A stretch of 64,000 nt of DNA from Actinocatenispora sera (GTDB lineage: Bacteria; Actinomycetota; Actinomycetes; Mycobacteriales; Micromonosporaceae), in NCBI RefSeq assembly GCF_018324685.1, contig NZ_AP023354.1, positions 2,356,001 to 2,420,000 on the forward strand, in the 5' to 3' direction. Under the pieces are notes generated by a model. The model searched no databases. It had not been told where the DNA came from and saw only the letters and a program-made list of their open reading frames with translations. A program made the position numbers and the translations under genes. This document shows positions 1 to 64,000 of the stretch, piece after piece. Numbering within the stretch: the stretch's first letter is position 1; every line of letters begins with the position of its first letter.

Positions 1-106
1 GCTCCGGCAGCTCGCGGCGGTCCGGCATGCTGCGGTCGGCGTCGTCGCGCTCGTCGAAGTAGATGAGCTCGCGGCCGTCGGCCAGCAGGATCGGGGTGCG
101 CTTCAT
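1..106 (-). CDS. galT: Galactose-1-phosphate uridylyltransferase, N-terminal fragment (runs off window)
   Basis: Leloir-pathway enzyme that exchanges UMP between UDP-glucose and galactose-1-phosphate in the cytoplasm. Only the first 35 codons are in the window. They read MKRTPILLADGRELIYFDE and onward, the typical opening of actinobacterial GalT. The ATG overlaps the TGA of the upstream DeoR gene in an ATGA, so the two are translationally coupled and probably form one operon. The assignment rests on this short N-terminus and the regulator next to it; the catalytic HPH motif lies outside the window. Confidence 0.75.
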   Translation of the reverse strand, partial: MKRTPILLADGRELIYFDERDDADRSMPDRRELPE

Positions 107-927
107 CGACTCGCCTGTCCAGCGTCCACGTCGTTGTCGGTATCGGGGGTGCCGCCGGCCGGTGCCACCAGCAGGTCGCCGACGAGCCCGCCCAGGATCT
201 GCTGGGCGTCGTCGGGTAGCCCGTCGTCGGTGACGAGCGCGTCCGCCTCGTCCAGCCGGGCGATGGTGGAGATGCCGACCGTCTCCCACTTGGTGTGGTC
301 GGCCAGTACGACCAGCCGGCGGGCCGCCGCCACCAGCGCCCGGTCGGTCTCCGCCTCCATCAGGTTCGGGGTGGTGAAGCCGGACCGTTCGTTGATGCCG
401 TGCACGCCGAGGAACAGCTGGTCGAGGTTGAGCGACCGGATGGCGGTCTCGGCGAACGGGCCGACCAGCGCGTCGGACGGGGTGCGGATGCCACCGGTGA
501 GCACGACGGTCTGGTCGGTGCGGCCGTTGTGGTAGAAGACCTCGGCGACCGGCACCGAGTTGGTCACCACGGTCAGCGACGGTACGTCCAGCAGCTGGTG
601 GGCGAGCGTCCAGGTGGTGGTGCCGGCCGACATCGCGATCGCGGTACCGGGGGAGACCAGGTCGGCGGCCCGCCGGGCGATGGCTTCCTTCTCGGCCTGC
701 TGGCGCATCGACTTGGCGGCGAAGCCGGGTTCGTCGGTGGAGCCGGGGGCGAGGGTGGTGGCGCCGCCGTGCACCTTGGCCAGCAGCCCGCGCTGCGCGA
801 GCGACTCCAGGTCACGGCGGATCGTCATGTCCGAGACGTTGAACTCGCGCACCAGGTCGGATACCCGGACGCCGCCGTGCCGGCGGACCAGGTCCAGGAT
901 CGCGGACTGCCGTTGCTGTGCGAGCAT
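103..927 (-). CDS. DeoR-family transcriptional regulator of the galT operon
   Basis: 274-residue sugar-responsive repressor. An N-terminal DeoR winged HTH occupies about residues 8-60 (VSDLVREFNVSDMTIRRDLE, then KVHGGA). The C-terminal sugar-phosphate sensor domain of the DeoRC type follows, with the NSVPVAEVF and LTGG stretches typical of the family. The start chosen is the ATG at 927, preceded by AGGAGG; a longer open frame upstream carries no homology. It is coupled to galT by an ATGA overlap and diverges from a sugar ABC importer 435 bp away. It may control both, with a galactose or galactoside phosphate as inferred effector. Confidence 0.88.
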   Translation of the reverse strand: MLAQQRQSAILDLVRRHGGVRVSDLVREFNVSDMTIRRDLESLAQRGLLAKVHGGATTLAPGSTDEPGFAAKSMRQQAEKEAIARRAADLVSPGTAIAMSAGTTTWTLAHQLLDVPSLTVVTNSVPVAEVFYHNGRTDQTVVLTGGIRTPSDALVGPFAETAIRSLNLDQLFLGVHGINERSGFTTPNLMEAETDRALVAAARRLVVLADHTKWETVGISTIARLDEADALVTDDGLPDDAQQILGGLVGDLLVAPAGGTPDTDNDVDAGQASR

Positions 928-1362
928 CTGGGGGCCTCCTGCGGGTGCGCCGACTGCGATGCACCGGGCCGGACGAGCGGACGTGTTCGGCCCGGCTGAC
1001 GGGGTGGCCCGCCGGTCGGCGGCGTGGGCCCCCAGTCGACGGAGTCCGTCGTCGCCGTTATCAACTCTTATGCCAGACCGACCAAGAGTCAACACGTTCG
1101 AACGAGAGTGTTGCACACGTCCGCCACCGCCCGATCGGTCGGGTCATCCTCGTACCGTCGGCCTGTTTCCCGCGCGTTGCCACCGGATGGCCGATCCGTG
1201 ACTACCGTGTGGGCAGCGCGGATCGACGTACCGAGCCGGTTTGGCATCGATCGGGCCACGAGCCTGGTGAGGGACTTGACAGGTCCTCACCCTGGCGGTG
1301 GAATGTGGGGACTTTTGAAGGGTCGCGTTTGATTCCTCGTTCTTTCCTGTAGGGGGTTTCCC
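928..1362. promoter_or_regulatory. Divergent control region between deoR-galT and the sugar importer
   Basis: No gene is seen in these 435 bp. Two dyads lie close together: ACTCTT (1064-1069) with AAGAGT (1084-1089), and CAACAC (1090-1095) with GTGTTG (1108-1113) around a central GTTCGAAC. They are the best candidates for the DeoR operator, since the minus-strand promoter should lie here. On the plus side a TTGACA at 1276-1281 is a good -35 box, but the -10 about 18 bp downstream is weak. AGGGGG at 1351-1356 is the ribosome binding site of the lipoprotein gene. Operator identity is inferred. Confidence 0.45.
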
Positions 1363-2712
1363 ATGGCGCAGTCATCGACCGGAAGCGGTCCCGGTGCCGC
1401 TGGCCATGCCGTCTCTCGGCGCGGCCTGCTGCGTGCGGCCGGCATCGGCGCGGGCGCGCTGGCGGTGCCCGGCCTGGCCGCGGCGTGCAGCAGCGACAGC
1501 GGCTCCGGCGGGACCACGAAGGGTGGCGGCAGCAGCTCGAAGATCACCTTCGGCTCCAACTACTCCGATCCCGCGCCGAAGCAGGCGTTCGCCTCGCTGA
1601 TCTCGGCGTCGAAGTCCAAGACCGGAGTCACCACCAAGATCAACACCACGGACCACAACACGTTCCAGAACAACATCACGTCCTACCTGCAGGGCACCCC
1701 GGACGACCTGGCCACCTGGTTCGCCGGCTACCGCATGCAGTACTTCGCGAACCAGGGTCTGCTCGACCCGATCGACGACGTGTGGGACAAGATCGGCGAC
1801 AACTTCCCCGACGTGGCGAAGAACCTGTCGAAGGGCGTGGACGGGCACTACTACCTGGTGCCGATCTACAACTACCCGTGGGTGGTGCACTACAACAAGA
1901 GCACCTTCGCCAGCAAGGGCTACGAAGTCCCGAAGGACTGGGACGCCTTCATCGCGCTGTGCAAGCAGATGAAGAAGGACAAGATGGTCCCGCTCGCGTT
2001 CGCGGACAAGGACCTGTGGCCGGCCCTGGGCATGTTCGACATCCTGAACATGCGGATCAACGGGTACGACTACCACATGAAGCTCATGCAGAACAAGGCG
2101 GCGTACACCGACAAGGAAGTCACCAAGGTCTTCGACCAGTGGCGTGAGCTGATGCCGTACCTGCAGTCCGGCGCGAACGGCCGGATCTGGCAGGACGCGG
2201 CGAAGACGCTGGAGGCCAAGAAGGCCGGCATGATGTTCCAGGGCACCAACCAGGTCGCGGCGCAGTACGTGACCGACAAGAAGGACATCAAGGACCTGGA
2301 CTTCTTCGCCTACCCGGCGATCAACCCGTCGTTCGGCCAGGACTATATGGACGCCCCGGCGGACGGCTTCATCATGCCGAAGAAGGCGAAGAACACCGCC
2401 GGCGCGAAGAAGGTGCTGGAGTACATCGGCACCAAGGAAGCCGAGATCGCCTACCTCAAGTACGACCAGTGGGACGTCGGTCTGGCGAAGGACCTGGTCG
2501 CGCCGACCTACAACGACATCCAGAAGAAGTCGGCGCAGATGATCGCCCAGCAGAAGGCGGTCGCGCAGTTCGGCGACCGGGACACCGACCCGGCCATGGC
2601 CACCGCGCTGGAGCAGGCGATCCAGAAGTTCATCGGTGAGCCCACTCCCGGCATGATCTCGACGATCCAGCAGAGCCTGGCCAAGCAGGCCAAGTCGATC
2701 TTCAACGGCTGA
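1363..2712 (+). CDS. Extracellular sugar-binding lipoprotein of a CUT1-type ABC importer
   Basis: 449-residue family-1 solute-binding protein. The N-terminus combines a Tat-type signal (SRRGLLRAA, residues 19-27) with a lipobox LAAAC, so Cys42 should be lipidated and the protein anchored outside the membrane. The mature part has the usual length and the aromatic-rich hinge segments of CUT1 binding proteins. Two permease genes follow directly. No ATPase is encoded here, which is common in actinomycetes where a shared MsiK-like ATPase serves many CUT1 systems. The sugar is unknown; the facing deoR-galT operon makes a galactoside a reasonable guess only. Confidence 0.85.
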   Translation: MAQSSTGSGPGAAGHAVSRRGLLRAAGIGAGALAVPGLAAACSSDSGSGGTTKGGGSSSKITFGSNYSDPAPKQAFASLISASKSKTGVTTKINTTDHNTFQNNITSYLQGTPDDLATWFAGYRMQYFANQGLLDPIDDVWDKIGDNFPDVAKNLSKGVDGHYYLVPIYNYPWVVHYNKSTFASKGYEVPKDWDAFIALCKQMKKDKMVPLAFADKDLWPALGMFDILNMRINGYDYHMKLMQNKAAYTDKEVTKVFDQWRELMPYLQSGANGRIWQDAAKTLEAKKAGMMFQGTNQVAAQYVTDKKDIKDLDFFAYPAINPSFGQDYMDAPADGFIMPKKAKNTAGAKKVLEYIGTKEAEIAYLKYDQWDVGLAKDLVAPTYNDIQKKSAQMIAQQKAVAQFGDRDTDPAMATALEQAIQKFIGEPTPGMISTIQQSLAKQAKSIFNG

Positions 2713-2719
2713 GTTCGCC

Positions 2720-2754
2720 CACCGCCGGTACGTGACCCGAACGTACCGGCGGTG
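2720..2754 (+). terminator. Intercistronic hairpin after the binding-protein gene
   Basis: Perfect 14-bp inverted repeat (CACCGCCGGTACGT, 7-nt loop, then its complement) starting 8 nt after the stop codon and lacking a T-tract. Such hairpins after binding-protein genes usually stabilise that part of the mRNA or cause partial termination, so that the lipoprotein exceeds the permeases. This role is inferred. Confidence 0.6.
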
Positions 2755-2823
2755 CGTGCGCCGGCGGTGTACCGGTGCCGGTACCGGGTGCCGGCGAGAA
2801 GACGCAGATGGGAGTCCGAACGG

Positions 2824-3819
2824 ATGGCTTCGACGGTGAACGACGCGTCGCCGGCGGTGGCGCAGGCGCCGAAGCGCCGTCGCCGCCGGCTCGGCCGGTT
2901 GACCAAGAAGGAGATCCTGGTCGTCCTCGGCATGCTCGCCATACCGGTCGTGGTCGACCTGGCGTTCGTCTGGGGCCCGGCGCTCGCCTCGGTGGTGCTG
3001 TCGTTCTTCCGGTGGTCGGGCGTCGGCGGGTTGCACCCGCGGGCCTGCCGGCCGTCCGGCGGCCTGATCCAGGACAACGGCTGCTTCACCGGCGTGGACA
3101 ACTACCACCGGGCGGCGACCAACTACCCGCCGTTCTGGCCGGCGGTCGAGCACAACGTGTTGTGGCTGCTGGTGTTCATCGTGATCGCCACGCCGCTGGG
3201 CATGCTGTTCGCGGTGGTGATCGACCGCGGCATCAAGGGCAGCCGGATCTACCAGAGCGTGCTGTTCCTGCCGGTGATGCTGTCGCTCGCGCTGATCGGG
3301 ATCATCTGGGAGTTCATCTACTCCCCGAACTACGGCCTGATCAACACGGTGATCGGCCACAACCAGGACAACAACCTGATCGACTGGCTGGGCAACCCGC
3401 ACCTCAACCTGTGGGCGGTACTGGTGGCGGCGACCTGGCGACAGGCCGGGTACGTGATGGTGCTCTACCTGGCCGGGCTGAAGGCCGCCGATCCGGCGCT
3501 GCGGGAGGCGGCGCAGGTGGACGGCGCGAACGCCTGGCAGACGTTCTGGCGGGTCATCTTCCCGACGCTACGGCCGATCAACATCGTGATCATCGTGGTG
3601 ACGGTGATCGAGTCGCTGCGCGCGTTCGACCTCGTCTACATCATCAACAAGGGCTCGAACGGGCTGGAGCTGCTGTCGGTGCTGGTCACCAACAACATCG
3701 TCGGCGAGACCTCGCAGGTCGGCTTCGGCTCGGCGCTGGGCGTCGTGCTGCTGGTCATCTCGCTGATCCCGATCTCGATCTTCCTGTACCAGAACTTCAA
3801 GCGGAAGGAAGGCCGATGA
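2824..3819 (+). CDS. Sugar ABC transporter permease (MalF/UgpA-like)
   Basis: 331-residue inner-membrane permease of the binding-protein-dependent family. A basic N-terminus (KRRRRRLGR) precedes the first membrane segment, and a soluble loop near residues 60-100 follows it. The cytoplasmic EAA loop that contacts the ATPase is clear (EAAQVDGANAWQTFWRVIFP, about residues 228-247). The ATG at 2824 is chosen because homology begins there; an in-frame ATG at 2752 would add unrelated residues and overlap the intercistronic hairpin. Its stop overlaps the ATG of a 22-codon mini-ORF, which in turn leads into the second permease. Confidence 0.88.
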   Translation: MASTVNDASPAVAQAPKRRRRRLGRLTKKEILVVLGMLAIPVVVDLAFVWGPALASVVLSFFRWSGVGGLHPRACRPSGGLIQDNGCFTGVDNYHRAATNYPPFWPAVEHNVLWLLVFIVIATPLGMLFAVVIDRGIKGSRIYQSVLFLPVMLSLALIGIIWEFIYSPNYGLINTVIGHNQDNNLIDWLGNPHLNLWAVLVAATWRQAGYVMVLYLAGLKAADPALREAAQVDGANAWQTFWRVIFPTLRPINIVIIVVTVIESLRAFDLVYIINKGSNGLELLSVLVTNNIVGETSQVGFGSALGVVLLVISLIPISIFLYQNFKRKEGR

Positions 3820-3887
3820 GCGAGCGTGCGCGGTATTGCGTGTCGTGCCTCCTCGGACTTCCGACGAAGGAGGAAGGCCGATGAGCG
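3806..3887 (+). repeat. 17-bp direct repeat at the permease-permease junction
   Basis: AGGAAGGCCGATGAGCG occurs at 3806-3822 and again at 3871-3887, 65 bp apart. Each copy carries an SD-like GGAAGG and an ATGAGC. It looks as if the original ATGA junction between the two permeases was duplicated with 48 bp of new sequence between the copies. Confidence 0.7.
3816..3884 (+). CDS. 22-codon mini-ORF linking the two permease genes
   Basis: The frame starting at ATG 3816 encodes MSERARYC and 14 further residues, including CVSC. Its ATG overlaps the stop of the first permease (ATGA), and its TGA overlaps the ATG of the second permease (ATGA). Translation could therefore be relayed without a break across the inserted 65 bp. 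Whether the peptide has a function, or the frame is just a coupling device, cannot be told. It is listed because the double ATGA is unlikely to be accidental. Confidence 0.35.
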   Translation: MSERARYCVSCLLGLPTKEEGR

Positions 3888-4789
3888 CGGCCACCGCCGA
3901 CGTGGGCTCGGTGTCGCGGCAGCAGGTCGGACGCCGGGTGCCGATCGGCCGGATCCTGTCGTACGTGCTGATGATCGGCGCGACGGTGCTGTGGCTGGTG
4001 CCGATCCTGTTCGCGCTGTACGTCTCGCTGCGGCCCTACGCCGAGACGTCCAAGCTGGGCTACGTCTCGTTGCCGCACAAGCTGACGTTCTCGAACTACG
4101 TGAACGCGTGGCAAGAGTCGGACATGTTCCACTTCTTCCTGAATTCGGTGCTGATCACCCTGCCTGCGGTCATCATCACGCTGTTCCTGGCGTCGCTGGT
4201 GGCGTTCGTGCTGACCCGGGTGAACATCAAGATCAACGTGGCGATGCTGATCCTGTTCACCGCCGGCAACCTGCTGCCGCAGCAGGTCATCATCACCCCG
4301 CTGTACCGGCTCTACCTGCTGATTCCGCTGCCGCACTTCCTCGCCGACAGCGGCCTGATGTACAACTCGATCGCCGGCCTGGTCGCCATCAACGTGGCGT
4401 TCCAGCTGGGGTTCTGCGTGTTCGTGCTGAGCAACTTCATGCGCACCATCCCGGACGAGATGTACGAGGCGGCCATCGTCGACGGTGCCTCGCTGTGGAC
4501 CCGGTACTGGAAGCTGACCCTGCCGCTGGTTCGGCCGGCGCTGGCCGCGCTGGCGACCCTGCTGACGACCTGGATCTACAACGACTTCTTCTGGGCGATC
4601 ACGCTGATCGAGACCGGCAGCCGCCGGCCGGTGACCTCGGCGCTGGCCAACCTGCAGGGCCAGTTCGTCTCGAACCAGAACCTGATCGCGGCGGCCGCGA
4701 TGATCGTCGCGATTCCCACTCTGGTCGTCTACATGCTGCTGCAGCGCCAGTTCATCTCCGGCCTGACCCTAGGCTCCACCAAGGGCTGA
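3881..4789 (+). CDS. Sugar ABC transporter permease (MalG/UgpE-like)
   Basis: 302-residue second membrane subunit of the CUT1 importer. It has six predicted membrane segments and the conserved EAA loop near residues 203-222 (YEAAIVDGASLWTRYWKLTL). The ATG at 3881 follows AAGGAGGAAGG and begins MSAATADVG; a longer frame upstream only reads through the repeat. It forms the importer with the preceding lipoprotein and permease, and an ATPase must come from elsewhere. The gene is followed by a C-rich tract and a hairpin element that may end the operon. Confidence 0.88.
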   Translation: MSAATADVGSVSRQQVGRRVPIGRILSYVLMIGATVLWLVPILFALYVSLRPYAETSKLGYVSLPHKLTFSNYVNAWQESDMFHFFLNSVLITLPAVIITLFLASLVAFVLTRVNIKINVAMLILFTAGNLLPQQVIITPLYRLYLLIPLPHFLADSGLMYNSIAGLVAINVAFQLGFCVFVLSNFMRTIPDEMYEAAIVDGASLWTRYWKLTLPLVRPALAALATLLTTWIYNDFFWAITLIETGSRRPVTSALANLQGQFVSNQNLIAAAAMIVAIPTLVVYMLLQRQFISGLTLGSTKG

Positions 4790-4796
4790 CCGCCCC

Positions 4797-4836
4797 ACCC
4801 CCGCCCCCCAACCCCCCAACCCCCCACCCACCCCCC
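4797..4836 (-). other. G-quadruplex-prone tract (C-runs on the plus strand)
   Basis: Just downstream of the permease stop the plus strand has repeated runs of five to six C separated by A or AA. The minus strand therefore carries at least four G-runs with very short loops, a textbook G-quadruplex motif. It is unlike any other stretch in the window. Confidence 0.5.
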
Positions 4837-4838
4837 GG

Positions 4839-4916
4839 TTGATCAAGGGATCGGTTCACGAAGGCCCAGGTCGGGCCGGACCGATCCCTTGATCGACTTT
4901 CCGGGCCCTTGATCAA
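4839..4916. repeat. TTGATCAAGGG repeat element, imperfect hairpin plus extra half-copy
   Basis: TTGATCAAGGGATCGG (4839-4854) pairs with CCGATCCCTTGATCGA (4881-4896), with one mismatch. A further inverted half-copy, GCCCTTGATCAAC, follows at 4905-4917. The hairpin lies between the sugar permease and trpS and could work as a terminator, but it lacks a T-tract. Related copies are at 15412-15512 and 24160-24179. Confidence 0.7.
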
Positions 4917-4967
4917 CGGTGCCGGTACGGGCGTGGGACGGGTCGCAGCGGGCTGTCGGCCTGCTGA

Positions 4968-5993
<1,026 letters not shown>

Positions 5994-6173
5994 CGGGCGA
6001 CCGGCCGCCGACCCGCTCGGTTGGCGCGCCGGTGGCCCACACCCGAGGCCGGGCTGTACGACAGGTGTACCGGCCGGTTAGGGTCTGCCTCGCGGGACCT
6101 CGGAGGCAGGAGGTGCGCTCGCCGGCGTGGCGCCGTCGGGCGTGGTGCGACACGGTCTTTTGCTGGAGGCGCG

Positions 6174-6686
6174 ATGCGGGTCATCGGGGTGGCGATCGAC
6201 GTTCCCGAGCCCTGGGGCAGCTATCTGAACCGGTGCCGGGCCCAGGCCGGCGATCCTCAGGCCGAGTACGTCCCGACGCACCTGACCCTGCTGCCGCCGA
6301 CCCAGATCGACGACGACGCCGAGCCGGCCGTCGAGCGGCACCTGGCCGAGGTCGCCGACCGGCACGCCGGGTTCAGCCTGCTGCTGCGCGGCACGGGTAC
6401 GTTCCGGCCGATCACCGACGTGGTGTTCGTCGCCGTCGCGGCCGGCATCAGCGAGTGCGAGCGGCTGGCCGCCGACGTGCGGTCCGGCCCGCTCGAGCGA
6501 GAAATCAAGTACCCGTACCACCCGCACATCACGGTGGCGCAGGACGTGTCGCAGCCGGCGCTGGACCAGGTGTTCGCCGACCTGGCCGGCTTCGAGGTGC
6601 GGTTCGACGTGGTCGGGTTCCGGCTGTTCGTGCACAACGGTGACAGCCGCTGGCGGCCCCGCCGGGACTTCGCGCTGACCGCCTGA
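6174..6686 (+). CDS. 2'-5' RNA ligase / 2H phosphoesterase family protein
   Basis: 170-residue protein with the two HxT signatures of the 2H phosphoesterase superfamily: H36-L-T38 (HLTLLPPT) and H118-I-T120 (HPHITVAQD). Family members hydrolyse or form 2'-5' or cyclic phosphodiester bonds in RNA or nucleotides; the substrate here is not known. The start at 6174 has GGAGG at the right distance, and translation begins MRVIGVAIDVPEP. A TAGGGT at 6079-6084 and a small hairpin (6085-6109) form its leader. The end of the gene is copied in the repeats that follow. Confidence 0.8.
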   Translation: MRVIGVAIDVPEPWGSYLNRCRAQAGDPQAEYVPTHLTLLPPTQIDDDAEPAVERHLAEVADRHAGFSLLLRGTGTFRPITDVVFVAVAAGISECERLAADVRSGPLEREIKYPYHPHITVAQDVSQPALDQVFADLAGFEVRFDVVGFRLFVHNGDSRWRPRRDFALTA

Positions 6687-6844
6687 CATCCGCGGCGCCC
6701 CGGCCTGTCGCGCCGGCCGCCACGTCGCGCTGACCGCCTGACGTCCCGGCCTGTCGGGCCGGCAGCCACGTTGCGCCGATCGCCGGACGCCTCGGCCTGT
6801 CGGGCCGGCAGCCACGTTGCGCCGATCGCCGGAGACTCGTGCGG
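6670..6844. repeat. Tandem ~46-bp repeats carrying hairpins between convergent genes
   Basis: Three to four diverging copies of a unit with consensus CGCCGATCGCCGGACGCC followed by CGGCCTGTCGGGCCGGCAGCCACGT. The first copy includes the last codons and stop of the 2H phosphoesterase gene (CGCTGACCGCCTGA) and the last fades into the tetR 3' end. Each unit holds the hairpin CCGGCCTGTCGGGCCGG or a variant, so the array could act as a bidirectional terminator. Confidence 0.65.
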
Positions 6845-7441
6845 TCACGTCGGGCCGGGCAGCAGGGACCGGACGCCGGCGAGGTAGTCCGGCCGCTCTG
6901 GCCCGCCGATCAGCACCCGCTGCAGGATGTACCCGGGGACCAGCCCGAACAGTGCCGCGCCGGCCTGTCCAGGGTCGGTACCGGCGGGCAGCATGCCGGC
7001 CGCGGTGGCCCGCCGGGCGTAGTCGACGAACAGCGCCCGCAGCCGCTCGTACGTGCTGGCGACGAACTCGGCCATCGTCGCGTCGTGCATCGACTCGCCC
7101 CACACCTGGACCGCGAGCCGCAGTATGCCGCCCTCGCCGACGTGCCGGTCGACCTCGGTGAGGACGGTGTCGAGCAGGCGCAGGACCGGTGGCGGCGGAT
7201 CGGCGTTCAGGCCCGCCCCGACGCCGGCGAGGATCTGGCCGATCGTCTCGCCGGCGATCGCGGTCATGATCTCGTCCTTGCTACGGAAGTAGCCGTAGAC
7301 GGCGCCGGCGGACAGCCCGGACTCGGCCAGGATGTGCTGCATCGAGGTGCGGTGGAATCCGTTGCGGTCGAAGCAGCGGCGGGCGGCGTCCAGGATCTGG
7401 CGGCGCCGTGCAGAGCGGTGTTCGGCGGTGACCCGAGGCAT
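6845..7441 (-). CDS. TetR/AcrR-family transcriptional repressor
   Basis: 198-residue regulator. The N-terminal TetR HTH spans about residues 12-60 (ILDAARRCFDRNGFHRTSMQ, then SGLSAGAVYGYFRSKDEI). The C-terminal ligand domain is variable, as usual. It diverges from a membrane protein gene, and the 95-bp gap holds two inverted repeats with arms like AACGAA/TTCGTT, one near each start codon. This indicates autoregulation and control of the neighbour. The ligand is unknown, but TetR proteins beside membrane genes often respond to toxic compounds. Confidence 0.88.
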   Translation of the reverse strand: MPRVTAEHRSARRRQILDAARRCFDRNGFHRTSMQHILAESGLSAGAVYGYFRSKDEIMTAIAGETIGQILAGVGAGLNADPPPPVLRLLDTVLTEVDRHVGEGGILRLAVQVWGESMHDATMAEFVASTYERLRALFVDYARRATAAGMLPAGTDPGQAGAALFGLVPGYILQRVLIGGPERPDYLAGVRSLLPGPT

Positions 7442-7454
7442 GTCGCCACAGTAA

Positions 7455-7525
7455 AACGAATGTTCGTTCTTGACAACCGCGACACGTCGGTGGACCCTTG
7501 GAATCCAAGAGAACGACCATTCGTT
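7455..7525. promoter_or_regulatory. Twin TetR operator sites in the divergent promoter
   Basis: Site 1 is AACGAATGTTCGTT (7455-7468), arms AACGAA and TTCGTT around TG. Site 2 is AACGACCATTCGTT (7512-7525), the same dyad with one arm mismatch. They lie 57 bp apart, next to the tetR start and the membrane gene start respectively. A TTGACA at 7470-7475 on the plus strand may be a -35 box. Binding by the adjacent TetR protein is inferred from position and symmetry. Confidence 0.65.
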
Positions 7526-7536
7526 TTGGAGCGGTC

Positions 7537-8547
7537 ATGAACATCCGCACCGTGGAATCCGGGACCGAGGCGCCCGACACCGCCCGCCGGCGCACCGTCG
7601 GCCCGCTCGTCGGCATCGTGCTCGCCGTCGTGGCCGTGCAGGCTGCGCTGCTCACCATGTTCGCCTGGCCGGCGCTGCACAGCGCCCCGCGCGACCTGCC
7701 GATCGTCGTGGCCGGCCCGGCACCCGCCGCGCACCAGCTGGCCGGCCAGCTCGCCGCCGCCAAGCCAGGCGCCTTCGAGGTCGACACCGTCGCGAGCGAC
7801 GCCGCGGCCGATCGCGCGCTGCGCCAGCGGGACGCGTACGGGGCGTTCCTGATCGGCCGCGGCGGCGTGCAACTGCACGTGGCGTCGGCCGCCTCACCGC
7901 AGATCGCGATGCTGCTGCGGCAGGTCGCCCAGGGCGCCGAACAGCGCACCGGTACGCACGTCGCGGTCACCGACGTGGTGCCGACCGACAAGGACGACCC
8001 GAACGGCGTGGTGCTGTCGATCGGCATCCTGCCGCTGGTGATGACCAGCATGCTGGCCGGCATCCTGCTCGGGCTGGCGATTGCCTCCCGCTGGCTGCGC
8101 CTCGTCGGGGTGCTGCTGTTCGCCGCGCTCGCCGGGCTGGCGTCGATGGCGATCGGGCAGTACGCGCTGGGCGCGGTGCCCGGCAGCTACGTGCTCAACG
8201 CCGCGGTGGTCGGGCTGCTGGCACTGGCCGTGGCCGGCAGCATGCTCGGACTGGTCGCGCTGCTCGGCGCGCCCGGCGCCGGCCTCGGGGTCGCCGTGCT
8301 GTTCGTCGTCGGGATCCCGCTGGCCGGGCTGACCTCGGCGCCGGCGCTGCTGCCGGCCGGGTGGGGTGCCGTCGGCCAGTTCCTGCCGCCCGGCGCCGGC
8401 GGCACGTTGTTGCGCTCGGTGGTCTACTTCGACTCGGCCGGCGCCGGCACGCCGCTCGCGGTACTGGCCGGCTGGGCGGTGGTGGGCCTGGCCCTGCTGC
8501 TCGTCGGGCGGGCCAAGCCGCGCCGCCGGCTGCCGGTGGCGGCCTGA
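7537..8547 (+). CDS. ABC-2/YhgE-like membrane protein under TetR control
   Basis: 336-residue membrane protein. One membrane segment near residues 25-45 is followed by an extracytoplasmic domain (about 46-165) and then five or six hydrophobic segments. This resembles the YhgE/Pip or ABC-2 permease layout. The ATG at 7537 (MNIRTVESGTE) is preferred to an upstream ATG at 7498 because the operator for the neighbouring TetR lies between them. No ATPase is encoded nearby, so it either uses a remote one or is not an ABC exporter. Substrate is unknown; a role in export or surface integrity is a guess from the TetR context. Confidence 0.65.
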   Translation: MNIRTVESGTEAPDTARRRTVGPLVGIVLAVVAVQAALLTMFAWPALHSAPRDLPIVVAGPAPAAHQLAGQLAAAKPGAFEVDTVASDAAADRALRQRDAYGAFLIGRGGVQLHVASAASPQIAMLLRQVAQGAEQRTGTHVAVTDVVPTDKDDPNGVVLSIGILPLVMTSMLAGILLGLAIASRWLRLVGVLLFAALAGLASMAIGQYALGAVPGSYVLNAAVVGLLALAVAGSMLGLVALLGAPGAGLGVAVLFVVGIPLAGLTSAPALLPAGWGAVGQFLPPGAGGTLLRSVVYFDSAGAGTPLAVLAGWAVVGLALLLVGRAKPRRRLPVAA

Positions 8548-8560
8548 GCGCGCCCCGGAT

Positions 8561-8638
8561 GGCCGCCGCCGGTTACCGGCGGCGGCCTGAGCCGGGACAG
8601 CACGACGGCCCCGGGCGGGCTACCGCTCGGGGCCGTCG
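8561..8638 (+). terminator. Double hairpin downstream of the membrane protein gene
   Basis: First a perfect 13-bp inverted repeat with a one-base centre (8561-8587, GGCCGCCGCCGGT and complement), then a 16-bp stem with one mismatch (8603-8638, CGACGGCCCCGGGCGG and partner). No T-tract follows, as is common for terminators in high-GC actinomycetes. Confidence 0.6.
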
Positions 8639-8654
8639 GCTGAACATGAAGCGA

Positions 8655-8714
8655 CCCATGGGTGCTTCCTTCCAAGCTGGAAGGCCCAGGTGGACAAAGC
8701 CTGGGACCCATGGG
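8655..8714. ncRNA. Candidate structured element: near-perfect three-way junction
   Basis: An outer 9-bp stem (CCCATGGGT 8655-8663 with ACCCATGGG 8706-8714) encloses two adjacent hairpins: CCTTCC/GGAAGG (8668-8673/8679-8684) and CCCAGG/CCTGGG (8685-8690/8700-8705). Only four unpaired bases join the first stem to hairpin one. All 21 pairs are Watson-Crick. It could be an RNA element on either strand or a DNA structure such as a repeat or recombination site. No known family is recognised. Confidence 0.4.
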
Positions 8715-9100
8715 CCGGATGGTTGCCTGGGATTCGCCGGCCGTCGCCCACCCACCTCAGCCACTCGCGGCTGGGGGTGCCGGGGGCGATGCCCGCCGGC
8801 GCGGGTCTGGGGGCTGCGCCCCCAGGAGGCGAAACGGAGAGATGAGGCTCGCGTTCTCCGCGAGCACACTCCGACCAATCTCGCAGTCGTCCGAACGGCG
8901 GCTAGCGGACAACCACCTCGCGAGTCCGTTTACCACACATGTATCGGACCACCTCCTTTCCCACGTGGCTCGAACAGTACGCCCGTACGCGCCGGGTCGC
9001 CAAGGTCTTTTCGGGGGTCTGTCGACAGGCGGGTGCCGGCCGATCCCGGCGCGGTCGGGGCGGCTTCGACGGGCGGTAGAAGAGCGGCGATACTGGCCCG
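8715..9100. other. Gene-free stretch with further hairpins
   Basis: No convincing reading frame is seen between the junction element and the SCO4848-type gene. It contains a perfect 8-bp hairpin CTGGGGGC/GCCCCCAG (8807-8825) and a 7-bp hairpin GCTCGCG/CGCGAGC (8847-8865). The promoter of the next gene presumably lies near its right end but is not obvious. Confidence 0.5.
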
Positions 9101-9376
9101 GTGAAGCTGTCCCGACTGACCTCCACGCTGCTGATCGCCTTCGGCGGGTGGACCTGGATCATCTGGCCCCGGTTCGCGCTCGCGGTCTGGCAGGACGACC
9201 GGGCCTGGCGGCACGGTTCACCGACCGCGTTCCTGTGGGTGCACGTGCTGCTGATCGCGGCATCCGTACTGTTCGGTACCGCCATCGCGGTGCTCGGCGT
9301 GCGCGGCTGGCTGGCGTTTCGCGCCGCCACCGGGACCGGTGCGAGGGAAAAGCCTGGAAAGATACATACACATTGA
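9101..9376 (+). CDS. SCO4848-family small membrane protein
   Basis: 91-residue protein with two membrane segments (about residues 5-25 and 45-68) joined by a short loop rich in Trp. The opening MKLSRLTSTLLIAFGGWTWI, the WPRF motif and the SPTAFLWVHVLLIA stretch match the actinobacterial SCO4848 family, whose function is unknown. It starts with GTG at 9101 and stands alone ahead of the nucleoside uptake operon. Confidence 0.8.
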   Translation: MKLSRLTSTLLIAFGGWTWIIWPRFALAVWQDDRAWRHGSPTAFLWVHVLLIAASVLFGTAIAVLGVRGWLAFRAATGTGAREKPGKIHTH

Positions 9377-9540
9377 TCTGCCTGGGCCGAAGGCCACCTT
9401 CCGGGCCGCCATCGTCCGGGCAGGTCACGGCTCGGTACCGGGGTGCCAGGCCGCGACGATGTGGCGGGGCCGCTACAGCTACGCTGCCCACCGGTAACGC
9501 CACTGCAGCGGAGCAGTGGCAGGTGCGGAAGGAGACCGTC

Positions 9541-10626
9541 TTGCGCCGGGTGCGTGGGGTGCGGCTCGTCACGGTGCTCGCGGTCGGAGGGCTCTCGCTC
9601 GCCCTGGCCGCAGGCTGTGGCAAGCCGCCGGAGAAGAAGGCCGAGGGCGGCAGCGGCAGCAGCGGCCAGTACAAGGCCTGCATGGTCACCGACACCGGTG
9701 GCATCGACGACCACTCGTTCAACGCGTCGGCCTGGCAGGGCATGCAGGACGCGAAGAAGGACGACAGCAAGGTCGAGATCCAGAACACCCAGTCCTCCAG
9801 CGAGCAGGACTACGAGCCGAACCTGACGAAGTTCGTCAACGCCAAGTGCGACCTGGTGATCGGCGTCGGCGGCCTGATGTCGGACGCGCTGACCAAGGTG
9901 GCGAAGGCCAACCCGAAGCAGAAGTTCGCGATCATCGACGCCTCGGTCGACCTGCCGAACGTCTACTCGATGCAGTTCAACACCGCGCAGCCGGCGTTCC
10001 AGGCGGGCTACCTCGCGGCGGGCATGAGCAAGACCGGCAAGGTCGCCACCTACGGCGGGGTGAACATCCCGCCGGTGACGATCTACATGGACGGCTTCTG
10101 GGAGGGCGTCCAGTACTACAACAAGGCCAAGCACAAGAACGTGCAGGTCCTGGGGTGGAACGAGAAGTCCAAGAAGGGCGTGTTCGCCAACAGCTTCACC
10201 GACCAGAACAAGGGTCAGTCGCTGACGAAGACGTTCATCTCGCAGGGCGCCGACATCATCCTGCCGGTGGCCGGCGGTACCGCGCTGGGCACGGCGGCCA
10301 CGACGGTCAAGAGCAACGGCAAGCAGTCCACCATCTTCGTCGACTTCGACGGCTGCGTCAGCGCGAAGAACTACTGCTCGACGTTCCTGACCTCGGTGAC
10401 CAAGGGCATCGCGGCCGCGGTGCAGAAGGCGGTCGAGGGCGCCCAGCAGGGCAAGGCGCTGACCGGCAGCTACATCGGTGACCTGAGCAACGACGGCGTC
10501 GGCCTGGCCCCGTACCACGAGTGGGAGTCCAAGGTGCCGGCGGCGCTGCAGAAGGACGTCACCCAGGTCGGTGCGGACATCAAGGCCGGCAAGATCACGA
10601 TCACCTCCGGGGCGCAGCCCAAGTAA
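9541..10626 (+). CDS. BMP-family nucleoside-binding lipoprotein
   Basis: 361-residue substrate-binding lipoprotein of the basic membrane protein (PnrA-like) family, which captures purine or other nucleosides outside the cell. The signal peptide ends in the lipobox LAAGC (Cys26). The mature part shows family blocks such as DTGGIDDHSFN and a conserved nucleoside-site segment GVGGLMSD. Start is TTG 9541 with GGAG six bases upstream. It is followed by the ATPase, two permeases and two salvage enzymes, which identifies the whole set as nucleoside uptake. A perfect hairpin follows it and probably sets its higher expression. Confidence 0.88.
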   Translation: MRRVRGVRLVTVLAVGGLSLALAAGCGKPPEKKAEGGSGSSGQYKACMVTDTGGIDDHSFNASAWQGMQDAKKDDSKVEIQNTQSSSEQDYEPNLTKFVNAKCDLVIGVGGLMSDALTKVAKANPKQKFAIIDASVDLPNVYSMQFNTAQPAFQAGYLAAGMSKTGKVATYGGVNIPPVTIYMDGFWEGVQYYNKAKHKNVQVLGWNEKSKKGVFANSFTDQNKGQSLTKTFISQGADIILPVAGGTALGTAATTVKSNGKQSTIFVDFDGCVSAKNYCSTFLTSVTKGIAAAVQKAVEGAQQGKALTGSYIGDLSNDGVGLAPYHEWESKVPAALQKDVTQVGADIKAGKITITSGAQPK

Positions 10627-10688
10627 CGGGAGGCCGCGCGGACCGGCGGCCACCCGCCGATCCCGGTCCGCGACCTCTGGCGCCGCCC

Positions 10689-10724
10689 GGCGGCGGTACG
10701 GCAGCACCCTGCCGTACCGCCGCC
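10689..10724 (+). terminator. Strong intercistronic hairpin between binding protein and ATPase
   Basis: Perfect 16-bp stem (GGCGGCGGTACGGCAG and complement) with a 4-nt loop, beginning 62 nt after the lipoprotein stop. No T-tract. As after the sugar-binding gene at 2.7 kb, it probably stabilises the upstream message or causes partial termination. Confidence 0.65.
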
Positions 10725-10754
10725 GAGGCGTCACGTGCAGATAGGGGCGGGACG

Positions 10755-12314
10755 CTGAAACTCGAACTGCGGGGCATCACCAAGCGGTTCGGTGACCTGG
10801 TCGCGAACGACCGCATCGACCTCACGGTGGAGCCGGGAGAGATCCACGCGCTGCTCGGTGAGAACGGCGCCGGCAAGTCGACCCTGATGAACGTCCTCTA
10901 CGGGTTGCTCGACCCGGACGAGGGCGAGATCGTCGTCGACGACGTACCGCGCCGGTTCGCCTCGCCGCGGGACGCCATCAACGCGGGCATCGGCATGGTG
11001 CACCAGCACTTCATGCTGGTCCCGGTGTTCACCGTGGCCGAGAACGTCATGCTGGGCGCCGAGCGCACCAGCGCGTTCGGCTGGCTGGACCGCCGCCGGG
11101 CCCGGCGCGACGTGGCCGCCGTGTCCGAGCAGTACCGGCTGCGGGTCGATCCGGACGAGCTGGTGGCGAACCTGCCGGTCGGCATCCAGCAGCGGGTCGA
11201 GATCATCAAGGCCCTGGTGCGCGAGGCCGACCTGCTGATCCTGGACGAGCCGACCGCGGTCCTGACCCCGCAGGAGATCGACGACCTGCTCACCGTGATG
11301 CGGTCGCTGAAGGCGGCCGGCAAGTCGATCGTGTTCATCACGCACAAGCTGAAGGAAGTCAAGGCCATCGCGGACCGGATCACCGTGGTGCGCCGCGGCC
11401 GGGTGGTCGGTACCGCCGAGCCGACCGCGTCCGAGGACGAGCTGGCCGCGCTGATGGTCGGCCGCAACGTGAAGCTCACCGTGGACAAGGAGCCGGCCAC
11501 GCCGGGCGAGCCGGTACTGCACGTCGACGGGCTGACGGTGGCCGACGACCGCGGGCACCGGGCGGTCGACGCGATCGGCCTGACCGTGCACCGCGGCGAG
11601 ATCCTCGGCGTCGCCGGGGTGGAGGGCAACGGGCAGACCGAGCTGGTCGAGGCGATCATGGGGCTGCGGCCGGCGATCGGCGGCTCGGTCGAGCTGGCTG
11701 GCCGGCCGGTGCTGTCGTCGGCCCAACACGTGGCCGCCAGTACCGCGGCGGTGCTGGCCAGCGGGGTCGGCTACGTGCCGGCCGACCGCGGCCACGACGG
11801 GCTGGTCAGCGACTTCTCGGTGGCCGAGAACCTGGTGCTGGACCGGTACCGGGGTGAACCGTTCGGGCGCGGCCTGTCGCTGAAGCCGACCGCGATCCGC
11901 GACTCGGCCCGCGAGCTGATCGACGAGTTCGACATCCGTACCTCCTCGCAGGCGACGCCGGCCGGCACCCTGTCCGGCGGCAACCAGCAGAAGGTGGTGG
12001 TGGCGCGGGAGATGTCGCGCCCGCTGTCGCTGCTGGTGGCGGCGCAGCCGACGCGGGGGGTGGATGTCGGTTCGACCGAGTTCATCCACGCCCGGATCGT
12101 CGCCGAACGCGACAACGGCGCCGGCGTACTGCTGGTCTCCAGCGAACTGGACGAGATTCTCGGCCTGGCCGACCGGATCGCGGTGATGTACCGGGGAAAG
12201 GTGCTTGCGGTGGTGACTCCGGACACGCCACGGGAGCGGATCGGCCTGCTGATGGCCGGCGTGACCGAGGACGCCGCCGGCGACATGTCGGCCGCGGAGG
12301 ACGGCGATGAGTAG
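10755..12314 (+). CDS. Nucleoside ABC transporter double ATPase
   Basis: 519-residue tandem ATPase of the sugar/nucleoside type. The first domain has Walker A GENGAGKST and Walker B LLILDEPTAVL; the second has a degenerate P-loop (GVEGNGQTEL) and signature LSGGNQQK. One active and one degenerate site is normal for the family. Homology begins KLELRGITKRF, directly after a CTG codon at 10755 with AGGGGCGGG upstream. No ATG, GTG or TTG lies in frame at a suitable place, so CTG is proposed as the start. The last eight bases overlap the first permease gene (ATGAGTAG). Confidence 0.88.
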   Translation: MKLELRGITKRFGDLVANDRIDLTVEPGEIHALLGENGAGKSTLMNVLYGLLDPDEGEIVVDDVPRRFASPRDAINAGIGMVHQHFMLVPVFTVAENVMLGAERTSAFGWLDRRRARRDVAAVSEQYRLRVDPDELVANLPVGIQQRVEIIKALVREADLLILDEPTAVLTPQEIDDLLTVMRSLKAAGKSIVFITHKLKEVKAIADRITVVRRGRVVGTAEPTASEDELAALMVGRNVKLTVDKEPATPGEPVLHVDGLTVADDRGHRAVDAIGLTVHRGEILGVAGVEGNGQTELVEAIMGLRPAIGGSVELAGRPVLSSAQHVAASTAAVLASGVGYVPADRGHDGLVSDFSVAENLVLDRYRGEPFGRGLSLKPTAIRDSARELIDEFDIRTSSQATPAGTLSGGNQQKVVVAREMSRPLSLLVAAQPTRGVDVGSTEFIHARIVAERDNGAGVLLVSSELDEILGLADRIAVMYRGKVLAVVTPDTPRERIGLLMAGVTEDAAGDMSAAEDGDE

Positions 12315-13683
12315 CGACGACGACAAGCCGGCGGTCGACGGCACCGGCGCGGCGAACACCCCGGACGGCAAGGACGAGCCCACCGGCAAGACCGGCGGCA
12401 GCCCCGACGCGGAGCCGACGGGCGGCACGCCGGCGGGGCCGGCCGGTGACTCGCGGCGCAGCCGTACCGGCATCGTCATCGACGCGCTGACCACGGCGAA
12501 CACGGCCACCGTCACGGTGCTTGCGATCGTGCTGGCGCTGGTGGTCGGGGCGCTGGTGATCGCGCTGTCCGACCAGCAGGTGCTGGACTCGATGCAGTAC
12601 TTCTTCAGCCGGCCCGGTGACACCTTCTCGGCGGCCTGGCAGGCGGTCTCCACCGCGTACGCGGCGCTGTTCACCGGCTCGATCGTCGACCCGGAGACGC
12701 TGAACTACGCCTGGTGGGGGATGGCGAGCTGGACCCAGGTCCTGACCCCGATCTCCGAGACGCTGACCTACGCGGCGCCGCTGATCGGTACCGGCCTCGC
12801 CGTCGGCCTGGCCTTCCGGGCCGGCATGTTCAACATCGGCGCGCAGGGCCAGGCCATGATGGGCGCGATCGGCGCCGGCCTGGTCGGGTTCGTACTGCCC
12901 TGGCCGCCGGTGATCGGCGTGATCGCGGCGGTGCTCGGCGGCCTGCTCGGCGGCAGCATCTGGGGCATGATCGCCGGCTGGCTGAAGGCCAAGTTCGGCG
13001 CGCACGAGGTGATCACCACGATCATGCTCAACTACATCGCCGCGCCGAGCTTCGTGACCTGGCTGGTGGTCCAGCACGGGATCCAGCAGCCCGGCCGCAA
13101 CGACCCGATCAGCAGGCCGGTGGTGGACAACGCGCAGCTGCCGCACCTGTTCGGCAGCGGGCTGCGGGCGAACCTGGCGATCGTCCTCGTGGTCGCGGCC
13201 GCGATCGGGGTGTCCTGGCTGCTGCGGCGGTCCACCCTCGGCTTCGAGTTCCGCGCGGTCGGCTCGAACCCGAACGCCTCCCGGACCGCCGGGATCAACA
13301 TCGACCGTACCTACCTGCTGGTGATGATCTTCGCCGGCGCGCTGGCCGGCCTCGGTGGCGCGGCCATCGTGCTGGGCAACACGCCGCACTCCATCACCCC
13401 GTCGGTGGTCGGCAACATCGGCTTCGACGGCATCACCGTGGCGCTGCTGGGCCGCGGCAAGCCGGTCGGGACCGTACTGGCCGGGTTGCTGTTCGGTGCG
13501 TTGCAGGCCGGCGCGTCGCAGATGCAGGTGACCTCGCAGATCCCGCTCGAGGTGTCGACGATCATCCAGTCGTTGATCGTCATCTTCGTGGCGGCGCCGG
13601 CGCTGGTGAAGGCGGTGTTCCGGCTGCGGGCGCAGCGGGTCGGCACGATCGGACAGAATCTGGCGAAGGGGTGGAACGGCTGA
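12307..13683 (+). CDS. Nucleoside ABC transporter permease 1
   Basis: 458-residue membrane subunit of the BMP-type nucleoside importer (BPD_transp_2 family, YufP/NupP-like). A hydrophilic, acidic, low-complexity N-terminus of about 50 residues precedes the first membrane segment. Eight or more hydrophobic segments follow, with the family stretch FNIGAQGQAMMGAIGAG near residue 177 and GSNPNASRTAGINI near residue 319. It overlaps the ATPase gene by eight bases and its TGA overlaps the next ATG (TGATG), so the subunits are translationally coupled. Confidence 0.88.
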   Translation: MSSDDDKPAVDGTGAANTPDGKDEPTGKTGGSPDAEPTGGTPAGPAGDSRRSRTGIVIDALTTANTATVTVLAIVLALVVGALVIALSDQQVLDSMQYFFSRPGDTFSAAWQAVSTAYAALFTGSIVDPETLNYAWWGMASWTQVLTPISETLTYAAPLIGTGLAVGLAFRAGMFNIGAQGQAMMGAIGAGLVGFVLPWPPVIGVIAAVLGGLLGGSIWGMIAGWLKAKFGAHEVITTIMLNYIAAPSFVTWLVVQHGIQQPGRNDPISRPVVDNAQLPHLFGSGLRANLAIVLVVAAAIGVSWLLRRSTLGFEFRAVGSNPNASRTAGINIDRTYLLVMIFAGALAGLGGAAIVLGNTPHSITPSVVGNIGFDGITVALLGRGKPVGTVLAGLLFGALQAGASQMQVTSQIPLEVSTIIQSLIVIFVAAPALVKAVFRLRAQRVGTIGQNLAKGWNG

Positions 13684-14966
13684 TGGTCGGCCCAGGACAG
13701 GCGGTCCTCTCCGATGCCGTGGCGGAGTCCGTCGCGGTGCACGGGTACTGGACCCGGTCGCGCAAGGCGGGCCTGGTCTACCTGCTCGCCGGCGTGTTCG
13801 CGGCGGTGGTGTTCGGCCTGGCCACCCCGGCGCACGAGACGGCGCGCTTCACCCTGTCGGTACGGTCCAACGGTGCCGGCATCGATCTGCCGGCGCGGGT
13901 GTTCGCGATCGCGTTCGGCGTGGCGTGCATGCTGGTCGGCGCGGGCATGCTCGGCGGGTACCTGAAGCGGCGGTTCGGCGCGTCGACCGCGGTCGCGGTG
14001 ACCGCGTTCGTGCTGTCGTTCCTGTGCTGGCAGATCGCCGGCCACTTCCTGCCGCTGGTGGGTCTCGCGCAGCAGACGCTCTACCTCGCGGTGCCGCTGA
14101 TCCTCGGCTCGCTGGCCGGGGTGTTGGGCGAGCGCTCCGGCGTGATCAACGTGGCGATCGAGGGACAGCTGCTGACCGGCGCGTTCTGCGGCGCGCTGTT
14201 CGGGTCGATCTTCGCGAGCGCGTGGGTCGGGTTGATCGCGGCGGCGATCGGTGGCGGCGTGATCGGCGCGATCCTCGCCGTACTGGCGATCCGCTACCTG
14301 GTCGACCAGGTGGTGCTGGGCGTGGTGCTCAACGTGTTCGCGATGGGCGTCACCGGCTACCTGTACGACCGGTTCATGCAGCCGAACTCGGCCGCGTACA
14401 ACACGCCGCCGATCTTCGGCCCGATCCGGATCCCGCTGCTGGCCGACATCCCGGTGATCGGCCCGGTGCTGTTCCAGAACACGATCATCACGTACCTGGC
14501 GATCGTGCTCGTCGTGATCGTCACGCTGGCGTTGAACAAGACCCGGTGGGGTCTGCGCACCCGGGCGGTGGGCGAGCACCCGACCGCGGCCGACACCCTG
14601 GGTATCCGGGTCCGGCTCGTCCGGTACCGCAACGTGATCATCGGCGGCCTGATCGCCGGTGTCGGCGGTGCGGCGTTGACGATCGGCTCGGTCGGCCAGT
14701 TCGGCAAGGACATGTCGGCCGGGCGCGGGTTCATCGCGCTGGCGGCGCTGATCTTCGGCCGGTGGAGCCCGACCGGCGCGCTGTGCGGGGCGCTGCTGTT
14801 CGGCTTCGCCGACGCCCTGCAGAGCTATCTGACGTCGATGAACAGCGTGATCCCGTCGCAGTTCCTGACGATGCTGCCGTACCTCGCGACGATCCTCGCG
14901 GTGGCCGGCCTGGTCGGCAAGGTGCGCGCGCCGTCCGCGGACGGCAAGCCGTACGTGAAGAGCTGA
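13683..14966 (+). CDS. Nucleoside ABC transporter permease 2
   Basis: 427-residue second membrane subunit of the importer (YufQ/NupQ-like). The conserved block INVAIEGQLLTGAFCGALFG and the later GLRTRAVGEHPTAADTLGI identify the family. The start is the ATG at 13683 overlapping the previous stop in TGATG; the long open frame upstream runs antiparallel to real coding use and is ignored. One base separates its stop from the GTG of the cytidine deaminase gene. Confidence 0.88.
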   Translation: MVGPGQAVLSDAVAESVAVHGYWTRSRKAGLVYLLAGVFAAVVFGLATPAHETARFTLSVRSNGAGIDLPARVFAIAFGVACMLVGAGMLGGYLKRRFGASTAVAVTAFVLSFLCWQIAGHFLPLVGLAQQTLYLAVPLILGSLAGVLGERSGVINVAIEGQLLTGAFCGALFGSIFASAWVGLIAAAIGGGVIGAILAVLAIRYLVDQVVLGVVLNVFAMGVTGYLYDRFMQPNSAAYNTPPIFGPIRIPLLADIPVIGPVLFQNTIITYLAIVLVVIVTLALNKTRWGLRTRAVGEHPTAADTLGIRVRLVRYRNVIIGGLIAGVGGAALTIGSVGQFGKDMSAGRGFIALAALIFGRWSPTGALCGALLFGFADALQSYLTSMNSVIPSQFLTMLPYLATILAVAGLVGKVRAPSADGKPYVKS

Positions 14967-14967
14967 C

Positions 14968-15387
14968 GTGACCGACCAGGACGAGCCGGCGGTCGACTGG
15001 CCCGCGCTGCGGGCGGCGGCCCGCGAGGTGATGACGCACGCGTACGTGCCGTACTCGAGGTATCCGGTCGGGGCGGCCGGGTTGACCGACGACGGCCGCG
15101 TGGTGACCGGCTGCAACGTCGAGAACGCCGCGTACGGCGTGGTGCTGTGCGCGGAGTGCGGGGTGGTGTCGGCGCTGCATGCCACCGGCGGCGGCCGGCT
15201 GGTGGCGGTGTCCTGTGTGGACAGCCGGGGCGCGGCGCTGATGCCGTGCGGACGGTGCCGGCAGCTGCTGTGGGAGCAGGGCGGGCCGACCTGCCTGGTC
15301 GACGCCGATCCGGCGCCGCTGTCGATGGCGGAGCTGCTGCCGCACGCGTTCGACGTCACGGACCTGTCGTCCGGTACGCCGGGCTGA
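14968..15387 (+). CDS. cdd: Cytidine deaminase
   Basis: 139-residue homotetrameric-type cytidine deaminase, converting cytidine and deoxycytidine to uridine forms in pyrimidine salvage. The zinc site is visible: C61-A-E63 (catalytic glutamate) and P93-C94-G-R-C97. Substrate-binding N50 and E52 lie in CNVENAAYG. The GTG start follows the permease stop after a single base, so uptake and deamination are coupled. The product feeds the pyrimidine nucleoside phosphorylase encoded next. Confidence 0.93.
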   Translation: MTDQDEPAVDWPALRAAAREVMTHAYVPYSRYPVGAAGLTDDGRVVTGCNVENAAYGVVLCAECGVVSALHATGGGRLVAVSCVDSRGAALMPCGRCRQLLWEQGGPTCLVDADPAPLSMAELLPHAFDVTDLSSGTPG

Positions 15388-15411
15388 CCCGCCCGGCACG
15401 GGCCGGCGCGA

Positions 15412-15512
15412 CGTTGATCAAGGGCCCGCACGTTGATCAAGGGCCCGCAAGGTTGATCAAGGGATTCGTACGGATTCACCGCGGTCTTCGGGTACGAATC
15501 CCTTGATCAACC
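15412..15512. repeat. TTGATCAAGGG repeat cluster: two tandem copies and a perfect 21-bp hairpin
   Basis: Two identical 19-bp tandem units CGTTGATCAAGGGCCCGCA occupy 15412-15430 and 15431-15449. They are followed by GGTTGATCAAGGGATTCGTAC (15451-15471), whose exact reverse complement is at 15492-15512 across a 20-nt loop. The cluster separates cdd from the phosphorylase gene. It could attenuate transcription, but its recurrence elsewhere in the window suggests a dispersed repeat family. Confidence 0.8.
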
Positions 15513-15553
15513 GGGTGGAGCGGGACGGGACGGGACGGGGAGTAGGGGGAGTT

Positions 15554-16831
15554 ATGGGGTTTGCTGCGGTTGACGTGATTCGGGCCAAGCGGGACGGGCG
15601 GGTGCTGTCCGACGCGGCGATCGACTGGGTGATCGGGGCGTACACCGCCGGCGAGGTCGCCGAGGAGCAGATGTCGGCGCTCGCGATGGCGATCCTGCTC
15701 AACGGCATGACCGGCGCCGAGATCGCCCGGTGGACTGCGGCGATGATCGCCTCGGGCGAGCGGCTCGACCTGTCCGGCGCGCGGCGCCCGACGGTCGACA
15801 AGCACTCCACCGGCGGGGTCGGGGACAAGATCACGCTGCCGCTGGCGCCGCTGGTGGCGAGCTTCGGCGTGGCGGTACCGCAGCTGTCCGGCCGCGGTCT
15901 CGGCCACACCGGCGGCACGCTGGACAAGCTGGAGGCGATCCCGGGCTTCCGGGTGCGGCTGTCCACGGCGGAGTTCGTCGGTCAGCTGCGCGAGGTCGGC
16001 GCCTCGGTGTGCGCCGCGTCCGACGCGCTCGCCCCGGCCGACCGCAAGCTGTACGCGCTGCGCGACGTCACCGGCACCGTCGAGTCGATCCCGCTGATCG
16101 CCAGCTCGATCATGAGCAAGAAGATCGCCGAGGGCACCGACGCGCTGGTGCTGGACGTCAAGGTCGGCTCGGGTGCGTTCATGAAGGACCTCGACTCGGC
16201 GCGCGAGCTGGCCCGCACCATGGTCGAGCTCGGCGGCGCGCACGGGGTGCGGACGGTCGCGCTGCTCACCGACATGGCGACCCCGCTCGGCCTCGCGGTG
16301 GGCAACGGCATCGAGGTGGCGGAGTCGGTACAGGTGCTGGCGGGTGGCGGGCCGGCCGACGTGGTGGAGCTGACGCTGGCGCTGGCCCGGGAGATGCTCG
16401 CCGCGGCGGGCCGGCCGGACGTCGATCCGGAGGCAGCGCTGGCGAACGGTACGGCGATGGACTCGTGGCGCGCGATGGTGCGCGCGCAGGGCGGCGACCC
16501 GGATGCGCCGCTGCCGGCCGCGGCGGAGACGGAGCTGGTACGCGCCGAGCGGGCCGGCGTGGTGTCCACGATGGATGCGTACGGGGTGGGCATCGCGGCG
16601 TGGCGGGCGGGCGCCGGGCGGGCCCGCAAGGAGGACCCGGTGTCGGCGGCGGCCGGGGTGTTGCTGCACCGCAAGCCGGGCGAGTGGGTGGAGCGCGGCG
16701 ACGTGCTGGCCGAGCTGCGCGCCGACGATCCGGCCCGGATCGCGCCCGCGCTGGACGAGTTGCGCGGCGCGATCACGATCGCCGACGAGGCCCCGCCGCG
16801 CCGGCCGCTGGTCCTGGATCGCGTCAGCTGA
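15554..16831 (+). CDS. deoA: Thymidine / pyrimidine-nucleoside phosphorylase
   Basis: 425-residue enzyme that cleaves thymidine or uridine with phosphate to the base and (deoxy)ribose-1-phosphate. The phosphate-binding loop KHSTGGVGDK starts at Lys83, followed by SGRGLGHTGGTLDKLE and the substrate-loop Lys/Ser segment SSIMSKKIAEG, all classic for the family. The C-terminal domain (VSAAAGVLLHRKPGEWVERG) is complete. Start ATG 15554 has AGGGGGA upstream. It completes the nucleoside salvage operon, though the repeat hairpin lies between it and cdd. Confidence 0.92.
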   Translation: MGFAAVDVIRAKRDGRVLSDAAIDWVIGAYTAGEVAEEQMSALAMAILLNGMTGAEIARWTAAMIASGERLDLSGARRPTVDKHSTGGVGDKITLPLAPLVASFGVAVPQLSGRGLGHTGGTLDKLEAIPGFRVRLSTAEFVGQLREVGASVCAASDALAPADRKLYALRDVTGTVESIPLIASSIMSKKIAEGTDALVLDVKVGSGAFMKDLDSARELARTMVELGGAHGVRTVALLTDMATPLGLAVGNGIEVAESVQVLAGGGPADVVELTLALAREMLAAAGRPDVDPEAALANGTAMDSWRAMVRAQGGDPDAPLPAAAETELVRAERAGVVSTMDAYGVGIAAWRAGAGRARKEDPVSAAAGVLLHRKPGEWVERGDVLAELRADDPARIAPALDELRGAITIADEAPPRRPLVLDRVS

Positions 16832-16833
16832 CA

Positions 16834-16887
16834 GTTGACGTCAACGAAAGGTTGACGGTCTACCATGCGTCAACCTATGGTTGACGC
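16834..16887 (+). promoter_or_regulatory. Palindromic operator and promoter of the HTH/Clp-N gene
   Basis: Three GTTGAC boxes lie immediately upstream of the gene: a perfect palindrome GTTGACGTCAAC (16834-16845), a half-site GGTTGACGG (16850-16858), and GCGTCAACC-TAT-GGTTGACGC (16867-16887). TTGACG (16852-16857) and TATGGT (16876-16881), 18 bp apart, make a good promoter, with the ATG seven bases after the -10. The operator covers the promoter, so binding should block transcription. Autoregulation by the encoded HTH protein is inferred. Confidence 0.6.
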
Positions 16888-17595
16888 ATGGCAGACGACT
16901 TCGTGTCCCTGGGGGCACTCATCGACCAGGTCAACTCGACCACCGACGACCCCGTCGAGCGACTCGCCAGCGCGGCCCGCCGCGCCGGCGAGCTCAGCGC
17001 GCTCGGCGACCAGCTCATCGGCCACTTCGTCGACACCGCACGGGTCTCGGGCGTCTCCTGGGCCCAGATCGGGCAGGCGCTCGGCGGGGTGAGCAAGCAG
17101 GCCGCGCAGAAGCGGTTCTCGCCCGACTTCTCGCGCTTCACCGCCCGCGCCAGGCACGTGATGACCGGTGCCGAGGCGATCGCGATCGAGCACCGGCACA
17201 GCTACATGGGCACCGAGCATATCCTGCTGGCGCTGTGTGCCGATGCGCAGAGCGTCGCGGCGATCGCGCTCGACGCGGTCGGCGGACCGCTCGCGGAGAT
17301 CCGGGACGCGGCCACCGCGGCGCTCGGCCCGGCGAGCCCGGTGCAGGGCAAACCGCGGTTCACGCCGAAGGCGATGGCTGCGCTCACCGGCGCGATGAAC
17401 GAGGCGATCAGCCTGAACCACAACTACATCGGCACCGAGCACCTGCTGCTCGGCCTGCTCGCCGCGGGCTCTGGCGACGACCCGTCGGTGGCGGCCCGGT
17501 TGCTCGCCGAGCGCGACATCACCCACCAGGCGGTGCAGGACAACGTCGTCGCGCAGATCGCCGGGATCCTGCGGGAGCGAAACGAGACCCCCTGA
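16888..17595 (+). CDS. HTH protein with two Clp N-terminal repeats
   Basis: 235-residue protein in two parts. Residues about 35-85 contain a helix-turn-helix-like stretch (SWAQIGQALGGVSKQAAQKR). Residues about 90-160 and 165-230 are two Clp N-terminal (ClpA/C-type) repeats, each with the signature Y-(M/I)-GTEH-(I/L)-L-L. There is no ATPase domain, so it is not a ClpC chaperone. Clp-N repeats bind peptides or arginine-phosphorylated proteins, which makes a sensor role plausible. Upstream palindromes suggest it represses its own gene; the leaderless ATG fits the promoter. Confidence 0.7.
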   Translation: MADDFVSLGALIDQVNSTTDDPVERLASAARRAGELSALGDQLIGHFVDTARVSGVSWAQIGQALGGVSKQAAQKRFSPDFSRFTARARHVMTGAEAIAIEHRHSYMGTEHILLALCADAQSVAAIALDAVGGPLAEIRDAATAALGPASPVQGKPRFTPKAMAALTGAMNEAISLNHNYIGTEHLLLGLLAAGSGDDPSVAARLLAERDITHQAVQDNVVAQIAGILRERNETP

Positions 17596-17621
17596 TGCCG
17601 GGTGCCGCCGCGCCGACCTCA

Positions 17622-17634
17622 TAGTCTCGGCACC
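17622..17634 (+). promoter_or_regulatory. Leaderless-type promoter of the cupin gene
   Basis: TAGTCT at 17622-17627 lies seven bases before the ATG at 17635, with no Shine-Dalgarno sequence. The layout matches other leaderless starts in this window. Confidence 0.35.
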
Positions 17635-17982
17635 ATGCCTGAACTGATCAGCACACCGACCCAGATCCCGGTGCCCGGCGGCAAGGTGATCAAGGAGTAC
17701 GTGGGACGCGTCAACAGCGGCACCGAGGCGGTGTCGGTGGCCCACATGATCGCCCCGGCCGGCTGGGACGAGCCGGCGCAGACCCCGGAGTTCGACGAGT
17801 ACACGGTCGTCCTGCGGGGTCTGCTGCGGGTGGAACACGACGGCGGTGTGATCGAGGTGGCGGCCGGCCAGGCGGTGATCGCGCGCGCCGGCGAGACCAT
17901 CCGGTACACCACGACCGACGGCGCCGAGTACGTCGCGGTCTGCCTGCCGGCGTTCGCCCCGGACCTGGCCCACCGCGCCTGA
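17635..17982 (+). CDS. Cupin-domain protein
   Basis: 115-residue single cupin barrel. Cupin motif 1 is loose (EFDEYTVVLRGLLRVEHDGG, residues about 57-76) and motif 2 is GQAVIARAGETIRYTT (about 83-98), where a typical metal-binding His is replaced. Few of the usual metal ligands are kept, so it may bind a small molecule rather than act as an oxygenase or isomerase. The start ATG 17635 is chosen over an ATG at 17602 because of the -10-like box between them. Function is unknown. Confidence 0.72.
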   Translation: MPELISTPTQIPVPGGKVIKEYVGRVNSGTEAVSVAHMIAPAGWDEPAQTPEFDEYTVVLRGLLRVEHDGGVIEVAAGQAVIARAGETIRYTTTDGAEYVAVCLPAFAPDLAHRA

Positions 17983-18126
17983 CCGGGGACAGCGGGCGTC
18001 GCGACGTCCACCGATAAGGGCACTCGACGACCCACCCGCGTCATCAAACGCTGCGTGCCGCGTTGATCACCGAGAGGTTGATTTCGGGTCTCGTCGACCC
18101 GGCACGACGCAGGAGGTGACGGGGGC

Positions 18127-18831
18127 GTGGACGGCTCGATCCTGGACCGGATGGCGCTCGCCCCGGACCCGACCGAGGTACGGCGGGGCACGCTCGACGA
18201 GCTGAGCCGGCTCGGCGTCCGGCTGCCGCCCCCGCAGTACCCGCTGATCTGGGATCCGGGTGACCGGGTGGCGATCCGGCCGCGGCGCGACCTGGCCTGC
18301 CGCGCCGCGATCCTCACCGTGCTGCTGGCGGTGCACGACGGGCTGCCGCGGCGCGGCGCGATGCGCTGGCTGCGGGACGCCCGGCTGCTGGACCGGGTCA
18401 GCCGGCGGGAATGGCGGTTCATCGCCGGCCGGGTCGGTGACCCGGCGCTGGTCGACCTGCAACGCGACGCGGCGCACGGGCTGGTCTGGATGCTCGGCCT
18501 CGCCGACGACCTGGACCCGCTGCTACCCCGATCCGACCGGCTGGACGTCCTGCTGCCCGACCCGTGGGCCGACCCGGCCGCGTTCGACGGCTGGCTGAAC
18601 CGGCTGCCCGGGCCGCGGCGCGATCCGGCCGACGCCGCCGCACTGCTCGACCTGTACTGCTGCCTCGACTGGGCCTACCAGGAGGGGGAGCGCCACGGCG
18701 ACCCGGCGCCCGGGCCGGTACCGCCGGTCGCGATCGGCGCCCGCCGCTGGGCGCTGGAGTGGGCGGTGGTGCTGCGCGGCCCGTACCACGGCGACCCGCC
18801 GGACTGGGACGACGTCGACCTGTCGGTCTGA
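18127..18831 (+). CDS. DUF4272-like protein
   Basis: 234-residue soluble protein of unknown function. It has an N-terminal LDELSRLGVRLPPPQYPL segment, an all-helical middle, repeated Trp-rich blocks, and a C-terminal RRWALEWAVVLRGPYHGDPP followed by an acidic WDDVDLSV. This order of motifs (R-x-x-A/L-x-x-LG..LP, then a C-terminal ERxxALxW-like motif) resembles the DUF4272 family. GTG start at 18127 follows AGGAGG. Flanked by a terminator and by add, it has no clear partner. Confidence 0.55.
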   Translation: MDGSILDRMALAPDPTEVRRGTLDELSRLGVRLPPPQYPLIWDPGDRVAIRPRRDLACRAAILTVLLAVHDGLPRRGAMRWLRDARLLDRVSRREWRFIAGRVGDPALVDLQRDAAHGLVWMLGLADDLDPLLPRSDRLDVLLPDPWADPAAFDGWLNRLPGPRRDPADAAALLDLYCCLDWAYQEGERHGDPAPGPVPPVAIGARRWALEWAVVLRGPYHGDPPDWDDVDLSV

Positions 18832-18840
18832 CCCGGCCAA

Positions 18841-18875
18841 CCCGCCCGCGCCGACTCCGCATCGGTGCGGGCGGG
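18841..18875 (+). terminator. Hairpin terminator after the DUF4272-like gene
   Basis: CCCGCCCGCGCCGA (18841-18854) folds onto TCGGTGCGGGCGGG (18862-18875) with one internal mismatch and a 7-nt loop, starting nine bases after the stop. No T-tract, as usual at this GC content. Confidence 0.6.
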
Positions 18876-18878
18876 CCG

Positions 18879-19067
18879 TCAAGCAGGGCGTGGGAGCCGG
18901 CCACGGCCGGCGCCCACGCGCGCTACCGAACCATCCGTGCGCCAGACACCCTCGCCGTAGGCGTAGCAGGTGTAGAAGGTCGTGACCTTTCCGTTGGTCT
19001 GGTGGTCGGCCCAGGAACCCATCATCTTCCAGATCACACCGACCTTGGTGCACGCCGGCGATCCGGG
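18879..19067 (-). pseudogene. Possible remnant or tiny ORF, 63 codons without clear start
   Basis: On the minus strand this stretch stays open and encodes aromatic-rich sequence including VGVIWKMMGSWADHQTNGK and TTFYTCYAYGEGVWRTDGS. Its composition and lower GC differ from the neighbouring shadow frames. There is no good start codon or ribosome binding site; a TGA closes the frame upstream at 19068-19070. It looks like the C-terminal end of a secreted or structural protein whose 5' part is lost. A real small gene using an internal GTG is possible. Confidence 0.3.
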
Positions 19068-19130
19068 TCAGCCGCGACGTGGCCAGGCCGCCACGCGGTA
19101 GCCGAAATGTCGCGGCCTGCACCGAGCGAC

Positions 19131-19142
19131 TAGGGTCGGTAC
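19131..19142 (+). promoter_or_regulatory. Leaderless-type promoter of add
   Basis: TAGGGT at 19131-19136 precedes the ATG at 19143 by six bases and no ribosome binding site is present, indicating a leaderless adenosine deaminase message. Confidence 0.4.
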
Positions 19143-20234
19143 ATGGCACGACCAGTACCCACCATCGACGAGATTCGGCAGGCACCCAAGGTCCTGCTGC
19201 ACGACCACCTGGACGGCGGGCTGCGGCCCGCGACCATCATCGAGCTGGCCGGCGAGATCGGCTACACGGACAGCCTGCCCTCGACCGACCCGGACGAGCT
19301 GGGCCGCTGGTTCGTGGAGGCGGCGAACTCCGGCTCGCTGGAACGATACCTGGAGACGTTCGACCACACCGTTGCGGTGATGCAGACCGCGGAGGGCCTG
19401 CAGCGCGTCGCCGCCGAGTGCGCCGAGGACCTGGCCGCCGATGGCGTGGTGTACGCCGAGGTCAGGTTCGCGCCGGAGCAGCACACCGCCCGCGGGCTGA
19501 GCCTGTCCGAGGTGGTGGCGGTCGTCCTGTCCGGCTTCGCGATCGGCAGCCACCGCGCCGCCGAGGCCGGGCACCAGATCCGGGTCGGCACCCTGCTCAC
19601 CGCGATGCGCCACCAGGCCCGGTCGATGGAGATCGCCGAGCTGGCGGTCGAGTTCCGGGACGAGGGCGTCGTCGGCTTCGACATCGCCGGCGCCGAGGCG
19701 GGTTTCCCGCCCACCCGGCACCTGGACGCGTTCGAATACCTGCAGCGGGAGAACTTCCACTTCACCATCCACGCCGGGGAGGCGTTCGGGCTGCCGAGCA
19801 TCTGGCAGGCGATCCAGTGGTGCGGCGCCGACCGGCTCGGCCACGGCGTGCGAATCGTCGACGACATCGCCCGCACCCCGAACGGGCACCGCATCGGCCG
19901 GCTCGCCCAGTACCTGCGGGACAAGCGGATCCCGCTGGAGCTGTGCCCGTCGTCGAACGTGCAGACCGGCGCCGCCGCCTCGATCGCCGAGCATCCCATC
20001 GGGCTGCTGCACGACCTGCGGTTCCGGGTCACCGTCAACACCGACAACCGGCTCATGTCCGGTACCAGCATGTCGCGGGAGATGGCGCTGCTCGCCGAGG
20101 CGTTCGGGTACGGCTGGAACGACCTGCAGTGGTTCACCGTCAACGCGATGAAGAGCGCGTTCATCGGCTTCGACGAGCGGCTGGCGTTGATCAACGACGT
20201 GATCAAGCCGGCGTACGCGAAGCTGATCGGCTGA
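19143..20234 (+). CDS. add: Adenosine deaminase
   Basis: 363-residue zinc enzyme converting adenosine and deoxyadenosine to inosine forms. Metal ligands H20 and H22 (LLHDHLDGG), H210 and catalytic E213 (HAGEAFG), and D301 in [11 protein letters not shown] are all present, with [11 protein letters not shown] and [10 protein letters not shown] between. Length is normal. It lies 2.3 kb after the nucleoside uptake operon and completes purine as well as pyrimidine nucleoside salvage, but it has its own leaderless promoter. The EEP gene starts four bases after its stop. Confidence 0.94.
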
Positions 20235-20238
20235 GGCG

Positions 20239-21162
20239 ATGCGGCTGCTGCGTGCGCTCGGCTGGGTCCTGGTCGTCCTGCTCACCGTGGTCATCGTGGT
20301 GCGCTGGGCCGGCTGGGACCGGATCACCCCGTTCGTGCAGGCGATGGTCTTCGTGCCGTACCTGAGCGGGCTCAGCCTGCTCGGCATGCTGATCCTGTTC
20401 GCCGGTGGCCGCAAGAAGCTCGGCATCTTCATGGTCCTGGTGACCATCGCGTACGCGGGCGCGCTGCTGCCGCGATGGGCGGTCGGCCCGGTGCCCAAGC
20501 CCAAGGGCTACCAGCTGCGGGTGATGACGGTGAACCTGCACGAGGGCGGCGCGGACGCGGCGGGCCTGGTGCGCCGGATCGCCTCGGTCAAGCCCGACCT
20601 GCTCGCGGTGCAGGAGCTCACCCCGGCCGCGGTGGGTGCGTTGCGCCGGGCCGGGATCGACAAGTACCTGCCGGGCCAGGTGCTCAAGCCGGCGGACAAG
20701 ACCACCGGAACCGGGCTGTACTCGGCCGGCAACCTCCGCGCGAGCAGCCTGTCCGGCACCACCTCGACGCTCGCCCGGGCCACCCTGCGGGTCGGCGACA
20801 CCACCCTGGACATCGTCTCGGTGCACACCCGTACGCCGATGTTGGGGTCCACCGTGGGCGACTGGACCCGCGACCTGTCGGCGCTGCCGCGTACCACCGA
20901 GTCGGGCAGCCAGCTGCTGCTCGGCGACTTCAACGCCACCCAGGACAACCAGGCGTTCCGGCAGCTGGAGGACAACGGCTACCACGACGCGGCGATCGGC
21001 GTCGGTGCCGGTCTGAAGCCGACGTACGCCGGCTGGCCGGTGCCGCCGACGCCGGTCGACCACGTGCTGCTCGACCGCGGCGTCAAGCCCCGGGGCATCG
21101 ACACCTACCGGCTGCGCGGCACCAGCCACCGGATCCTCGTCGCCGACCTCGCGGTCGGCTGA
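20239..21162 (+). CDS. Membrane-anchored endonuclease/exonuclease/phosphatase (EEP) family protein
   Basis: 307-residue protein with three N-terminal membrane segments (about residues 5-23, 35-54, 60-80) followed by an EEP domain facing outward. Catalytic motifs are seen in order: MTVNLHEGG, VQELTP (metal-binding Glu), VSVHTRTP, GDFNAT, PVDHVLL and the final SHRILVADL His. Family members cut nucleic acids or phosphodiesters, or remove phosphate from lipids or inositols; which applies here is unknown. It starts four bases after add and is probably co-transcribed, so supplying nucleosides from extracellular nucleic acid is an attractive but unproven link. Confidence 0.8.
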   Translation: MRLLRALGWVLVVLLTVVIVVRWAGWDRITPFVQAMVFVPYLSGLSLLGMLILFAGGRKKLGIFMVLVTIAYAGALLPRWAVGPVPKPKGYQLRVMTVNLHEGGADAAGLVRRIASVKPDLLAVQELTPAAVGALRRAGIDKYLPGQVLKPADKTTGTGLYSAGNLRASSLSGTTSTLARATLRVGDTTLDIVSVHTRTPMLGSTVGDWTRDLSALPRTTESGSQLLLGDFNATQDNQAFRQLEDNGYHDAAIGVGAGLKPTYAGWPVPPTPVDHVLLDRGVKPRGIDTYRLRGTSHRILVADLAVG

Positions 21163-21210
21163 ACGGCCCCGGCCGGGCGGCGGCACGGAGCCGAAGCGGG
21201 CGAGTGGGAC

Positions 21211-21278
21211 GCGCAGGTGCGGGCGCCGACCGGTCGGGTGGATCGCGCAGGTGCGGGCGCCGACCGGCTGGGTGGATC
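21211..21278. repeat. 34-bp tandem duplication between convergent genes
   Basis: Two adjacent 34-bp units beginning GCGCAGGTGCGGGCGCCGAC (21211-21244 and 21245-21278) differ at only two positions. They sit in the 180-bp gap between the EEP gene and the DUF1269 gene. No gene is seen here. Confidence 0.7.
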
Positions 21279-21342
21279 GCGCTGCCCGGCCGGGCCGGTG
21301 GGGCTTTCCGGCCGGTGGCTCGACGCTGCCCGGCCAGTGCGG

Positions 21343-22095
21343 TCAGGCCGGCGTGGTCGGGCCGTTCGGCTCGGTGCTGCTGCGCGGCGGCCCGGACGGC
21401 TGCTCGCTCGGCGGCGCGGTGGGATCCTGCGGCGCGACCGGCCGGGACGGCGGCTCGTCGGCCGGCGGCCGGGAGGGCTCGTCGTCCAGCCCGATGCGGA
21501 TGTTCGGGTCGGTCGGGATGGCGGCCGGCGGCGGGTCGTCCAGACCGATCCGGATGTTCGGGTCGTGCGAGACCTCGACCGGCGCCGCGTCGAGCGCGTC
21601 GCGCACCACGTGCAGGGCGCTCTCCGGCAGCTCGGACTGCATGATCGTGGCGCCCGGGAAGCGCTCCAGCTCGCTCTGCAGCGCCGCCGTCGACACGTTG
21701 CTGACCAGCAACGCCAGCGCCGTGGTGCCCGGCCGGACGGTCTCCCGCAGCTGCTTGACCTCGTGATCCTTGATGCCGGTGTCGATCAGCTTGCCGAGCA
21801 GCGCGCCGCCACCGCCGGCGGCGGCACCGCCGACCAGCGCGCCGATCGGGCCGCCGAGCAACGTACCGATCAGCACGCCCCACATGGCGCCGCCGAGCGC
21901 GCCGCGGCCCGGGGTGAGGTCGGTCGTCTCCCGCACCATCGACCGGCCGTCGGTGCCGCGGCTGACGAACACGGCGTCGTGCAGGGTCAGCTGACCCTCC
22001 TTCACCAGCCGCGTCGCGGCCAGCAGGAACTCCTGAGCGCGCATCGCGTCGTCGAAGTCGATGACGACCAACTTGCGGGCATCCTGTTCGGCCAC
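21343..22095 (-). CDS. DUF1269-family membrane-associated protein with repeated C-terminal peptide
   Basis: 250 residues. The N-terminal part (about 1-170) is a DUF1269 domain: RKLVVIDFDDAMRAQEFLLA, then a glycine-rich hydrophobic hairpin (residues about 65-105, LGGAMWGVLIGTLLGGPIGA) and VSNVSTAALQSELERF. The C-terminal tail of about 75 residues is proline-rich and contains DPNIRIGLDD twice, 18 residues apart. The fold is often placed with stress or envelope functions but is uncharacterised. The repeated decapeptide may be a docking motif. It is convergent with the EEP gene and stands alone. Confidence 0.72.
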   Translation of the reverse strand: MAEQDARKLVVIDFDDAMRAQEFLLAATRLVKEGQLTLHDAVFVSRGTDGRSMVRETTDLTPGRGALGGAMWGVLIGTLLGGPIGALVGGAAAGGGGALLGKLIDTGIKDHEVKQLRETVRPGTTALALLVSNVSTAALQSELERFPGATIMQSELPESALHVVRDALDAAPVEVSHDPNIRIGLDDPPPAAIPTDPNIRIGLDDEPSRPPADEPPSRPVAPQDPTAPPSEQPSGPPRSSTEPNGPTTPA

Positions 22096-22308
22096 TGACC
22101 CCTCCCGGCATCCGGCTTCTGGGCCAAGCCTAACGGCTCGGCGGCGTCGTGGCCGTACGGTCGTTCTTCACGCCCGGCGGCCACGTCCGGTTGCGGACAG
22201 TGGCGCGGCACTCATTGCCCGTACCTGCGTGTCTTCGCAGGTCATGAGCGTGTTGAACTGATCGGGTCCGGCCTTGGGGGAGGCGGACGAGATTCCGAGG
22301 TGGGGGAA

Positions 22309-22401
22309 ATGCGTACCACTGTGTTCACCGTGCTGTTTGCCGTGCTGTCGATCCTCGTCCTGGTGAAGGCGATCCGCGCCATCCGCCGCGACGGCTCCTG
22401 A
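22309..22401 (+). CDS. 30-residue single-span membrane peptide
   Basis: Short frame starting ATG 22309 after GGGGGA at the correct spacing. It encodes MRTTVFTVLFAVLSILVLVK and ten more residues ending in a basic tail (IRAIRRDGS). One hydrophobic helix followed by positive charges predicts an N-out or N-in small membrane protein of unknown role. A perfect 7-bp hairpin ACCTGCG/CGCAGGT (22223-22242) lies in the upstream gap. The strong ribosome binding site and clean hydrophobic helix support it, but it is too short to judge by homology here. Confidence 0.45.
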   Translation: MRTTVFTVLFAVLSILVLVKAIRAIRRDGS

Positions 22402-22553
22402 TCCGCCGCTGCGGCCGGTTCGCCGCGTCGTCCCGGCCAGCGGCACCGCCCGACCCATCGACGTGCCGGTCGCACGATCGGCTACTAGGGTCGGTCGGGA
22501 GATCGGTGTCCCGCCCGGGCACCGGCGTCAGCCGACGGTCGGGGAGGCAGCAG

Positions 22554-24203
22554 GTGACCGAGCAGGTCGTAGGGGCGGCGGAGGAACTGCGCGGGTACGA
22601 CCCGCGGACCGGTGCGGAGGTGGGGTCGCCGGTGCCGGCGACCGACCCGGCGACCCTCGATGCGGTCGCGCGGGCGGCGGCCGAGGCGGCGGGACCGCTG
22701 GCCGCGCTCGGGCTGCCGGAACGCGCCGGGTTGCTGCGCGCGGTCGCGACGGCGCTGCGCGAGCACGACGCCGAGCTGATCGCGTTGGCCGACGCGGAGA
22801 CCGCGCTCGGTTCGCCGCGGCTGCCGGGCGAGCTCGCCCGGACCGCGGCGCAGTTGGAGCTGTTCGCCGACGCGGTCGAGGAGGGCTCGTTCTGCGAGGC
22901 GACGGTCGACCTGCCGGACCCGGGCGCGACGCCGCCGCGGCCCGACCTGCGCCGGTTGCTGCTGCCGCTCGGACCGGTCGCGGTGTTCGCGGCGAGCAAC
23001 TTCCCGTTCGCGTTCTCGGTGGCCGGCGGCGACACCGCCTCGGCGCTCGCGGCGGGCTGCCCGGTGGTGCTGAAGGCGCACCCGAGCCACCCGGTCACCT
23101 CGGTGCGTACCGGTGAGGTCGTCGCCGCGGCGCTCGCGGCGGCCGGAGCGCCTGCCGGTACCTTCGCCGTCGTGCACGGGGAGCAGGCCGGCCGCGACCT
23201 GGTCACGCACCCGGCGATCACCGCGGTCGGTTTCACCGGTTCGCTCGGCGGCGGCCGGGCGCTGTTCGACCTGGCGTCCTCGCGACCGGACCCGATCCCG
23301 TTCTACGGCGAGCTGGGGTCGCTGAACCCGGCGGTGGCCACCCCGGCCGCGGTCGCGGTGCGCGGGGCCGAGATCGCCAAGGGCTTCGTCGGGTCGTACA
23401 CGATGGGCAGCGGCCAGTTCTGCACCAAGCCGGGGGTGCTGTTCCTGCCCACCGGGCACGCGCTGGCCGAGGCGCTGGTGCAGGCGAGCCGGGCGGCCAC
23501 CGTCGCGCCGCTGCTCAACGCGCGGATCCGGGCCGGGTACGACGCGGGCGTGCGCGAGCTCGCCGCGGTGCCGGGCGTCCGGCCGCTGCTGGCACCGTCC
23601 ACCGTGGACGGGCCGGGGTTCGGGGCGAACCCGGCGCTGCTCGCGGTCGACGTACCGACGCTGGTCGGGCACGCCGACGAGTTGCTGCGGGAGTGCTTCG
23701 GCCCGGTGTCGCTGATCGTCGAGTACGCGGATGCCGACGAGTTGCTGCGCGCGATCGAGCTGCTGCCGGGCAGCCTCACCGGCACCATCCAGGGCGAGGA
23801 GAGCGAGCCGGAGCTGCCGGCCGCGCTGCTGGAGGCGTTCACCGAGCGGGCCGGCCGGGTGCTGTGGAACGGCTGGCCGACCGGCGTGGCGGTGTCCTGG
23901 GCACAGCACCACGGCGGCCCCTGGCCGGCGACCACCGCGCCGCTGTTCACCTCGGTCGGCGTCACCGCGATCCGCCGGTTCCTGCGCCCGGTGGCGTACC
24001 AGGACGTGCCGGATTCGCTGCTGCCCGCCGCGCTGCAGGACGCGAACCCGCTCGGTCTGCCGCGCCGGGTCAACGGCGTCCCCACCGACGCCCCGGTCAC
24101 CCGCCCTGACCGCGCTCCCGCGCCGATCGAGGCCGGCCCTCCGACGCGGGCCGCGACCGGTACGAATCCCTTGATCAACGCGGGGACGGGCGGCGAGGGG
24201 TGA
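22554..24203 (+). CDS. NADP-type aldehyde dehydrogenase (alpha-ketoglutarate semialdehyde dehydrogenase-like)
   Basis: 549-residue soluble aldehyde dehydrogenase. The cofactor-binding SNFPFAFSVAGGDTASALAA, the general base Glu253 (FYGELGSLNP) and catalytic Cys290 (SGQFCTKPG) match the subfamily that oxidises alpha-ketoglutarate semialdehyde in sugar-acid or hydroxyproline breakdown. GTG 22554 with GGGGAGG upstream is preferred over GTG 22506. The C-terminus is unusual: after the normal end (NPLGLPRRVNG) it runs on for about 40 residues, and the last part is encoded by a copy of the TTGATCAAGGG repeat. Exact substrate is inferred only from family resemblance. Confidence 0.85.
   Translation: MTEQVVGAAEELRGYDPRTGAEVGSPVPATDPATLDAVARAAAEAAGPLAALGLPERAGLLRAVATALREHDAELIALADAETALGSPRLPGELARTAAQLELFADAVEEGSFCEATVDLPDPGATPPRPDLRRLLLPLGPVAVFAASNFPFAFSVAGGDTASALAAGCPVVLKAHPSHPVTSVRTGEVVAAALAAAGAPAGTFAVVHGEQAGRDLVTHPAITAVGFTGSLGGGRALFDLASSRPDPIPFYGELGSLNPAVATPAAVAVRGAEIAKGFVGSYTMGSGQFCTKPGVLFLPTGHALAEALVQASRAATVAPLLNARIRAGYDAGVRELAAVPGVRPLLAPSTVDGPGFGANPALLAVDVPTLVGHADELLRECFGPVSLIVEYADADELLRAIELLPGSLTGTIQGEESEPELPAALLEAFTERAGRVLWNGWPTGVAVSWAQHHGGPWPATTAPLFTSVGVTAIRRFLRPVAYQDVPDSLLPAALQDANPLGLPRRVNGVPTDAPVTRPDRAPAPIEAGPPTRAATGTNPLINAGTGGEG
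24160..24179 (+). repeat. TTGATCAAGGG repeat copy inside the aldehyde dehydrogenase gene
   Basis: GTACGAATCCCTTGATCAAC is identical over 20 bases to the right arm of the hairpin at 15492-15511. Here it codes for the residues TNPLIN in the extended C-terminus of the dehydrogenase. Confidence 0.8.
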
Positions 24204-24309
24204 GCGACGGCGCATTGCCTTCGGTCGACGGGGCTGGCAAGCTCGCGATCGCAAGATCAGCGACAACCCTGGTCGTCAGCGGGACGGCAGGGGTGGCAAG
24301 GGAGCAGCG

Positions 24310-25626
24310 GTGGCAACCGACGAGCAGGTCATCTACGACCCGCAGACCTACCAGACCGGCATGCCGTACGAGCAGCTGACCCGGCTGCGCGAGGCGGCGC
24401 CGGTGTCCTGGGTGCCGGAACGGTCGGTCGACGGCGTCGACCACGGCCCGGGGTACTGGGCGGTCTGGCGGCACGCCGAGGTCAAGTACGCGCTGAAGCG
24501 GCCGCAGCTGTTCTCCTCCGAACTGGGCGCCACCCAGATCCGCGACCCCGCGACGCCGGAGGACCTGGCGTACGTGCGCAAGTCGATGCTGAACATGGAC
24601 CCGCCGGAGCACTCCCGGCTGCGCCGGATCGTGAGCCGCTCGTTCACCCCGCGGGCGGTCGACCGGCTGCGGGAGCGCATCGTGGAGCGGGCCCGGCTGA
24701 TCGTCGACGAGATGATCGACGGCGCCACCGACCGCACCGCCGACTTCGCCAAGGTCGCCGCCGACCTGCCGGTGTGGACGCTGGCCGACGTGCTCGGCGT
24801 GCCGCAGACCGACCGGTACCTGATGTTCGACTGGGCCAGCCGGGTGATCGGCTTCCAGGATCCGGAGTACGCGGCGATCTCGCTCACCGACGCCACCGGC
24901 ACCACCCCGATGGCCAAGGCGGCGCTCGCGGTGCGGCCGAGCCCCGGCCCGGACGGCACCATGCCCGACCCGCGCACCCGTGGCGGCATCCCCGACCTGT
25001 ACGCGTACGCGCACGAGCTGGCGGCCGAGAAGCGCCGCGCGCCGGGCGAGGACATCATGTCCCTGATGCTGTCCCAGGTGGACGGCGACGGGCTGTCCAC
25101 CGACGAGTTCGAGAACATGTTCTGGCTGTTCGCGGTGGCCGGCAACGAGACGCTGCGCAACGGCATCCCGGGCGGCATGTACGCGCTGCTGCACCACCCG
25201 GAGCAGTGGCAGCGGCTGGCCGCCGACCGGTCGCTGCTACCCGGCGCCGCCGACGAGATGCTGCGCTGGTGGACTCCGGTGATCCACTTCCGCCGGACCG
25301 CCACCGAGGACACCGAACTGGCCGGCCAGCGCATCGCCGTCGGCGACAAGGTGGTCGTCTACTTCGCCTCGGCGAACCGGGACCCGCGGGTGTTCGACGA
25401 TCCGGACACGTTCGACGTGACCCGGTCGGCCGGCGATCACCTGTCGTTCGGGCACGGCCCGCACTACTGCCTGGGCTCGATGCTGGGCAAGGCGCAGCTC
25501 GTGGCGATGTTCGACGCGCTGCTGGACCGGCTGGTCGAGGTCCGCGCCGCCGGCGAGCCGCAGCGGCTGCGCTCCAACTTCCAGCACGGCATCAAGCACC
25601 TGCCGGTCAGCTGGACCCTGCGCTGA
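24310..25626 (+). CDS. Cytochrome P450
   Basis: 438-residue soluble bacterial P450. The oxygen-activation helix is AGNET (Ala277-Thr281), the ExxR motif is E316-M-L-R319, and the heme ligand Cys387 lies in FGHGPHYCLG. The N-terminal MLNMDPPEHSRLRRIVSRSF resembles steroid-related CYP125/CYP142-type families, so a hydrophobic terpene or sterol substrate is possible. GTG start at 24310 has GGGAG upstream. No ferredoxin or reductase gene is adjacent; fdxA at 57 kb could supply electrons, but that is speculation. It converges with the liv-like operon across a strong hairpin. Confidence 0.9.
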   Translation: MATDEQVIYDPQTYQTGMPYEQLTRLREAAPVSWVPERSVDGVDHGPGYWAVWRHAEVKYALKRPQLFSSELGATQIRDPATPEDLAYVRKSMLNMDPPEHSRLRRIVSRSFTPRAVDRLRERIVERARLIVDEMIDGATDRTADFAKVAADLPVWTLADVLGVPQTDRYLMFDWASRVIGFQDPEYAAISLTDATGTTPMAKAALAVRPSPGPDGTMPDPRTRGGIPDLYAYAHELAAEKRRAPGEDIMSLMLSQVDGDGLSTDEFENMFWLFAVAGNETLRNGIPGGMYALLHHPEQWQRLAADRSLLPGAADEMLRWWTPVIHFRRTATEDTELAGQRIAVGDKVVVYFASANRDPRVFDDPDTFDVTRSAGDHLSFGHGPHYCLGSMLGKAQLVAMFDALLDRLVEVRAAGEPQRLRSNFQHGIKHLPVSWTLR

Positions 25627-25629
25627 GCG

Positions 25630-25666
25630 GGGCCGGGAACCGTTGCCCGGCAACGGCTCCCGGCCC
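25630..25666. terminator. Bidirectional hairpin between the P450 and LivM genes
   Basis: GGGGCCGGGA-ACCGTTG pairs with CAACGG-TCCCGGCCC across a short loop, giving about 15 pairs with two bulges. It starts four bases after the P450 stop and serves convergent genes. Confidence 0.7.
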
Positions 25667-25702
25667 GGACGTACTACCCGAAGGCTCCCGCCCCCGGGTT
25701 CG

Positions 25703-26770
25703 CTACTCGGACGCCTTCGCCGTCGGCGTCACCAGACGCTTCAAGGACGCCGCGATGGCGCCGACGATGCCGCGCGGCAGCAGCCGCAGTACCAGGATCA
25801 ACGCCAGGCCGTAGGCGATGATCTCGACCTGGCCGCCGGCGTGGCTGGACACCGCCGGCAGCCACTCCTTGGCGAACCGGGCGAGCGAGACGACCACGAA
25901 CGCGCCGACCGTCGCCCCGTACACGCTGCGCCGGCCGCCGACGGTGGCGATGATCAGCAGCTGCAGCGACAGGTTCAGGTCCAGCGTGTTCACGTCGACG
26001 AAGCTGGACCACAGCGCGTAGAGCGAGCCGGCCAGCGCGCTGACCACCGCGGCCAGCACGAACGCGAACCGCTTCTGCGGCGCCGGGTCCACGCCGGCCG
26101 ACTGCGCCGCGATCGGCGAGTCGGAGATCGCCAGCAGGGTGGTACCCAGCTGCGAGCGGCAGACCCGCTGCACCACCAGGCTCGCCACCACCAGGACCCC
26201 GGCCGCGAGGTAGAAGAAGCTCACGTCGTCGGAGAACTCCAGCCCGCCCAGCGACAGCGCGGGCAGCCCGGAGATCCCCTCGGCGCCGCCGGTCAGGTCG
26301 AACTGCTTGACCACGACGGCGAGCACCAGGCCGACCGCGATCGTGGCGAGGGTCAGGTAGTGGCCCGCGGCCCGGAACAGCGCCAGCCCCAGCAACCAGG
26401 CCAGCAGCCCGGCCGCGATCATGCCGACCAGGATGCCCAGCAACGGACTCTGGTGGTAGTGGACGGTCATGATCGCCGTCGCGTAGGCGCCGGTGCCGTA
26501 GAAGGCCGCCTGCCCGAGCGAGACCTGCCCGGCGTACCCGGTCAGCGGCACCAGCCCCAGCGACGCGGTGGCGAGCAGCACCAGCAGCACGCCGTCCGAC
26601 ATCGTGTACGGGGCGACCCGGGTGAACACGAACGGGATCAGCAGCAGCGCGACCAGCAGCAGCACGGCCGGCAGGCCCACCCGGACCAGCGGTCGCAGCA
26701 CCCGGTGGGCATCCACCCGGCCGAGCAGGCCGCTCGGTGCCTCGGCCGGGGCGGTGTCGGTCGCGGCCAT
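25703..26770 (-). CDS. livM: Branched-chain amino-acid-type ABC permease LivM (system 2)
   Basis: 355-residue membrane subunit with about ten hydrophobic segments. The LivM signature GYAGQVSLGQAAFYGTGAYA is near residue 80, and GHYLTLATIAVGL follows the next loops. ATG 26770 overlaps the TGA of the preceding livH in an ATGA. It is the last gene of a three-gene operon (binding protein, LivH, LivM) that has no ATPases of its own. They may be borrowed from the complete system at 30-35 kb or from elsewhere. The true substrate may be an amino acid, an amide or urea-like compound. Confidence 0.87.
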   Translation of the reverse strand: MAATDTAPAEAPSGLLGRVDAHRVLRPLVRVGLPAVLLLVALLLIPFVFTRVAPYTMSDGVLLVLLATASLGLVPLTGYAGQVSLGQAAFYGTGAYATAIMTVHYHQSPLLGILVGMIAAGLLAWLLGLALFRAAGHYLTLATIAVGLVLAVVVKQFDLTGGAEGISGLPALSLGGLEFSDDVSFFYLAAGVLVVASLVVQRVCRSQLGTTLLAISDSPIAAQSAGVDPAPQKRFAFVLAAVVSALAGSLYALWSSFVDVNTLDLNLSLQLLIIATVGGRRSVYGATVGAFVVVSLARFAKEWLPAVSSHAGGQVEIIAYGLALILVLRLLPRGIVGAIAASLKRLVTPTAKASE

Positions 26771-27651
26771 CAGACGCGTTCTCCCGTGACTCGGCGCAGC
26801 AGCCCGGTCGGCCGGGCGATCAGCGCCACCAGCAGTACCGCATAGGCGATGCCGTCGGCGAACCCGGACTGGGACGACGGCAGGTACCCGCTCGCCAGCG
26901 CCTCGACGACGCCGACGGCGAGGCCACCGGCGACCGCGCCGGCCGGCCGGTCCAGCCCGCCGATCACCGCGGCGGCGAAGCCCTTCAACCCCAGCCCGAT
27001 GCCGACGCTGGCGTCCGGCGACTGCAGCGGGGCCAGCACGATGCCGCCGATCGCACCGAGCGCCGCCGAGGCGAGGAACACCAGCAGCGACATCCGGCTC
27101 GGCGAGATGCCGGACAGCCGGGCGGCGTCCGGATCCATCGCGGTGGCCCGCATCGCCCACCCGGTGCGGGTGTGCGTGAGCACCAGCCAGACCGCGAGCA
27201 TCACCAGCGCCGCGATGCCCACCACCCAGACGTACTGGCGGTCCATCGAGGCCCCGCCGAACCGCAGCGCCTCGCCGCCGGTGAACGGCCGGGCGAACTT
27301 CGGCTCGGTACCGATCGTCACGAACGCGATGCCCTCGATGACGATCGAGGCGCCGATGGTCAGCATGATCGCCTGGTCGGTACGGCCGGCCGCCTGTCGC
27401 GGCAGCACCAGCCGCTCCAGGGCCAGCCCGACCAGTACGGTGACGGCCAGCGCGGCGAGCGCCGCGAGCACCATCGGTACCTGGTGCTCCTCCAGGACCG
27501 CGAACAGCAGCCCGGCGAGCATCACGAACTGACCCTGGGCAAAGTTGATCACCCCGGTGACCTGGGCGATCAGGGCGATGCCCAGGCCCACCAGGGCGTA
27601 TGCGGACCCGGTCGTGAGACCGGTGACCACGTACTGCAGCAGTTCGCTCAT
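26770..27651 (-). CDS. livH: Branched-chain amino-acid-type ABC permease LivH (system 2)
   Basis: 293-residue membrane subunit. The family segment TGVINFAQGQFVMLAGLLFA lies near residue 33 and the sequence keeps the GLxLERLVLP loop and GGLDRPAGAVAGGLAVG near the C-terminus. ATG 27651 is chosen because it overlaps the binding-protein stop (ATGA); an ATG eight codons upstream would overlap further. Coupled at both ends by ATGA junctions to the binding protein and LivM. Confidence 0.87.
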   Translation of the reverse strand: MSELLQYVVTGLTTGSAYALVGLGIALIAQVTGVINFAQGQFVMLAGLLFAVLEEHQVPMVLAALAALAVTVLVGLALERLVLPRQAAGRTDQAIMLTIGASIVIEGIAFVTIGTEPKFARPFTGGEALRFGGASMDRQYVWVVGIAALVMLAVWLVLTHTRTGWAMRATAMDPDAARLSGISPSRMSLLVFLASAALGAIGGIVLAPLQSPDASVGIGLGLKGFAAAVIGGLDRPAGAVAGGLAVGVVEALASGYLPSSQSGFADGIAYAVLLVALIARPTGLLRRVTGERV

Positions 27652-28835
27652 CAGCCGAGATCGCTGAGAGACCACGTCCCGTTCTTCACCTGAAGGACGG
27701 TCAACGAGGACTCACTGACCCCGCCGTGGTTGGTCGAGCTGAACTGGTACGTGCCGAACGCGCCGTCGTAGCTCAGGTTCTCCAGTGACTTCTGGATGTC
27801 CTGCGGGTCGGCCGAGCCGCCCTTCTTGATGGCGGCGACGATCAGGTTCAGCGCGTCGGCGGCCATCGGCGCGAAGCCGGAGAAGCCACCGTACTTGGCC
27901 GAGTACTCGGTGAAGAAGTTCTTCTCGGTCTGCGCGGCCGGGGTGGTCGCGGTGATCTCGTTACCGGCCAGCACCCGGGAGTGCACCATGTACGAGCCCT
28001 CGGACGCCGCACCGGCGCCCTTGACGAACAGCTCCGAGCCGGCGCCGGTGTCGTAGTAGACGTGGTCACCGGGGAACTTCTTCTGCCGCAGCGCCTTCGC
28101 GGCCAGGCCGGACTGCGGCGGGATCGCCCACACCACGACGGCGTCCGGCTTCGCGGCGGTCACCTTCGTCGCCTGGACGCTGAGGTCCTTGACCGAGTCG
28201 GAGAACTTCTGGTGCGCGACCAGGTCGATCTTGCCGGCCTTGTCGAGCGCCTGCCATTCCTTCAGCCCGGCCTCGCCGTACGGGTTGTCCACCGACAGCA
28301 CGGCGATCTTCTTGATCTTCTTCTTGGCGAACGCCTTCATCATGACGTTGCCGATGATGTCGGTGTTGCCCGGCGTCTTGAAGACGTACTTCTGGACCGG
28401 GTTGACGATCGCGCCCGAGGATCCCATCGAGATCATCGGGATCTTGGCCTTCTCCACCACCGGGATGACCGGCATGGTGGTGGGCGATGCGCCAGCGCCG
28501 ACGATCGCTGCCACGTGGTCGTTGTTGATCAGCGCCTTCGCCACGGTCACCGACTCGTCCGGCGTCGACTTGTTGTCCCGGATGATCAGCTTGATCTTCT
28601 TGGTCTTGCCGCCGACCTTGATTCCGGTCTTGTTGATGTCGGCCTGGACCATCTTGAGCGCCCGCTGGTACGCCTCGCCCTGAACCGCGGCGGGGCCGGA
28701 CAGTTCGAGGTCGGCCCCGATGACGATCTGCGAGCTGTCGTCACCGCCGGAACTCTGCTCCTTGGCACATCCGGTGCCGACGGAGAGTGTCACCACTGCG
28801 GCAAGACCAGCCGCTACCCAGTGTCGCGTGGACAC
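27651..28835 (-). CDS. Branched-chain amino-acid-type binding lipoprotein (system 2)
   Basis: 394-residue periplasmic-binding-type lipoprotein. The signal peptide ends in SVGTGC (lipid Cys23). The mature part is a Leu/Ile/Val-BP-like type I fold with IVIGADLELSGPAAVQGEAY, AIVGAGASPTTMPVIPVVEK and VSVDNPYGEAGLKEW. GTG start at 28835 has a G-rich ribosome binding site. It begins the operon with LivH and LivM. It resembles the binding protein at 30.1-31.3 kb in layout, so the two systems are old duplicates with different substrates or affinity. Confidence 0.87.
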   Translation of the reverse strand: MSTRHWVAAGLAAVVTLSVGTGCAKEQSSGGDDSSQIVIGADLELSGPAAVQGEAYQRALKMVQADINKTGIKVGGKTKKIKLIIRDNKSTPDESVTVAKALINNDHVAAIVGAGASPTTMPVIPVVEKAKIPMISMGSSGAIVNPVQKYVFKTPGNTDIIGNVMMKAFAKKKIKKIAVLSVDNPYGEAGLKEWQALDKAGKIDLVAHQKFSDSVKDLSVQATKVTAAKPDAVVVWAIPPQSGLAAKALRQKKFPGDHVYYDTGAGSELFVKGAGAASEGSYMVHSRVLAGNEITATTPAAQTEKNFFTEYSAKYGGFSGFAPMAADALNLIVAAIKKGGSADPQDIQKSLENLSYDGAFGTYQFSSTNHGGVSESSLTVLQVKNGTWSLSDLG

Positions 28836-29255
28836 CTGCTCGCCCCCTGCTCAGTTCGTGGGATCGAACGGGTGGGCCGAGACGGCACAACCCGTCGCGC
28901 CACCGCTCAGCCGGACCACAACGTGCGTGGCCGCCGCGGGTCGGGCGGGTCGACGTGCGAACGACTACCGCAGTGCAGCGCAGCGATGATCTTCATGATC
29001 TTCGTGCCGGGCGTCAAGCGGTGGACCTGCGCGGATGTCGGATTGATACTCAACCGCAAGACAGCTCACGCAAGCCAACGCGGAGATGACCGTACGCCAC
29101 GACATAGGTGGAGATCGATGCGTGGTGATGTACGTCGCGGCGCCGGCCACCGCGTGTGTCGAGTCAACCACCCATCGTCGATCCGGTACGCCGATCGGGT
29201 GACCGTGGCGGTCGGAACCGGGGCCCGGCCGGTACGGAGGGTCAGGGCACGGTAT
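28836..29255. other. Gene-free gap between the frameshifted kinase and binding-protein gene
   Basis: 420 bp with no convincing gene on either strand. It has somewhat lower GC than its surroundings and contains the promoter region of the minus-strand binding-protein operon. A short direct repeat ATGATCTTC occurs twice around 28987-29003. No operator could be fixed with confidence. Confidence 0.4.
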
Positions 29256-29908
29256 TCAGGACAGCGCGGTCTGCCGGGCGGTCGCCGGCCGAGCCGCTGC
29301 GATGATCGTCCGGCGCACGGCGGTGGCCGACGCCGGCCGGCACCCCAGCGCGGCCTGCCGGGCCAGCACCCGGGCCTCGTCGCGGTAGAGCCGTACCCCG
29401 CGGCGCACCAGCACCCGCGGCGGCTTGCGGTGCTCGCGCAGGTCACGGGCCAGCCGCCGGCAGAAGGTGACGGCGCGCGGCCGGCGCAGCGCGTACGCGG
29501 CGGCGAGCACGCCGCGGTCCCGGCACGCGGCGGCGATCTCGGCGGCAAAGATGCCCTCGGCCACGAACACCCGGGCGCCGCGCAGCTCGAGCCGCTCGTA
29601 CCCGGTGCACCGGTCCACGCTGATGTCGTAGTGCGGTACCTCCACCGAACCGGTCCGGGCCAGCAGCTCGATCGCGGCGACCGCGGCGGTGGCGTCCCAG
29701 CTGACCGGCGACTCCCAGTCGACCGGCGCCGGGTGCGGGCCGGTCGCCGGCCCGTCACCGACGCGGGCAGCCGCGGGTCGTCGCCGTTGAGGTAGAAGTC
29801 GTCCAGCGGGAGCACCGGCACGCCGCACCGGCGCGCCACGTACGACTTTCCGGAGCCGGACGGCCCGGCCAGCAGCACGACCCGGGCGATACCTCCGTCG
29901 GCGTGCAT
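29256..29908 (-). pseudogene. udk: Uridine kinase-like P-loop kinase, one-base frameshift
   Basis: The first frame starts at ATG 29908 (GGAGGGG upstream) and reads MHADGGIARVVLLAGPSGSG with Walker A GPSGSGKS and then LPLDDFYLNGDDPRLP. Homology then jumps to another frame near 29770, continuing RVGDGPATGPHPAPVDWESP, EVPHYDISVDRCTGYE and EGIFAAEI to the stop at 29256. One C is missing in the run CTGCCCGCG of the coding strand; CTGCCCCGCG would restore one frame of about 217 residues. As uridine kinase it would convert uridine or cytidine to UMP or CMP and complement the nucleoside uptake genes. Either a sequencing indel or a real lesion. Confidence 0.7.
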
Positions 29909-30080
29909 CGCCCCTCCGTTCGGCTCCGTCGACAGGTCTCGAGCAGGGTACCGGTGCGGCCGCGCCGCGGCGGCGGCACCGATCGCCACCCGCGGCCGAG
30001 AAAGCACCGCTGACCTGCTGTTTCGTTCCGCGCCTGGGGTTGCGCAGGGTGGCCGGAAACACGGTCGGCGCGCAGTGCAC

Positions 30081-30107
30081 GGCCCCGGGGAGCCTCGCCC
30101 CGGGGCC
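30081..30107 (-). terminator. Terminator of the complete Liv-type operon
   Basis: Perfect 10-bp stem GGCCCCGGGG/CCCCGGGGCC with a 7-nt loop, 29 bases past the stop of the binding-protein gene on the minus strand. It separates the five-gene operon from the kinase gene downstream. Confidence 0.7.
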
Positions 30108-30135
30108 GCCTCGAGCGCCTGTCGCCGCGGTCGCG

Positions 30136-31320
30136 TCAGTTGCTCAGGTGCCACTCGCCGTTCTTGACCTCCAGTACGGCCAGCGCCGACTCCTGCAGCC
30201 CGGAGTGCTGCTTCGCCGAGTTCTGGATCCGGCCGGAGAGCCCGTCGATGCCCATCGACTCCAGCGCGTTGCGCAGCTTGGTGTGGTCGGTGCCCTGGGT
30301 GTTCTCGATCGCCTGCTTGATCATCCGCAGCGCGTCGGCCGCGAACGAGGCGAAGCCGGAGTAGTTCCCGTACTTCGAGGAGTACTCCTTGAACCACTGC
30401 TTCTGGTCGGCGACCTGCGGCGTGGTGGAGGTGACGTCGTTGATCGCGAGCGTCTGCGGGAACACCATGTGGGTGCCCTCGGCGGCGCTCTGCGCGCCCT
30501 TGACGAACAGCTCGGCGCCGGCGCCGGCGTCCATGTAGACCTTGTCGCCCTTGATCCCGGCGTCCTCGAGGTTCTTCGCGGCGATACCGGCGGCCGGCAT
30601 GACCGCCCACATCACGACCGCGTCCGGGTGCGCGTTCTTGATCTTCGTGGCCTGCGCGCTCATGTCCTTGTCGTCCTGGCCGAACGACTGGCTGTCGACG
30701 ACCTTGATGCCGTTCTTCTTCGCCAGCTCGGTCACCGACTTGCGGCCGTCCTGCCCGTACGGGTTGGACACGTTGAGCAGCGCGATCGACTTGACGTGCT
30801 TCTGCTTCAACGACTTCATCAGCACGTCGGCGTCCTGCGCCGGGTTCGGCGAGATCTTGAACGTGTACTGCCGCTGCGCCACCGGTTCGGTCACCGCACT
30901 GGCCGAGGACAGCGCGATCATCGGTACCTTGGCCTTCTCGACGATGCTCGTCACCGGAATGGTGCAGGCCGAGCAGCCACCGCCGATCAGCGCCGTCACG
31001 TGCTCGTTCTTGATGAAGTCGTTGACGTTGGTGGTGTTCTTGGCCGGATCGGTGCCGTTGTCCTTGATGATCAGCTTGAGCTTGCGGCCGTTCAGGACAC
31101 CCTTCTTGTTGATGTCCGCGACCTCGAGTTGCAGCGCCTTCTTGTAGACCGTGCCGATGCTCTGGGTGGGACCGGACAGCTCGAGGCTGGCTCCGATCTT
31201 GATGTCACCCTTGCTGTCCGACGCGCTCGACTCGTCGGCCGCGCAGCCGCTGAGCCCGACCGCAGCGGCCGCCAGCGCGGCACAGCTGAGGGCCGCGGCA
31301 GTACGCCGTAGCTGAAACAC
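30136..31320 (-). CDS. Branched-chain amino-acid-type binding lipoprotein (system 1)
   Basis: 394-residue lipoprotein. Lipobox GLSGC places the lipid on Cys26. The mature domain has IKIGASLELSGPTQSIGTVY, ALIGGGCSACTIPVTSIVEK (two Cys close together, not seen in the system 2 protein) and LLNVSNPYGQDGRKSV. Start is GTG 31320 with GAGGAGGAG upstream. It is the last gene of the livG-livF-livH-livM order, 45 bp after livM, and is followed by the terminator. Ligand is probably an amino acid or related compound. Confidence 0.87.
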   Translation of the reverse strand: MFQLRRTAAALSCAALAAAAVGLSGCAADESSASDSKGDIKIGASLELSGPTQSIGTVYKKALQLEVADINKKGVLNGRKLKLIIKDNGTDPAKNTTNVNDFIKNEHVTALIGGGCSACTIPVTSIVEKAKVPMIALSSASAVTEPVAQRQYTFKISPNPAQDADVLMKSLKQKHVKSIALLNVSNPYGQDGRKSVTELAKKNGIKVVDSQSFGQDDKDMSAQATKIKNAHPDAVVMWAVMPAAGIAAKNLEDAGIKGDKVYMDAGAGAELFVKGAQSAAEGTHMVFPQTLAINDVTSTTPQVADQKQWFKEYSSKYGNYSGFASFAADALRMIKQAIENTQGTDHTKLRNALESMGIDGLSGRIQNSAKQHSGLQESALAVLEVKNGEWHLSN

Positions 31321-31365
31321 GTGTGCTCCTCCTCGGTGTGTCCGGTTCGGCCGGGAGGTGGGACG

Positions 31366-32388
31366 TCAGTCCACCGCGGTTGCCTCCCGGCCGCGTACCG
31401 CCCGGGCGAGCCGCCCGGCCAGTCCGATCAACCCGCCGCCCACACCCCGGGGCAGGAACAGCAGGATGACGATCAGCGCGATCCCGTACACGACGATCTC
31501 GTAGTTGCCGGTCGCCTGCGGAATCACCTTGGGGATCAGGGTTTTGGACGCCTCCGAGAACGTGATGACCACGAAGGCGCCCACCGGGGCACCCCAGACC
31601 AGCCGCTGCCCGCCGATGGTGGCGATGATCAGCAGCTGGACCGAGCTGAGAATGCCGGCCTGGCCGGGGTCCATGTACGTCGACCAGTGCGCGTACAGGC
31701 TGCCGGCGAGCGCGGACAGCGCCGCGGCCAGCGTGAACGCGTTGCGGCGCAGGCCGGCGATGGACACCCCCGCCGCGGCCGTCGCGACGGGGCTGTCGCC
31801 GAGCGCGGTCAGCGCCTTGCCGACCGGCGAGCGAAGCAGCGCGTCCACCACGATCACCGCGAACAGCAGCACCAGCGCGACCAGGTAGTACATGTCGACG
31901 TCGCCGGAGATGGTGAAGCCGAACGGCGCCAACGCCGGGATGCCGGGGATGCCGTCCGCGGCGCCGGTCAGCGGCAGCTGGTTCGCCAGGTAGCTGACCA
32001 GCAGCCCGAACGACAGCGTGGCGAGCACCAGGTACTGCCCCTGGGCCCGGAAGATGAACGTGCCGACGAGGTAGGCGACCGCGGCGGACAGCGCCATCCC
32101 GGCGACCATCGCGAGCAACGCGTTGGTGTGCCAACGGGTGGTCAGCAGCGCCGAGGTGTACCCGCTGATCGCGAAGAACGCCGCCTGCCCCAGCGAGATC
32201 TGCCCGGCGTGCCCGGTCAGCGGGATCAGCCCGAGCGCGGCGATCGCCTGGATCGCCATCAGCACGCCGACCGACATGGTGTAGAAGGGCACCCGGGTGA
32301 ACACCGCCGGCACCAGCGCCAGCACCCCGAGGAAGATCGCGTACCGCAGCCAGCGGGACCGCAGCACCGCGGCGAGCACGTCGGTCAT
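31366..32388 (-). CDS. livM: Branched-chain amino-acid-type ABC permease LivM (system 1)
   Basis: 340-residue membrane subunit with LivM signature GHAGQISLGQAAFFAISGYT near residue 58 and GQYLVLATLSFGLLVSYLAN after the next segment. ATG 32388 with GGAGGAG at proper spacing. A 34-bp gap separates it from livH. Works with LivH, LivG, LivF and the downstream lipoprotein. Confidence 0.87.
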   Translation of the reverse strand: MTDVLAAVLRSRWLRYAIFLGVLALVPAVFTRVPFYTMSVGVLMAIQAIAALGLIPLTGHAGQISLGQAAFFAISGYTSALLTTRWHTNALLAMVAGMALSAAVAYLVGTFIFRAQGQYLVLATLSFGLLVSYLANQLPLTGAADGIPGIPALAPFGFTISGDVDMYYLVALVLLFAVIVVDALLRSPVGKALTALGDSPVATAAAGVSIAGLRRNAFTLAAALSALAGSLYAHWSTYMDPGQAGILSSVQLLIIATIGGQRLVWGAPVGAFVVITFSEASKTLIPKVIPQATGNYEIVVYGIALIVILLFLPRGVGGGLIGLAGRLARAVRGREATAVD

Positions 32389-32422
32389 CCTGACTCCTCC
32401 GCGGCGGCGAGTGCGTCGTCGC

Positions 32423-33295
32423 TCATACCCGCACCACCGAGGCCCGGTGCAGCAGCCCGGTGGGCCGGATCAGCAGCACCAGCAGCAGCAACCCGAACGT
32501 CAGCGTGTTCTTGTAGTCGCTGCTGATGTACCCGGTCGCGTACGCCTCGACCAGGCCCACCAGCAGCCCGCCGAACACCGCGCCGACCGGGGACGACAGC
32601 CCGCCGATCACCGCCGCGGTGAACGCCTTGAGCCCGAACGGGATGCCGACCGAGGCGTCCGGCGGCTGCAGCGGCGTCAACACGATGCCGCCGATCGCAC
32701 CGAGCGCCGCCGCCAGGGTGAACGCCAGCAGGCTCATCCGGGCCGGCGAGATGCCCATCAGCCGGGCCGCGTCGGTGTCCATCGCGGTGGCCCGCATCGC
32801 CGTACCGGGCAGCGTGCGGGTCAGGAACAGCCACATCAACACGACCGCGACCACGGTCGCGAGCGCGCACCACAGGTACTGCCGGGGCAGCCGTGCGCCG
32901 CCGAACGAGATCGGGCCACCCCCGGTGAACGCCTTCGCGAAGTGCGAGTCGGCGCCGAACACCAGCAGCGCGAGACCCTCCAGGGTGATCGAGGCGCCGA
33001 TGGTGAGGATGACCAACCGTTCCCGGTTGGCGCGCCGGGCCGGCCGGATCACCAGCAGGTTGAGCAGCGCGCCGACCACGGTGGTGATCAGCAGCGCGAG
33101 CAGCGCGGCGACCGGCTCCGGCAGGCCGGCCCCGGCGAAGCTGGCGAACGTCAGCCCGCCGATCATCACGAAATCGCCCTGCGCGAAGTTGATCACGCCA
33201 GTGACCTGGAAGACCATCGCGACGCCGAGGCCGACCAGGGCGTAGGTGGTGCCGGTGCCCAGCCCGGTCAGGGTGAAGGTCAGAAACTCCGACAT
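32423..33295 (-). CDS. livH: Branched-chain amino-acid-type ABC permease LivH (system 1)
   Basis: 290-residue membrane subunit with TGVINFAQGDFVMIGGLTFA near residue 32, the DTDAARLMGISPARM loop and GGLSSPVGAVFGGLLVGLVE near the C-terminus. The ATG at 33295 follows the livF stop after 29 bp. Pairs with the LivM encoded next. Confidence 0.87.
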   Translation of the reverse strand: MSEFLTFTLTGLGTGTTYALVGLGVAMVFQVTGVINFAQGDFVMIGGLTFASFAGAGLPEPVAALLALLITTVVGALLNLLVIRPARRANRERLVILTIGASITLEGLALLVFGADSHFAKAFTGGGPISFGGARLPRQYLWCALATVVAVVLMWLFLTRTLPGTAMRATAMDTDAARLMGISPARMSLLAFTLAAALGAIGGIVLTPLQPPDASVGIPFGLKAFTAAVIGGLSSPVGAVFGGLLVGLVEAYATGYISSDYKNTLTFGLLLLVLLIRPTGLLHRASVVRV

Positions 33296-33324
33296 GCGCC
33301 GCTACCGCGCCGCTCTGCAGCTGT

Positions 33325-34092
33325 TCACTGGGCCGGCTGCCCCAGGTACGCCTGGTGCACCCGCGGGTCGTCGCGCAGCGCGTCGACCGAACCGGCGGTC
33401 ACCACCGTGCCGCGGTCCAGCAGGTAGCCGCGCTGCGCCACGTGGAAGGCGACCTGCGCGTTCTGCTCGACCAGCGCCAGCGTGGTGTCCCGGCCGGCCA
33501 GCTCGACCAGAGCGTCGGCCACCTCCCGTACCGCGAGCGGGGCGAGCCCCAGTGACGGCTCGTCCAGCAGCAGCAGTCTGGGCCGGCTCATCAGCGCCCG
33601 GCCGATCGCGAGCATCTGCTGCTCGCCGCCGGACATGGTGCCGGCCGGCTGCCGCCGGCGGTCCTTCAACTTCGGGAACAGCTCGTACACGGTGGCGAGC
33701 CCCTCGCCGGTCGACGACCGGGCCCGCGAGTACGCCCCGAGGTGCAGGTTCTCCTCGACGGTGAGGCCGGCGAACACCCGCCGACCCTCCGGTACCAGGG
33801 CGAGCCCGGCTCGGGTGCGCCGCTCGGCCGACCAGCGGGTGATGTCCTCGCCGGCGAACTGGACCCGGCCGCGCCACGACTTCAGCAGCCCCGCGATCGT
33901 GCCCAGCAGGGTGGTCTTGCCGGCGCCGTTGGCGCCGATCAGCGTCACCGCCTCGCCGGCGCGCACCTCGATGTCGATGCCGTGCAGCGCCTCGATCCGG
34001 TCGTACCCGGCGACCAGTCCGGTCACCGACAGCACCAGCTCGCCGTCCCCGGCGCCGCTCGGCGTCTTCTCCTCCGTGGCCTGCTCGCTCAT
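33325..34092 (-). CDS. livF: Branched-chain amino-acid-type ABC ATPase LivF
   Basis: 255-residue ATPase. Walker A GANGAGKTT, signature MSGGEQQMLAIGRALM and Walker B LLLLDEPSLGLAP are intact, with the LVPEGRRVFAGLTVEENL block typical of LivF. ATG 34092 overlaps the LivG stop (ATGA); a GTG two codons upstream is less likely. An N-terminal extension of about 20 polar residues precedes the fold. It and LivG are the only ATPases encoded with the two Liv-type systems here and may serve both. Confidence 0.88.
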   Translation of the reverse strand: MSEQATEEKTPSGAGDGELVLSVTGLVAGYDRIEALHGIDIEVRAGEAVTLIGANGAGKTTLLGTIAGLLKSWRGRVQFAGEDITRWSAERRTRAGLALVPEGRRVFAGLTVEENLHLGAYSRARSSTGEGLATVYELFPKLKDRRRQPAGTMSGGEQQMLAIGRALMSRPRLLLLDEPSLGLAPLAVREVADALVELAGRDTTLALVEQNAQVAFHVAQRGYLLDRGTVVTAGSVDALRDDPRVHQAYLGQPAQ

Positions 34093-34856
34093 GTCCACTC
34101 CTCACCGAGGTAGGCGGCCCGGACGGCGGGGTCGGCGGACACCTCGTCCGGCGTCCCGTCGGCGAGCAGCCGGCCGTGGTCGAGCACCAGGACCCGCTTG
34201 GACACCGACAGCACGCTGGCCACGTCGTGTTCGACCAGCAGCACCGTGATGCCCTCGGTGGACACCTTGGTGAACAGTTCGGTGAGGTCGACGCTCTCCG
34301 AGGCGGACAGCCCGGCGAGCGGCTCGTCCAGCAGGATCAGTTCGGGGTCGCCGGCCAGCGCGCGGGCGATCTCGACCCGCCGCTGCAGCCCGTACGGCAG
34401 CGAGCCGGCCGGCTGCTTCGCGTACTCGGCGATGCCGACCCGGTCGAGCAGGTCGAGTGCCCGGGCCCGTTCGGCCTGGACCTTCCGGTGCGCCTGCGGC
34501 AGCAGCACCATGTCGCCGACCGCGGTCGCCCAGCCGCGGGCGACCCGCGGCAGCAGCACGTTGTCCAGCACCGACAGCGAACCGAAGACCTGCAGGTTCT
34601 GGAAGGTGCGGGTGATGCCGAGCCGCGCGATCTGGTGCGGCTTGCGGCTGGTCAGGTCACGCCCTTGCAACGAAATCTTGCCGGTGGTGAGCCGGACCGC
34701 GCCGGACAGCACGTTCAGCAGGGTGGTCTTCCCGGCGCCGTTCGGTCCGATCAGACCGACGACACCGCCGTCCTCGTGGTGAAAGGACAGGTCGTCGATG
34801 GCCGCGACGCCCCCGTACCGCACGGTTGCCGAGGAGACCTTCAGGGCGCAGCTCAT
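34089..34856 (-). CDS. livG: Branched-chain amino-acid-type ABC ATPase LivG
   Basis: 255-residue ATPase with Walker A GPNGAGKTT, the LivG-type RTFQNLQVFGSLSVLDNVLL block, a somewhat atypical signature LPYGLQRRVEIARALA (SxGxQ changed to PYGLQ, normal for LivG) and Walker B LILLDEPLAGLS. First gene of the five-gene operon. The ATG at 34856 has only a weak ribosome binding site; the nearby promoter could give a short leader. Confidence 0.88.
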   Translation of the reverse strand: MSCALKVSSATVRYGGVAAIDDLSFHHEDGGVVGLIGPNGAGKTTLLNVLSGAVRLTTGKISLQGRDLTSRKPHQIARLGITRTFQNLQVFGSLSVLDNVLLPRVARGWATAVGDMVLLPQAHRKVQAERARALDLLDRVGIAEYAKQPAGSLPYGLQRRVEIARALAGDPELILLDEPLAGLSASESVDLTELFTKVSTEGITVLLVEHDVASVLSVSKRVLVLDHGRLLADGTPDEVSADPAVRAAYLGEEWT

Positions 34857-34871
34857 CGGATCGACGGCCCA

Positions 34872-34899
34872 TGTAAAGCTGACATTTTTCCCTTACCAA
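34872..34899 (-). promoter_or_regulatory. Candidate promoter of the livG operon
   Basis: On the minus strand TTGGTA (34899-34894) and TTTACA (34877-34872) are 16 bp apart and the -10 lies about 15 bases ahead of the livG ATG. The A/T-rich run between them stands out from the GC-rich surroundings. Confidence 0.35.
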
Positions 34900-35330
34900 C
34901 GCTCGATCCACACGGCACTTCCTGGCCGTTCTGTCGCGGGTCATTCTCGCGCCGTGGAGCAACGGGAGGAATGGTGGCCGGGCAGCTGGCTTGTGCCGGA
35001 CCGCGGCGATATCTTCGTAGCTTGACCCTTACACGTCAAGGGGACACGAACCCGCCGCTGTCAGATTGATACGGATCGATGACATGATGTCGGCAGCGAC
35101 CGGTTCCGGGCCCCGTGACCAGGCCGGATGGACCGCACAGTTAGTAGTGGTTTCAACACTCTCCGGACGGACGGGATGTCACCCGGCCGGCCGGTGTGCG
35201 GTGTCCCACTTGCCGTACCCTGCTCGGGGTTTCTCTTTCTGATCGAGCGTGGTGGAATCCCCGGGGGCTCGGTGTGGTGGCCCGGCCCGACAAGCACAAG
35301 CAGTCACGCAGTCTTGGAAGGCGGCAGCAA
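34900..35330. other. Intergenic region upstream of the conservon
   Basis: No gene is seen in this part of the divergent gap. A dyad CTTGAC/GTCAAG with an 8-nt centre lies at 35021-35040 and is a possible regulator site. The conservon promoter must be here, but no clear -10/-35 pair was found. The kinase start at 35331 has GGAAGG nine bases upstream. Confidence 0.4.
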
Positions 35331-38300
35331 GTGAGCAAGCGGACCGCGGCGACCCAGGCAGGACGCCAACGCCGGCGGCGCCCGATTCCGCGGCTGAGCG
35401 ACGTCCGCATCCAGTCGAAGCTGGGCCTGATCCTGGTCGTCCCGGTGCTCGCGGTGGTCGCGCTGGCCGGAATCGAGCTCGCCAATGCCGGTAAGACGCT
35501 GTCCGAGGCAAACAAGGTGGACTCGACTCTGCTGTTGAGCACCCGCGCCGGCGGCCTGATCGAGCAGCTGCAGAACGAGCGGCTGGACGCGGCCGAGACG
35601 ATGATGGCCAAGGGGCGTTCGGGCCACTCCGGCCTGACCGACCAGTTCAAGAAGCAGTCCTCCGCCACGGACGAGGCGATCGGCCAGTACCAGAGCGAGC
35701 GGGACAAGATCGCCGGCTCCTCCGAGGACCTCCCCAACCTGCCGGTCATCGACGACCAGCTCGACGCGCTGACCAAGACCGGCCGCAGCGAGGTGCTCTC
35801 CTCGTCCAGTGACGCCACCGTCGCGTCCGTGACGTTCCGGTACCAGGTGCTGATCTCCGAGCTGCTTGACCTGCGCGACTCGATGACGCACCTGACCAAC
35901 GACCGCAGCCTGTCCAGCCAGCTCACCGCGAACGCGGCGCTCTCCGACGCCAAGGAGTCCGCGGCACAGGAGCAGCTGGCGCTGCTGCGGGTCATCAACG
36001 ATCCGAACGGGTTCGACGCAACCAGCTTCGAGACGTTCCTCGGCACCCTGACCGACCAGCAGAGCGCGTACGACTCGTTCAACCGGACCGCCTCCGACGA
36101 CCAGCGGCAGGTGCTGGAGGACGACGTCAACGGCCTGAAGGTGCAGGACTCCACCCGGCTGGAGACCGATGCCCGTACCGTCGGGCTCGGTACCCCGCTC
36201 GGCATCAAGGCCAGCGACTGGAACTCCGCGATGTCGAAGCGGATCAAGGCGATCCGCTCGGTGGAGGAGACGCTCGACGCCGTTGCGGCCGGGCACGCCC
36301 GTGAGACGGTCAAGTCGGTGGGCCAGCAGGTGATCGCGGAGGCCGGCGCCGGCCTGGTCGTGCTGGTGATCGCCATCCTGCTGGCACTGCTGGTCGCCCG
36401 GGCGATGGCCCGGTCGCTGCGCCGGCTGCGGGAGGGCGCGCTGCAGGTGGCGTACGAGGGCCTGCCGCAGGCGGTCGGTCAGCTGGAGACGGCCGAGTCG
36501 ATCGGCGGCATGAGCCCGGAGGAGATCGCCGGACAGGTCCGCGACCCGATCCAGGTGCGCGGCCGGGACGAGATCGGCCAGGTCTCCGAGGCGTTCAACG
36601 TGGTCCACCGGGAGGCGGTCCGGGTGGCCGCCGCCCAGGCCGTGCTGCGCGCCAGCGTCTCCACCATGTTCATCAACCTCGCCCGCCGGTCCCAGCTGCT
36701 GGCCGACCGGCTGATCGGCCACCTCGACCGGTTGGAGCAGGGTGAGGAGGACCCGGACCGGTTGGCGCAGCTGTTCCAGCTCGACCACCTGGCCACCCGG
36801 ATGCGCCGGAACGACGAGAACCTGCTGGTCCTCGCCGGCGCCGACTCCACCCGTGCGCGCCGCGAGGCGGCGCCGCTGGGTGACGTGCTGCGGGCCGCTC
36901 AGTCCGAGGTCGAGCAGTACACCCGGATCGAGTTCGGTGTGGTCGACCGTGACGTCGAGGTCGAGGCGACCGCCGTCAACGACGTGGTGCACCTGGTCGC
37001 CGAGCTGCTCGACAACGCGACCGCGTTCTCCTCGCCGGACACCGCCGTCGTGGTGGACGCCCGCCGGGTCGGTGACCGGGCGATCGTGCAGATCGAGGAC
37101 CGCGGCATCGGCATGTCGGGTGACGTGCTGGCCGAGGTGAACGAGCGGCTGGCCAATCCGCCGCTGGTCGACGTCGCGGTGTCCCGGATGATGGGTCTGG
37201 TCGTGGTCGGCCGGCTGGCGTCCCGGCTCGGCATCAAGATCGAGCTGCGGCCGGCGCCCGAACGCGGCACGGTCGCCGACGTGGTGCTGCCGGCCGCCGT
37301 GCTGGTACCGACCGAGCGGCCGGGCGTCCGTCCGGGGGAGCTGCCGACCCAGGGCGGCCCGCTGGCGCTGGAGACCGGTCCCGGCCGCGCCACCCGGGAC
37401 TCGTCCCGCCCGGTCGTGCCCGAGCCGGCCGACCCGATGCCGGGCATCCCGTTCCAGCCGCCGGCGCGAGACAGCCTGGCCGACGCGGCCAACGGGCACC
37501 GGCTCAACAACGGGTCGAGCGCGCTGCCCCGGCGTCAGCCGGGCCAGGCGGACGAGCCGACGACCGCCGACCCGACGCCGACCCGCGGTGCGGACGAGCC
37601 GATCCGGCGCAGCCTGTTCGATCCGCCGGCCCGCAAGCTCGCCCAGGAGCAGACCGGCAGCTTCGACGCGCCGCCGCCGGCCGCCTACCCGCAGCCCGAG
37701 CCGACCGCGTTCGAGCAGACCTCGTACCGGCAGCCCGAGCCGCAGTCGTTCGAGCAGCAGCCGGAGCCCGGCCCGTACCAGCGGGCGACGGGCGCGGAGC
37801 CGGACCGGACCGCGTCGTTGCGGCGGGACGACAGCAGGCTGCCCGCCTCGGCGGCGGACGACACCGTCACCTTCGACCGGATCCCGGCCGAGCCGCCGCG
37901 CCGGTCGCTGGACGACTCGGTCCGGCGCGCCCCGCAGCGGCCGGTGTCCGACCCCGAGCCGGCCGGTGAGTCGATCGCCGGCACCCTCGGCGGGCACGAC
38001 CCGTGGGCGGAGCCGCCGGCCCGCCCGATGGCCGACGACCTGACGGTGGAGACACCGCAGCTGCCCGGCCGGGACGTCTGGTCCCCGGCCGAGCCGGCTC
38101 CGATCGAGCCGGCCACGGCGGCCCAGCAGCGCCGGTACGACGGCCGCTCGAACGAGGAGATCTCGGCGCACCGCGGGCTAGACTCGGCCACACCGGAACC
38201 CGAGCACGGTTCCGGGTCAGGTCGTGGCGAGATCATCCCGAGGAATGTCGACGACACGATGGAGTTGCCCATCTTCCGCGAGGTCGAGTCGGCCTGGTTC

Positions 38301-38972
38301 CGGACCAGCCCGTCCCGGCCCCGGACCGCGCCGGCGGTCGGCGCGCCACCCGCGCCGGTGGCGTCCGCTGCCCGGCCGGCGGGGATGACGGCGACCCGGG
38401 CACAGGAGGCGCCGGTGCGTGCGGCCGAGCCGAAGAAGCGGCCCACCGTGCTGCCCACTCGGGTGCCGTCCGGCAGCGAGTCGCCGCGAAGCCAGCCGGT
38501 GAGCCGGCCTGCCGAGCCGGCGCGCCGCCCGGCCGAGCCCGCCCCGACGAGGTCGGCCACCCCGCCGGTGGCCGAGACGCCGCTGAGCCGGTCGATGGCC
38601 GAGATGCCGCCGAGTCGCGCTGCGGAGGTCCCCTCGGAGGGTCGGCCGGACATCGATCCGTGGCGTTCGGCCGCGGACAAGGGCTGGCAGGCGGCCTCGG
38701 CGATCACCACCCCGCGGGAGTCCGACACGACCTCCGCCGGGTTGCCGATCCGGCGGCCGATGGCACAGCTCGTGCCGGGCGGCATCGAAGAAGCGTCCCG
38801 CCCGAAGTCCCAGGCACGGGAACGTTCACCCGAAGCGGTCCGCGGGCTGTTGTCCGCGTACCACCGAGGCGTCCAGCGCGGGCGCGCCGGCGGCGGTGAC
38901 TCGCCGCGGGCGGGTGCCGCGCCCGGACACAGGAGCACCGGCAACGGTGCTGGCGAGGAGCAGGAGGCATGA
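35331..38972 (+). CDS. cvnA: Conservon sensor histidine kinase with nitrate/nitrite-sensing domain (CvnA-like)
   Basis: 1213-residue membrane kinase. Order: basic N-terminus; membrane helix (about 30-50); extracellular NIT-type sensor (about 55-330); second helix (about 338-362); HAMP-like linker; dimerisation region with [12 protein letters not shown]; HATPase domain with AELLDNAT (near 557), EDRGIGMS and [13 protein letters not shown]; then an unstructured Pro/Glu/Arg-rich tail of some 550 residues. The tail holds the conserved [16 protein letters not shown] motif near residue 980. GTG 35331 is the start. It passes signals to the three small proteins encoded next, modelled as a GPCR-like module. 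Stop overlaps the next ATG (ATGA). Confidence 0.87.
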
Positions 38973-39385
38973 CGACCCAGCAGATAGGTACCCAGGACCT
39001 CGGTTGGCTGCTGTCCAACTTTGCGGACAGGGTTCCAGGAGTGGCGCACGCGGTCGCGGTCTCCGCCGACGGCCTCTTACTCGCCTCCTCCCGGGACCTA
39101 CCCCGCGACCGGGCCGACCAGCTTGCCGCCATCGCGTCCGGGCTGGTCAGCCTGACCCAGGGCGCATCGAGGTGTTTCGAGGGCGGCGCGGTGTTGCAAA
39201 CCGTCGTCGAGATGGACAACGGCTTTCTCTTTCTGATGTCGATCAGCGACGGATCCTCGTTCGCGGTGCTGGCTGCCCGGAGTTGTGACGTCGGGCAGGT
39301 GGGGTACGAGATGGCATTGCTGGTCGACCGAGTCGGCGATGCGCTCACCCCGGCACCGCGCGAGGGGACCGCACGGTTGAGCTGA
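38969..39385 (+). CDS. cvnB: Roadblock/LC7-domain protein of the conservon (CvnB-like)
   Basis: 138-residue roadblock/LC7 protein with the usual opening [40 protein letters not shown] and [12 protein letters not shown]. In conservons it interacts with the kinase and the small GTPase, probably modulating the GTPase as MglB does. ATG overlaps the kinase stop. Leu37 is encoded by TTA (39077-39079), a rare codon in this GC-rich genome that in streptomycetes makes translation depend on bldA tRNA. Confidence 0.9.
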
Positions 39386-39487
39386 GGGGTCTCGTGGATT
39401 CCCTCGGGCTGACGGCTCGGTGCGCGGCGGCGTGGTACGCCGGTTCCGCGCATCGAGTCGGGACCATCCTGGATCGGGGTGTGGGGC

Positions 39488-39853
39488 ATGATGAATGACC
39501 CTGATGAGCCGAGCAACGCGCTGGTTCGCCCCTACGCCGTGACCCGTGGCCGGACCCGGCCCCGGGTGGAGATCGCGATCGAGGCGCTGGTGGAGACGAC
39601 CGCTCGAGGTCGTGACGCCAGCGTGGTCGGTGGGCGGGAGCAACAGCTGATCGCGGGGCTGTGCGCCCTGCGGGTGCAGTCGCTCGCCGAGATCGCCGCA
39701 CGTATGCAGATGCCTTTGGGAGTGGCTCGGGTTCTGGTCGCGGACATGGCCGCGGACGGGCTCGTCGCCGTGTACGAACCGACCGCGGTCGGGGACGACG
39801 CCGTGGGCACGGAACTGCTGGAGAGGGTGCTGAGTGGGCTTCGGAGGCTCTGA
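39488..39853 (+). CDS. cvnC: DUF742 winged-HTH-like protein of the conservon (CvnC-like)
   Basis: 121-residue DUF742 protein. It has LVRPYAVTRGRTRP near the start, an HTH-like LAEIAARMQMPLGVARVLVA and the final VLSGLRRL. Role in the conservon complex is unknown; it resembles winged-helix proteins. It begins about 100 bp after cvnB, an unusually large gap for a conservon, with ATG 39488 favoured over 39491. Its end overlaps the GTPase gene by 20 bases. Confidence 0.87.
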   Translation: MMNDPDEPSNALVRPYAVTRGRTRPRVEIAIEALVETTARGRDASVVGGREQQLIAGLCALRVQSLAEIAARMQMPLGVARVLVADMAADGLVAVYEPTAVGDDAVGTELLERVLSGLRRL

Positions 39854-40441
39854 CGAGGGCTACCGCCGGCCGAGCGGGCGGGTGACCTCGTCCAAGATCG
39901 TTATCGCCGGTGGCTTCGGCGTCGGAAAGACCACACTGGTCGGATCCGTCTCGGAGATCACGCCGCTGACCACCGAGGCGATCATGACCTCGGCCAGCGC
40001 GTCTGTCGACGACCTTGCCGGAGTGCCGGGCAAGAGCACGACGACGGTCGCGATGGACTTCGGCCGTATCACGATCGACCAGGACCTGATCCTCTATCTG
40101 TTCGGTACCCCGGGCAGACCCGGTTCTGGTTCATGTGGGACGAGCTGGTGCGCGGCGCGATCGGCGCGATCGTGCTGGTGGACACGCGACGACTGGCCGA
40201 CTGCTTCGCCGCGGTCGACTTCTTCGAGCACCGTGGCCTGCCGTACCTGGTCGCGGTGAACTGCTTCGACGGCGTGCAGCTGCACCAGCTGGACGACGTC
40301 CGGGAGGCGCTTGCGGTGGGTGCGCAGGTGCCGGTGATCCCGTGCGATGCGCGCAGCCGGGAATCCACCAAGCAGGTGCTGATCACGCTGGTGGAGTACG
40401 TGTTGAAGATGCGGCGCGGTGCGGTGGCTCCGTCCCGGTAG
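39834..40441 (+). pseudogene. cvnD: Ras-like GTPase of the conservon (CvnD-like), one-base frameshift
   Basis: GTG 39834 opens a frame with P-loop GGFGVGKTTLVGSVSEITPL, then TTTVAMDFGRI and LILYLFGTPG. At about 40115 the frame breaks: CCGGGCAGACC lacks one C, while CCGGGCCAGACC would read GTPGQTRFWFMWDEL. The rest continues in the next frame from 40125 or so through GAIGAIVLVDTRRL, the base-specificity motif VNCFDG and CDARSRES to the stop at 40441. Restored, it would be about 202 residues, the usual size. GTP binding and effector output of the conservon depend on it, so either the base call is wrong or signalling is broken. Confidence 0.8.
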
Positions 40442-40460
40442 CGCGGCCGCGTTCTGCTCG

Positions 40461-40495
40461 ACGCCCCGCTCGGCTTCGGCCGGGCGGGGCGTTTC
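40461..40495 (+). terminator. Rho-independent terminator of the conservon
   Basis: ACGCCCCGCTCGGC and GGCCGGGCGGGGCGT pair around TTC, with one bulge, followed by TTTC. It begins 20 bases after the GTPase stop. Confidence 0.75.
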
Positions 40496-40573
40496 GCGTC
40501 TGCCTACACCGTGATGATCGACTGCCGCCCGAGGGGGGCGGCCCCCGTGGGCCAGAACTCAGAATTCCCAATG

Positions 40574-40590
40574 CGTAACGGTGAGTTACG
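40574..40590 (+). promoter_or_regulatory. Dyad upstream of the first binding-protein paralogue
   Basis: CGTAAC-GGTGA-GTTACG is a perfect 6-bp inverted repeat 113 bp ahead of the start of paralogue 1. It has the form of a regulator site; the regulator is unknown. Confidence 0.4.
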
Positions 40591-40703
40591 TCACCCGCCT
40601 AAACTCCGTCCAGGTAGAGGTCGCGTGTCCGTTCGGGACGGCTCGACCGCCTGGTCGTACCCGTCTCGGACGGTGTGCGGCCTGGACATGAGGGGGGAAA
40701 CGA

Positions 40704-42449
40704 ATGCGACCACGGCTGGCAGTTGCCGCCGTAGGCGCCGTCGCTCTGTTGGCGACGGTCGGTGCCTGCAGCAAGAACACCGGGTCGAACGAGAGCGGCG
40801 GCGGTCAGGGCTCGACGCAGAGCGGGTCGATCGCGACCGATCCGGCCGACTCGCAGGGCCCGGCGAAGCCGATCAGCGGCGCGAAGACCGGCGGCACGCT
40901 CTATCAGTACGCGGAGGCGGACTTCGATCACTTGGACCCGACCCGGGCCTACGTGAACAACGCGACCGCGGTGACCAACCTGTTCGCGCGCACCCTGACG
41001 ATGTTCCAGGACGCGGGCAACGGGAAGCTGAAGCTGGTCGGTGACCTCGCCACCACGCCGGGCAAGGACGTGTCCACCGGTACCAAGTGCACCTCCTGGG
41101 AGTTCACCCTCAAGAGCGGCATGAAGTACGAGGACGGGTCGACGATCACCGCCGCCGACGTGGCGTACGGGGTGGCGCGGTCGTTCTCGCCGGACCTGGC
41201 CGAGGGCCCGCACTACATCCAGCAGTGGCTGGCCAACGACGTCAACTACAACAAGACGTACAAGGGCCCGTACAACGGTGGTGCGGCGATCCCGCCGGGG
41301 GTCAAGGTCGACGGCAACAAGATCACCTTCAACTTCAAGCAGCCGCACTGCGACATGCCGTTCGCCGCGTCGTGGGGGACGACGACGCCGCTGCCGAAGG
41401 CGAAGGACACCCGCACCAAGCTCGACCTGCACCCGTTCTCGTCCGGCCCGTACAAGGTGGAGACCTACACCCGGGACAGCAAGCTCGTGCTGGACCGGAA
41501 CAAGTTCTGGGATCCGAAGACGGACGCGGTCCGGCACGCCTACTTCGACAAGTTCGAGACCGACATCGGCCAGACCGCCGACCAGCAGGCGAACTCGATC
41601 AAGGCGAGCCAGGGCAAGAGCGCCAACGCGGTGATGGGCGCGAACGTGCCACCGGCGCTGATCCCGGCGGTGCAGGGCGATCCGGCGGTGAAGAGCCGGG
41701 TGGCCGCGGGCTTCACCCAGTTCGTCTGGTACATGGCGATCAACAACCAGCGGATCACCGATCTGAGGGAACGCCAGGCGCTGAACTACGGGTTCGACCG
41801 GCGCTCGTTCATCCAGGCGCTCGGTGGCAGTACGGCCGGGGACCCGGCGACGACGCTGCTGTCGCCGACCACGATCGGCTTCAAGAAGTACGACGCCTAT
41901 CCGTTCAACGTGGACAAGGCGAAGCAGCTGCTCGGCAACAAGCACCCGAAGCTGGTGTTCGCGTTCGCGAACACGGCGCAGTGGCAGAAGCGCGCGACCA
42001 ACGTGCAGAGCACGCTGCAGAAGATCGGTTTCAAGATCGTGCTGAAGCCGATCGACGCGGCGAGTTACTACACCGAGATCGGTCGTAAGGACAACCAGTT
42101 CGACCTGTACTTCGCGGGCTGGGGTTCGGACTGGCCGAGCGGTTCGACGATCATTCCGCCGGTGTTCGACGGTCGGAACATCCAGGCCCAGGGCAACTCG
42201 ACCTACCCGTACTTCAACAGCGACTCGGTCAACACCCAGATCGACAAGCTCAGCAAGCAGACCGCGACCCAGGCGGCGCCGGGCTGGGCCAAGCTCGACA
42301 AGGACATCATGACCAAGTACGCGCCGGTTGTGCCGGTTTGGTACGACAAGGCCTACCAACTGTACGGAACGAACGTCGGCAACATGAAGATCGGACAGAG
42401 CACCGGCTGGCCGGTATATTTCAATGCGTACCTGAAGAACGGCAAGTAA
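40704..42449 (+). CDS. Family-5 (peptide-type) solute-binding lipoprotein, paralogue 1
   Basis: 581-residue lipoprotein of the oligopeptide/nickel-binding (SBP_bac_5) type. Lipobox TVGAC, lipid on Cys22, followed by SKNTG. Shared family blocks are ITAADVAYGVARSFSPDLAE, GPHYIQQWL, FSSGPYKVETYTRDSKLVL, FKKYDAYPFNVDKAK and GWGSDWPSGSTIIPPVFDGR. A cysteine pair C129/C216 may be a disulfide. ATG 40704 has AGGGGGG upstream. First of six tandem copies with no permease or ATPase genes; its partner transporter must be elsewhere. It is followed by a rho-independent terminator, so it is its own transcription unit. Confidence 0.88.
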   Translation: MRPRLAVAAVGAVALLATVGACSKNTGSNESGGGQGSTQSGSIATDPADSQGPAKPISGAKTGGTLYQYAEADFDHLDPTRAYVNNATAVTNLFARTLTMFQDAGNGKLKLVGDLATTPGKDVSTGTKCTSWEFTLKSGMKYEDGSTITAADVAYGVARSFSPDLAEGPHYIQQWLANDVNYNKTYKGPYNGGAAIPPGVKVDGNKITFNFKQPHCDMPFAASWGTTTPLPKAKDTRTKLDLHPFSSGPYKVETYTRDSKLVLDRNKFWDPKTDAVRHAYFDKFETDIGQTADQQANSIKASQGKSANAVMGANVPPALIPAVQGDPAVKSRVAAGFTQFVWYMAINNQRITDLRERQALNYGFDRRSFIQALGGSTAGDPATTLLSPTTIGFKKYDAYPFNVDKAKQLLGNKHPKLVFAFANTAQWQKRATNVQSTLQKIGFKIVLKPIDAASYYTEIGRKDNQFDLYFAGWGSDWPSGSTIIPPVFDGRNIQAQGNSTYPYFNSDSVNTQIDKLSKQTATQAAPGWAKLDKDIMTKYAPVVPVWYDKAYQLYGTNVGNMKIGQSTGWPVYFNAYLKNGK

Positions 42450-42485
42450 TTCGGTTGCCGATCGCGGCAATAAGGGTTCCTTAAG

Positions 42486-42521
42486 CGGGGGCCGGATCGT
42501 ACTGGTCCGGCTCCCGTTTTT
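42486..42521 (+). terminator. Rho-independent terminator after paralogue 1
   Basis: GGGGGCCGGA and TCCGGCTCCC form a 10-bp stem with one mismatch and a 9-nt loop, followed by GTTTTTG. The clearest T-tract terminator in the window. Confidence 0.85.
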
Positions 42522-42549
42522 GCTGCCCCGAAGTGCCGCGATGGCGGCT

Positions 42550-42600
42550 CAATCGTTAGCCGGCTGTGACGGGCCAGGGCCGCGCGTCCACTAATTTCAC
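42550..42600 (+). promoter_or_regulatory. Upstream box shared with paralogue 3
   Basis: CAATCGTTAGCCGGCTGTGA at 42550-42569 recurs with one change at 44593-44612, and GTCCACTAATTT at 42586-42597 matches GTCCATTAACTT there. Both lie about 70-130 bp before a start codon, so they probably mark the same promoter or operator of paralogues 2 and 3. Confidence 0.5.
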
Positions 42601-42667
42601 AGGCGGGTGCCGGCGGTCCGGCCCTACCGTGCGCCGTCCGGCCGCGGTGTGATGAGGAGGGGAAGAC

Positions 42668-44407
42668 ATGCGACCACGGATGGCTGTGGCTGCCCTCGGC
42701 GCCGTCGCTGTCGTCGCTGCGCTCGGAGCCTGCAGCAAGAACACGGGCGAGAGCAACGGCCCGGGTGACCAGGCCAAGAAGCAGTCCGGCGGCATCGGCA
42801 CGGCGGCCGACTCGAAGGGCCCGGCGCCAGCGGTCAAGGGCGCCAAGAAGGGCGGCACGATCTACCTGATCCAGGAGAAGGACTTCGAACACCTGGATCC
42901 GGCCCGGGTCTACGTCAACAACGCCCAGGTCTTCGGCCGGCTCATTCAGCGGCAGCTGACCACGTTCGTCGACGACCCGAAGACCAACAACTCCACCCTG
43001 GTCGGCGACCTCGCCACCGACCCGGGCAAGGACATCTCCAACGGCAAGTGCACCTCGTGGCAGTTCACCCTCAAGGACGGGCTGAAGTACGAGGACGGCA
43101 CGCCGATCACCGCGAAGGACGTCGCCTACGGTGTGGCGCGGTCGTTCTCGCCGGATCTGGCCGACGGCCCGCACTACATCCAGCAGTGGCTGGCCGACTC
43201 GATCGACTACACCAAGGACTACAAGGGTCCCTACAACGGCGGCTCGGACATGCCGCCGGGGGTCAAGGTCTCCGGTCAGAAGATCACCTTCGACTTCAAG
43301 AAGCCGCACTGCGACATGCCGTACGCGGCGTCCTGGGGCACCACGGCCCCGGTGCCGAAGGCCAAGGACACCAAGACCAAGTACGACCTGCACCCGGTCG
43401 CGTCCGGCCCGTACAAGATCGACACCTACAACCGGGACAGCAAGATCGTCCTGAGCCGCAACAAGTACTGGGACCCGAACACCGACCCGCTGCGGCACAA
43501 CTACCCGGAGCACTTCGAAGTCGACATGGGTCCGGACGCCGTCCAGCAGACCAACCGGATGATGGCGTCCAACGGTAACGACGCCTACGGCATCATGCAG
43601 GCGTCCGGCGGTGTCGACTCGACGCTGATCAAGAAGGTGCAGAACGACGCCTCGCTGAAGCCTCAGGTCCGCGCCGGGTTCACCCAGTTCACCTGGTACC
43701 TGGCGATCAACAACCAGCGGATCAAGGACCTCAACATCCGCAAGGCGCTGAACTACGGCCTGGACAAGAAGTCCTACATCCAGGCACTCGGCGGCAGCGC
43801 GAAGGCCGACCCGGCGACCACCCTGGAATCGCCGACCACGTCGGGCTTCAAGAAGTACGACGCCTACCCGTACGACCCGGCGAAGGCCAAGGAACTGCTC
43901 AACGGCAAGCACCCGAAGCTGGTGTACGCCTACACCAACACCGCCAACGGGCAGAAGTACGCGCCGATCGTGAAGAACAGCCTCGAGAAGGTCGGCTTCA
44001 AGATCGTGCTCAAGCCGATCGACGGCGCGAGCTACTACACCGAGATCGGTCGCAAGAACAACCAGTACGACCTTTACCTGGCCGGTTGGGGTTCGGACTG
44101 GCCGAGCGGTTCGACGATCATCCCGCCGGTGTTCGACGGCCGGACGATCATTCCGCAGGGCAACAACGACTACTCGTACTTCAACGCCGATGACATCAAC
44201 AAGCGCATCGACGAGATCAACCTGATGGCTCCTGACAAGGCGGCCCCGGAATGGGCCAACCTGGACAAGGAGATCATGACGAAGTACGCGCCGGTCGTGC
44301 CGTTCTACTACCAGAAGGAATACACGCTGATCGGTAAGAAGGTCGGTGGCGTGGACCTGGGTCTGTCGAGCGGCTGGCCGGAGTACACCAGCGCCTACGC
44401 CAAGTAG
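42668..44407 (+). CDS. Family-5 solute-binding lipoprotein, paralogue 2
   Basis: 579-residue lipoprotein close to paralogues 1 and 3. Lipobox ALGAC, lipid Cys22, then SKNTG and the linker GGIGTAADSKGPAPAVKGA. The blocks ITAKDVAYGVARSFSPDLAD, GPHYIQQWL and GWGSDWPSGSTIIPPVFDGR are kept, as is the cysteine pair C128/C215. ATG 42668 follows GAGGAGGGG. The start MRPRMAVAALGAVAV almost repeats that of paralogues 1 and 3, a sign of recent duplication. Ligand unknown; peptides are typical for the family. Confidence 0.88.
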   Translation: MRPRMAVAALGAVAVVAALGACSKNTGESNGPGDQAKKQSGGIGTAADSKGPAPAVKGAKKGGTIYLIQEKDFEHLDPARVYVNNAQVFGRLIQRQLTTFVDDPKTNNSTLVGDLATDPGKDISNGKCTSWQFTLKDGLKYEDGTPITAKDVAYGVARSFSPDLADGPHYIQQWLADSIDYTKDYKGPYNGGSDMPPGVKVSGQKITFDFKKPHCDMPYAASWGTTAPVPKAKDTKTKYDLHPVASGPYKIDTYNRDSKIVLSRNKYWDPNTDPLRHNYPEHFEVDMGPDAVQQTNRMMASNGNDAYGIMQASGGVDSTLIKKVQNDASLKPQVRAGFTQFTWYLAINNQRIKDLNIRKALNYGLDKKSYIQALGGSAKADPATTLESPTTSGFKKYDAYPYDPAKAKELLNGKHPKLVYAYTNTANGQKYAPIVKNSLEKVGFKIVLKPIDGASYYTEIGRKNNQYDLYLAGWGSDWPSGSTIIPPVFDGRTIIPQGNNDYSYFNADDINKRIDEINLMAPDKAAPEWANLDKEIMTKYAPVVPFYYQKEYTLIGKKVGGVDLGLSSGWPEYTSAYAK

Positions 44408-44425
44408 GCGACGGCGTCACACGGC

Positions 44426-44488
44426 CTCGGGAGCCACTCCCGAGCACGACGAACCGGGCCGGACTCGCGCAATGCGGGTCCGGCCCGG
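44426..44488 (+). terminator. Two hairpins after paralogue 2
   Basis: A perfect 8-bp hairpin CTCGGGAG/CTCCCGAG (44426-44444) is followed by a perfect 11-bp stem CCGGGCCGGAC/GTCCGGCCCGG (44454-44488, 13-nt loop). No T-tract. Confidence 0.65.
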
Positions 44489-44592
44489 ACGTGTCTGGGT
44501 GGACCCTACGACCACGATCTGGCCTCTGACGCAAAGCAATTGCACGGATGCATTCAGTGACTTTTGAACGGCCTCGGAGTCGACTGGGAACG

Positions 44593-44640
44593 CAATCGTT
44601 AGCCGGCCGTGATGGCTGCCCGTGTCAAGTCCATTAACTT
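44593..44640 (+). promoter_or_regulatory. Upstream box of paralogue 3, copy of that before paralogue 2
   Basis: CAATCGTTAGCCGGCCGTGA (44593-44612) and GTCCATTAACTT (44629-44640) repeat the boxes of paralogue 2 in the same order. No other gene is present in the 312-bp gap 44408-44719. Confidence 0.5.
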
Positions 44641-44719
44641 GCTCTCATCGCTGGCACGCGCCTCGCCGCGTCCCAGTCCCCCCGCGCGCCGACCGGCGGC
44701 GGTAGTAAGAGGAGGAAGA

Positions 44720-46453
44720 ATGCGACCACGGGTGGCTCTCGCCGCCGCCGGCGCTCTCGCCGTCGTCGCTGCCCTCGGAGCCTGCAGCAAGAACACCGGC
44801 TCCACAGGCGGTTCGAACGACGACGTGAAGGCTCAGCAGGGCGGCATCGGCACCGCCGCGGACTCGAAGGGTCCGGCTGCGCCGGTTTCCGGCGCGAAAA
44901 AGGGCGGCACCATCTACCTGGTGCAGAAGGACGACTTCGAGCACCTCGACCCCCAGCGCATCTACGTGAACAACGCGCAGGTGTTCGCGAAGCTGTTCAG
45001 CCGGCAGCTGACCGGGTACATCGACGACCCGAAGACCGGCAAGTCGATGCTGGTCGGTGACCTCGCCACCGACACCGGCAAGGACGTCTCCGGCGGCAAG
45101 TGCACCACGTGGCAGTTCACCCTCAAGGACGGCCTGAAGTACCAGGACGGCTCGCCGATCACCGCCGCCGACGTGGCGTACGGCGTGGCCCGGTCGTTCT
45201 CGCCGAACCTGGCCGACGGCCCGCACTACATCCAGCAGTGGCTGGCCGACTCGATCGACTACAACAAGACCTACAAGGGTCCCTACGACGGTGGCGCCGC
45301 GATGCCGCCGGGCGTCAAGGTCGACGGCAACAAGATCACCTTCGACTTCAAGAAGGCGCACTGCGACATGCCGTACGCGGCGGCCTGGGGCACCACCGCT
45401 CCGCTGCCGAAGTCGCAGGACACCAAGACCAAGCTGGACAGCAAGCCGTTCTCCTCTGGCCCCTACCAGTTCGACACCTACAACCGGGACAGCAAGATCG
45501 TGCTGGTCCGGAACAAGTACTGGGACCCCAAGTCCGACCCGATCCGGCACGACTACCCGGACAAGTTCGAGGTCGACATGGGCACGGACAACCCGGCCCA
45601 GACGAACCGCATGATCGCCGACAACGGCAAGGACCAGTACGGCATCATGCAGAAGAACGTCGATCCCTCGCTGGTGCGGAAGGTGAGCGGCGACGCGACG
45701 CTGCAGAAGCGCCTGCTCAAGGGCTACACCCAGTACGTCTGGTACCTGGCGATCAACAACCAGCGGATCACCGACGTGAACGTGCGCCGGGCGCTCAACT
45801 ACGCGATGGACAAGAAGTCGTTCATCCAGGTTCTTGGTGGCCCCAACGTCGCCGAGGCGGCCGGATCGCTGGAGTCGCCGACGACGACCGGTTACCAGAA
45901 GTACAACGCCTACCCGTACAACGTGGACAAGGCGAAGAAGCTGCTGAACGGCAAGCACCCGAAGCTGGTGTACGCGTACGGCAACAGCGTGAACGGCCAG
46001 AAGGAAGCGACGAACATCAAGTCCAGCCTGGAGAAGGCGGGCTTCCAGATCGTGCTGAAGCCGATCGACCCGGCGAGCTACTACACCGAGATCGGTCGTA
46101 AGGCCAACAAGTACGACCTCTACCTCGCGGGTTGGGGTTCGGACTGGCCGAGCGGTTCGACGATCATTCCGCCGGTGTTCGACGGTCGGAACATCCAGGC
46201 CCAGGGCAACTCGACGTACCCGTACTTCAACAACGCCGACGTGAACAAGAAGATCGACGAGATCAACGATCTTTCGCCGGAGAAGTCGGCGCCGAAGTGG
46301 GCGGAGCTGGACAAGGAGATCATGACCAAGTACGCCCCGGTCGTGCCGGTCTGGTACGACAAGGAGTACACGCTGACCGGTAGCAAGGTGGGCGGCTGCG
46401 TGCTGGGCAACTCCAGCGGCTGGCCCGAGCTGACCGGCGTGTTCGCCAAGTGA
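44720..46453 (+). CDS. Family-5 solute-binding lipoprotein, paralogue 3
   Basis: 577-residue lipoprotein. Lipobox ALGAC, lipid Cys22, SKNTG, then GGIGTAADSKGPAAPVSGA. Conserved ITAADVAYGVARSFSPNLAD, GPHYIQQWL, DKKSFIQVLGGPNVAE and GWGSDWPSGSTIIPPVFDGR, with cysteines C128/C215 and one extra Cys near the C-terminus (GGCVLGN). Start ATG 44720 with AGAGGAGGAAG is preferred to the in-frame ATG 44609, which would swallow the shared upstream box and has no signal peptide. Probably the nearest relative of paralogue 2. Confidence 0.88.
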   Translation: MRPRVALAAAGALAVVAALGACSKNTGSTGGSNDDVKAQQGGIGTAADSKGPAAPVSGAKKGGTIYLVQKDDFEHLDPQRIYVNNAQVFAKLFSRQLTGYIDDPKTGKSMLVGDLATDTGKDVSGGKCTTWQFTLKDGLKYQDGSPITAADVAYGVARSFSPNLADGPHYIQQWLADSIDYNKTYKGPYDGGAAMPPGVKVDGNKITFDFKKAHCDMPYAAAWGTTAPLPKSQDTKTKLDSKPFSSGPYQFDTYNRDSKIVLVRNKYWDPKSDPIRHDYPDKFEVDMGTDNPAQTNRMIADNGKDQYGIMQKNVDPSLVRKVSGDATLQKRLLKGYTQYVWYLAINNQRITDVNVRRALNYAMDKKSFIQVLGGPNVAEAAGSLESPTTTGYQKYNAYPYNVDKAKKLLNGKHPKLVYAYGNSVNGQKEATNIKSSLEKAGFQIVLKPIDPASYYTEIGRKANKYDLYLAGWGSDWPSGSTIIPPVFDGRNIQAQGNSTYPYFNNADVNKKIDEINDLSPEKSAPKWAELDKEIMTKYAPVVPVWYDKEYTLTGSKVGGCVLGNSSGWPELTGVFAK

Positions 46454-46495
46454 CGTCGTTCTGACCCGATCCGCGTCGTGTGACGGGGGATCGCT

Positions 46496-46533
46496 CCGGT
46501 GGCCGGGCCCGCCCGTGCGGGCCCGGCCACCGG
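46496..46533 (+). terminator. Strong hairpin after paralogue 3
   Basis: Perfect 17-bp stem (CCGGTGGCCGGGCCCGC and complement) with a 4-nt loop, 42 bases after the stop. No T-tract, but among the most stable hairpins of the window. Confidence 0.75.
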
Positions 46534-46621
46534 CCTGTCCGGGCCCGCCCGCCCACTGGACCAACGGCGTACCGTTCGCGATCACGTTCCGGTGTTCAGT
46601 TAACGTCGCGGAACGATTCTG

Positions 46622-46668
46622 AGCAGGTCGGTTGTCAGCCGCTCGGTTGCCAGCAGGTTGGTTGTCAG
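46622..46668 (+). repeat. 17-bp direct repeat in the leader of paralogue 4
   Basis: AGCAGGTCGGTTGTCAG (46622-46638) and AGCAGGTTGGTTGTCAG (46652-46668) differ at one base and are 30 bp apart, just before the ribosome binding site of the next gene. Confidence 0.6.
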
Positions 46669-46676
46669 GAGGCACC

Positions 46677-48422
46677 ATGCGCCAACGTCGCATCGTCGCA
46701 GTCGCGTGTGCGGCGCTGCTCGTCGCCGGGTTCGCCGGCGCGTGCAGCAAGAACACCGGCGAACACACGAAGGGCCCGGCGATCCGGCAGGACGCCGGTT
46801 CGATCTCCACCGACCCGGCCGAGTCGCAGGGGCCGGCGAAGCCGATGCCGGGCGCGGTGCGCGGCGGCACGCTCTACTCCATCCAGCAGACCGACTACGA
46901 GACCCTCGACCCGCAGCAGATCTACGTCAACGCCTCGATCGCGGTGGGGCAGCTGTTCACCCGGACGCTGACGATGTTCCGCAAGGACCCGAAGACCGGC
47001 AAGGACCTGCTGGTCGGCGACCTCGCCACCGACACCGGTACCGATGTCGACCAGGACGGCAAGACCTGGCGGTACACCCTGAAGAAGGGGCTGAAGTACG
47101 AGGACGGGACGGCCATCACCGCGTCCGACGTGGCGTACGGGGTGGCCCGGTCGTTCTCGCCGCAGGTCGCCGAGGGTCCGCACTACATCCAGCAGTGGCT
47201 GACCGGCCGCACCGACTACAACAAGACCTACCAGGGCCCGTACGACGGGGGCGCGAAGATGCCGCCCGGGGTGACGGTCTCCGGCCGCTCGATCACGTTC
47301 CACCTGCAGCAGGCCGAGCCGGACTTCCCGTTCGCCGCCTCGATGGGGACCACCACGCCGCTGCCGCCGGCGCGCGACACCGGGCCGCGCAAGCTGTCCG
47401 ACCACCCGTTCTCGTCCGGCCCGTACAAGATCGAGTCGTACCAGCGGGAGCACCAGCTGGTACTGGTGCGCAACAAGTACTGGGATCCGCGTACCGACCC
47501 GGTGCGGCACGACTACTTCGACCGGTTCGTCGTCGAGATGGGCCCGTCGCCGGTCGAGATCACCAACCGGTTGCTCGCCGACAACGGCAACGACCGGTAC
47601 GCGGTGCAGGTCGGCGCGGTCGCGCCCGAGCTGATCAGCAAGGTGCTGGGGGATCGGAGCCTCGCCAAGCGCGAGCTCGCCGGCTACCTCGACTACGTCC
47701 GGTACCTGAACATCAACACCCGCCGGATCACCGACGTCGACGAGCGCCGCGCGATCAACTACGCGATGGACAAGGCGGGGTTCCTGCAGGCCGAGGGCGG
47801 CAGCCCGGTCGGTGACGTGGCCTCGACGATCCAGTCGCCGACCACGATCGGCTACCAGAAGTACGACGCGTACCCGACGCCGGGCAACCACGGCGACGTG
47901 GCGAAGGCCAAGAAGCTGCTCAAGGGCGCGAAGCCGAAGCTGGTACTGGCGTTCCCGAACACCGCCGTCGGCCAGAAGGAAGCGACGAAGATCCAGCAGA
48001 GCCTGAGCCGGGCCGGCTTCCAGATCGTGCTCAAGCCGGCCGACCAGGACAACTACCTGACGGTCCTGGGCCGGCGCGACAACCCGTACGACATCTACGT
48101 GTCGGCGTGGGCGTCGGACTGGCCGAGCGGCTCGACGATCATCCCGCCGCTGTTCGACGGCACCGCGATCGCCGCCTCCGGCAACAACTCCCGCACCTAT
48201 CTGGACGCGAAGCCGGTCAACGACCGGATCGCGGCGATCTCGAAGGAGCCGGCGGCGAAGGGTGCCGGCGACTGGATGAAGCTGGACCGGCAGATCATGA
48301 CCGACTACGCACCGCTGGTGCCGCTGTACTACGAGAAGAACCTCTCGCTGTACGGCAGCCGGGTGCACGGCATCCTGCAGGGCGGCGCGCCGCGGTACTA
48401 CGACGCCTGGGTGACGCAGTAG
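46677..48422 (+). CDS. Family-5 solute-binding lipoprotein, paralogue 4
   Basis: 581-residue lipoprotein. Lipobox FAGAC, lipid Cys23, SKNTGEHTKGP, then STDPAESQGPAKPMPGA. Conserved ITASDVAYGVARSFSPQVAE, GPHYIQQWL and SDWPSGSTIIPPLFDG. It lacks both cysteines of the C129/C216 pair seen in paralogues 1-3, 6 and 7 (Gly and Pro there instead). ATG 46677 follows CAGGAGG. Paralogue 5 starts only three bases after its stop, so these two form an operon. Confidence 0.88.
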   Translation: MRQRRIVAVACAALLVAGFAGACSKNTGEHTKGPAIRQDAGSISTDPAESQGPAKPMPGAVRGGTLYSIQQTDYETLDPQQIYVNASIAVGQLFTRTLTMFRKDPKTGKDLLVGDLATDTGTDVDQDGKTWRYTLKKGLKYEDGTAITASDVAYGVARSFSPQVAEGPHYIQQWLTGRTDYNKTYQGPYDGGAKMPPGVTVSGRSITFHLQQAEPDFPFAASMGTTTPLPPARDTGPRKLSDHPFSSGPYKIESYQREHQLVLVRNKYWDPRTDPVRHDYFDRFVVEMGPSPVEITNRLLADNGNDRYAVQVGAVAPELISKVLGDRSLAKRELAGYLDYVRYLNINTRRITDVDERRAINYAMDKAGFLQAEGGSPVGDVASTIQSPTTIGYQKYDAYPTPGNHGDVAKAKKLLKGAKPKLVLAFPNTAVGQKEATKIQQSLSRAGFQIVLKPADQDNYLTVLGRRDNPYDIYVSAWASDWPSGSTIIPPLFDGTAIAASGNNSRTYLDAKPVNDRIAAISKEPAAKGAGDWMKLDRQIMTDYAPLVPLYYEKNLSLYGSRVHGILQGGAPRYYDAWVTQ

Positions 48423-48425
48423 CGG

Positions 48426-50144
48426 ATGGCCGCGCATCGGGTGCTGCGGTGGGCGGCGGCGGGCATGGCAGTGCTCGCCGCCGCCACCGGCTGCACCGGC
48501 GCCGGCCACCGGCCCGATCGGGTGCGCCCCACCCTGTCCGGCCCGGCCGAGCCGGTGCCGGGGGCGAAGCGCGGCGGCACCCTGACGATCCTGCAGCAGG
48601 CCGACTTCGTCCACCTGGACCCGCAGCGCCAGTACGTGACGCACGCGAACGCGGTCGACCAGCTGATGGTGCGCACCCTGACGATGCTCAAGAACGATCC
48701 CCGCACCGGCCGGCAGGTACTGGTCGGTGACCTCGCCACCGACGCCGGCACCGACGTGCACCACGACGGGAAGACCTGGCGCTACACGCTGCGCGACGGG
48801 CTGCGGTACGCGGACGGCTCCACGGTGACCGCGGCCGACGTCGCGTACGGGGTGGCCCGGTCGTTCACCCCGCAGCTTGCCGACGGCCCGCACTACATCC
48901 AGCAGTGGCTGACCGGCACGGCCGACTACGACCGGACCTACCGGGGCCCGTACCGCGGCGGCGCGAAGACGCCGCCCGGCGTCACGGTGTCCGGCCGGAC
49001 CATCACCTTCCACCTCGCCGCGCCGCACCCGGACTTCGGGTACGCCGCGTCGCTCGGCACCACCGCACCGATCCCGGCCCGTACCGACCCGGGGCTGGCG
49101 CACGCCGACGGGTACGACACGGCGCCGCCGGCGACCGGCCCGTACCGGGTGTCGAGGTACCAGCGGGGGGTGCAGCTCACGCTGGTGCGCAACCGGTACT
49201 GGGATCCGCGCACCGATCCGGTCCGGCACGACTACCCGGACCGGATCGTGGTGCGCATCGGCGCCGACCCGCGGCAGCAGACCGACCGGCTGATCGCCGA
49301 CGAGGGCGCCGACCGGTACGCGGTGTCGATCGACGGCGTACCACCGGAACGCGTCGCCGGGGTGCTCGCCGACCGGTCGCTGCGCTCCCGCGAGGTGGTC
49401 GGCTTCTGGCCGTTCGTGACGTACCTGATGATCAACACGCGCCGGGTCGCCGGCATCGCCGAGCGGCGCGCGATCAACTACGCGATCGACAAGGCCGGCT
49501 ACCTCGACGCGATCGGCGGCCCGTCGCACGGCGAGGTGGCCTCGACGCTGCTGTCGCCGACGGTGCTCGGCTTCGACCGCTACGACGCCTACCCGTCGCC
49601 CGGCCACGGCGGCGCCCCGGCCAAGGCACGCCAGCTGCTCGGCGGCCGGCACCCGACCCTGCGGTACGCCTATCCGGACACCTCGAAGGACCGGGCGGCG
49701 GTGAAACCGATGGTGGCGTCGCTGCGCCGGGCCGGCTTCCGGGTCGTCACGACCGCCCTGGCGGCGGCGGCGTTCTACCCCGCCGTCGCCCGGCCGGACA
49801 ACCGCTACGACCTGTACCCGGTGTCCTGGGGTGCGGACTGGCCGACCGGTACGACCGTGCTGCCGCCGCTGTTCGACGGGGCCGGGATCCGGTCGAACGG
49901 CACCAACTGGTCACTGCTGTCGGTGCCGGCGCTGACCGACCGGCTGCGTGCGGTGAGCGCCGAGCAGACCGCGCCGGCGGCAGGCGACTGGGCGACGCTG
50001 GACCGCGACATCATGCGCCGGTACGCGCCGTGCGTGCCGCTGGTGTACATGAAGAACCTGTCGCTCGCCGGCAGCCGGGTGCACGGCGTGTTCCAGAGCG
50101 GCACCGCCGGCAGCCCGCTGTTCTACGATTCCTGGCTCGGCTGA
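48426..50144 (+). CDS. Family-5 solute-binding lipoprotein, paralogue 5 (divergent)
   Basis: 572-residue lipoprotein, the most divergent copy. Lipobox AATGC, lipid Cys23, but no SKNTG after it; the linker keeps SGPAEPVPGAKRGGT. Conserved VTAADVAYGVARSFTPQLAD, GPHYIQQWL and GADWPTGTTVLPPLFDG. Like paralogue 4 it lacks the internal cysteine pair. Start ATG 48426 lies three bases after the paralogue 4 stop with little ribosome binding site of its own, suggesting coupling. The end of the gene, including the stop, is duplicated just downstream. Confidence 0.86.
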   Translation: MAAHRVLRWAAAGMAVLAAATGCTGAGHRPDRVRPTLSGPAEPVPGAKRGGTLTILQQADFVHLDPQRQYVTHANAVDQLMVRTLTMLKNDPRTGRQVLVGDLATDAGTDVHHDGKTWRYTLRDGLRYADGSTVTAADVAYGVARSFTPQLADGPHYIQQWLTGTADYDRTYRGPYRGGAKTPPGVTVSGRTITFHLAAPHPDFGYAASLGTTAPIPARTDPGLAHADGYDTAPPATGPYRVSRYQRGVQLTLVRNRYWDPRTDPVRHDYPDRIVVRIGADPRQQTDRLIADEGADRYAVSIDGVPPERVAGVLADRSLRSREVVGFWPFVTYLMINTRRVAGIAERRAINYAIDKAGYLDAIGGPSHGEVASTLLSPTVLGFDRYDAYPSPGHGGAPAKARQLLGGRHPTLRYAYPDTSKDRAAVKPMVASLRRAGFRVVTTALAAAAFYPAVARPDNRYDLYPVSWGADWPTGTTVLPPLFDGAGIRSNGTNWSLLSVPALTDRLRAVSAEQTAPAAGDWATLDRDIMRRYAPCVPLVYMKNLSLAGSRVHGVFQSGTAGSPLFYDSWLG

Positions 50145-50180
50145 CGGCCGAGGCCCGACTCCTGGCTCGGCTGACGGCCG
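50126..50180 (+). repeat. 25-bp duplication of the paralogue 5 gene end
   Basis: The last codons and stop (CGATTCCTGGCTCGGCTGAC and five more bases, 50126-50150) recur at 50156-50180 with a single change. The period is 30 bp. Confidence 0.75.
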
Positions 50181-50250
50181 CGGTTCCCACCAGCTGACAT
50201 CACAACCCGTTGATGCTGATTTGTGACCATCTCTCGATACGTTTCCCCAG

Positions 50251-50262
50251 GAAAGCGCTTTC
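50251..50262 (+). promoter_or_regulatory. LacI-family-like operator before paralogue 6
   Basis: GAAAGCGCTTTC is a perfect 12-bp palindrome with the central CG typical of LacI/CcpA-type operators. It ends 15 bases before the GTG start, directly ahead of the ribosome binding site. The regulator is not encoded in the window. Confidence 0.5.
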
Positions 50263-50277
50263 GAGGGGGTTGACCAG

Positions 50278-52020
50278 GTGCGTCGGGTCGTCATTGCGTC
50301 GGCAGCCGCATTGCTGTGTGTCGGCGCGGCCGCGGGCTGCAGCAAGAACACCGGCGACAAGCCGATCGACAAGACCAAGCACACGGTGCAGACCAGCGCG
50401 GTCGACACGAACCCGGCGCACTCCGCCGGCCCGGCCAAGCCGGTACCGGGCGCGGTGCGCGGCGGCACCCTCTACGCGTTGCAGGAGCAGGACTTCGAGC
50501 ACCTCGACCCGCAGAACGTCTACATCTCCGACGCGGAGTCGGTGTCGGAGTTGATGTCCCGGTCGCTGACCACGTTCCGGGAGGGCTCGTCCGGCAAGCT
50601 GACGCTGATCGGCGACCTCGCCACCAACCCCGGCGTCGACGTGCACCACGACTGCCGCACCTGGCGGTTCACCCTCAAGTCCGGCCTGAAGTACGAGGAC
50701 GGGTCGACCATCACCGCCGCCGACGTGGCGTACGGGGTGGCGCGGTCGTTCGCGCCGGACATCAACCACGGCCCGCACTACATCCAGCAGTGGCTGGCCG
50801 GCTCCGTCAACTACAACGCCAAGTACAAGGGCCCCTACAACGGTGGCGCGAAGCTGCCGCCGGGGGTGACCGTCCAGGGCGACCGGCAGCTCACGTTCCA
50901 GTTCCCGAAGCCGGCCTGCGACCTGCCGTTCGCGGCCGCCTGGGGCACCACCGCACCGGTGCCGGCGGCGCGGGACCACAAGCCGCTCGCGCTGGACACC
51001 CACCCGTTCTCGTCCGGGCCGTACAAGATCGCCAAGTACACCCGGGGCACCGAGCTCGACCTGGTGCGCAACAAGTACTGGGACCCGCGGACCGATCCGC
51101 TCCGGCACGACTACCCGGACAAGATCGTCACCCGCATCGGCGCCACCGCCGACCAGCAGACGCACCGGGTGCTCACCTCGCACGGGGACGACGCCGCCAC
51201 GGTGAGCCGGTCGGCGGTGCCGGCCGAGCTGGTCCCGGTGGTGCAGCGGGACGGCACCGCGCGCGACCGCACCCTGGCCGGCTTCACCCCGTACGTCGAG
51301 TACCTGAACATCAACACCGAGCGGGTCACCAGCCTGGCCGAACGGCAGGCCATCGAGTACGCCTTCAACCGGCGCGGCTACCTCCAGGTCGCCGGCGGGT
51401 CCGCGGCGGGCGAGCCGGCCACCACGATCGAGTCGCCGCTGACCGCCGGCTACCACCGGTACGACGCCTACCCGGCGGGCCCGTCGGGCAACGTGGAGAA
51501 GGCGAAGAAGCTGCTCGGCGGCAAGCACCCGAAGCTGGTGTACGCGTTCACCAACACCGAGGAGGGCCAGAAGAAGGCCACCGTGGTGCAGGATGCGTTG
51601 CAGAAGGCGGGTTTCCGGGTGGTGCTGCGGCCGGTCGACAAGTCCTCGTACTACGCCACGGTGGCGAAGCGGGACGCCGGCTTCGACATCTTCGTCACCG
51701 CCTGGGGCTCGGACTGGCCCAGCGGGTACACGATCATCCCGCAGCTGTTCGACGGGCGCGCGATGGACGTCAACGGCAGCTGGACCTGGCTGAACGAGAA
51801 GGATGTCAACGACCAGATCGCGAAGCTGTCCAACGAGGACGCCAACGCCGCGGCGGCCGGCTGGGCCAAGCTGGACGAGCACATCATGCGGGCCTACGCG
51901 CCGGTCGTGCCGATCGACTACAAGAAGAGCCTGACCCTGGTCGGTGACAAGGTCGGCGGCGTGTTCCTGAGCGGTTTCGTCGGCGCCCCCGTCTACTACG
52001 ACGCCTACGTGAAGGCCTAG
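50278..52020 (+). CDS. Family-5 solute-binding lipoprotein, paralogue 6
   Basis: 580-residue lipoprotein. Lipobox AAAGC, lipid Cys21, SKNTGDKPIDK, then NPAHSAGPAKPVPGA. Conserved ITAADVAYGVARSFAPDINH, GPHYIQQWL, FSSGPYKIAKYTRGTELDLV and GSDWPSGYTIIPQLFDG. Cysteines C126/C214 keep the putative disulfide. GTG 50278 follows GAGGGGG. It is separated from paralogue 5 by 133 bp with a palindromic operator, so it is controlled on its own. Ligand unknown. Confidence 0.88.
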   Translation: MRRVVIASAAALLCVGAAAGCSKNTGDKPIDKTKHTVQTSAVDTNPAHSAGPAKPVPGAVRGGTLYALQEQDFEHLDPQNVYISDAESVSELMSRSLTTFREGSSGKLTLIGDLATNPGVDVHHDCRTWRFTLKSGLKYEDGSTITAADVAYGVARSFAPDINHGPHYIQQWLAGSVNYNAKYKGPYNGGAKLPPGVTVQGDRQLTFQFPKPACDLPFAAAWGTTAPVPAARDHKPLALDTHPFSSGPYKIAKYTRGTELDLVRNKYWDPRTDPLRHDYPDKIVTRIGATADQQTHRVLTSHGDDAATVSRSAVPAELVPVVQRDGTARDRTLAGFTPYVEYLNINTERVTSLAERQAIEYAFNRRGYLQVAGGSAAGEPATTIESPLTAGYHRYDAYPAGPSGNVEKAKKLLGGKHPKLVYAFTNTEEGQKKATVVQDALQKAGFRVVLRPVDKSSYYATVAKRDAGFDIFVTAWGSDWPSGYTIIPQLFDGRAMDVNGSWTWLNEKDVNDQIAKLSNEDANAAAAGWAKLDEHIMRAYAPVVPIDYKKSLTLVGDKVGGVFLSGFVGAPVYYDAYVKA

Positions 52021-52063
52021 GAGTCCGCCCGGCCGAGCCGGGTGGCGGCGCTGACGACACCGC

Positions 52064-52285
52064 CTAGCGGCGGATGACCAGGCCCTCGATGCGCACGAAG
52101 AGGCTGCGTTCGGTGTCGTCGCCGGTGAGCGGATCGAAGCCGTCCAGGTAGACCCAGCCGTTCTCGGACGACGAGCGCACCCCGGTGACCCGGAACCAGT
52201 AGTTGGTGCTGAAGTGCGGACCGGCGGACGGGCCGATCAGGACCGTCTCGCCGGCACGTGGCAGCACGCCGCACACGGCGCTCAT
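52064..52285 (-). CDS. Small conserved actinobacterial protein near an XRE/DUF397 pair
   Basis: 73-residue protein opening MSAVCGVLPRAGETVLIGPS with FSTNYWFRVTGV, WVYLDGFDPLTGD and a final LFVRIEGLVIRR. The mix of aromatic and beta-type residues is that of a real small beta protein rather than a shadow frame. Similar short proteins are common in Micromonosporaceae beside XRE/DUF397 genes. Function is not known. ATG 52285; the promoter would lie in the divergent gap to the XRE gene. Confidence 0.55.
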   Translation of the reverse strand: MSAVCGVLPRAGETVLIGPSAGPHFSTNYWFRVTGVRSSSENGWVYLDGFDPLTGDDTERSLFVRIEGLVIRR

Positions 52286-52627
52286 GATCGGTCACCCCGA
52301 TGCTGCTGACGACTGGCGGCCACGACGGCCCCCTTCTCCGCCAGGGCCGGGCTCGCGGTACGGACGAGCCCGGCCGGCCGATCACGGACGCCGCCGCCCG
52401 GTCTGGCGAGGCGACGACGTCCGTGGCTTGGACGGACCGGCGAGCCGGACGTTTCAGATGGCGATGCCGGTCCTGGACAGTGTGCGCGTTAACAACCCAA
52501 TACGCAACTCCCGAAGTTCGACCCGGAGCGTTTCGTCGCACTGGCTGTGCGTCGCGGTCGGGATCAGTTGTCCGATCGGGGGGCCAGGCCATGGCGTCGG
52601 ATACCGCTCTTGTTGCACCATGTGCAC
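52286..52627. other. Divergent gap before the XRE regulator
   Basis: 342 bp without a gene. A locally A/T-richer stretch (GCGTTAACAACCCAATACGC, 52488-52507) is the likeliest promoter area. GTTGCACCATGTGCAC (52612-52627), an imperfect dyad, abuts the regulator's ATG and may be an operator. Neither is certain. Confidence 0.35.
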
Positions 52628-53479
52628 ATGTCGACCAGGACCAGCCCCACCGTCAAGCGTCGCCGCATCGCTGCCGAGCTGCGTCGACTGCGAGCTCGTA
52701 CCGGAATGTCGGCCGAGGAGGCCGGCCGCCAGGTCGGCCTGAGCAAGTCGGCCATCAGCCGGATCGAGAACGCCGAGTCGACGCCGCAGGTCGCCACGGT
52801 TGCCGCACTGATGCGGCTCTACGGTGTTGCGGAGAGTGACATCGAGCAGATCTCCGACGTCGCCCGGCAGGCCCGTACCCGGGGCTGGTGGCAACGGTGG
52901 AACGATGTGCTGCCCGGGTGGTTCGACACGTATGTCGGGCTGGAATCGGAGGCCAGCCACATCAGCGAGTACGAGCCGCAGCTCGTACCGGGCCTGCTGC
53001 AGACCGCCGACTATGCCCGCGCGGTGATCCGTGCGGAGCACCCGGACGAGACCCCGGAAGCCATCGAACGCCGCGTTGAGCTGCGACTTCAGCGGCAGGA
53101 GCAGCGGTTGGAGCACCCGCCGAAGCTGTGGGTGGTGCTGGACGAGGCGGTGCTGCACCGCATCGTCGGCAGCCGCGACGTGATGCGCAACCAGCTCAAG
53201 CGGCTGGCCGACGTCGCGGTGCAACCGGGCAATGACATTCAGGTGCTTTCGTTCGAGGCGGGCGAGCACGGCTCCATGGGATCCGCATTCTTTATCCTCC
53301 GGTTTCCGGAGGCTGGTGACACTCCGTGCGTGTATCTGGAGACCAGAGCAGGTAGCCTCTACTTGGAGGAAATCGACGAGGTCGAGCAATACACGACCCT
53401 GTTCGACCATTTGCGTGCGACAGCGGTCGGTGTGCGTCGATCCGAGGAGATGATCTCCGAGGCAATAAACAGGCTCTAG
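52628..53479 (+). CDS. XRE-family regulator with DUF5753 domain
   Basis: 283-residue protein. The XRE HTH spans about residues 12-65 (LRRLRARTGMSAEEAGRQVG, then SKSAISRIENAES). The rest is a DUF5753 domain: YEPQLVPGLLQTADYARAVI, RQEQRL, LDEAVLHRIVG and the last TLFDHLRATAV. Such proteins pair with DUF397 proteins in actinomycetes (BldB/WhiJ-type systems) and affect development or antibiotic production. The start at 52628 (MSTRTSPTVKRR) is chosen because homology begins there. The DUF397 gene follows at 42 bp. Confidence 0.88.
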   Translation: MSTRTSPTVKRRRIAAELRRLRARTGMSAEEAGRQVGLSKSAISRIENAESTPQVATVAALMRLYGVAESDIEQISDVARQARTRGWWQRWNDVLPGWFDTYVGLESEASHISEYEPQLVPGLLQTADYARAVIRAEHPDETPEAIERRVELRLQRQEQRLEHPPKLWVVLDEAVLHRIVGSRDVMRNQLKRLADVAVQPGNDIQVLSFEAGEHGSMGSAFFILRFPEAGDTPCVYLETRAGSLYLEEIDEVEQYTTLFDHLRATAVGVRRSEEMISEAINRL

Positions 53480-53521
53480 ACCTACCTGGGGCCTGCCCTA
53501 CTGAGAAGAAAGGAGCGCGGG

Positions 53522-53731
53522 ATGATGTCCTCGCCAGACCTGACCCGCGCCCTCTGGCGCAAGAGTACCCGCAGCAACGGCTCGGGTGCATGCGTAGAGG
53601 TGGCACGGAACCTGCCCGGAATTGTCGCCATCCGAGACAGCAAGGATCCGCAGGGTCCTGCCTTGACGGTGGCGCCGACCGATTGGGCGTCCTTCACCGC
53701 ACTGGTCAAGGGCGGCCGGCTGGACGGCTGA
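53522..53731 (+). CDS. DUF397 protein
   Basis: 69-residue DUF397 protein with the family signature [19 protein letters not shown], the [16 protein letters not shown] segment and [15 protein letters not shown]397 proteins act as small partners of XRE/DUF5753 regulators, possibly as anti-regulators or antitoxin-like factors. ATG 53522 (or 53525) follows AAGGAG. Co-directional and probably co-transcribed with the XRE gene. Confidence 0.9.
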
Positions 53732-53906
53732 GCACCGAGACAGGTTGACGACGGTCGGCCGCGACACCACTCGTTGGTGCAGCGGCCGACCGTTGCCGTG
53801 CCCACCCGGTCCGCGGTGCGCCGGGGCACCCGCCGCCGGGCCCGGCGGCCCGCGGCGGCGGCCGGGATATGTTGGGCGCACACGCTGGTACCGGGGAGGA
53901 ACATCG

Positions 53907-54800
53907 ATGAGCCGTCGGCTGCTGCTGGTGCACGCCCATCCGGACGACGAGGTGATCGGCACCGGCGCCACGATCGCCCGGTACGTTTCGGAGGGTGCCC
54001 AGGTCACCCTCGTCACCTGCACCCTCGGCGAGGAAGGCGAGATCCACGTACCGGAGCTCGCCCAGCTCGCCGCCGACCAGGCCGACCAGCTCGGCGGGTA
54101 CCGGATCGCCGAATGGCGGGCGGCCACCGCGGCGCTCGGACTGACCGACGCGCGGTTCCTCGGCGGCGCCGGCCACTTCCGCGACTCCGGCATGATGGGC
54201 ACCCCGGCGAACGACCACCCGCGCGCCTTCTGGCGGGCCGAGGTCGACACCGGTGCCGCCCTCGTCGCCGACATCATCCGCGAGACCCGGCCGCAGGTGC
54301 TCGTCACGTACGACCCGAACGGGTTCTACGGGCACCCGGACCACATCCAGGCACACCGGGTGGCGATGCGCGGCGCCGAGCTCGCCGCGCCCGACTGGCA
54401 GGTGCAGAAGATCTACTGGACCGCGGTGCCGCGCAGCATCTTCGCCGAGCGGCTGGCCGAGTTCGCCGAGCGGGCGGACAACCCGTTCGGGGATGCCCGT
54501 ACGGTCGAGGACCTGCCGTTCGGGTGCGCCGACGAGGAGATCGCGGCCCGGGTGGACGGCTCCGCGTTCGCTGCGGCCAAGGCGGCCGCGATCCGCGCGT
54601 ACCCGACCCAGATCCCGCCGGACAACTGGCTCAACACGCTGGCCGACACGGACGGTGGCGCGCTCGGTGTCGAGTACTTCCAGCTCGCGGCCGGTACCCG
54701 CGGCGTGCCGGACGGCTGGGAGGACGACCTGTTCGCCGGAATCGCCGAAGACGGCCCGCAGGCCGAGGCCGAGGCGGGGACGACTACGCTGCGCGCATGA
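53907..54800 (+). CDS. mshB: N-acetyl-1-D-myo-inositol-2-amino-2-deoxy-alpha-D-glucopyranoside deacetylase
   Basis: 297-residue zinc deacetylase that produces GlcN-inositol, an early step of mycothiol synthesis. The LmbE motif AHPDDE is at residues 10-15 (zinc ligands H11, D14 and catalytic D13) and GHPDH near residue 143 supplies the third His. IPPDNWLN and the [11 protein letters not shown]-terminus agree with MshB rather than Mca. Start ATG 53907 has GGGGAGGA. It overlaps the next gene by ATGA, a gene order usual in actinomycetes. Confidence 0.9.
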
Positions 54801-55222
54801 CCAGCCGCCGCGATCCGCAGGACGCGGGTCGCTCGCCGACCCGGCCGGGCGGCCCGCTCGATCTGGTGCTGCGGATCGCCGGCGGGATCGTCGCGGTGTG
54901 GGGTGCGGTCGTCGCGACGCTGCTCGAGGCGTTCCTCGTGCCGCTGCGGCTCGACGGCGTCCGGGTGCCGGTCTGCCTGCTGCTCGCGGTCGTCGGCAAC
55001 ATCGCCCTGATGCGGTTCGCGCACGCGGTGACCGGCAACCGGTTCGTCGCGCTGCTGCCCGGGCTGGTCTGGTTCGCGATCACGATCGCGCTGAGCAACC
55101 AGACGGCGGCCGGCGACACCGTACTGGTCGGCGGCGACTGGGTGCCGCTCGCGCTGCTGCTGCTCGGCGCCGCGTCGGTCGCGATCGGCGCCTACCTGGT
55201 CGTCGTGCCCCGCCGCCGATGA
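54797..55222 (+). CDS. Four-helix membrane protein coupled to mshB (DUF6113-like)
   Basis: 141-residue protein with four hydrophobic segments (about residues 25-45, 55-72, 82-98 and 112-134) and short polar ends. It starts at the ATG within mshB's stop (ATGA), so it is made with MshB. Proteins of this shape next to mshB are assigned to a family of unknown function, probably DUF6113. Function is unknown, perhaps related to mycothiol only by position. Confidence 0.72.
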
Positions 55223-55385
55223 CGCCCGCCGTTTTGCGCCGGCTTGCGGTGCCGGCCTTGCCGGCACACAGGTTGGTTGGGCATTCTGTGGCCGGATTCG
55301 CGCCAGGAGATCTGGACCTCGATGCCGACCGTACCGGTGCCGGCGTCGACCGGCGCGCCTCGCCGAGGACTGAGGGGTAATTCTC

Positions 55386-55853
55386 GTGTTGCGTCACCGC
55401 TGGACGCCGGTCGTGCTGGTCGCCCTTGCCCTGTTCGTGATCAACGTGATCGGCCGGGTGGTGGTCTACGTGGCCGGCATCGACGGCGACCAGCAGATGT
55501 TCATGGCCAGCCTGTACTCGATGATCGCGATGGTGCTCGTCGCCGGGTACGCGGGCTTCCGGTGGACCCGGCGGTACGAGATGGTTCGGGTCGTCGGCGA
55601 GGTCGGGCTCGCCATCATCCTGGGCAGCCTGCTGACCACGATGGTCAGCCCGCTGTTCGTCGGGCTCAACCCGTTCTCCGGCGGCGCCTCCATCTACCTG
55701 CGGATGCTCGGCGTCTGCTTCGTGCTCTGCGCGATCGGGGCGTTGGTCGGGTCGCTGATCGTGCTGGCGGTCGGGCAGGATCGGACCGGCCGGGCGTGGA
55801 AGTACCAGGAGCAGCGGTTGCGCGCGAAGCCGCGCCGTACCGCCAAGCGCTGA
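55386..55853 (+). CDS. Hypothetical four-helix membrane protein
   Basis: 155-residue protein with four membrane segments (about 8-28, 42-58, 75-98 and 110-135) and a basic C-terminal tail (RLRAKPRRTAKR). Starts at GTG 55386, 163 bp after the previous gene. The sequence is not recognised beyond this. Its codon use and hydrophobic pattern make it a real gene. Confidence 0.65.
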   Translation: MLRHRWTPVVLVALALFVINVIGRVVVYVAGIDGDQQMFMASLYSMIAMVLVAGYAGFRWTRRYEMVRVVGEVGLAIILGSLLTTMVSPLFVGLNPFSGGASIYLRMLGVCFVLCAIGALVGSLIVLAVGQDRTGRAWKYQEQRLRAKPRRTAKR

Positions 55854-55856
55854 ACC

Positions 55857-56010
55857 GGGGGCACCTCTGTGCGCCGAGGTGCGCCCGCGGCGCTGCCGTA
55901 AGGCCACTTCTGCCCGGCGCCGCTCGTGGCCAGCGGTGTAAAGCTCCCTCTACCCGGCGCCGCGGGGGGCTGGCGGTGTAAAGGCCACCTCTGTTCGCCG
56001 CTTTGACCCC
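55857..56010. repeat. Degenerate 40-bp tandem repeats
   Basis: Three to four imperfect units, best seen at 55895-55934, 55935-55974 and 55975 onward. They share GGTGTAAAGGCCACCTCT and CCCGGCGCCGC. They lie in the gap between a plus-strand membrane gene and the minus-strand GNAT gene. Confidence 0.6.
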
Positions 56011-56022
56011 GCGTGGGGGGAT

Positions 56023-56088
56023 GCGAGGAGAGGGCTTCGCCCCCTCCTCGCGCTCCTTCTCCGTCAAGGGTGCCTTCGCCCCCTTGAC
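56023..56088. terminator. Paired hairpins between convergent genes
   Basis: GCGAGGAG-A-GGGC pairs with GCCC-C-CTCCTCGC around TTC (56023-56051), followed by GTCAAGGG/CCCTTGAC (56063-56088). The rest of the 416-bp gap (55854-56269) holds no gene. Confidence 0.5.
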
Positions 56089-56269
56089 CATCCCCCGCCG
56101 GGGACGCGGGGACGAGGTGTGGACGCCGCCTGGCTCGCTTCGGAACGTCGGGGACCGGTGAGCGGGCCTGACGCCGCCTGGCCGCACCGGAACGACAGGG
56201 TTCGGTCATGTGGCCGGACGGTGCCTGGCCGCTTCGGGGGTGTCGACCGCTGGGGTGGCGCTTCGGGGG

Positions 56270-57250
56270 TTACGGGGCGGTGCGGTAGTGGTAGTGGTGG
56301 TGGGGGTGGAAGGTGAGGCGGGCGTAGAGGGCGCGGGCTGCCGCGTTGTCCTCCTCCACCTGGAGGAACGCGGTGTGGGCGTGGTCGAAGGTGGCGTCGG
56401 CCAGGGCGGCCATCACGTGCCGGGCCAGACCACGGCGGCGAAACTGCGGTGCCACCTCGATCGCGCTGAGGCCCAGGTGCCCCTCGGCGACCGCGCCGCG
56501 GCCGATGGCGGCCAGCGTGCCGTCGATGCGTACCTCGGCGAAGTGGGTGTCGCCGGCGGTGAGCACGGCGGACGCCGCGGGGGTGACGCCCTTGCGCGCG
56601 CCGAACATCGCGAGCCAGTCGGCGGAGGGCGCACCGAACAGCTCGACCGGCGGCAGCCCGGCCGGCCGCTGCGCGGTACGCAGCCGGTCGATCGGCGCGG
56701 TGAGCAGCATCGTCGGCGCCTCGGCCGGCCAGCCGCGGGCGGCGAGTGCGGCGTCGAGTTCGGCGGCGCGGCGCAGGTCGGGGTCGTCGCCGGCGGTCGG
56801 TGCGTCCGGGTCGGCGGCGATGATCTGGGCGCGCGCCGGCTGGTCGTGCCGGCGGTACCAGGCGACGACGGCGTCGATCGCCTCGGCGAGCGGCAGGCCC
56901 GGGTCGCCGGCGGCGATGACCGAGTTGGCCCGCCGGGTCCAGCCGTCGGAGCTGCCCAGCAGCCAGTCGCCGAGCTGGTCGCGGTGCCGCGGCTGCCAGG
57001 TGGCCGCGGCGATGTGCTGCAGTTGCCCGGCCGACACCCGGCGGCGGCGTGGCGGTACCGGCTTCGCCGCCTCGACCTCGTCTCGCGGCACGGTGACGAC
57101 CGGGCCGCCGCGGTCCGGCCGGACCGACACCGCGGTGTCGTCGGCGGCGACGAGCTCACCCAGTACGTCGAGGAACTTGCCGGCGCCGGCCGCATCTCGC
57201 ACCCGGCGGCGAACGACCACGCGCCTGCCCACGTCTGCGCTGCTCAGCAT
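56270..57250 (-). CDS. GNAT-family N-acetyltransferase (cg3035/Rv0428c-like)
   Basis: 326-residue protein in two parts. The N-terminal segment (about 1-75) has VGRRVVVRRRVRDAAGAGKF and LGELVAADDTAVSVR, an SH3-like small barrel. The C-terminal GNAT domain has the acetyl-CoA loop QFRRRGLARHVMAAL (P-x-x-R-x-x-G/A pattern) and LQVEEDNAAARALYARLTF. This layout agrees with the cg3035/Rv0428c GNAT family, often found beside fdxA in actinomycetes. Start ATG 57250 was chosen where homology begins. Substrate unknown. It diverges from fdxA. Confidence 0.8.
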   Translation of the reverse strand: MLSSADVGRRVVVRRRVRDAAGAGKFLDVLGELVAADDTAVSVRPDRGGPVVTVPRDEVEAAKPVPPRRRRVSAGQLQHIAAATWQPRHRDQLGDWLLGSSDGWTRRANSVIAAGDPGLPLAEAIDAVVAWYRRHDQPARAQIIAADPDAPTAGDDPDLRRAAELDAALAARGWPAEAPTMLLTAPIDRLRTAQRPAGLPPVELFGAPSADWLAMFGARKGVTPAASAVLTAGDTHFAEVRIDGTLAAIGRGAVAEGHLGLSAIEVAPQFRRRGLARHVMAALADATFDHAHTAFLQVEEDNAAARALYARLTFHPHHHYHYRTAP

Positions 57251-57431
57251 GGCACTACTATCCGGCAGTATCGATGGCCGCGGCAGATCGGGGGTGCGGG
57301 GCGCCCAGATCGGGACAGCACACCCCCGCGGCGGTACGACGGGCCGGTCGGCAGTTAGGCTGTGCGGCGGAGACTCGCGGCCGGCGCCGATGCGGACCGC
57401 GGGCTGCCGGGAACGGAGAGGACGACGACCC

Positions 57432-57758
57432 GTGACATACATCATCGCCGAACCCTGCGTCGACGTCATCGACAAGGCCTGCATCGAAGAGTGCCCGGTC
57501 GACTGCATCTACGAGGGCAACCGGATGCTCTACATCCATCCGGACGAGTGTGTCGACTGCGGGGCATGTGAGCCGGTCTGTCCGGTCGAAGCCATCTTCT
57601 ACGAGGACGACGTCCCGGAGCAGTGGCGCGACTACATCTCGGCCAACTACGACTTCTTCGACGACCTGGGCTCGCCCGGTGGCGCGTCGAAGGTCGGCAA
57701 GATCGAGAAGGACGCCGGCGTCGTGGTGGGGCTGCCGCCGCGGGAGAACGCGCACTGA
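57432..57758 (+). CDS. fdxA: Seven-iron ferredoxin
   Basis: 108-residue ferredoxin carrying one [3Fe-4S] and one [4Fe-4S] cluster. Cysteines C9, C17 and C50 fit the 3Fe site; C21, C40, C43 and C46 fit the 4Fe site; C25 is free, as in Azotobacter-type 7Fe ferredoxins. The acidic C-terminal extension (VPEQWRDYISANYDFFDDLG) is typical. GTG 57432 follows GGAGAGG. It comes 11 bp before dapC, the usual actinomycete order. It serves as a soluble electron carrier, possibly for P450s. Confidence 0.93.
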   Translation: MTYIIAEPCVDVIDKACIEECPVDCIYEGNRMLYIHPDECVDCGACEPVCPVEAIFYEDDVPEQWRDYISANYDFFDDLGSPGGASKVGKIEKDAGVVVGLPPRENAH

Positions 57759-57769
57759 GCGCGACACCG

Positions 57770-58873
57770 GTGCCGCATTCGGGCGGTCGCGTCTCGGCGC
57801 GGCTGCCCGATTTTCCGTGGGACCAGCTCGGCCCGTACAAGGCGCGGGCCGCGGCGCATCCCGGCGGCCTGATCAACCTGTCCATGGGTACCCCGGTCGA
57901 CCCGGTGCCGGAGCCGGTGCAGGCGGCGCTCGCCGCCGCGGGCGACGCGCCGGGCTACCCGACCACCGCCGGTACGCCGGAGCTGCGAAGCGCGATCTCG
58001 ACGTACCTGAGCGACCGGTTCGGGGTGCCCGGCACCGCCGGGGTGTTGCCGACGATCGGCTCGAAGGAGCTGGTCGCCGGGCTGCCGGCGCAGCTCGGTC
58101 TGGGCCCCGCCGACCTGGTCGTGATCCCGCAGCTGGCCTATCCGACGTACGCGGTCGGGGCCAGGCTGGCGGGCGCGCAGTGCCTCGCCGCCGACTCGCT
58201 CACCGCGATCGGCCCGCGGCGGGTCGCGCTGCTGTGGCTCAACTCGCCGGCGAACCCGACCGGCAAGATCTTGCCGGTCACCCACCTGCGCAAGGTGGTC
58301 GCCTGGGCGCGGGAACGCGGCGTGATCGTCGCCAGCGACGAGTGCTACCTGGAGCTCGGCGGCACCGAGCAGCCGGTGTCGATCCTGCACCCGGACGTGT
58401 CGGACGGCGACCTCACCGGGCTGCTCGCGGTGCACTCGCTGTCCAAGCGATCCAACCTCGCCGGGTACCGGGCCGGGTTCGTCGCCGGTGATCCGGCGCT
58501 GGTGGCCGAGCTGCTGGCGGTGCGCAAGCACGCCGGGCTGATCGTGCCGACGCCGGTGCAGGCGGCGATGACCGCCGCGCTGCGCGACCCGGCGCACGTC
58601 GACGCGCAGCGACAGCGGTACGACCGGCGGCGGGAGCTGCTGCGTGTCGCGCTGGGCTCCGCCGGGTTCACGATCGAGCACTCGCAGGCCGGGCTCTACC
58701 TGTGGGCCACCCGGGACGAGGACTGCTGGCAGACCGTCGAGTTCTTCGCCGAGCGCGGCATCCTCGTGTCGCCCGGCACGTTCTACGGCCCGGCCGGCGG
58801 CCGGCACGTGCGGGTGGCGCTGACCGCCACCGACGCGCAGGTCGCCGACGCCGCCGACCGGCTGGCCGGCTGA
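57770..58873 (+). CDS. dapC: Succinyldiaminopimelate transaminase (DapC)
   Basis: 367-residue PLP aminotransferase class I/II of the succinylase branch of lysine/DAP synthesis. Lys226 in VHSLSKRSNLAGYR is the Schiff-base lysine; LNSPANPTGKILP and the Asp/Tyr of ASDECYLELGG contact PLP. The C-terminal Arg of RHVRVALTAT binds the carboxylate. GTG 57770 is chosen as the start; a CTG at 57755 overlapping the fdxA stop is less likely. dapD lies convergent downstream, making the two succinylase steps adjacent. Confidence 0.88.
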   Translation: MPHSGGRVSARLPDFPWDQLGPYKARAAAHPGGLINLSMGTPVDPVPEPVQAALAAAGDAPGYPTTAGTPELRSAISTYLSDRFGVPGTAGVLPTIGSKELVAGLPAQLGLGPADLVVIPQLAYPTYAVGARLAGAQCLAADSLTAIGPRRVALLWLNSPANPTGKILPVTHLRKVVAWARERGVIVASDECYLELGGTEQPVSILHPDVSDGDLTGLLAVHSLSKRSNLAGYRAGFVAGDPALVAELLAVRKHAGLIVPTPVQAAMTAALRDPAHVDAQRQRYDRRRELLRVALGSAGFTIEHSQAGLYLWATRDEDCWQTVEFFAERGILVSPGTFYGPAGGRHVRVALTATDAQVADAADRLAG

Positions 58874-58878
58874 CGGTA

Positions 58879-58915
58879 GCGGGTTGGTGCGGCCGACGGT
58901 CGCGCACCACCCCGC
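58879..58915. terminator. Hairpin between dapC and dapD
   Basis: GCGGGTTGGTGC pairs with GCACCACCCCGC with one mismatch across a 13-nt loop, five bases after dapC. It may serve both convergent genes. Confidence 0.65.
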
Positions 58916-59009
58916 CAGCCTCTGCGGAGCAGGACCAGCCGCTCGCCGGCGAACTCGTGGCGCAGACCGGCGCGGCACCCGTCGGGGCGAGTCGGACGGC
59001 GCTCCCCGG

Positions 59010-60005
59010 TCAGTTGTGCGCGTGCAGCTCGGTGTTGAGGGCGATGCCGGTACGGCCGGCGCGCGGTACCGCCTCCAGCGCGCCGGTGAGCGAGTTGCGG
59101 CGCAGCAGCAGGTTCGGCTGGCCGGACAGCTCGCGGGCCTTGACCGTACTGCCGTCCGGCAGGGTCAGCTTCGCCCCGGCGGTGACGTAGCAGCCGGCCT
59201 CGACCACGCAGTCGTCGCCGAGTGAGATGCCGATGCCGGCGTTGGCGCCGAGCAGGCAGCGCTCGCCGATGCGGACCACCTCGGTACCGCCGCCGGACAG
59301 GGTGCCCATGATCGAGGAGCCGCCGCCGACGTCCGAGCCGTCGCCGACCACCACGCCCTGCGAGATGCGCCCCTCCACCATCGAGGCGCCGAGCGTGCCG
59401 GCGTTGTAGTTGACGAAACCCTCGTGCATGACGGTGGTGCCGGCGGCGAGGTGGGCGCCGAGCCGGACCCGGTCGGCGTCGCCGATGCGCACCCCGGTCG
59501 GGACCACGTAGTCGGTCATCCGGGGGAACTTGTCCACACTGGACACCGTCAACCGGTGGCCGGCGCTGCGGGCGGCGAGCCGCACCGCGTCGACCCGATC
59601 GGCGGCAACCGGGCCGAGGTCGGTCCAGGCCACGTTGGCCAGCACACCGAAGATGCCGGTCAGGTTCGCCTCGTGCGGCCGGATGTGCCGGTGCGACAGC
59701 AGGTGCAGCCGCAGGTACCCGTCGACGGCGTCGGCCGGCGGCTCGCCGAGCGAGCCGATCACCGTGGCGACCGCGACCGTACGCACGTCGCGGACCTCGT
59801 CGCGGCCCAGCGTCGCGGCGAGCTGGTCGCCGAGCACCTCGACCGCCTCGGTGGCGTCCAGCTGTGCGGTACCGGCACGCTCGACCCCGAACGGAGGGGC
59901 GCCGAGCCCGAGCTTGGCGGCGGGGAACCAGGTGTCCAGGATGGCGCCGTCGGCCTCGACGGTGGCGATCCCGACACCCCAGGCGGAAGTAGGCTTCGTC
60001 GTCAC
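59010..60005 (-). CDS. dapD: Tetrahydrodipicolinate N-succinyltransferase (DapD)
   Basis: About 331-residue left-handed beta-helix transferase, the step just before DapC. The actinobacterial DapD type is shown by [34 protein letters not shown] and the hexapeptide-repeat region [20 protein letters not shown] onward. GTG 60005 is preferred because a -10-like TACGGT (60018-60013) lies seven bases upstream and overlaps the alternative GTG at 60014. The message is probably leaderless. Length and motifs are complete. Confidence 0.9.
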
Positions 60006-60018
60006 CCGCACCACCGTA
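60006..60018 (-). promoter_or_regulatory. Leaderless-type promoter of dapD
   Basis: TACGGT on the minus strand (60018-60013) lies seven bases before GTG 60005 with no ribosome binding site between, which decides the dapD start. Confidence 0.35.
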
Positions 60019-60095
60019 CCGGTGGGCCCTGGGCCGCGCCGACGCGTCCCGCCAGCCGGTCCACCGCTGGCACACCGGCTGGCGGATGCGCCGCG

Positions 60096-62054
60096 TCAGC
60101 CGGTCGGCAGGTAGCGGGTGAACCAGTCCAGCAGCCGGGTGTGCTGGTCCAGAATGGCCCGCTGTCCGCGCGTCACGTGCCCTTCGTTCGGGTAGCGCAC
60201 GTGTTCGACCGGGGTGCCCGACTCGGTCAGCGCGGTGGCGAACTCGGTCGACTGCACCGGCGGTACGCCGGTGTCGTCGGCGCCGGCGAACAGCAGCGTC
60301 GGGGTGCGTACCCGGTGGGCGAGCGACAGCGGGCTGCGGGTGAAGTGCGGGCCGCCCGGCATGTCCGGGGTGGCACCGAGGAACGCCACGTCGAACCAGC
60401 CGATCTCCGAGGCGAAGTGCTGCACGTACCAGTCGGTGACCGAGGACGCGGCGACCGCGGCGGCGAACCGGTCCGGGTGCGCACCGACCAGCCAGCAGGA
60501 CATGAACCCGCCGTAGCTGTGCCCGGTGACACCGATCCGGCCCGGCTCGGTGACCCCGCGGTCGATCATCGCGTCGATGCCGGCGAGCAGGTCGCCGGCA
60601 TCCGCTCCGCCCATGTCGCCGACGACCCGGTCGACGTACGTCCGGCCCCGTCCGGTGGAGCCGCGCGGGTTGACCGACAGCACCGCGTAGCCGTGCGCGA
60701 CGAGCAGCGGGATCAGCGGGTAGCCGAGCTGCCAGCGGTTCCGGAACGCGAGCACCGGACCGCCGTGCACGTGCAGGATCAGCGGATGCGGGCCGGACTC
60801 GTCGGGTCGGGCGAGGAAGCCGCCGATCCGCAGCCCGTCGGGGGCGATCCAGTCCACATAGGACAGTGTGCCGGCGCCGTCCCGGACCCGGTGGCCGCCG
60901 TCGTGCCCGGCGGCCAGCACGGTGCGCGGGCCACCGTCCTCGCCGAAGACGACCAGCTCGGGCGGCTGCGCGTAGCTGGACTGCACGGCGACGAACCGCC
61001 GCCCCGGTAGCGGCGCCAGCGCCGGCAGGAACTGGCCGATCGTGTCGGTGCCGGACCAGATCTCGTCGCTCGACCGCCGCCCGACGAACGGGGCGGTGGC
61101 GGCGACGGTCGGCGCCGCCGGCCGTGCCGGGACGTGCTCGACACCGGTTCCGGACACCACGCCGACAACCGTCTCGGGCTCGCGGATCCCGGTGTACCAC
61201 AACGCATCGCGCCAGCACAGGTCGGTGACGTCGACGCCGTGGGTGTCCACGTCGGACACCTGGCCGGTGGTCGGGTCGAGCAGCTTGGGTTGGCCGGCGA
61301 CCACGCCGCGGTCGGAGCACCAGGACTCGACGAACGCGACCGCGGAACCGTCCGGTGCGCCGGCGGGCAGTGCGACCTGCCGGTCCGACCGGTACCCGAC
61401 CTGCTGCCCGCCGGCCACCTCGATCAGCGTGAGCGTCGCGGTGTACCAGGAGTTCTCGGTGGGACGGTCGGAGACGACCGCGGCGATCCGGTCGGTCCCG
61501 CACCAGTCGGCCTCCCAGACCGCGCCGGTGACGGTCAGTCGCTGGACGGAACCGGTTGCGGTGTCCCAGATCCACAGCCCGCGCTCGCCCTCGTCGGCGC
61601 CGGTACCGGTGACCGCGGGCTCGTCGCCGCTGCCGGTACCGGGGGCCGGGCGCTGGACGCCGAGCAGCAGCCGGCGCGCGTCCGGCGCCCAGCGCAGGTA
61701 CTCGACCGTGCCGGGCACCGACGGTGCCGGGGTGTCGGCGCCGGTGTCCGGGTCGACCAGCCGGGCGGCGCCGGCGGTGGCCACCGCGAGGCGGGCACCA
61801 TCGGGTGACCACTGTGGACAGGCGTCGCCGCCGCTGCCGAGCCGGGTCGTCGCGCCGGTGTCGAGGTCGACCAGGTGCAGCACGGCGTCGGGCCGGTCTC
61901 GCCAGGCGGACCGGACCTCGCCGATGACGGCGGCCCGCCGGCCGTCCGGTGCGGCGTCCACCGCGAGCACCTGCCCCAGCCGGCCGAACGACGAGCCGTA
62001 CAGCGCGGTGAAGTGCTCCTCGACGGTGCGTCGTGAGGTGCTGTCGGTTCCCAC
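60096..62054 (-). CDS. S9-family prolyl oligopeptidase-type peptidase
   Basis: 652-residue serine peptidase. The N-terminal two thirds form a beta-propeller of WD40-like/TolB-type repeats (CPQWSPDGARLAVAT, YLRWAPDARRLLLGV). The C-terminal alpha/beta-hydrolase domain holds Ser513 in GHSYGGF, Asp593/594 in GADDTG and His626 in NEGHV, and the oxyanion HVHGGP. No signal peptide, so it acts in the cytoplasm on short peptides. GTG 62054 has AGGAG six bases upstream. It diverges from the seventh peptide-type binding protein, which may hint at peptide use but could be chance. Confidence 0.9.
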   Translation of the reverse strand: MGTDSTSRRTVEEHFTALYGSSFGRLGQVLAVDAAPDGRRAAVIGEVRSAWRDRPDAVLHLVDLDTGATTRLGSGGDACPQWSPDGARLAVATAGAARLVDPDTGADTPAPSVPGTVEYLRWAPDARRLLLGVQRPAPGTGSGDEPAVTGTGADEGERGLWIWDTATGSVQRLTVTGAVWEADWCGTDRIAAVVSDRPTENSWYTATLTLIEVAGGQQVGYRSDRQVALPAGAPDGSAVAFVESWCSDRGVVAGQPKLLDPTTGQVSDVDTHGVDVTDLCWRDALWYTGIREPETVVGVVSGTGVEHVPARPAAPTVAATAPFVGRRSSDEIWSGTDTIGQFLPALAPLPGRRFVAVQSSYAQPPELVVFGEDGGPRTVLAAGHDGGHRVRDGAGTLSYVDWIAPDGLRIGGFLARPDESGPHPLILHVHGGPVLAFRNRWQLGYPLIPLLVAHGYAVLSVNPRGSTGRGRTYVDRVVGDMGGADAGDLLAGIDAMIDRGVTEPGRIGVTGHSYGGFMSCWLVGAHPDRFAAAVAASSVTDWYVQHFASEIGWFDVAFLGATPDMPGGPHFTRSPLSLAHRVRTPTLLFAGADDTGVPPVQSTEFATALTESGTPVEHVRYPNEGHVTRGQRAILDQHTRLLDWFTRYLPTG

Positions 62055-62147
62055 TGTGTGCTCCTGTCCACGCCCGCTTTTCACGACCTGTCGGACAATG
62101 CTAGACAAGTTCCAGCGCCGAGGTTCGGCGGTGTGAGGCGGTGTGTG

Positions 62148-63893
62148 ATGGGACGACCTGCCCGGTGGGGTGTCGCGGTGCTGGCACTCGGTGTGACGGT
62201 GACGGCGCTCGCGGGGTGTTCGAAGAACACCGGCGAGCACGGCGGTACGACACCACGGCCGAAGATCTCCGGTGGGATCGCGACCGATCCGGCCGACTCG
62301 CGCGGTCCGGCGCCGGCGGTGGCGGGTGCGCGCAAGGGCGGCACCATCGACCTGCTGCAGGCCAGCGACTACGGCCACCTGGACCCGCAACGCACGTACT
62401 CGATCCGGGAGTTCGCGATCGAGCAGGAGTTCGCCCGGCCGCTCACCTCGTTCCGGCAGGGCCCGGCCGGCAAGATCACGCTGGTCGGTGATCTCGCGAC
62501 CACACCCGGTACCGACGTGCATCACGACTGCACGACGTGGCGGTTCACCCTCAAGAACGGCCTGAAGTACGCCGACGGCAGCACCATCACCGCCGCCGAC
62601 GTGGCGTACGGGGTGGCGCGGTCGTTCGCCTCGTTCGAGGCCGACGGCCCGCACTACATCCAGCAGTGGCTGGCCAACTCGCCGGACTACAACGCGAAGT
62701 ACCACGGGCCGTACGACGGGGGAGCGCCCGTGCCGCCCGGTGTCACCGTCTCCGGGCAGACGCTGACGTTCACGTTCGCCAAGCCGCACTGCGACCTGCC
62801 GTTCGCGGCGTCGATGGGTACCACGGTGCCGGTGCCGAAGGCCAAGGACACCAAGCAGAAGTACGACCTGGCGCCGTTCTCGTCCGGGCCGTACCGGATC
62901 GCCGGCTACGCCAAGGGCAGCAAGCTCACGCTGGTGCGCAACAGGTACTGGGATCCGGCCACCGACCCGATCCGGCATGCCTACCCGGACCGGCTCGTGG
63001 TCAAGATGGGCCTGACCGACGAGTTGCAGGCCAACCAGGAGATCGCCGACTCCGGCGACGCGCAGTACTCGATCTCGCAGAACAGCGTGCCGCAGCAGCT
63101 GCTGTCGAAGGTCACCGGCGACGTGGCGGCGCGCAGTACCAAGGGCCTCACCTCGTTCGTGCAGTACCTCGCGATCAACACCCAGCGGGTCAGGGATCTG
63201 CAGGTGCGCAAGGCGATGGAGTACGCGATCAACCGGGCCGGGCTGGTGCAGGTGGTCGGCGGTCCGCTGCGCGGCACGCCCACCACGACGATGCTGTCAC
63301 CCGCCACGATCGGCTACCACCAGTACGATGCGTACCCGGCCGGGCCGAACGGTGACCCGGCGAAGGCGCGGAAACTGTTGCACGGCAAGCATCCCAAGCT
63401 CGTGTACGGGTACGAGAACAACGCCGAGGGGCAGAAGCAGGCGACGGTGGTGAAGGCGGCGTTCGAGAAGGCGGGGTTCCGCATCTCGCTGTCGCCGATC
63501 GACGCGGCGACTTTCTACTCCAGCCAGCAGCGCCGGGACAACCCGTGGGACTTCTACCTGGCGAACTGGGCGGCGGACTGGCCGAGCGGTTCGACGGTGC
63601 TGCCGCCGCTGTTCGACGGCCGCGGGTTGCAGCCGCAGGGCAACTCCGACACCTCCTATCTCAACGATCCGGCGGTGAACAAGCAGATCGACCGGATCGG
63701 CGCGCTGCCGTTCGCGCAGGCCGCGCCGGAGTGGGGCAAGCTCGACCAGCAGATCGTGACCGACACCGCCGCGGCGGTTCCGGCGTACGACTCGAACTTC
63801 GTCGGTGTCAACGGATCCCGGGTCGGCGGCGTGGTCCTCTCCAAGGTGCTCGCCACCCCCGTCTTCACCGACGTCTACGTCAAGGGGTCATGA
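62148..63893 (+). CDS. Family-5 solute-binding lipoprotein, paralogue 7
   Basis: 581-residue lipoprotein, detached from the other six by 10 kb. Lipobox ALAGC, lipid Cys24, SKNTGEHGG, then ATDPADSRGPAPAVAGA. Conserved ITAADVAYGVARSF, GPHYIQQWL, FSSGPYRIAGYAKGSKLTLV and DWPSGSTVLPPLFDGR; cysteines C128/C215 are kept. ATG 62148 begins MGRPARWGVAVLALG; its SD is weak. It diverges from the S9 peptidase gene. The last bases TCATGA also contain the stop of a minus-strand frame running in from the right. Confidence 0.88.
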   Translation: MGRPARWGVAVLALGVTVTALAGCSKNTGEHGGTTPRPKISGGIATDPADSRGPAPAVAGARKGGTIDLLQASDYGHLDPQRTYSIREFAIEQEFARPLTSFRQGPAGKITLVGDLATTPGTDVHHDCTTWRFTLKNGLKYADGSTITAADVAYGVARSFASFEADGPHYIQQWLANSPDYNAKYHGPYDGGAPVPPGVTVSGQTLTFTFAKPHCDLPFAASMGTTVPVPKAKDTKQKYDLAPFSSGPYRIAGYAKGSKLTLVRNRYWDPATDPIRHAYPDRLVVKMGLTDELQANQEIADSGDAQYSISQNSVPQQLLSKVTGDVAARSTKGLTSFVQYLAINTQRVRDLQVRKAMEYAINRAGLVQVVGGPLRGTPTTTMLSPATIGYHQYDAYPAGPNGDPAKARKLLHGKHPKLVYGYENNAEGQKQATVVKAAFEKAGFRISLSPIDAATFYSSQQRRDNPWDFYLANWAADWPSGSTVLPPLFDGRGLQPQGNSDTSYLNDPAVNKQIDRIGALPFAQAAPEWGKLDQQIVTDTAAAVPAYDSNFVGVNGSRVGGVVLSKVLATPVFTDVYVKGS

Positions 63894-64000
63894 CGCGCCC
63901 GGCGGGTTGTCGATCACTCGCGGACTCGCGCCGAGGTTGCGCCCGAGCTTGCGGGTGTAGGTGGGGACCGAGTCGACCAGTGTGTCGATCACGGGAAAGG
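63888..64000 (-). CDS. Unidentified protein, C-terminal fragment (runs off window)
   Basis: The minus-strand frame entering from the right edge encodes FPVIDTLVDSVPTYTRKLGR and 16 more residues, then stops at 63888. Composition is plausible for a real protein end, but nothing is recognised. Its TGA and the TGA of the binding-protein gene abut in TCATGA, a tight convergent arrangement. Confidence 0.4.
   Translation of the reverse strand, partial: FPVIDTLVDSVPTYTRKLGRNLGASPRVIDNPPGAS

Follow-up and report, generated by a model that had tools for sequence, protein, structure and literature searches.

What is a protein that joins an HTH-like segment to two Clp_N repeats without any ATPase, and which of its parts reads the palindromes in front of its own gene? 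We examined one such gene, here called the clpC2-type gene, together with its promoter in a stretch of 64,000 nucleotides from Actinocatenispora sera (the whole stretch is referred to as the window), and compared both with homologous loci elsewhere and with a second locus in the same genome. The features considered within the window are as follows.

15503-16831, + strand: thymidine phosphorylase gene, the 5' neighbor of the clpC2-type gene
16834..16845, no strand: dodecamer GTTGACGTCAAC, an extra upstream half-site joined to and overlapping the left arm of O2
16839..16857, no strand: operator O2, CGTCAAC-GAAAG-GTTGACG, an exact copy of the published operator
16852..16857, + strand: putative -35 element TTGACG inside O2, read from the sequence
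16868..16886, no strand: operator O1, CGTCAAC-CTATG-GTTGACG, an exact copy of the published operator, one base before the ATG
16876..16881, + strand: putative -10 element TATGGT inside O1, read from the sequence
16888..17595, + strand: clpC2-type gene, an ORF with an ATG start encoding 235 aa, HTH and double Clp_N, no ATPase
16888..17121, + strand: N-terminal dimerization and HTH domain, aa 1-78 (AlphaFold2 model, homology to 8ADA)
17095..17118, + strand: putative recognition helix, aa 70-77, KQAAQKRF (helix in the AlphaFold2 model; conservation)
17128..17571, + strand: double Clp_N domain, aa 81-228, putatively ligand-binding (Pfam, structural model, alignments)
17602-17982, + strand: cupin-like gene, the 3' neighbor of the clpC2-type gene

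The domain composition of the 235-aa protein was determined from profiles, sequence matches and structural models. Pfam matched Clp_N in two stretches (E 3e-20) and found no AAA domain, and the AAA+ ATPase modules that characterize the ClpA/ClpB/ClpC unfoldases are accordingly missing from its Pfam annotation; matches to the NCBIfam profiles of ClpK, ClpG, ClpB, ClpA and ClpV covered N-terminal profile positions only and fell far below the cut-off. The AlphaFold2 model of aa 1-80 (mean pLDDT 91.2) contains helices at residues 8-16, 22-53, 58-64 and 70-77, and the turn between the last two places an HTH at the end of the N-terminal domain. Over this HTH region Pfam gave a sub-threshold Myb-like match and nothing else. 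When the N-terminal domain was compared by structure on its own, the matches (best Foldseek E value 3.3; VIA Z at most 4.6) were too weak to name its fold, and 8ADA was absent among the matches listed. A phmmer search of PDB sequences returned the N-terminal fragment of ClpC2 (8ADA), homologous to residues 6-66 of the window protein (E 3.9e-10), and the ClpC2 Clp_N structures 8AD9, 8B9O and 9P2P. The model of the Clp_N domain (mean pLDDT 92.3) fits the ClpC1-NTD structure 6UCR with a Z score of 25.6 and an rmsd of 1.1 over 151 residues. The original prediction, which had been made from the sequence alone and proposed an HTH segment followed by two Clp_N repeats without an ATPase, is thus supported by the ORF, by both Pfam results, by the HTH of the AlphaFold2 model and by the homology of this region to 8ADA and to the antitoxin RelI.

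The gene is separated by 56 bases from the ORF upstream and by 6 bases from the ORF downstream, and both operators sit in the gap that follows the upstream stop codon, spaced 29 bp apart. The putative -35 and -10 elements are 18 bases apart and the ATG follows the latter after six bases, an arrangement compatible with a leaderless transcript; the leaderless transcript predicted here from the sequence agrees with what has been suggested for ClpC2 in the available text of PMC10030653. The original prediction had seen this promoter as covered by the perfect palindrome GTTGACGTCAAC and a 21-bp dyad. Both are present, but the dodecamer is not the operator unit and the full O2 had been missed. The 21-bp dyad, GCGTCAAC-CTATG-GTTGACGC at 16867-16887, is O1 with one additional flanking pair. 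The dodecamer occurs as a single perfect copy in the window, at 16834-16845, and the dodecamer region together with 16822-16828 makes up a third dyad with one mismatch (16822-16840). As an operator in its own right the dodecamer was rejected, since homologues conserve CGTCAAC-N5-GTTGACG instead and the extra half-site is retained in 3 of 4 members of the genus.

A regulator of this kind has been described. According to the available text of Taylor et al. 2023 (PMC10030653), mycobacterial ClpC2 dimerizes via its N-terminal domain, binds CGTCAAC-n5-GTTGACG in its own promoter in EMSA, one to two nt upstream of the ORF, and has a second operator copy further upstream in many of its members. It is an autorepressor, since a knock-out derepresses the promoter; cyclomarin A releases it from DNA, and ClpC2 then sequesters cyclomarin A (PMC10030653). 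The statement in the original prediction that no such regulator was known is therefore incorrect, ClpC2 having been published in 2023 as an autorepressor and cyclomarin sponge (PMC10030653).

Judged by its sequence, the window protein is a divergent ClpC2 (Rv2667-type), with every defining feature present: an N-terminal domain without ClpC1 homology and related to 8ADA, a C-terminal double Clp_N domain homologous to ClpC1-NTD with no AAA+ module, an operator one nt upstream of the ORF (16868-16886) and a second one overlapping the promoter (16839-16857), and an aromatic pair, F81 and F158, which the alignment identifies as the counterparts of the cyclomarin-contact pair F96 and F172 of ClpC2. 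Domain order, lack of AAA, operator, second copy, putative leaderless promoter and aromatic pair are all shared with Rv2667 of M. tuberculosis and its M. smegmatis orthologue. Unlike these, the window protein has a one-residue insertion in the HTH turn and an extra upstream half-site in its promoter, is 36-43% identical to 50 aligned homologues, carries T167 where ClpC2 has the cyclomarin contact E181, and lacks both published DNA-contact arginines, which belong to the published mechanism rather than to the definition of the family. Its double Clp_N domain resembles the N-terminal domain of ClpC1 in fold and sequence; ClpC1, unlike the window protein, has no HTH and continues into AAA+ modules after its N-terminal domain. 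CtsR and HspR are repressors of clp genes under protein stress that belong to other protein families, and neither is known to have a Clp_N sensor fused to its DNA-binding part.

It is very probable that the gene encodes a ClpC2-type autorepressor, whose tandem operators are read by the HTH and released when the Clp_N domain binds its ligand. In this mechanism a dimer held together by the N-terminal domain would read CGTCAAC-N5-GTTGACG via the HTH (recognition helix aa 70-77) and would occupy the two tandem operators over the -35 and -10 elements of a leaderless promoter, shutting off its own gene. When a ClpC1-binding peptide antibiotic (e.g. cyclomarin) or an unfolded substrate occupies the Clp_N domain, DNA binding would be lost; the freed protein would then accumulate and soak up the ligand, and ClpC1 would be protected. 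We infer that the window protein acts in the same way as mycobacterial ClpC2, that the HTH is the reader and what its natural ligand would be.

In order to determine how far the operators accompany the gene, we assembled a set of fused HTH/Clp_N genes from 30 loci, the window's included (39 of 200 genomes matched at an E value of 1e-30), together with the 80 best out of at least 581, which gave 110 in total. Twelve loci were removed by hand or because their frame length exceeded 420, most of them AAA-sized frames lacking an HTH, and the length filter also excluded L017, which does carry two operators, leaving 97 genes with the window's among them. The set holds some near-duplicates (L045 and L091 are the same contig, and L029 and L040 are nearly identical). 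Within two mismatches, 93 genes have two operator copies, three have one and one has none; L045 and L091, which were scored as single-operator genes, show two copies in another scan. The spacing from copy to copy is 28, 29 and 30 bp in 56, 35 and 2 of the 93 two-operator genes, respectively. Start codons in this set were moved to follow an operator lying 0-3 nt upstream, and the operator distance of -1/-2 is therefore partly a matter of construction, whereas the presence and the spacing of the operators are not. The conservation of the operators with orthologous genes, on which the original prediction had staked its reading, is thereby borne out. The sole fused gene without an N5 operator, L097 from Catenulispora, has two N6 dyads, whose arms lie one base further apart, and its HTH helix is divergent. 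The fused family gave 190 raw hits to N5 dyads and none to N4 dyads.

A search with the N-terminal domain of the window protein identified a second locus in the same genome in which the two domains are encoded separately:

G000:C1:1977339-1978160 (L003:1228-2049): split pair, a free 73-aa HTH gene followed by a 183-aa double Clp_N gene

The two genes themselves take up 1977385-1978160. The Clp_N gene starts two bases after the stop codon of the HTH gene, and the promoter contains two GTCAAC-N4-GTTGAC dyads, the last one three bases before the ATG. The split pair thus shares with the window gene the GTTGAC half-site, tandem operators at the start codon, the same two domains and the genome itself; it differs in consisting of two genes, in the N4 instead of N5 spacing and in its recognition helix (VSRQAVHKK versus VSKQAAQKR). 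With E values of at most 1e-6, the free HTH has homologues in 191 of 298 genomes of an order sample and 95 of 197 of a class sample; PLSDB plasmids gave no match to it at E 1e-6.

We analyzed the operators of these split loci in two steps, with one mismatch allowed in the ten core bases; the larger set was composed of the 30 best loci plus 26 hand-picked for family spread, and a further 30 best plus 40 hand-picked (126 altogether, of which three identical ones were dropped), and the hand-picked loci were chosen before their operators had been seen. A GTTGAC-type N4 dyad within one mismatch was present at 54 of the first 56 loci, and the other two had N4 dyads with both arms changed alike; none of 976 control windows from the same loci contained one. 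In the larger set the N4 core was found at 120 of 123 loci, with two copies at 102, and this conservation of the core is partly by construction given the mismatch limit, whereas the control and the single spacing are not. In the class sample a paired GTCAAC-N4-GTTGAC occurred at 28 of 29 loci, at least two of which repeat earlier ones. N5 dyads were absent from the split loci examined. A Clp_N-like frame follows the free HTH at all 56 loci at an alignment score of at least 60, a threshold at which the weakest scores alone are not certain because the shuffled background reached 65; 43 of these partners were recognized by motif and 12 more by eye, and one (L192) looks degraded. At this locus, L192, both operator arms are changed to ATTGAC. 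ClpC3 (MSMEG_3761) is named in several papers; in PMC5660060, as far as its text was available, it is reported as monocistronic, which does not favor the split Clp_N half being ClpC3. No description of the split pair was found among the papers listed in the literature searches.

The half-sites of the split family may also vary with the recognition helix. The canonical base 1 is present in 154 of 202 half-sites of loci with a lysine in this helix versus 84 of 222 with a glutamine, and since 56 of the 57 glutamine loci come from one family, within which the counts are 33 of 56 versus 83 of 218, this comparison is confounded by relatedness. Two fused proteins with glutamine have altered sites as well, L097 in both dyads and L128 in O2 only, its O1 being perfect. 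These counts are only suggestive of the lysine (K75 in the window protein) reading base 1 of the half-site. The change from lysine to glutamine with a relaxed base 1 was seen at L187, L188, L190-L192, L206 and most of L212-L280, which is likewise confounded by relatedness.

A regulator with two operators at its own gene could still act elsewhere, and we regard as improbable the explanation that the protein is a wider protein-damage regulator with targets beyond its own gene. The exact CGTCAAC-N5-GTTGACG occurs twice in the genome of 7,044,238 bases, both times at the clpC2-type promoter. The expected number per genome, calculated from the base composition of the window, is 0.017, which argues that the operator pair is not due to chance. 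With one mismatch there are five further sites, one overlapping the clpC2-type promoter and four away from it, and these four could be taken as additional targets, as could the related operators at the second Clp_N locus; heat induction of clpC2 has also been reported (PMC10030653, available text). At up to two mismatches 76 sites were counted versus 43 for the pattern reversed as a control; this excess is modest, and five copies from a repeated element contribute to it. However, of the seven exact GTCAAC-N3..6-GTTGAC sites (control, one), two are at the clpC2-type gene and two at the split locus with N4 spacing; two more fall within long open frames, and the last is intergenic, on the 5' side of a gene judged TetR-like by eye. 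Moreover, no N4 sites were seen at fused genes and no N5 sites at split ones. The same two-mismatch dyad occurs five times, approximately 16 kb apart, in G000:C1:3886852-3950951 (L209, L210), where the two copies compared are 97% identical over 2.1 kb and contain an integrase-like frame by eye; this region may hold a repeated element of about 16 kb.

Which domain reads the operator is a point on which our reading departs from the published one. The available text of PMC10030653 places the DNA contacts on R185 and R189 of the Clp_N domain, on the basis of a conserved positive surface and a double mutant. In such a mechanism the arginine helix of Clp_N would read the DNA and the N-terminal domain would merely dimerize, an explanation to which we give a low probability. 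It draws on the R185A/R189A mutant, which weakens binding in EMSA and whose M. smegmatis equivalent raises expression 2.0-fold (PMC10030653), and on the frequency of arginine among the 97 fused genes, 95 of which have it at the first of these positions and 91 at the second. Yet the dimerization mutant R57A derepresses more, 4.6-fold (PMC10030653), and the window protein has N171 and S175 in place of the M. tuberculosis arginines. In three sister species, aligned by eye, the two positions are occupied by N/R, S/N and S/D, such that R185 is missing in 4 of 4 genus members and R189 in 3 of 4; O1 is nonetheless perfect in all four, and O2 is perfect in three and has two mismatches in the fourth.

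The recognition helix is near-invariant. Among the stretches compared in the 97 fused genes, aa 41-77 is the most conserved, with a mean identity to the majority residue of 0.93, and aa 67-77 reaches 0.955. The value is 0.71 over aa 6-40, and the two Clp_N repeats have 0.62 and 0.72. The published N-terminal crystal, 8ADA, covers residues 4-72 after proteolysis (PMC10030653), and its alignment with the window protein ends at residue 66, before the recognition helix, the second of the HTH; this crystal thus lacks the recognition helix. Additionally, the split HTH, which is not attached to Clp_N, uses the same half-site, and this supports the HTH as the reader in both forms. The loss of the arginines with retention of the operators, and a near-invariant recognition helix that lies beyond the crystal fragment, suggest from sequence comparison that the operator is read by the HTH, with the Clp_N arginines at most as helpers. 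Given the published effect of R185A/R189A, the Clp_N domain may help DNA binding. The arginines kept in most fused genes, and the toxin contact made by the HTH region of the related RelI, likewise speak against the HTH as the reader.

We then considered what the Clp_N domain would sense. The original idea of a Clp_N-sensing autoregulator holds for the ClpC2 family, which probably senses peptide-like ligands or unfolded protein; the ligand preference of the window protein may differ from that of ClpC2, given the change from E181 to T167 in the alignment. It is very unlikely that the domain senses phosphoarginine-tagged proteins. Its model does match 5HBN, the N-domain of a ClpC carrying phosphoarginine (Z 20.4, rmsd 2.3 over 142 residues), but this fold is common to ClpC N-domains and hence shows no ligand, and the ligands reported for ClpC2 in the available texts are cyclomarin, ilamycin and ecumicin analogues, and unfolded protein (PMC10030653, PMC12913811). 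The 2026 report (PMC12913811) found that an ecumicin analogue and an ilamycin bind ClpC2 with no induction of ClpC2 in cells.

The HTH region is also related to RelI (E 0.0014 against the window protein), the antitoxin of the RelS-RelI system, whose HTH region is related to ClpC2 and which, unlike the window protein, has no Clp_N and pairs with the RelS toxin (PMC13284704, available text). In that text the putative HTH of RelI contacts the toxin, no inverted repeats lie upstream, and fusions of the HTH to other domains are mentioned (PMC13284704). No adjacent RelS-type toxin gene was found among the four + strand neighbors scanned (thymidine phosphorylase, cupin-like protein, DUF4272 and adenosine deaminase; frames of at least 80 aa). 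That the HTH-like domain binds protein as in RelI, for which the available text of PMC13284704 gives no evidence of DNA binding, and that another regulator uses the palindromes, is extremely unlikely, since mycobacterial ClpC2 binds its operator in EMSA and its knock-out derepresses (PMC10030653), and since the operators accompany the HTH gene in fused and split forms alike. Two other HTH relatives are encoded in the genome, and in the sequence retrieved for each, as far as the ORF end, no GTTGAC dyad within one mismatch was found. One of them (L134, reverse strand, G000:C1 near 538031) combines an HTH like that of ClpC2 and RelI with other domains and by eye resembles the published HTH-DUF3887 fusions; the other (L135, G000:C1 near 6724642) contains the motif LGTPQAARQRY, and a palindrome, GACAACC-ATC-GGTTGTC, was noted upstream by eye.

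Taken with the HTH as the probable DNA reader, the split loci make us lean slightly towards ClpC2 being a branch of a wider actinobacterial family of HTH/Clp_N switches that read GTTGAC half-sites, with a fused form on N5 operators and a widespread, apparently undescribed split form on N4 operators, so that the two would not cross-talk within one cell; this split form would serve as a two-component sensor, either of proteotoxic stress or of antibiotics that target ClpC1. The autorepressor type itself is already known; interest lies in the split family and in the fact that the published DNA-contact residues have been lost naturally. In mycobacteria ClpC1 is targeted by antibiotics, and at least one drug class is blunted by ClpC2 (PMC10030653, PMC12913811, available texts). 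Predictions of when ClpC2 is induced depend on which of its parts reads DNA, a question that this genus, having lost the arginines naturally, makes testable. If the split pair works alike, many actinomycetes would carry, apparently unstudied according to the literature searched, a second sensor of this kind.
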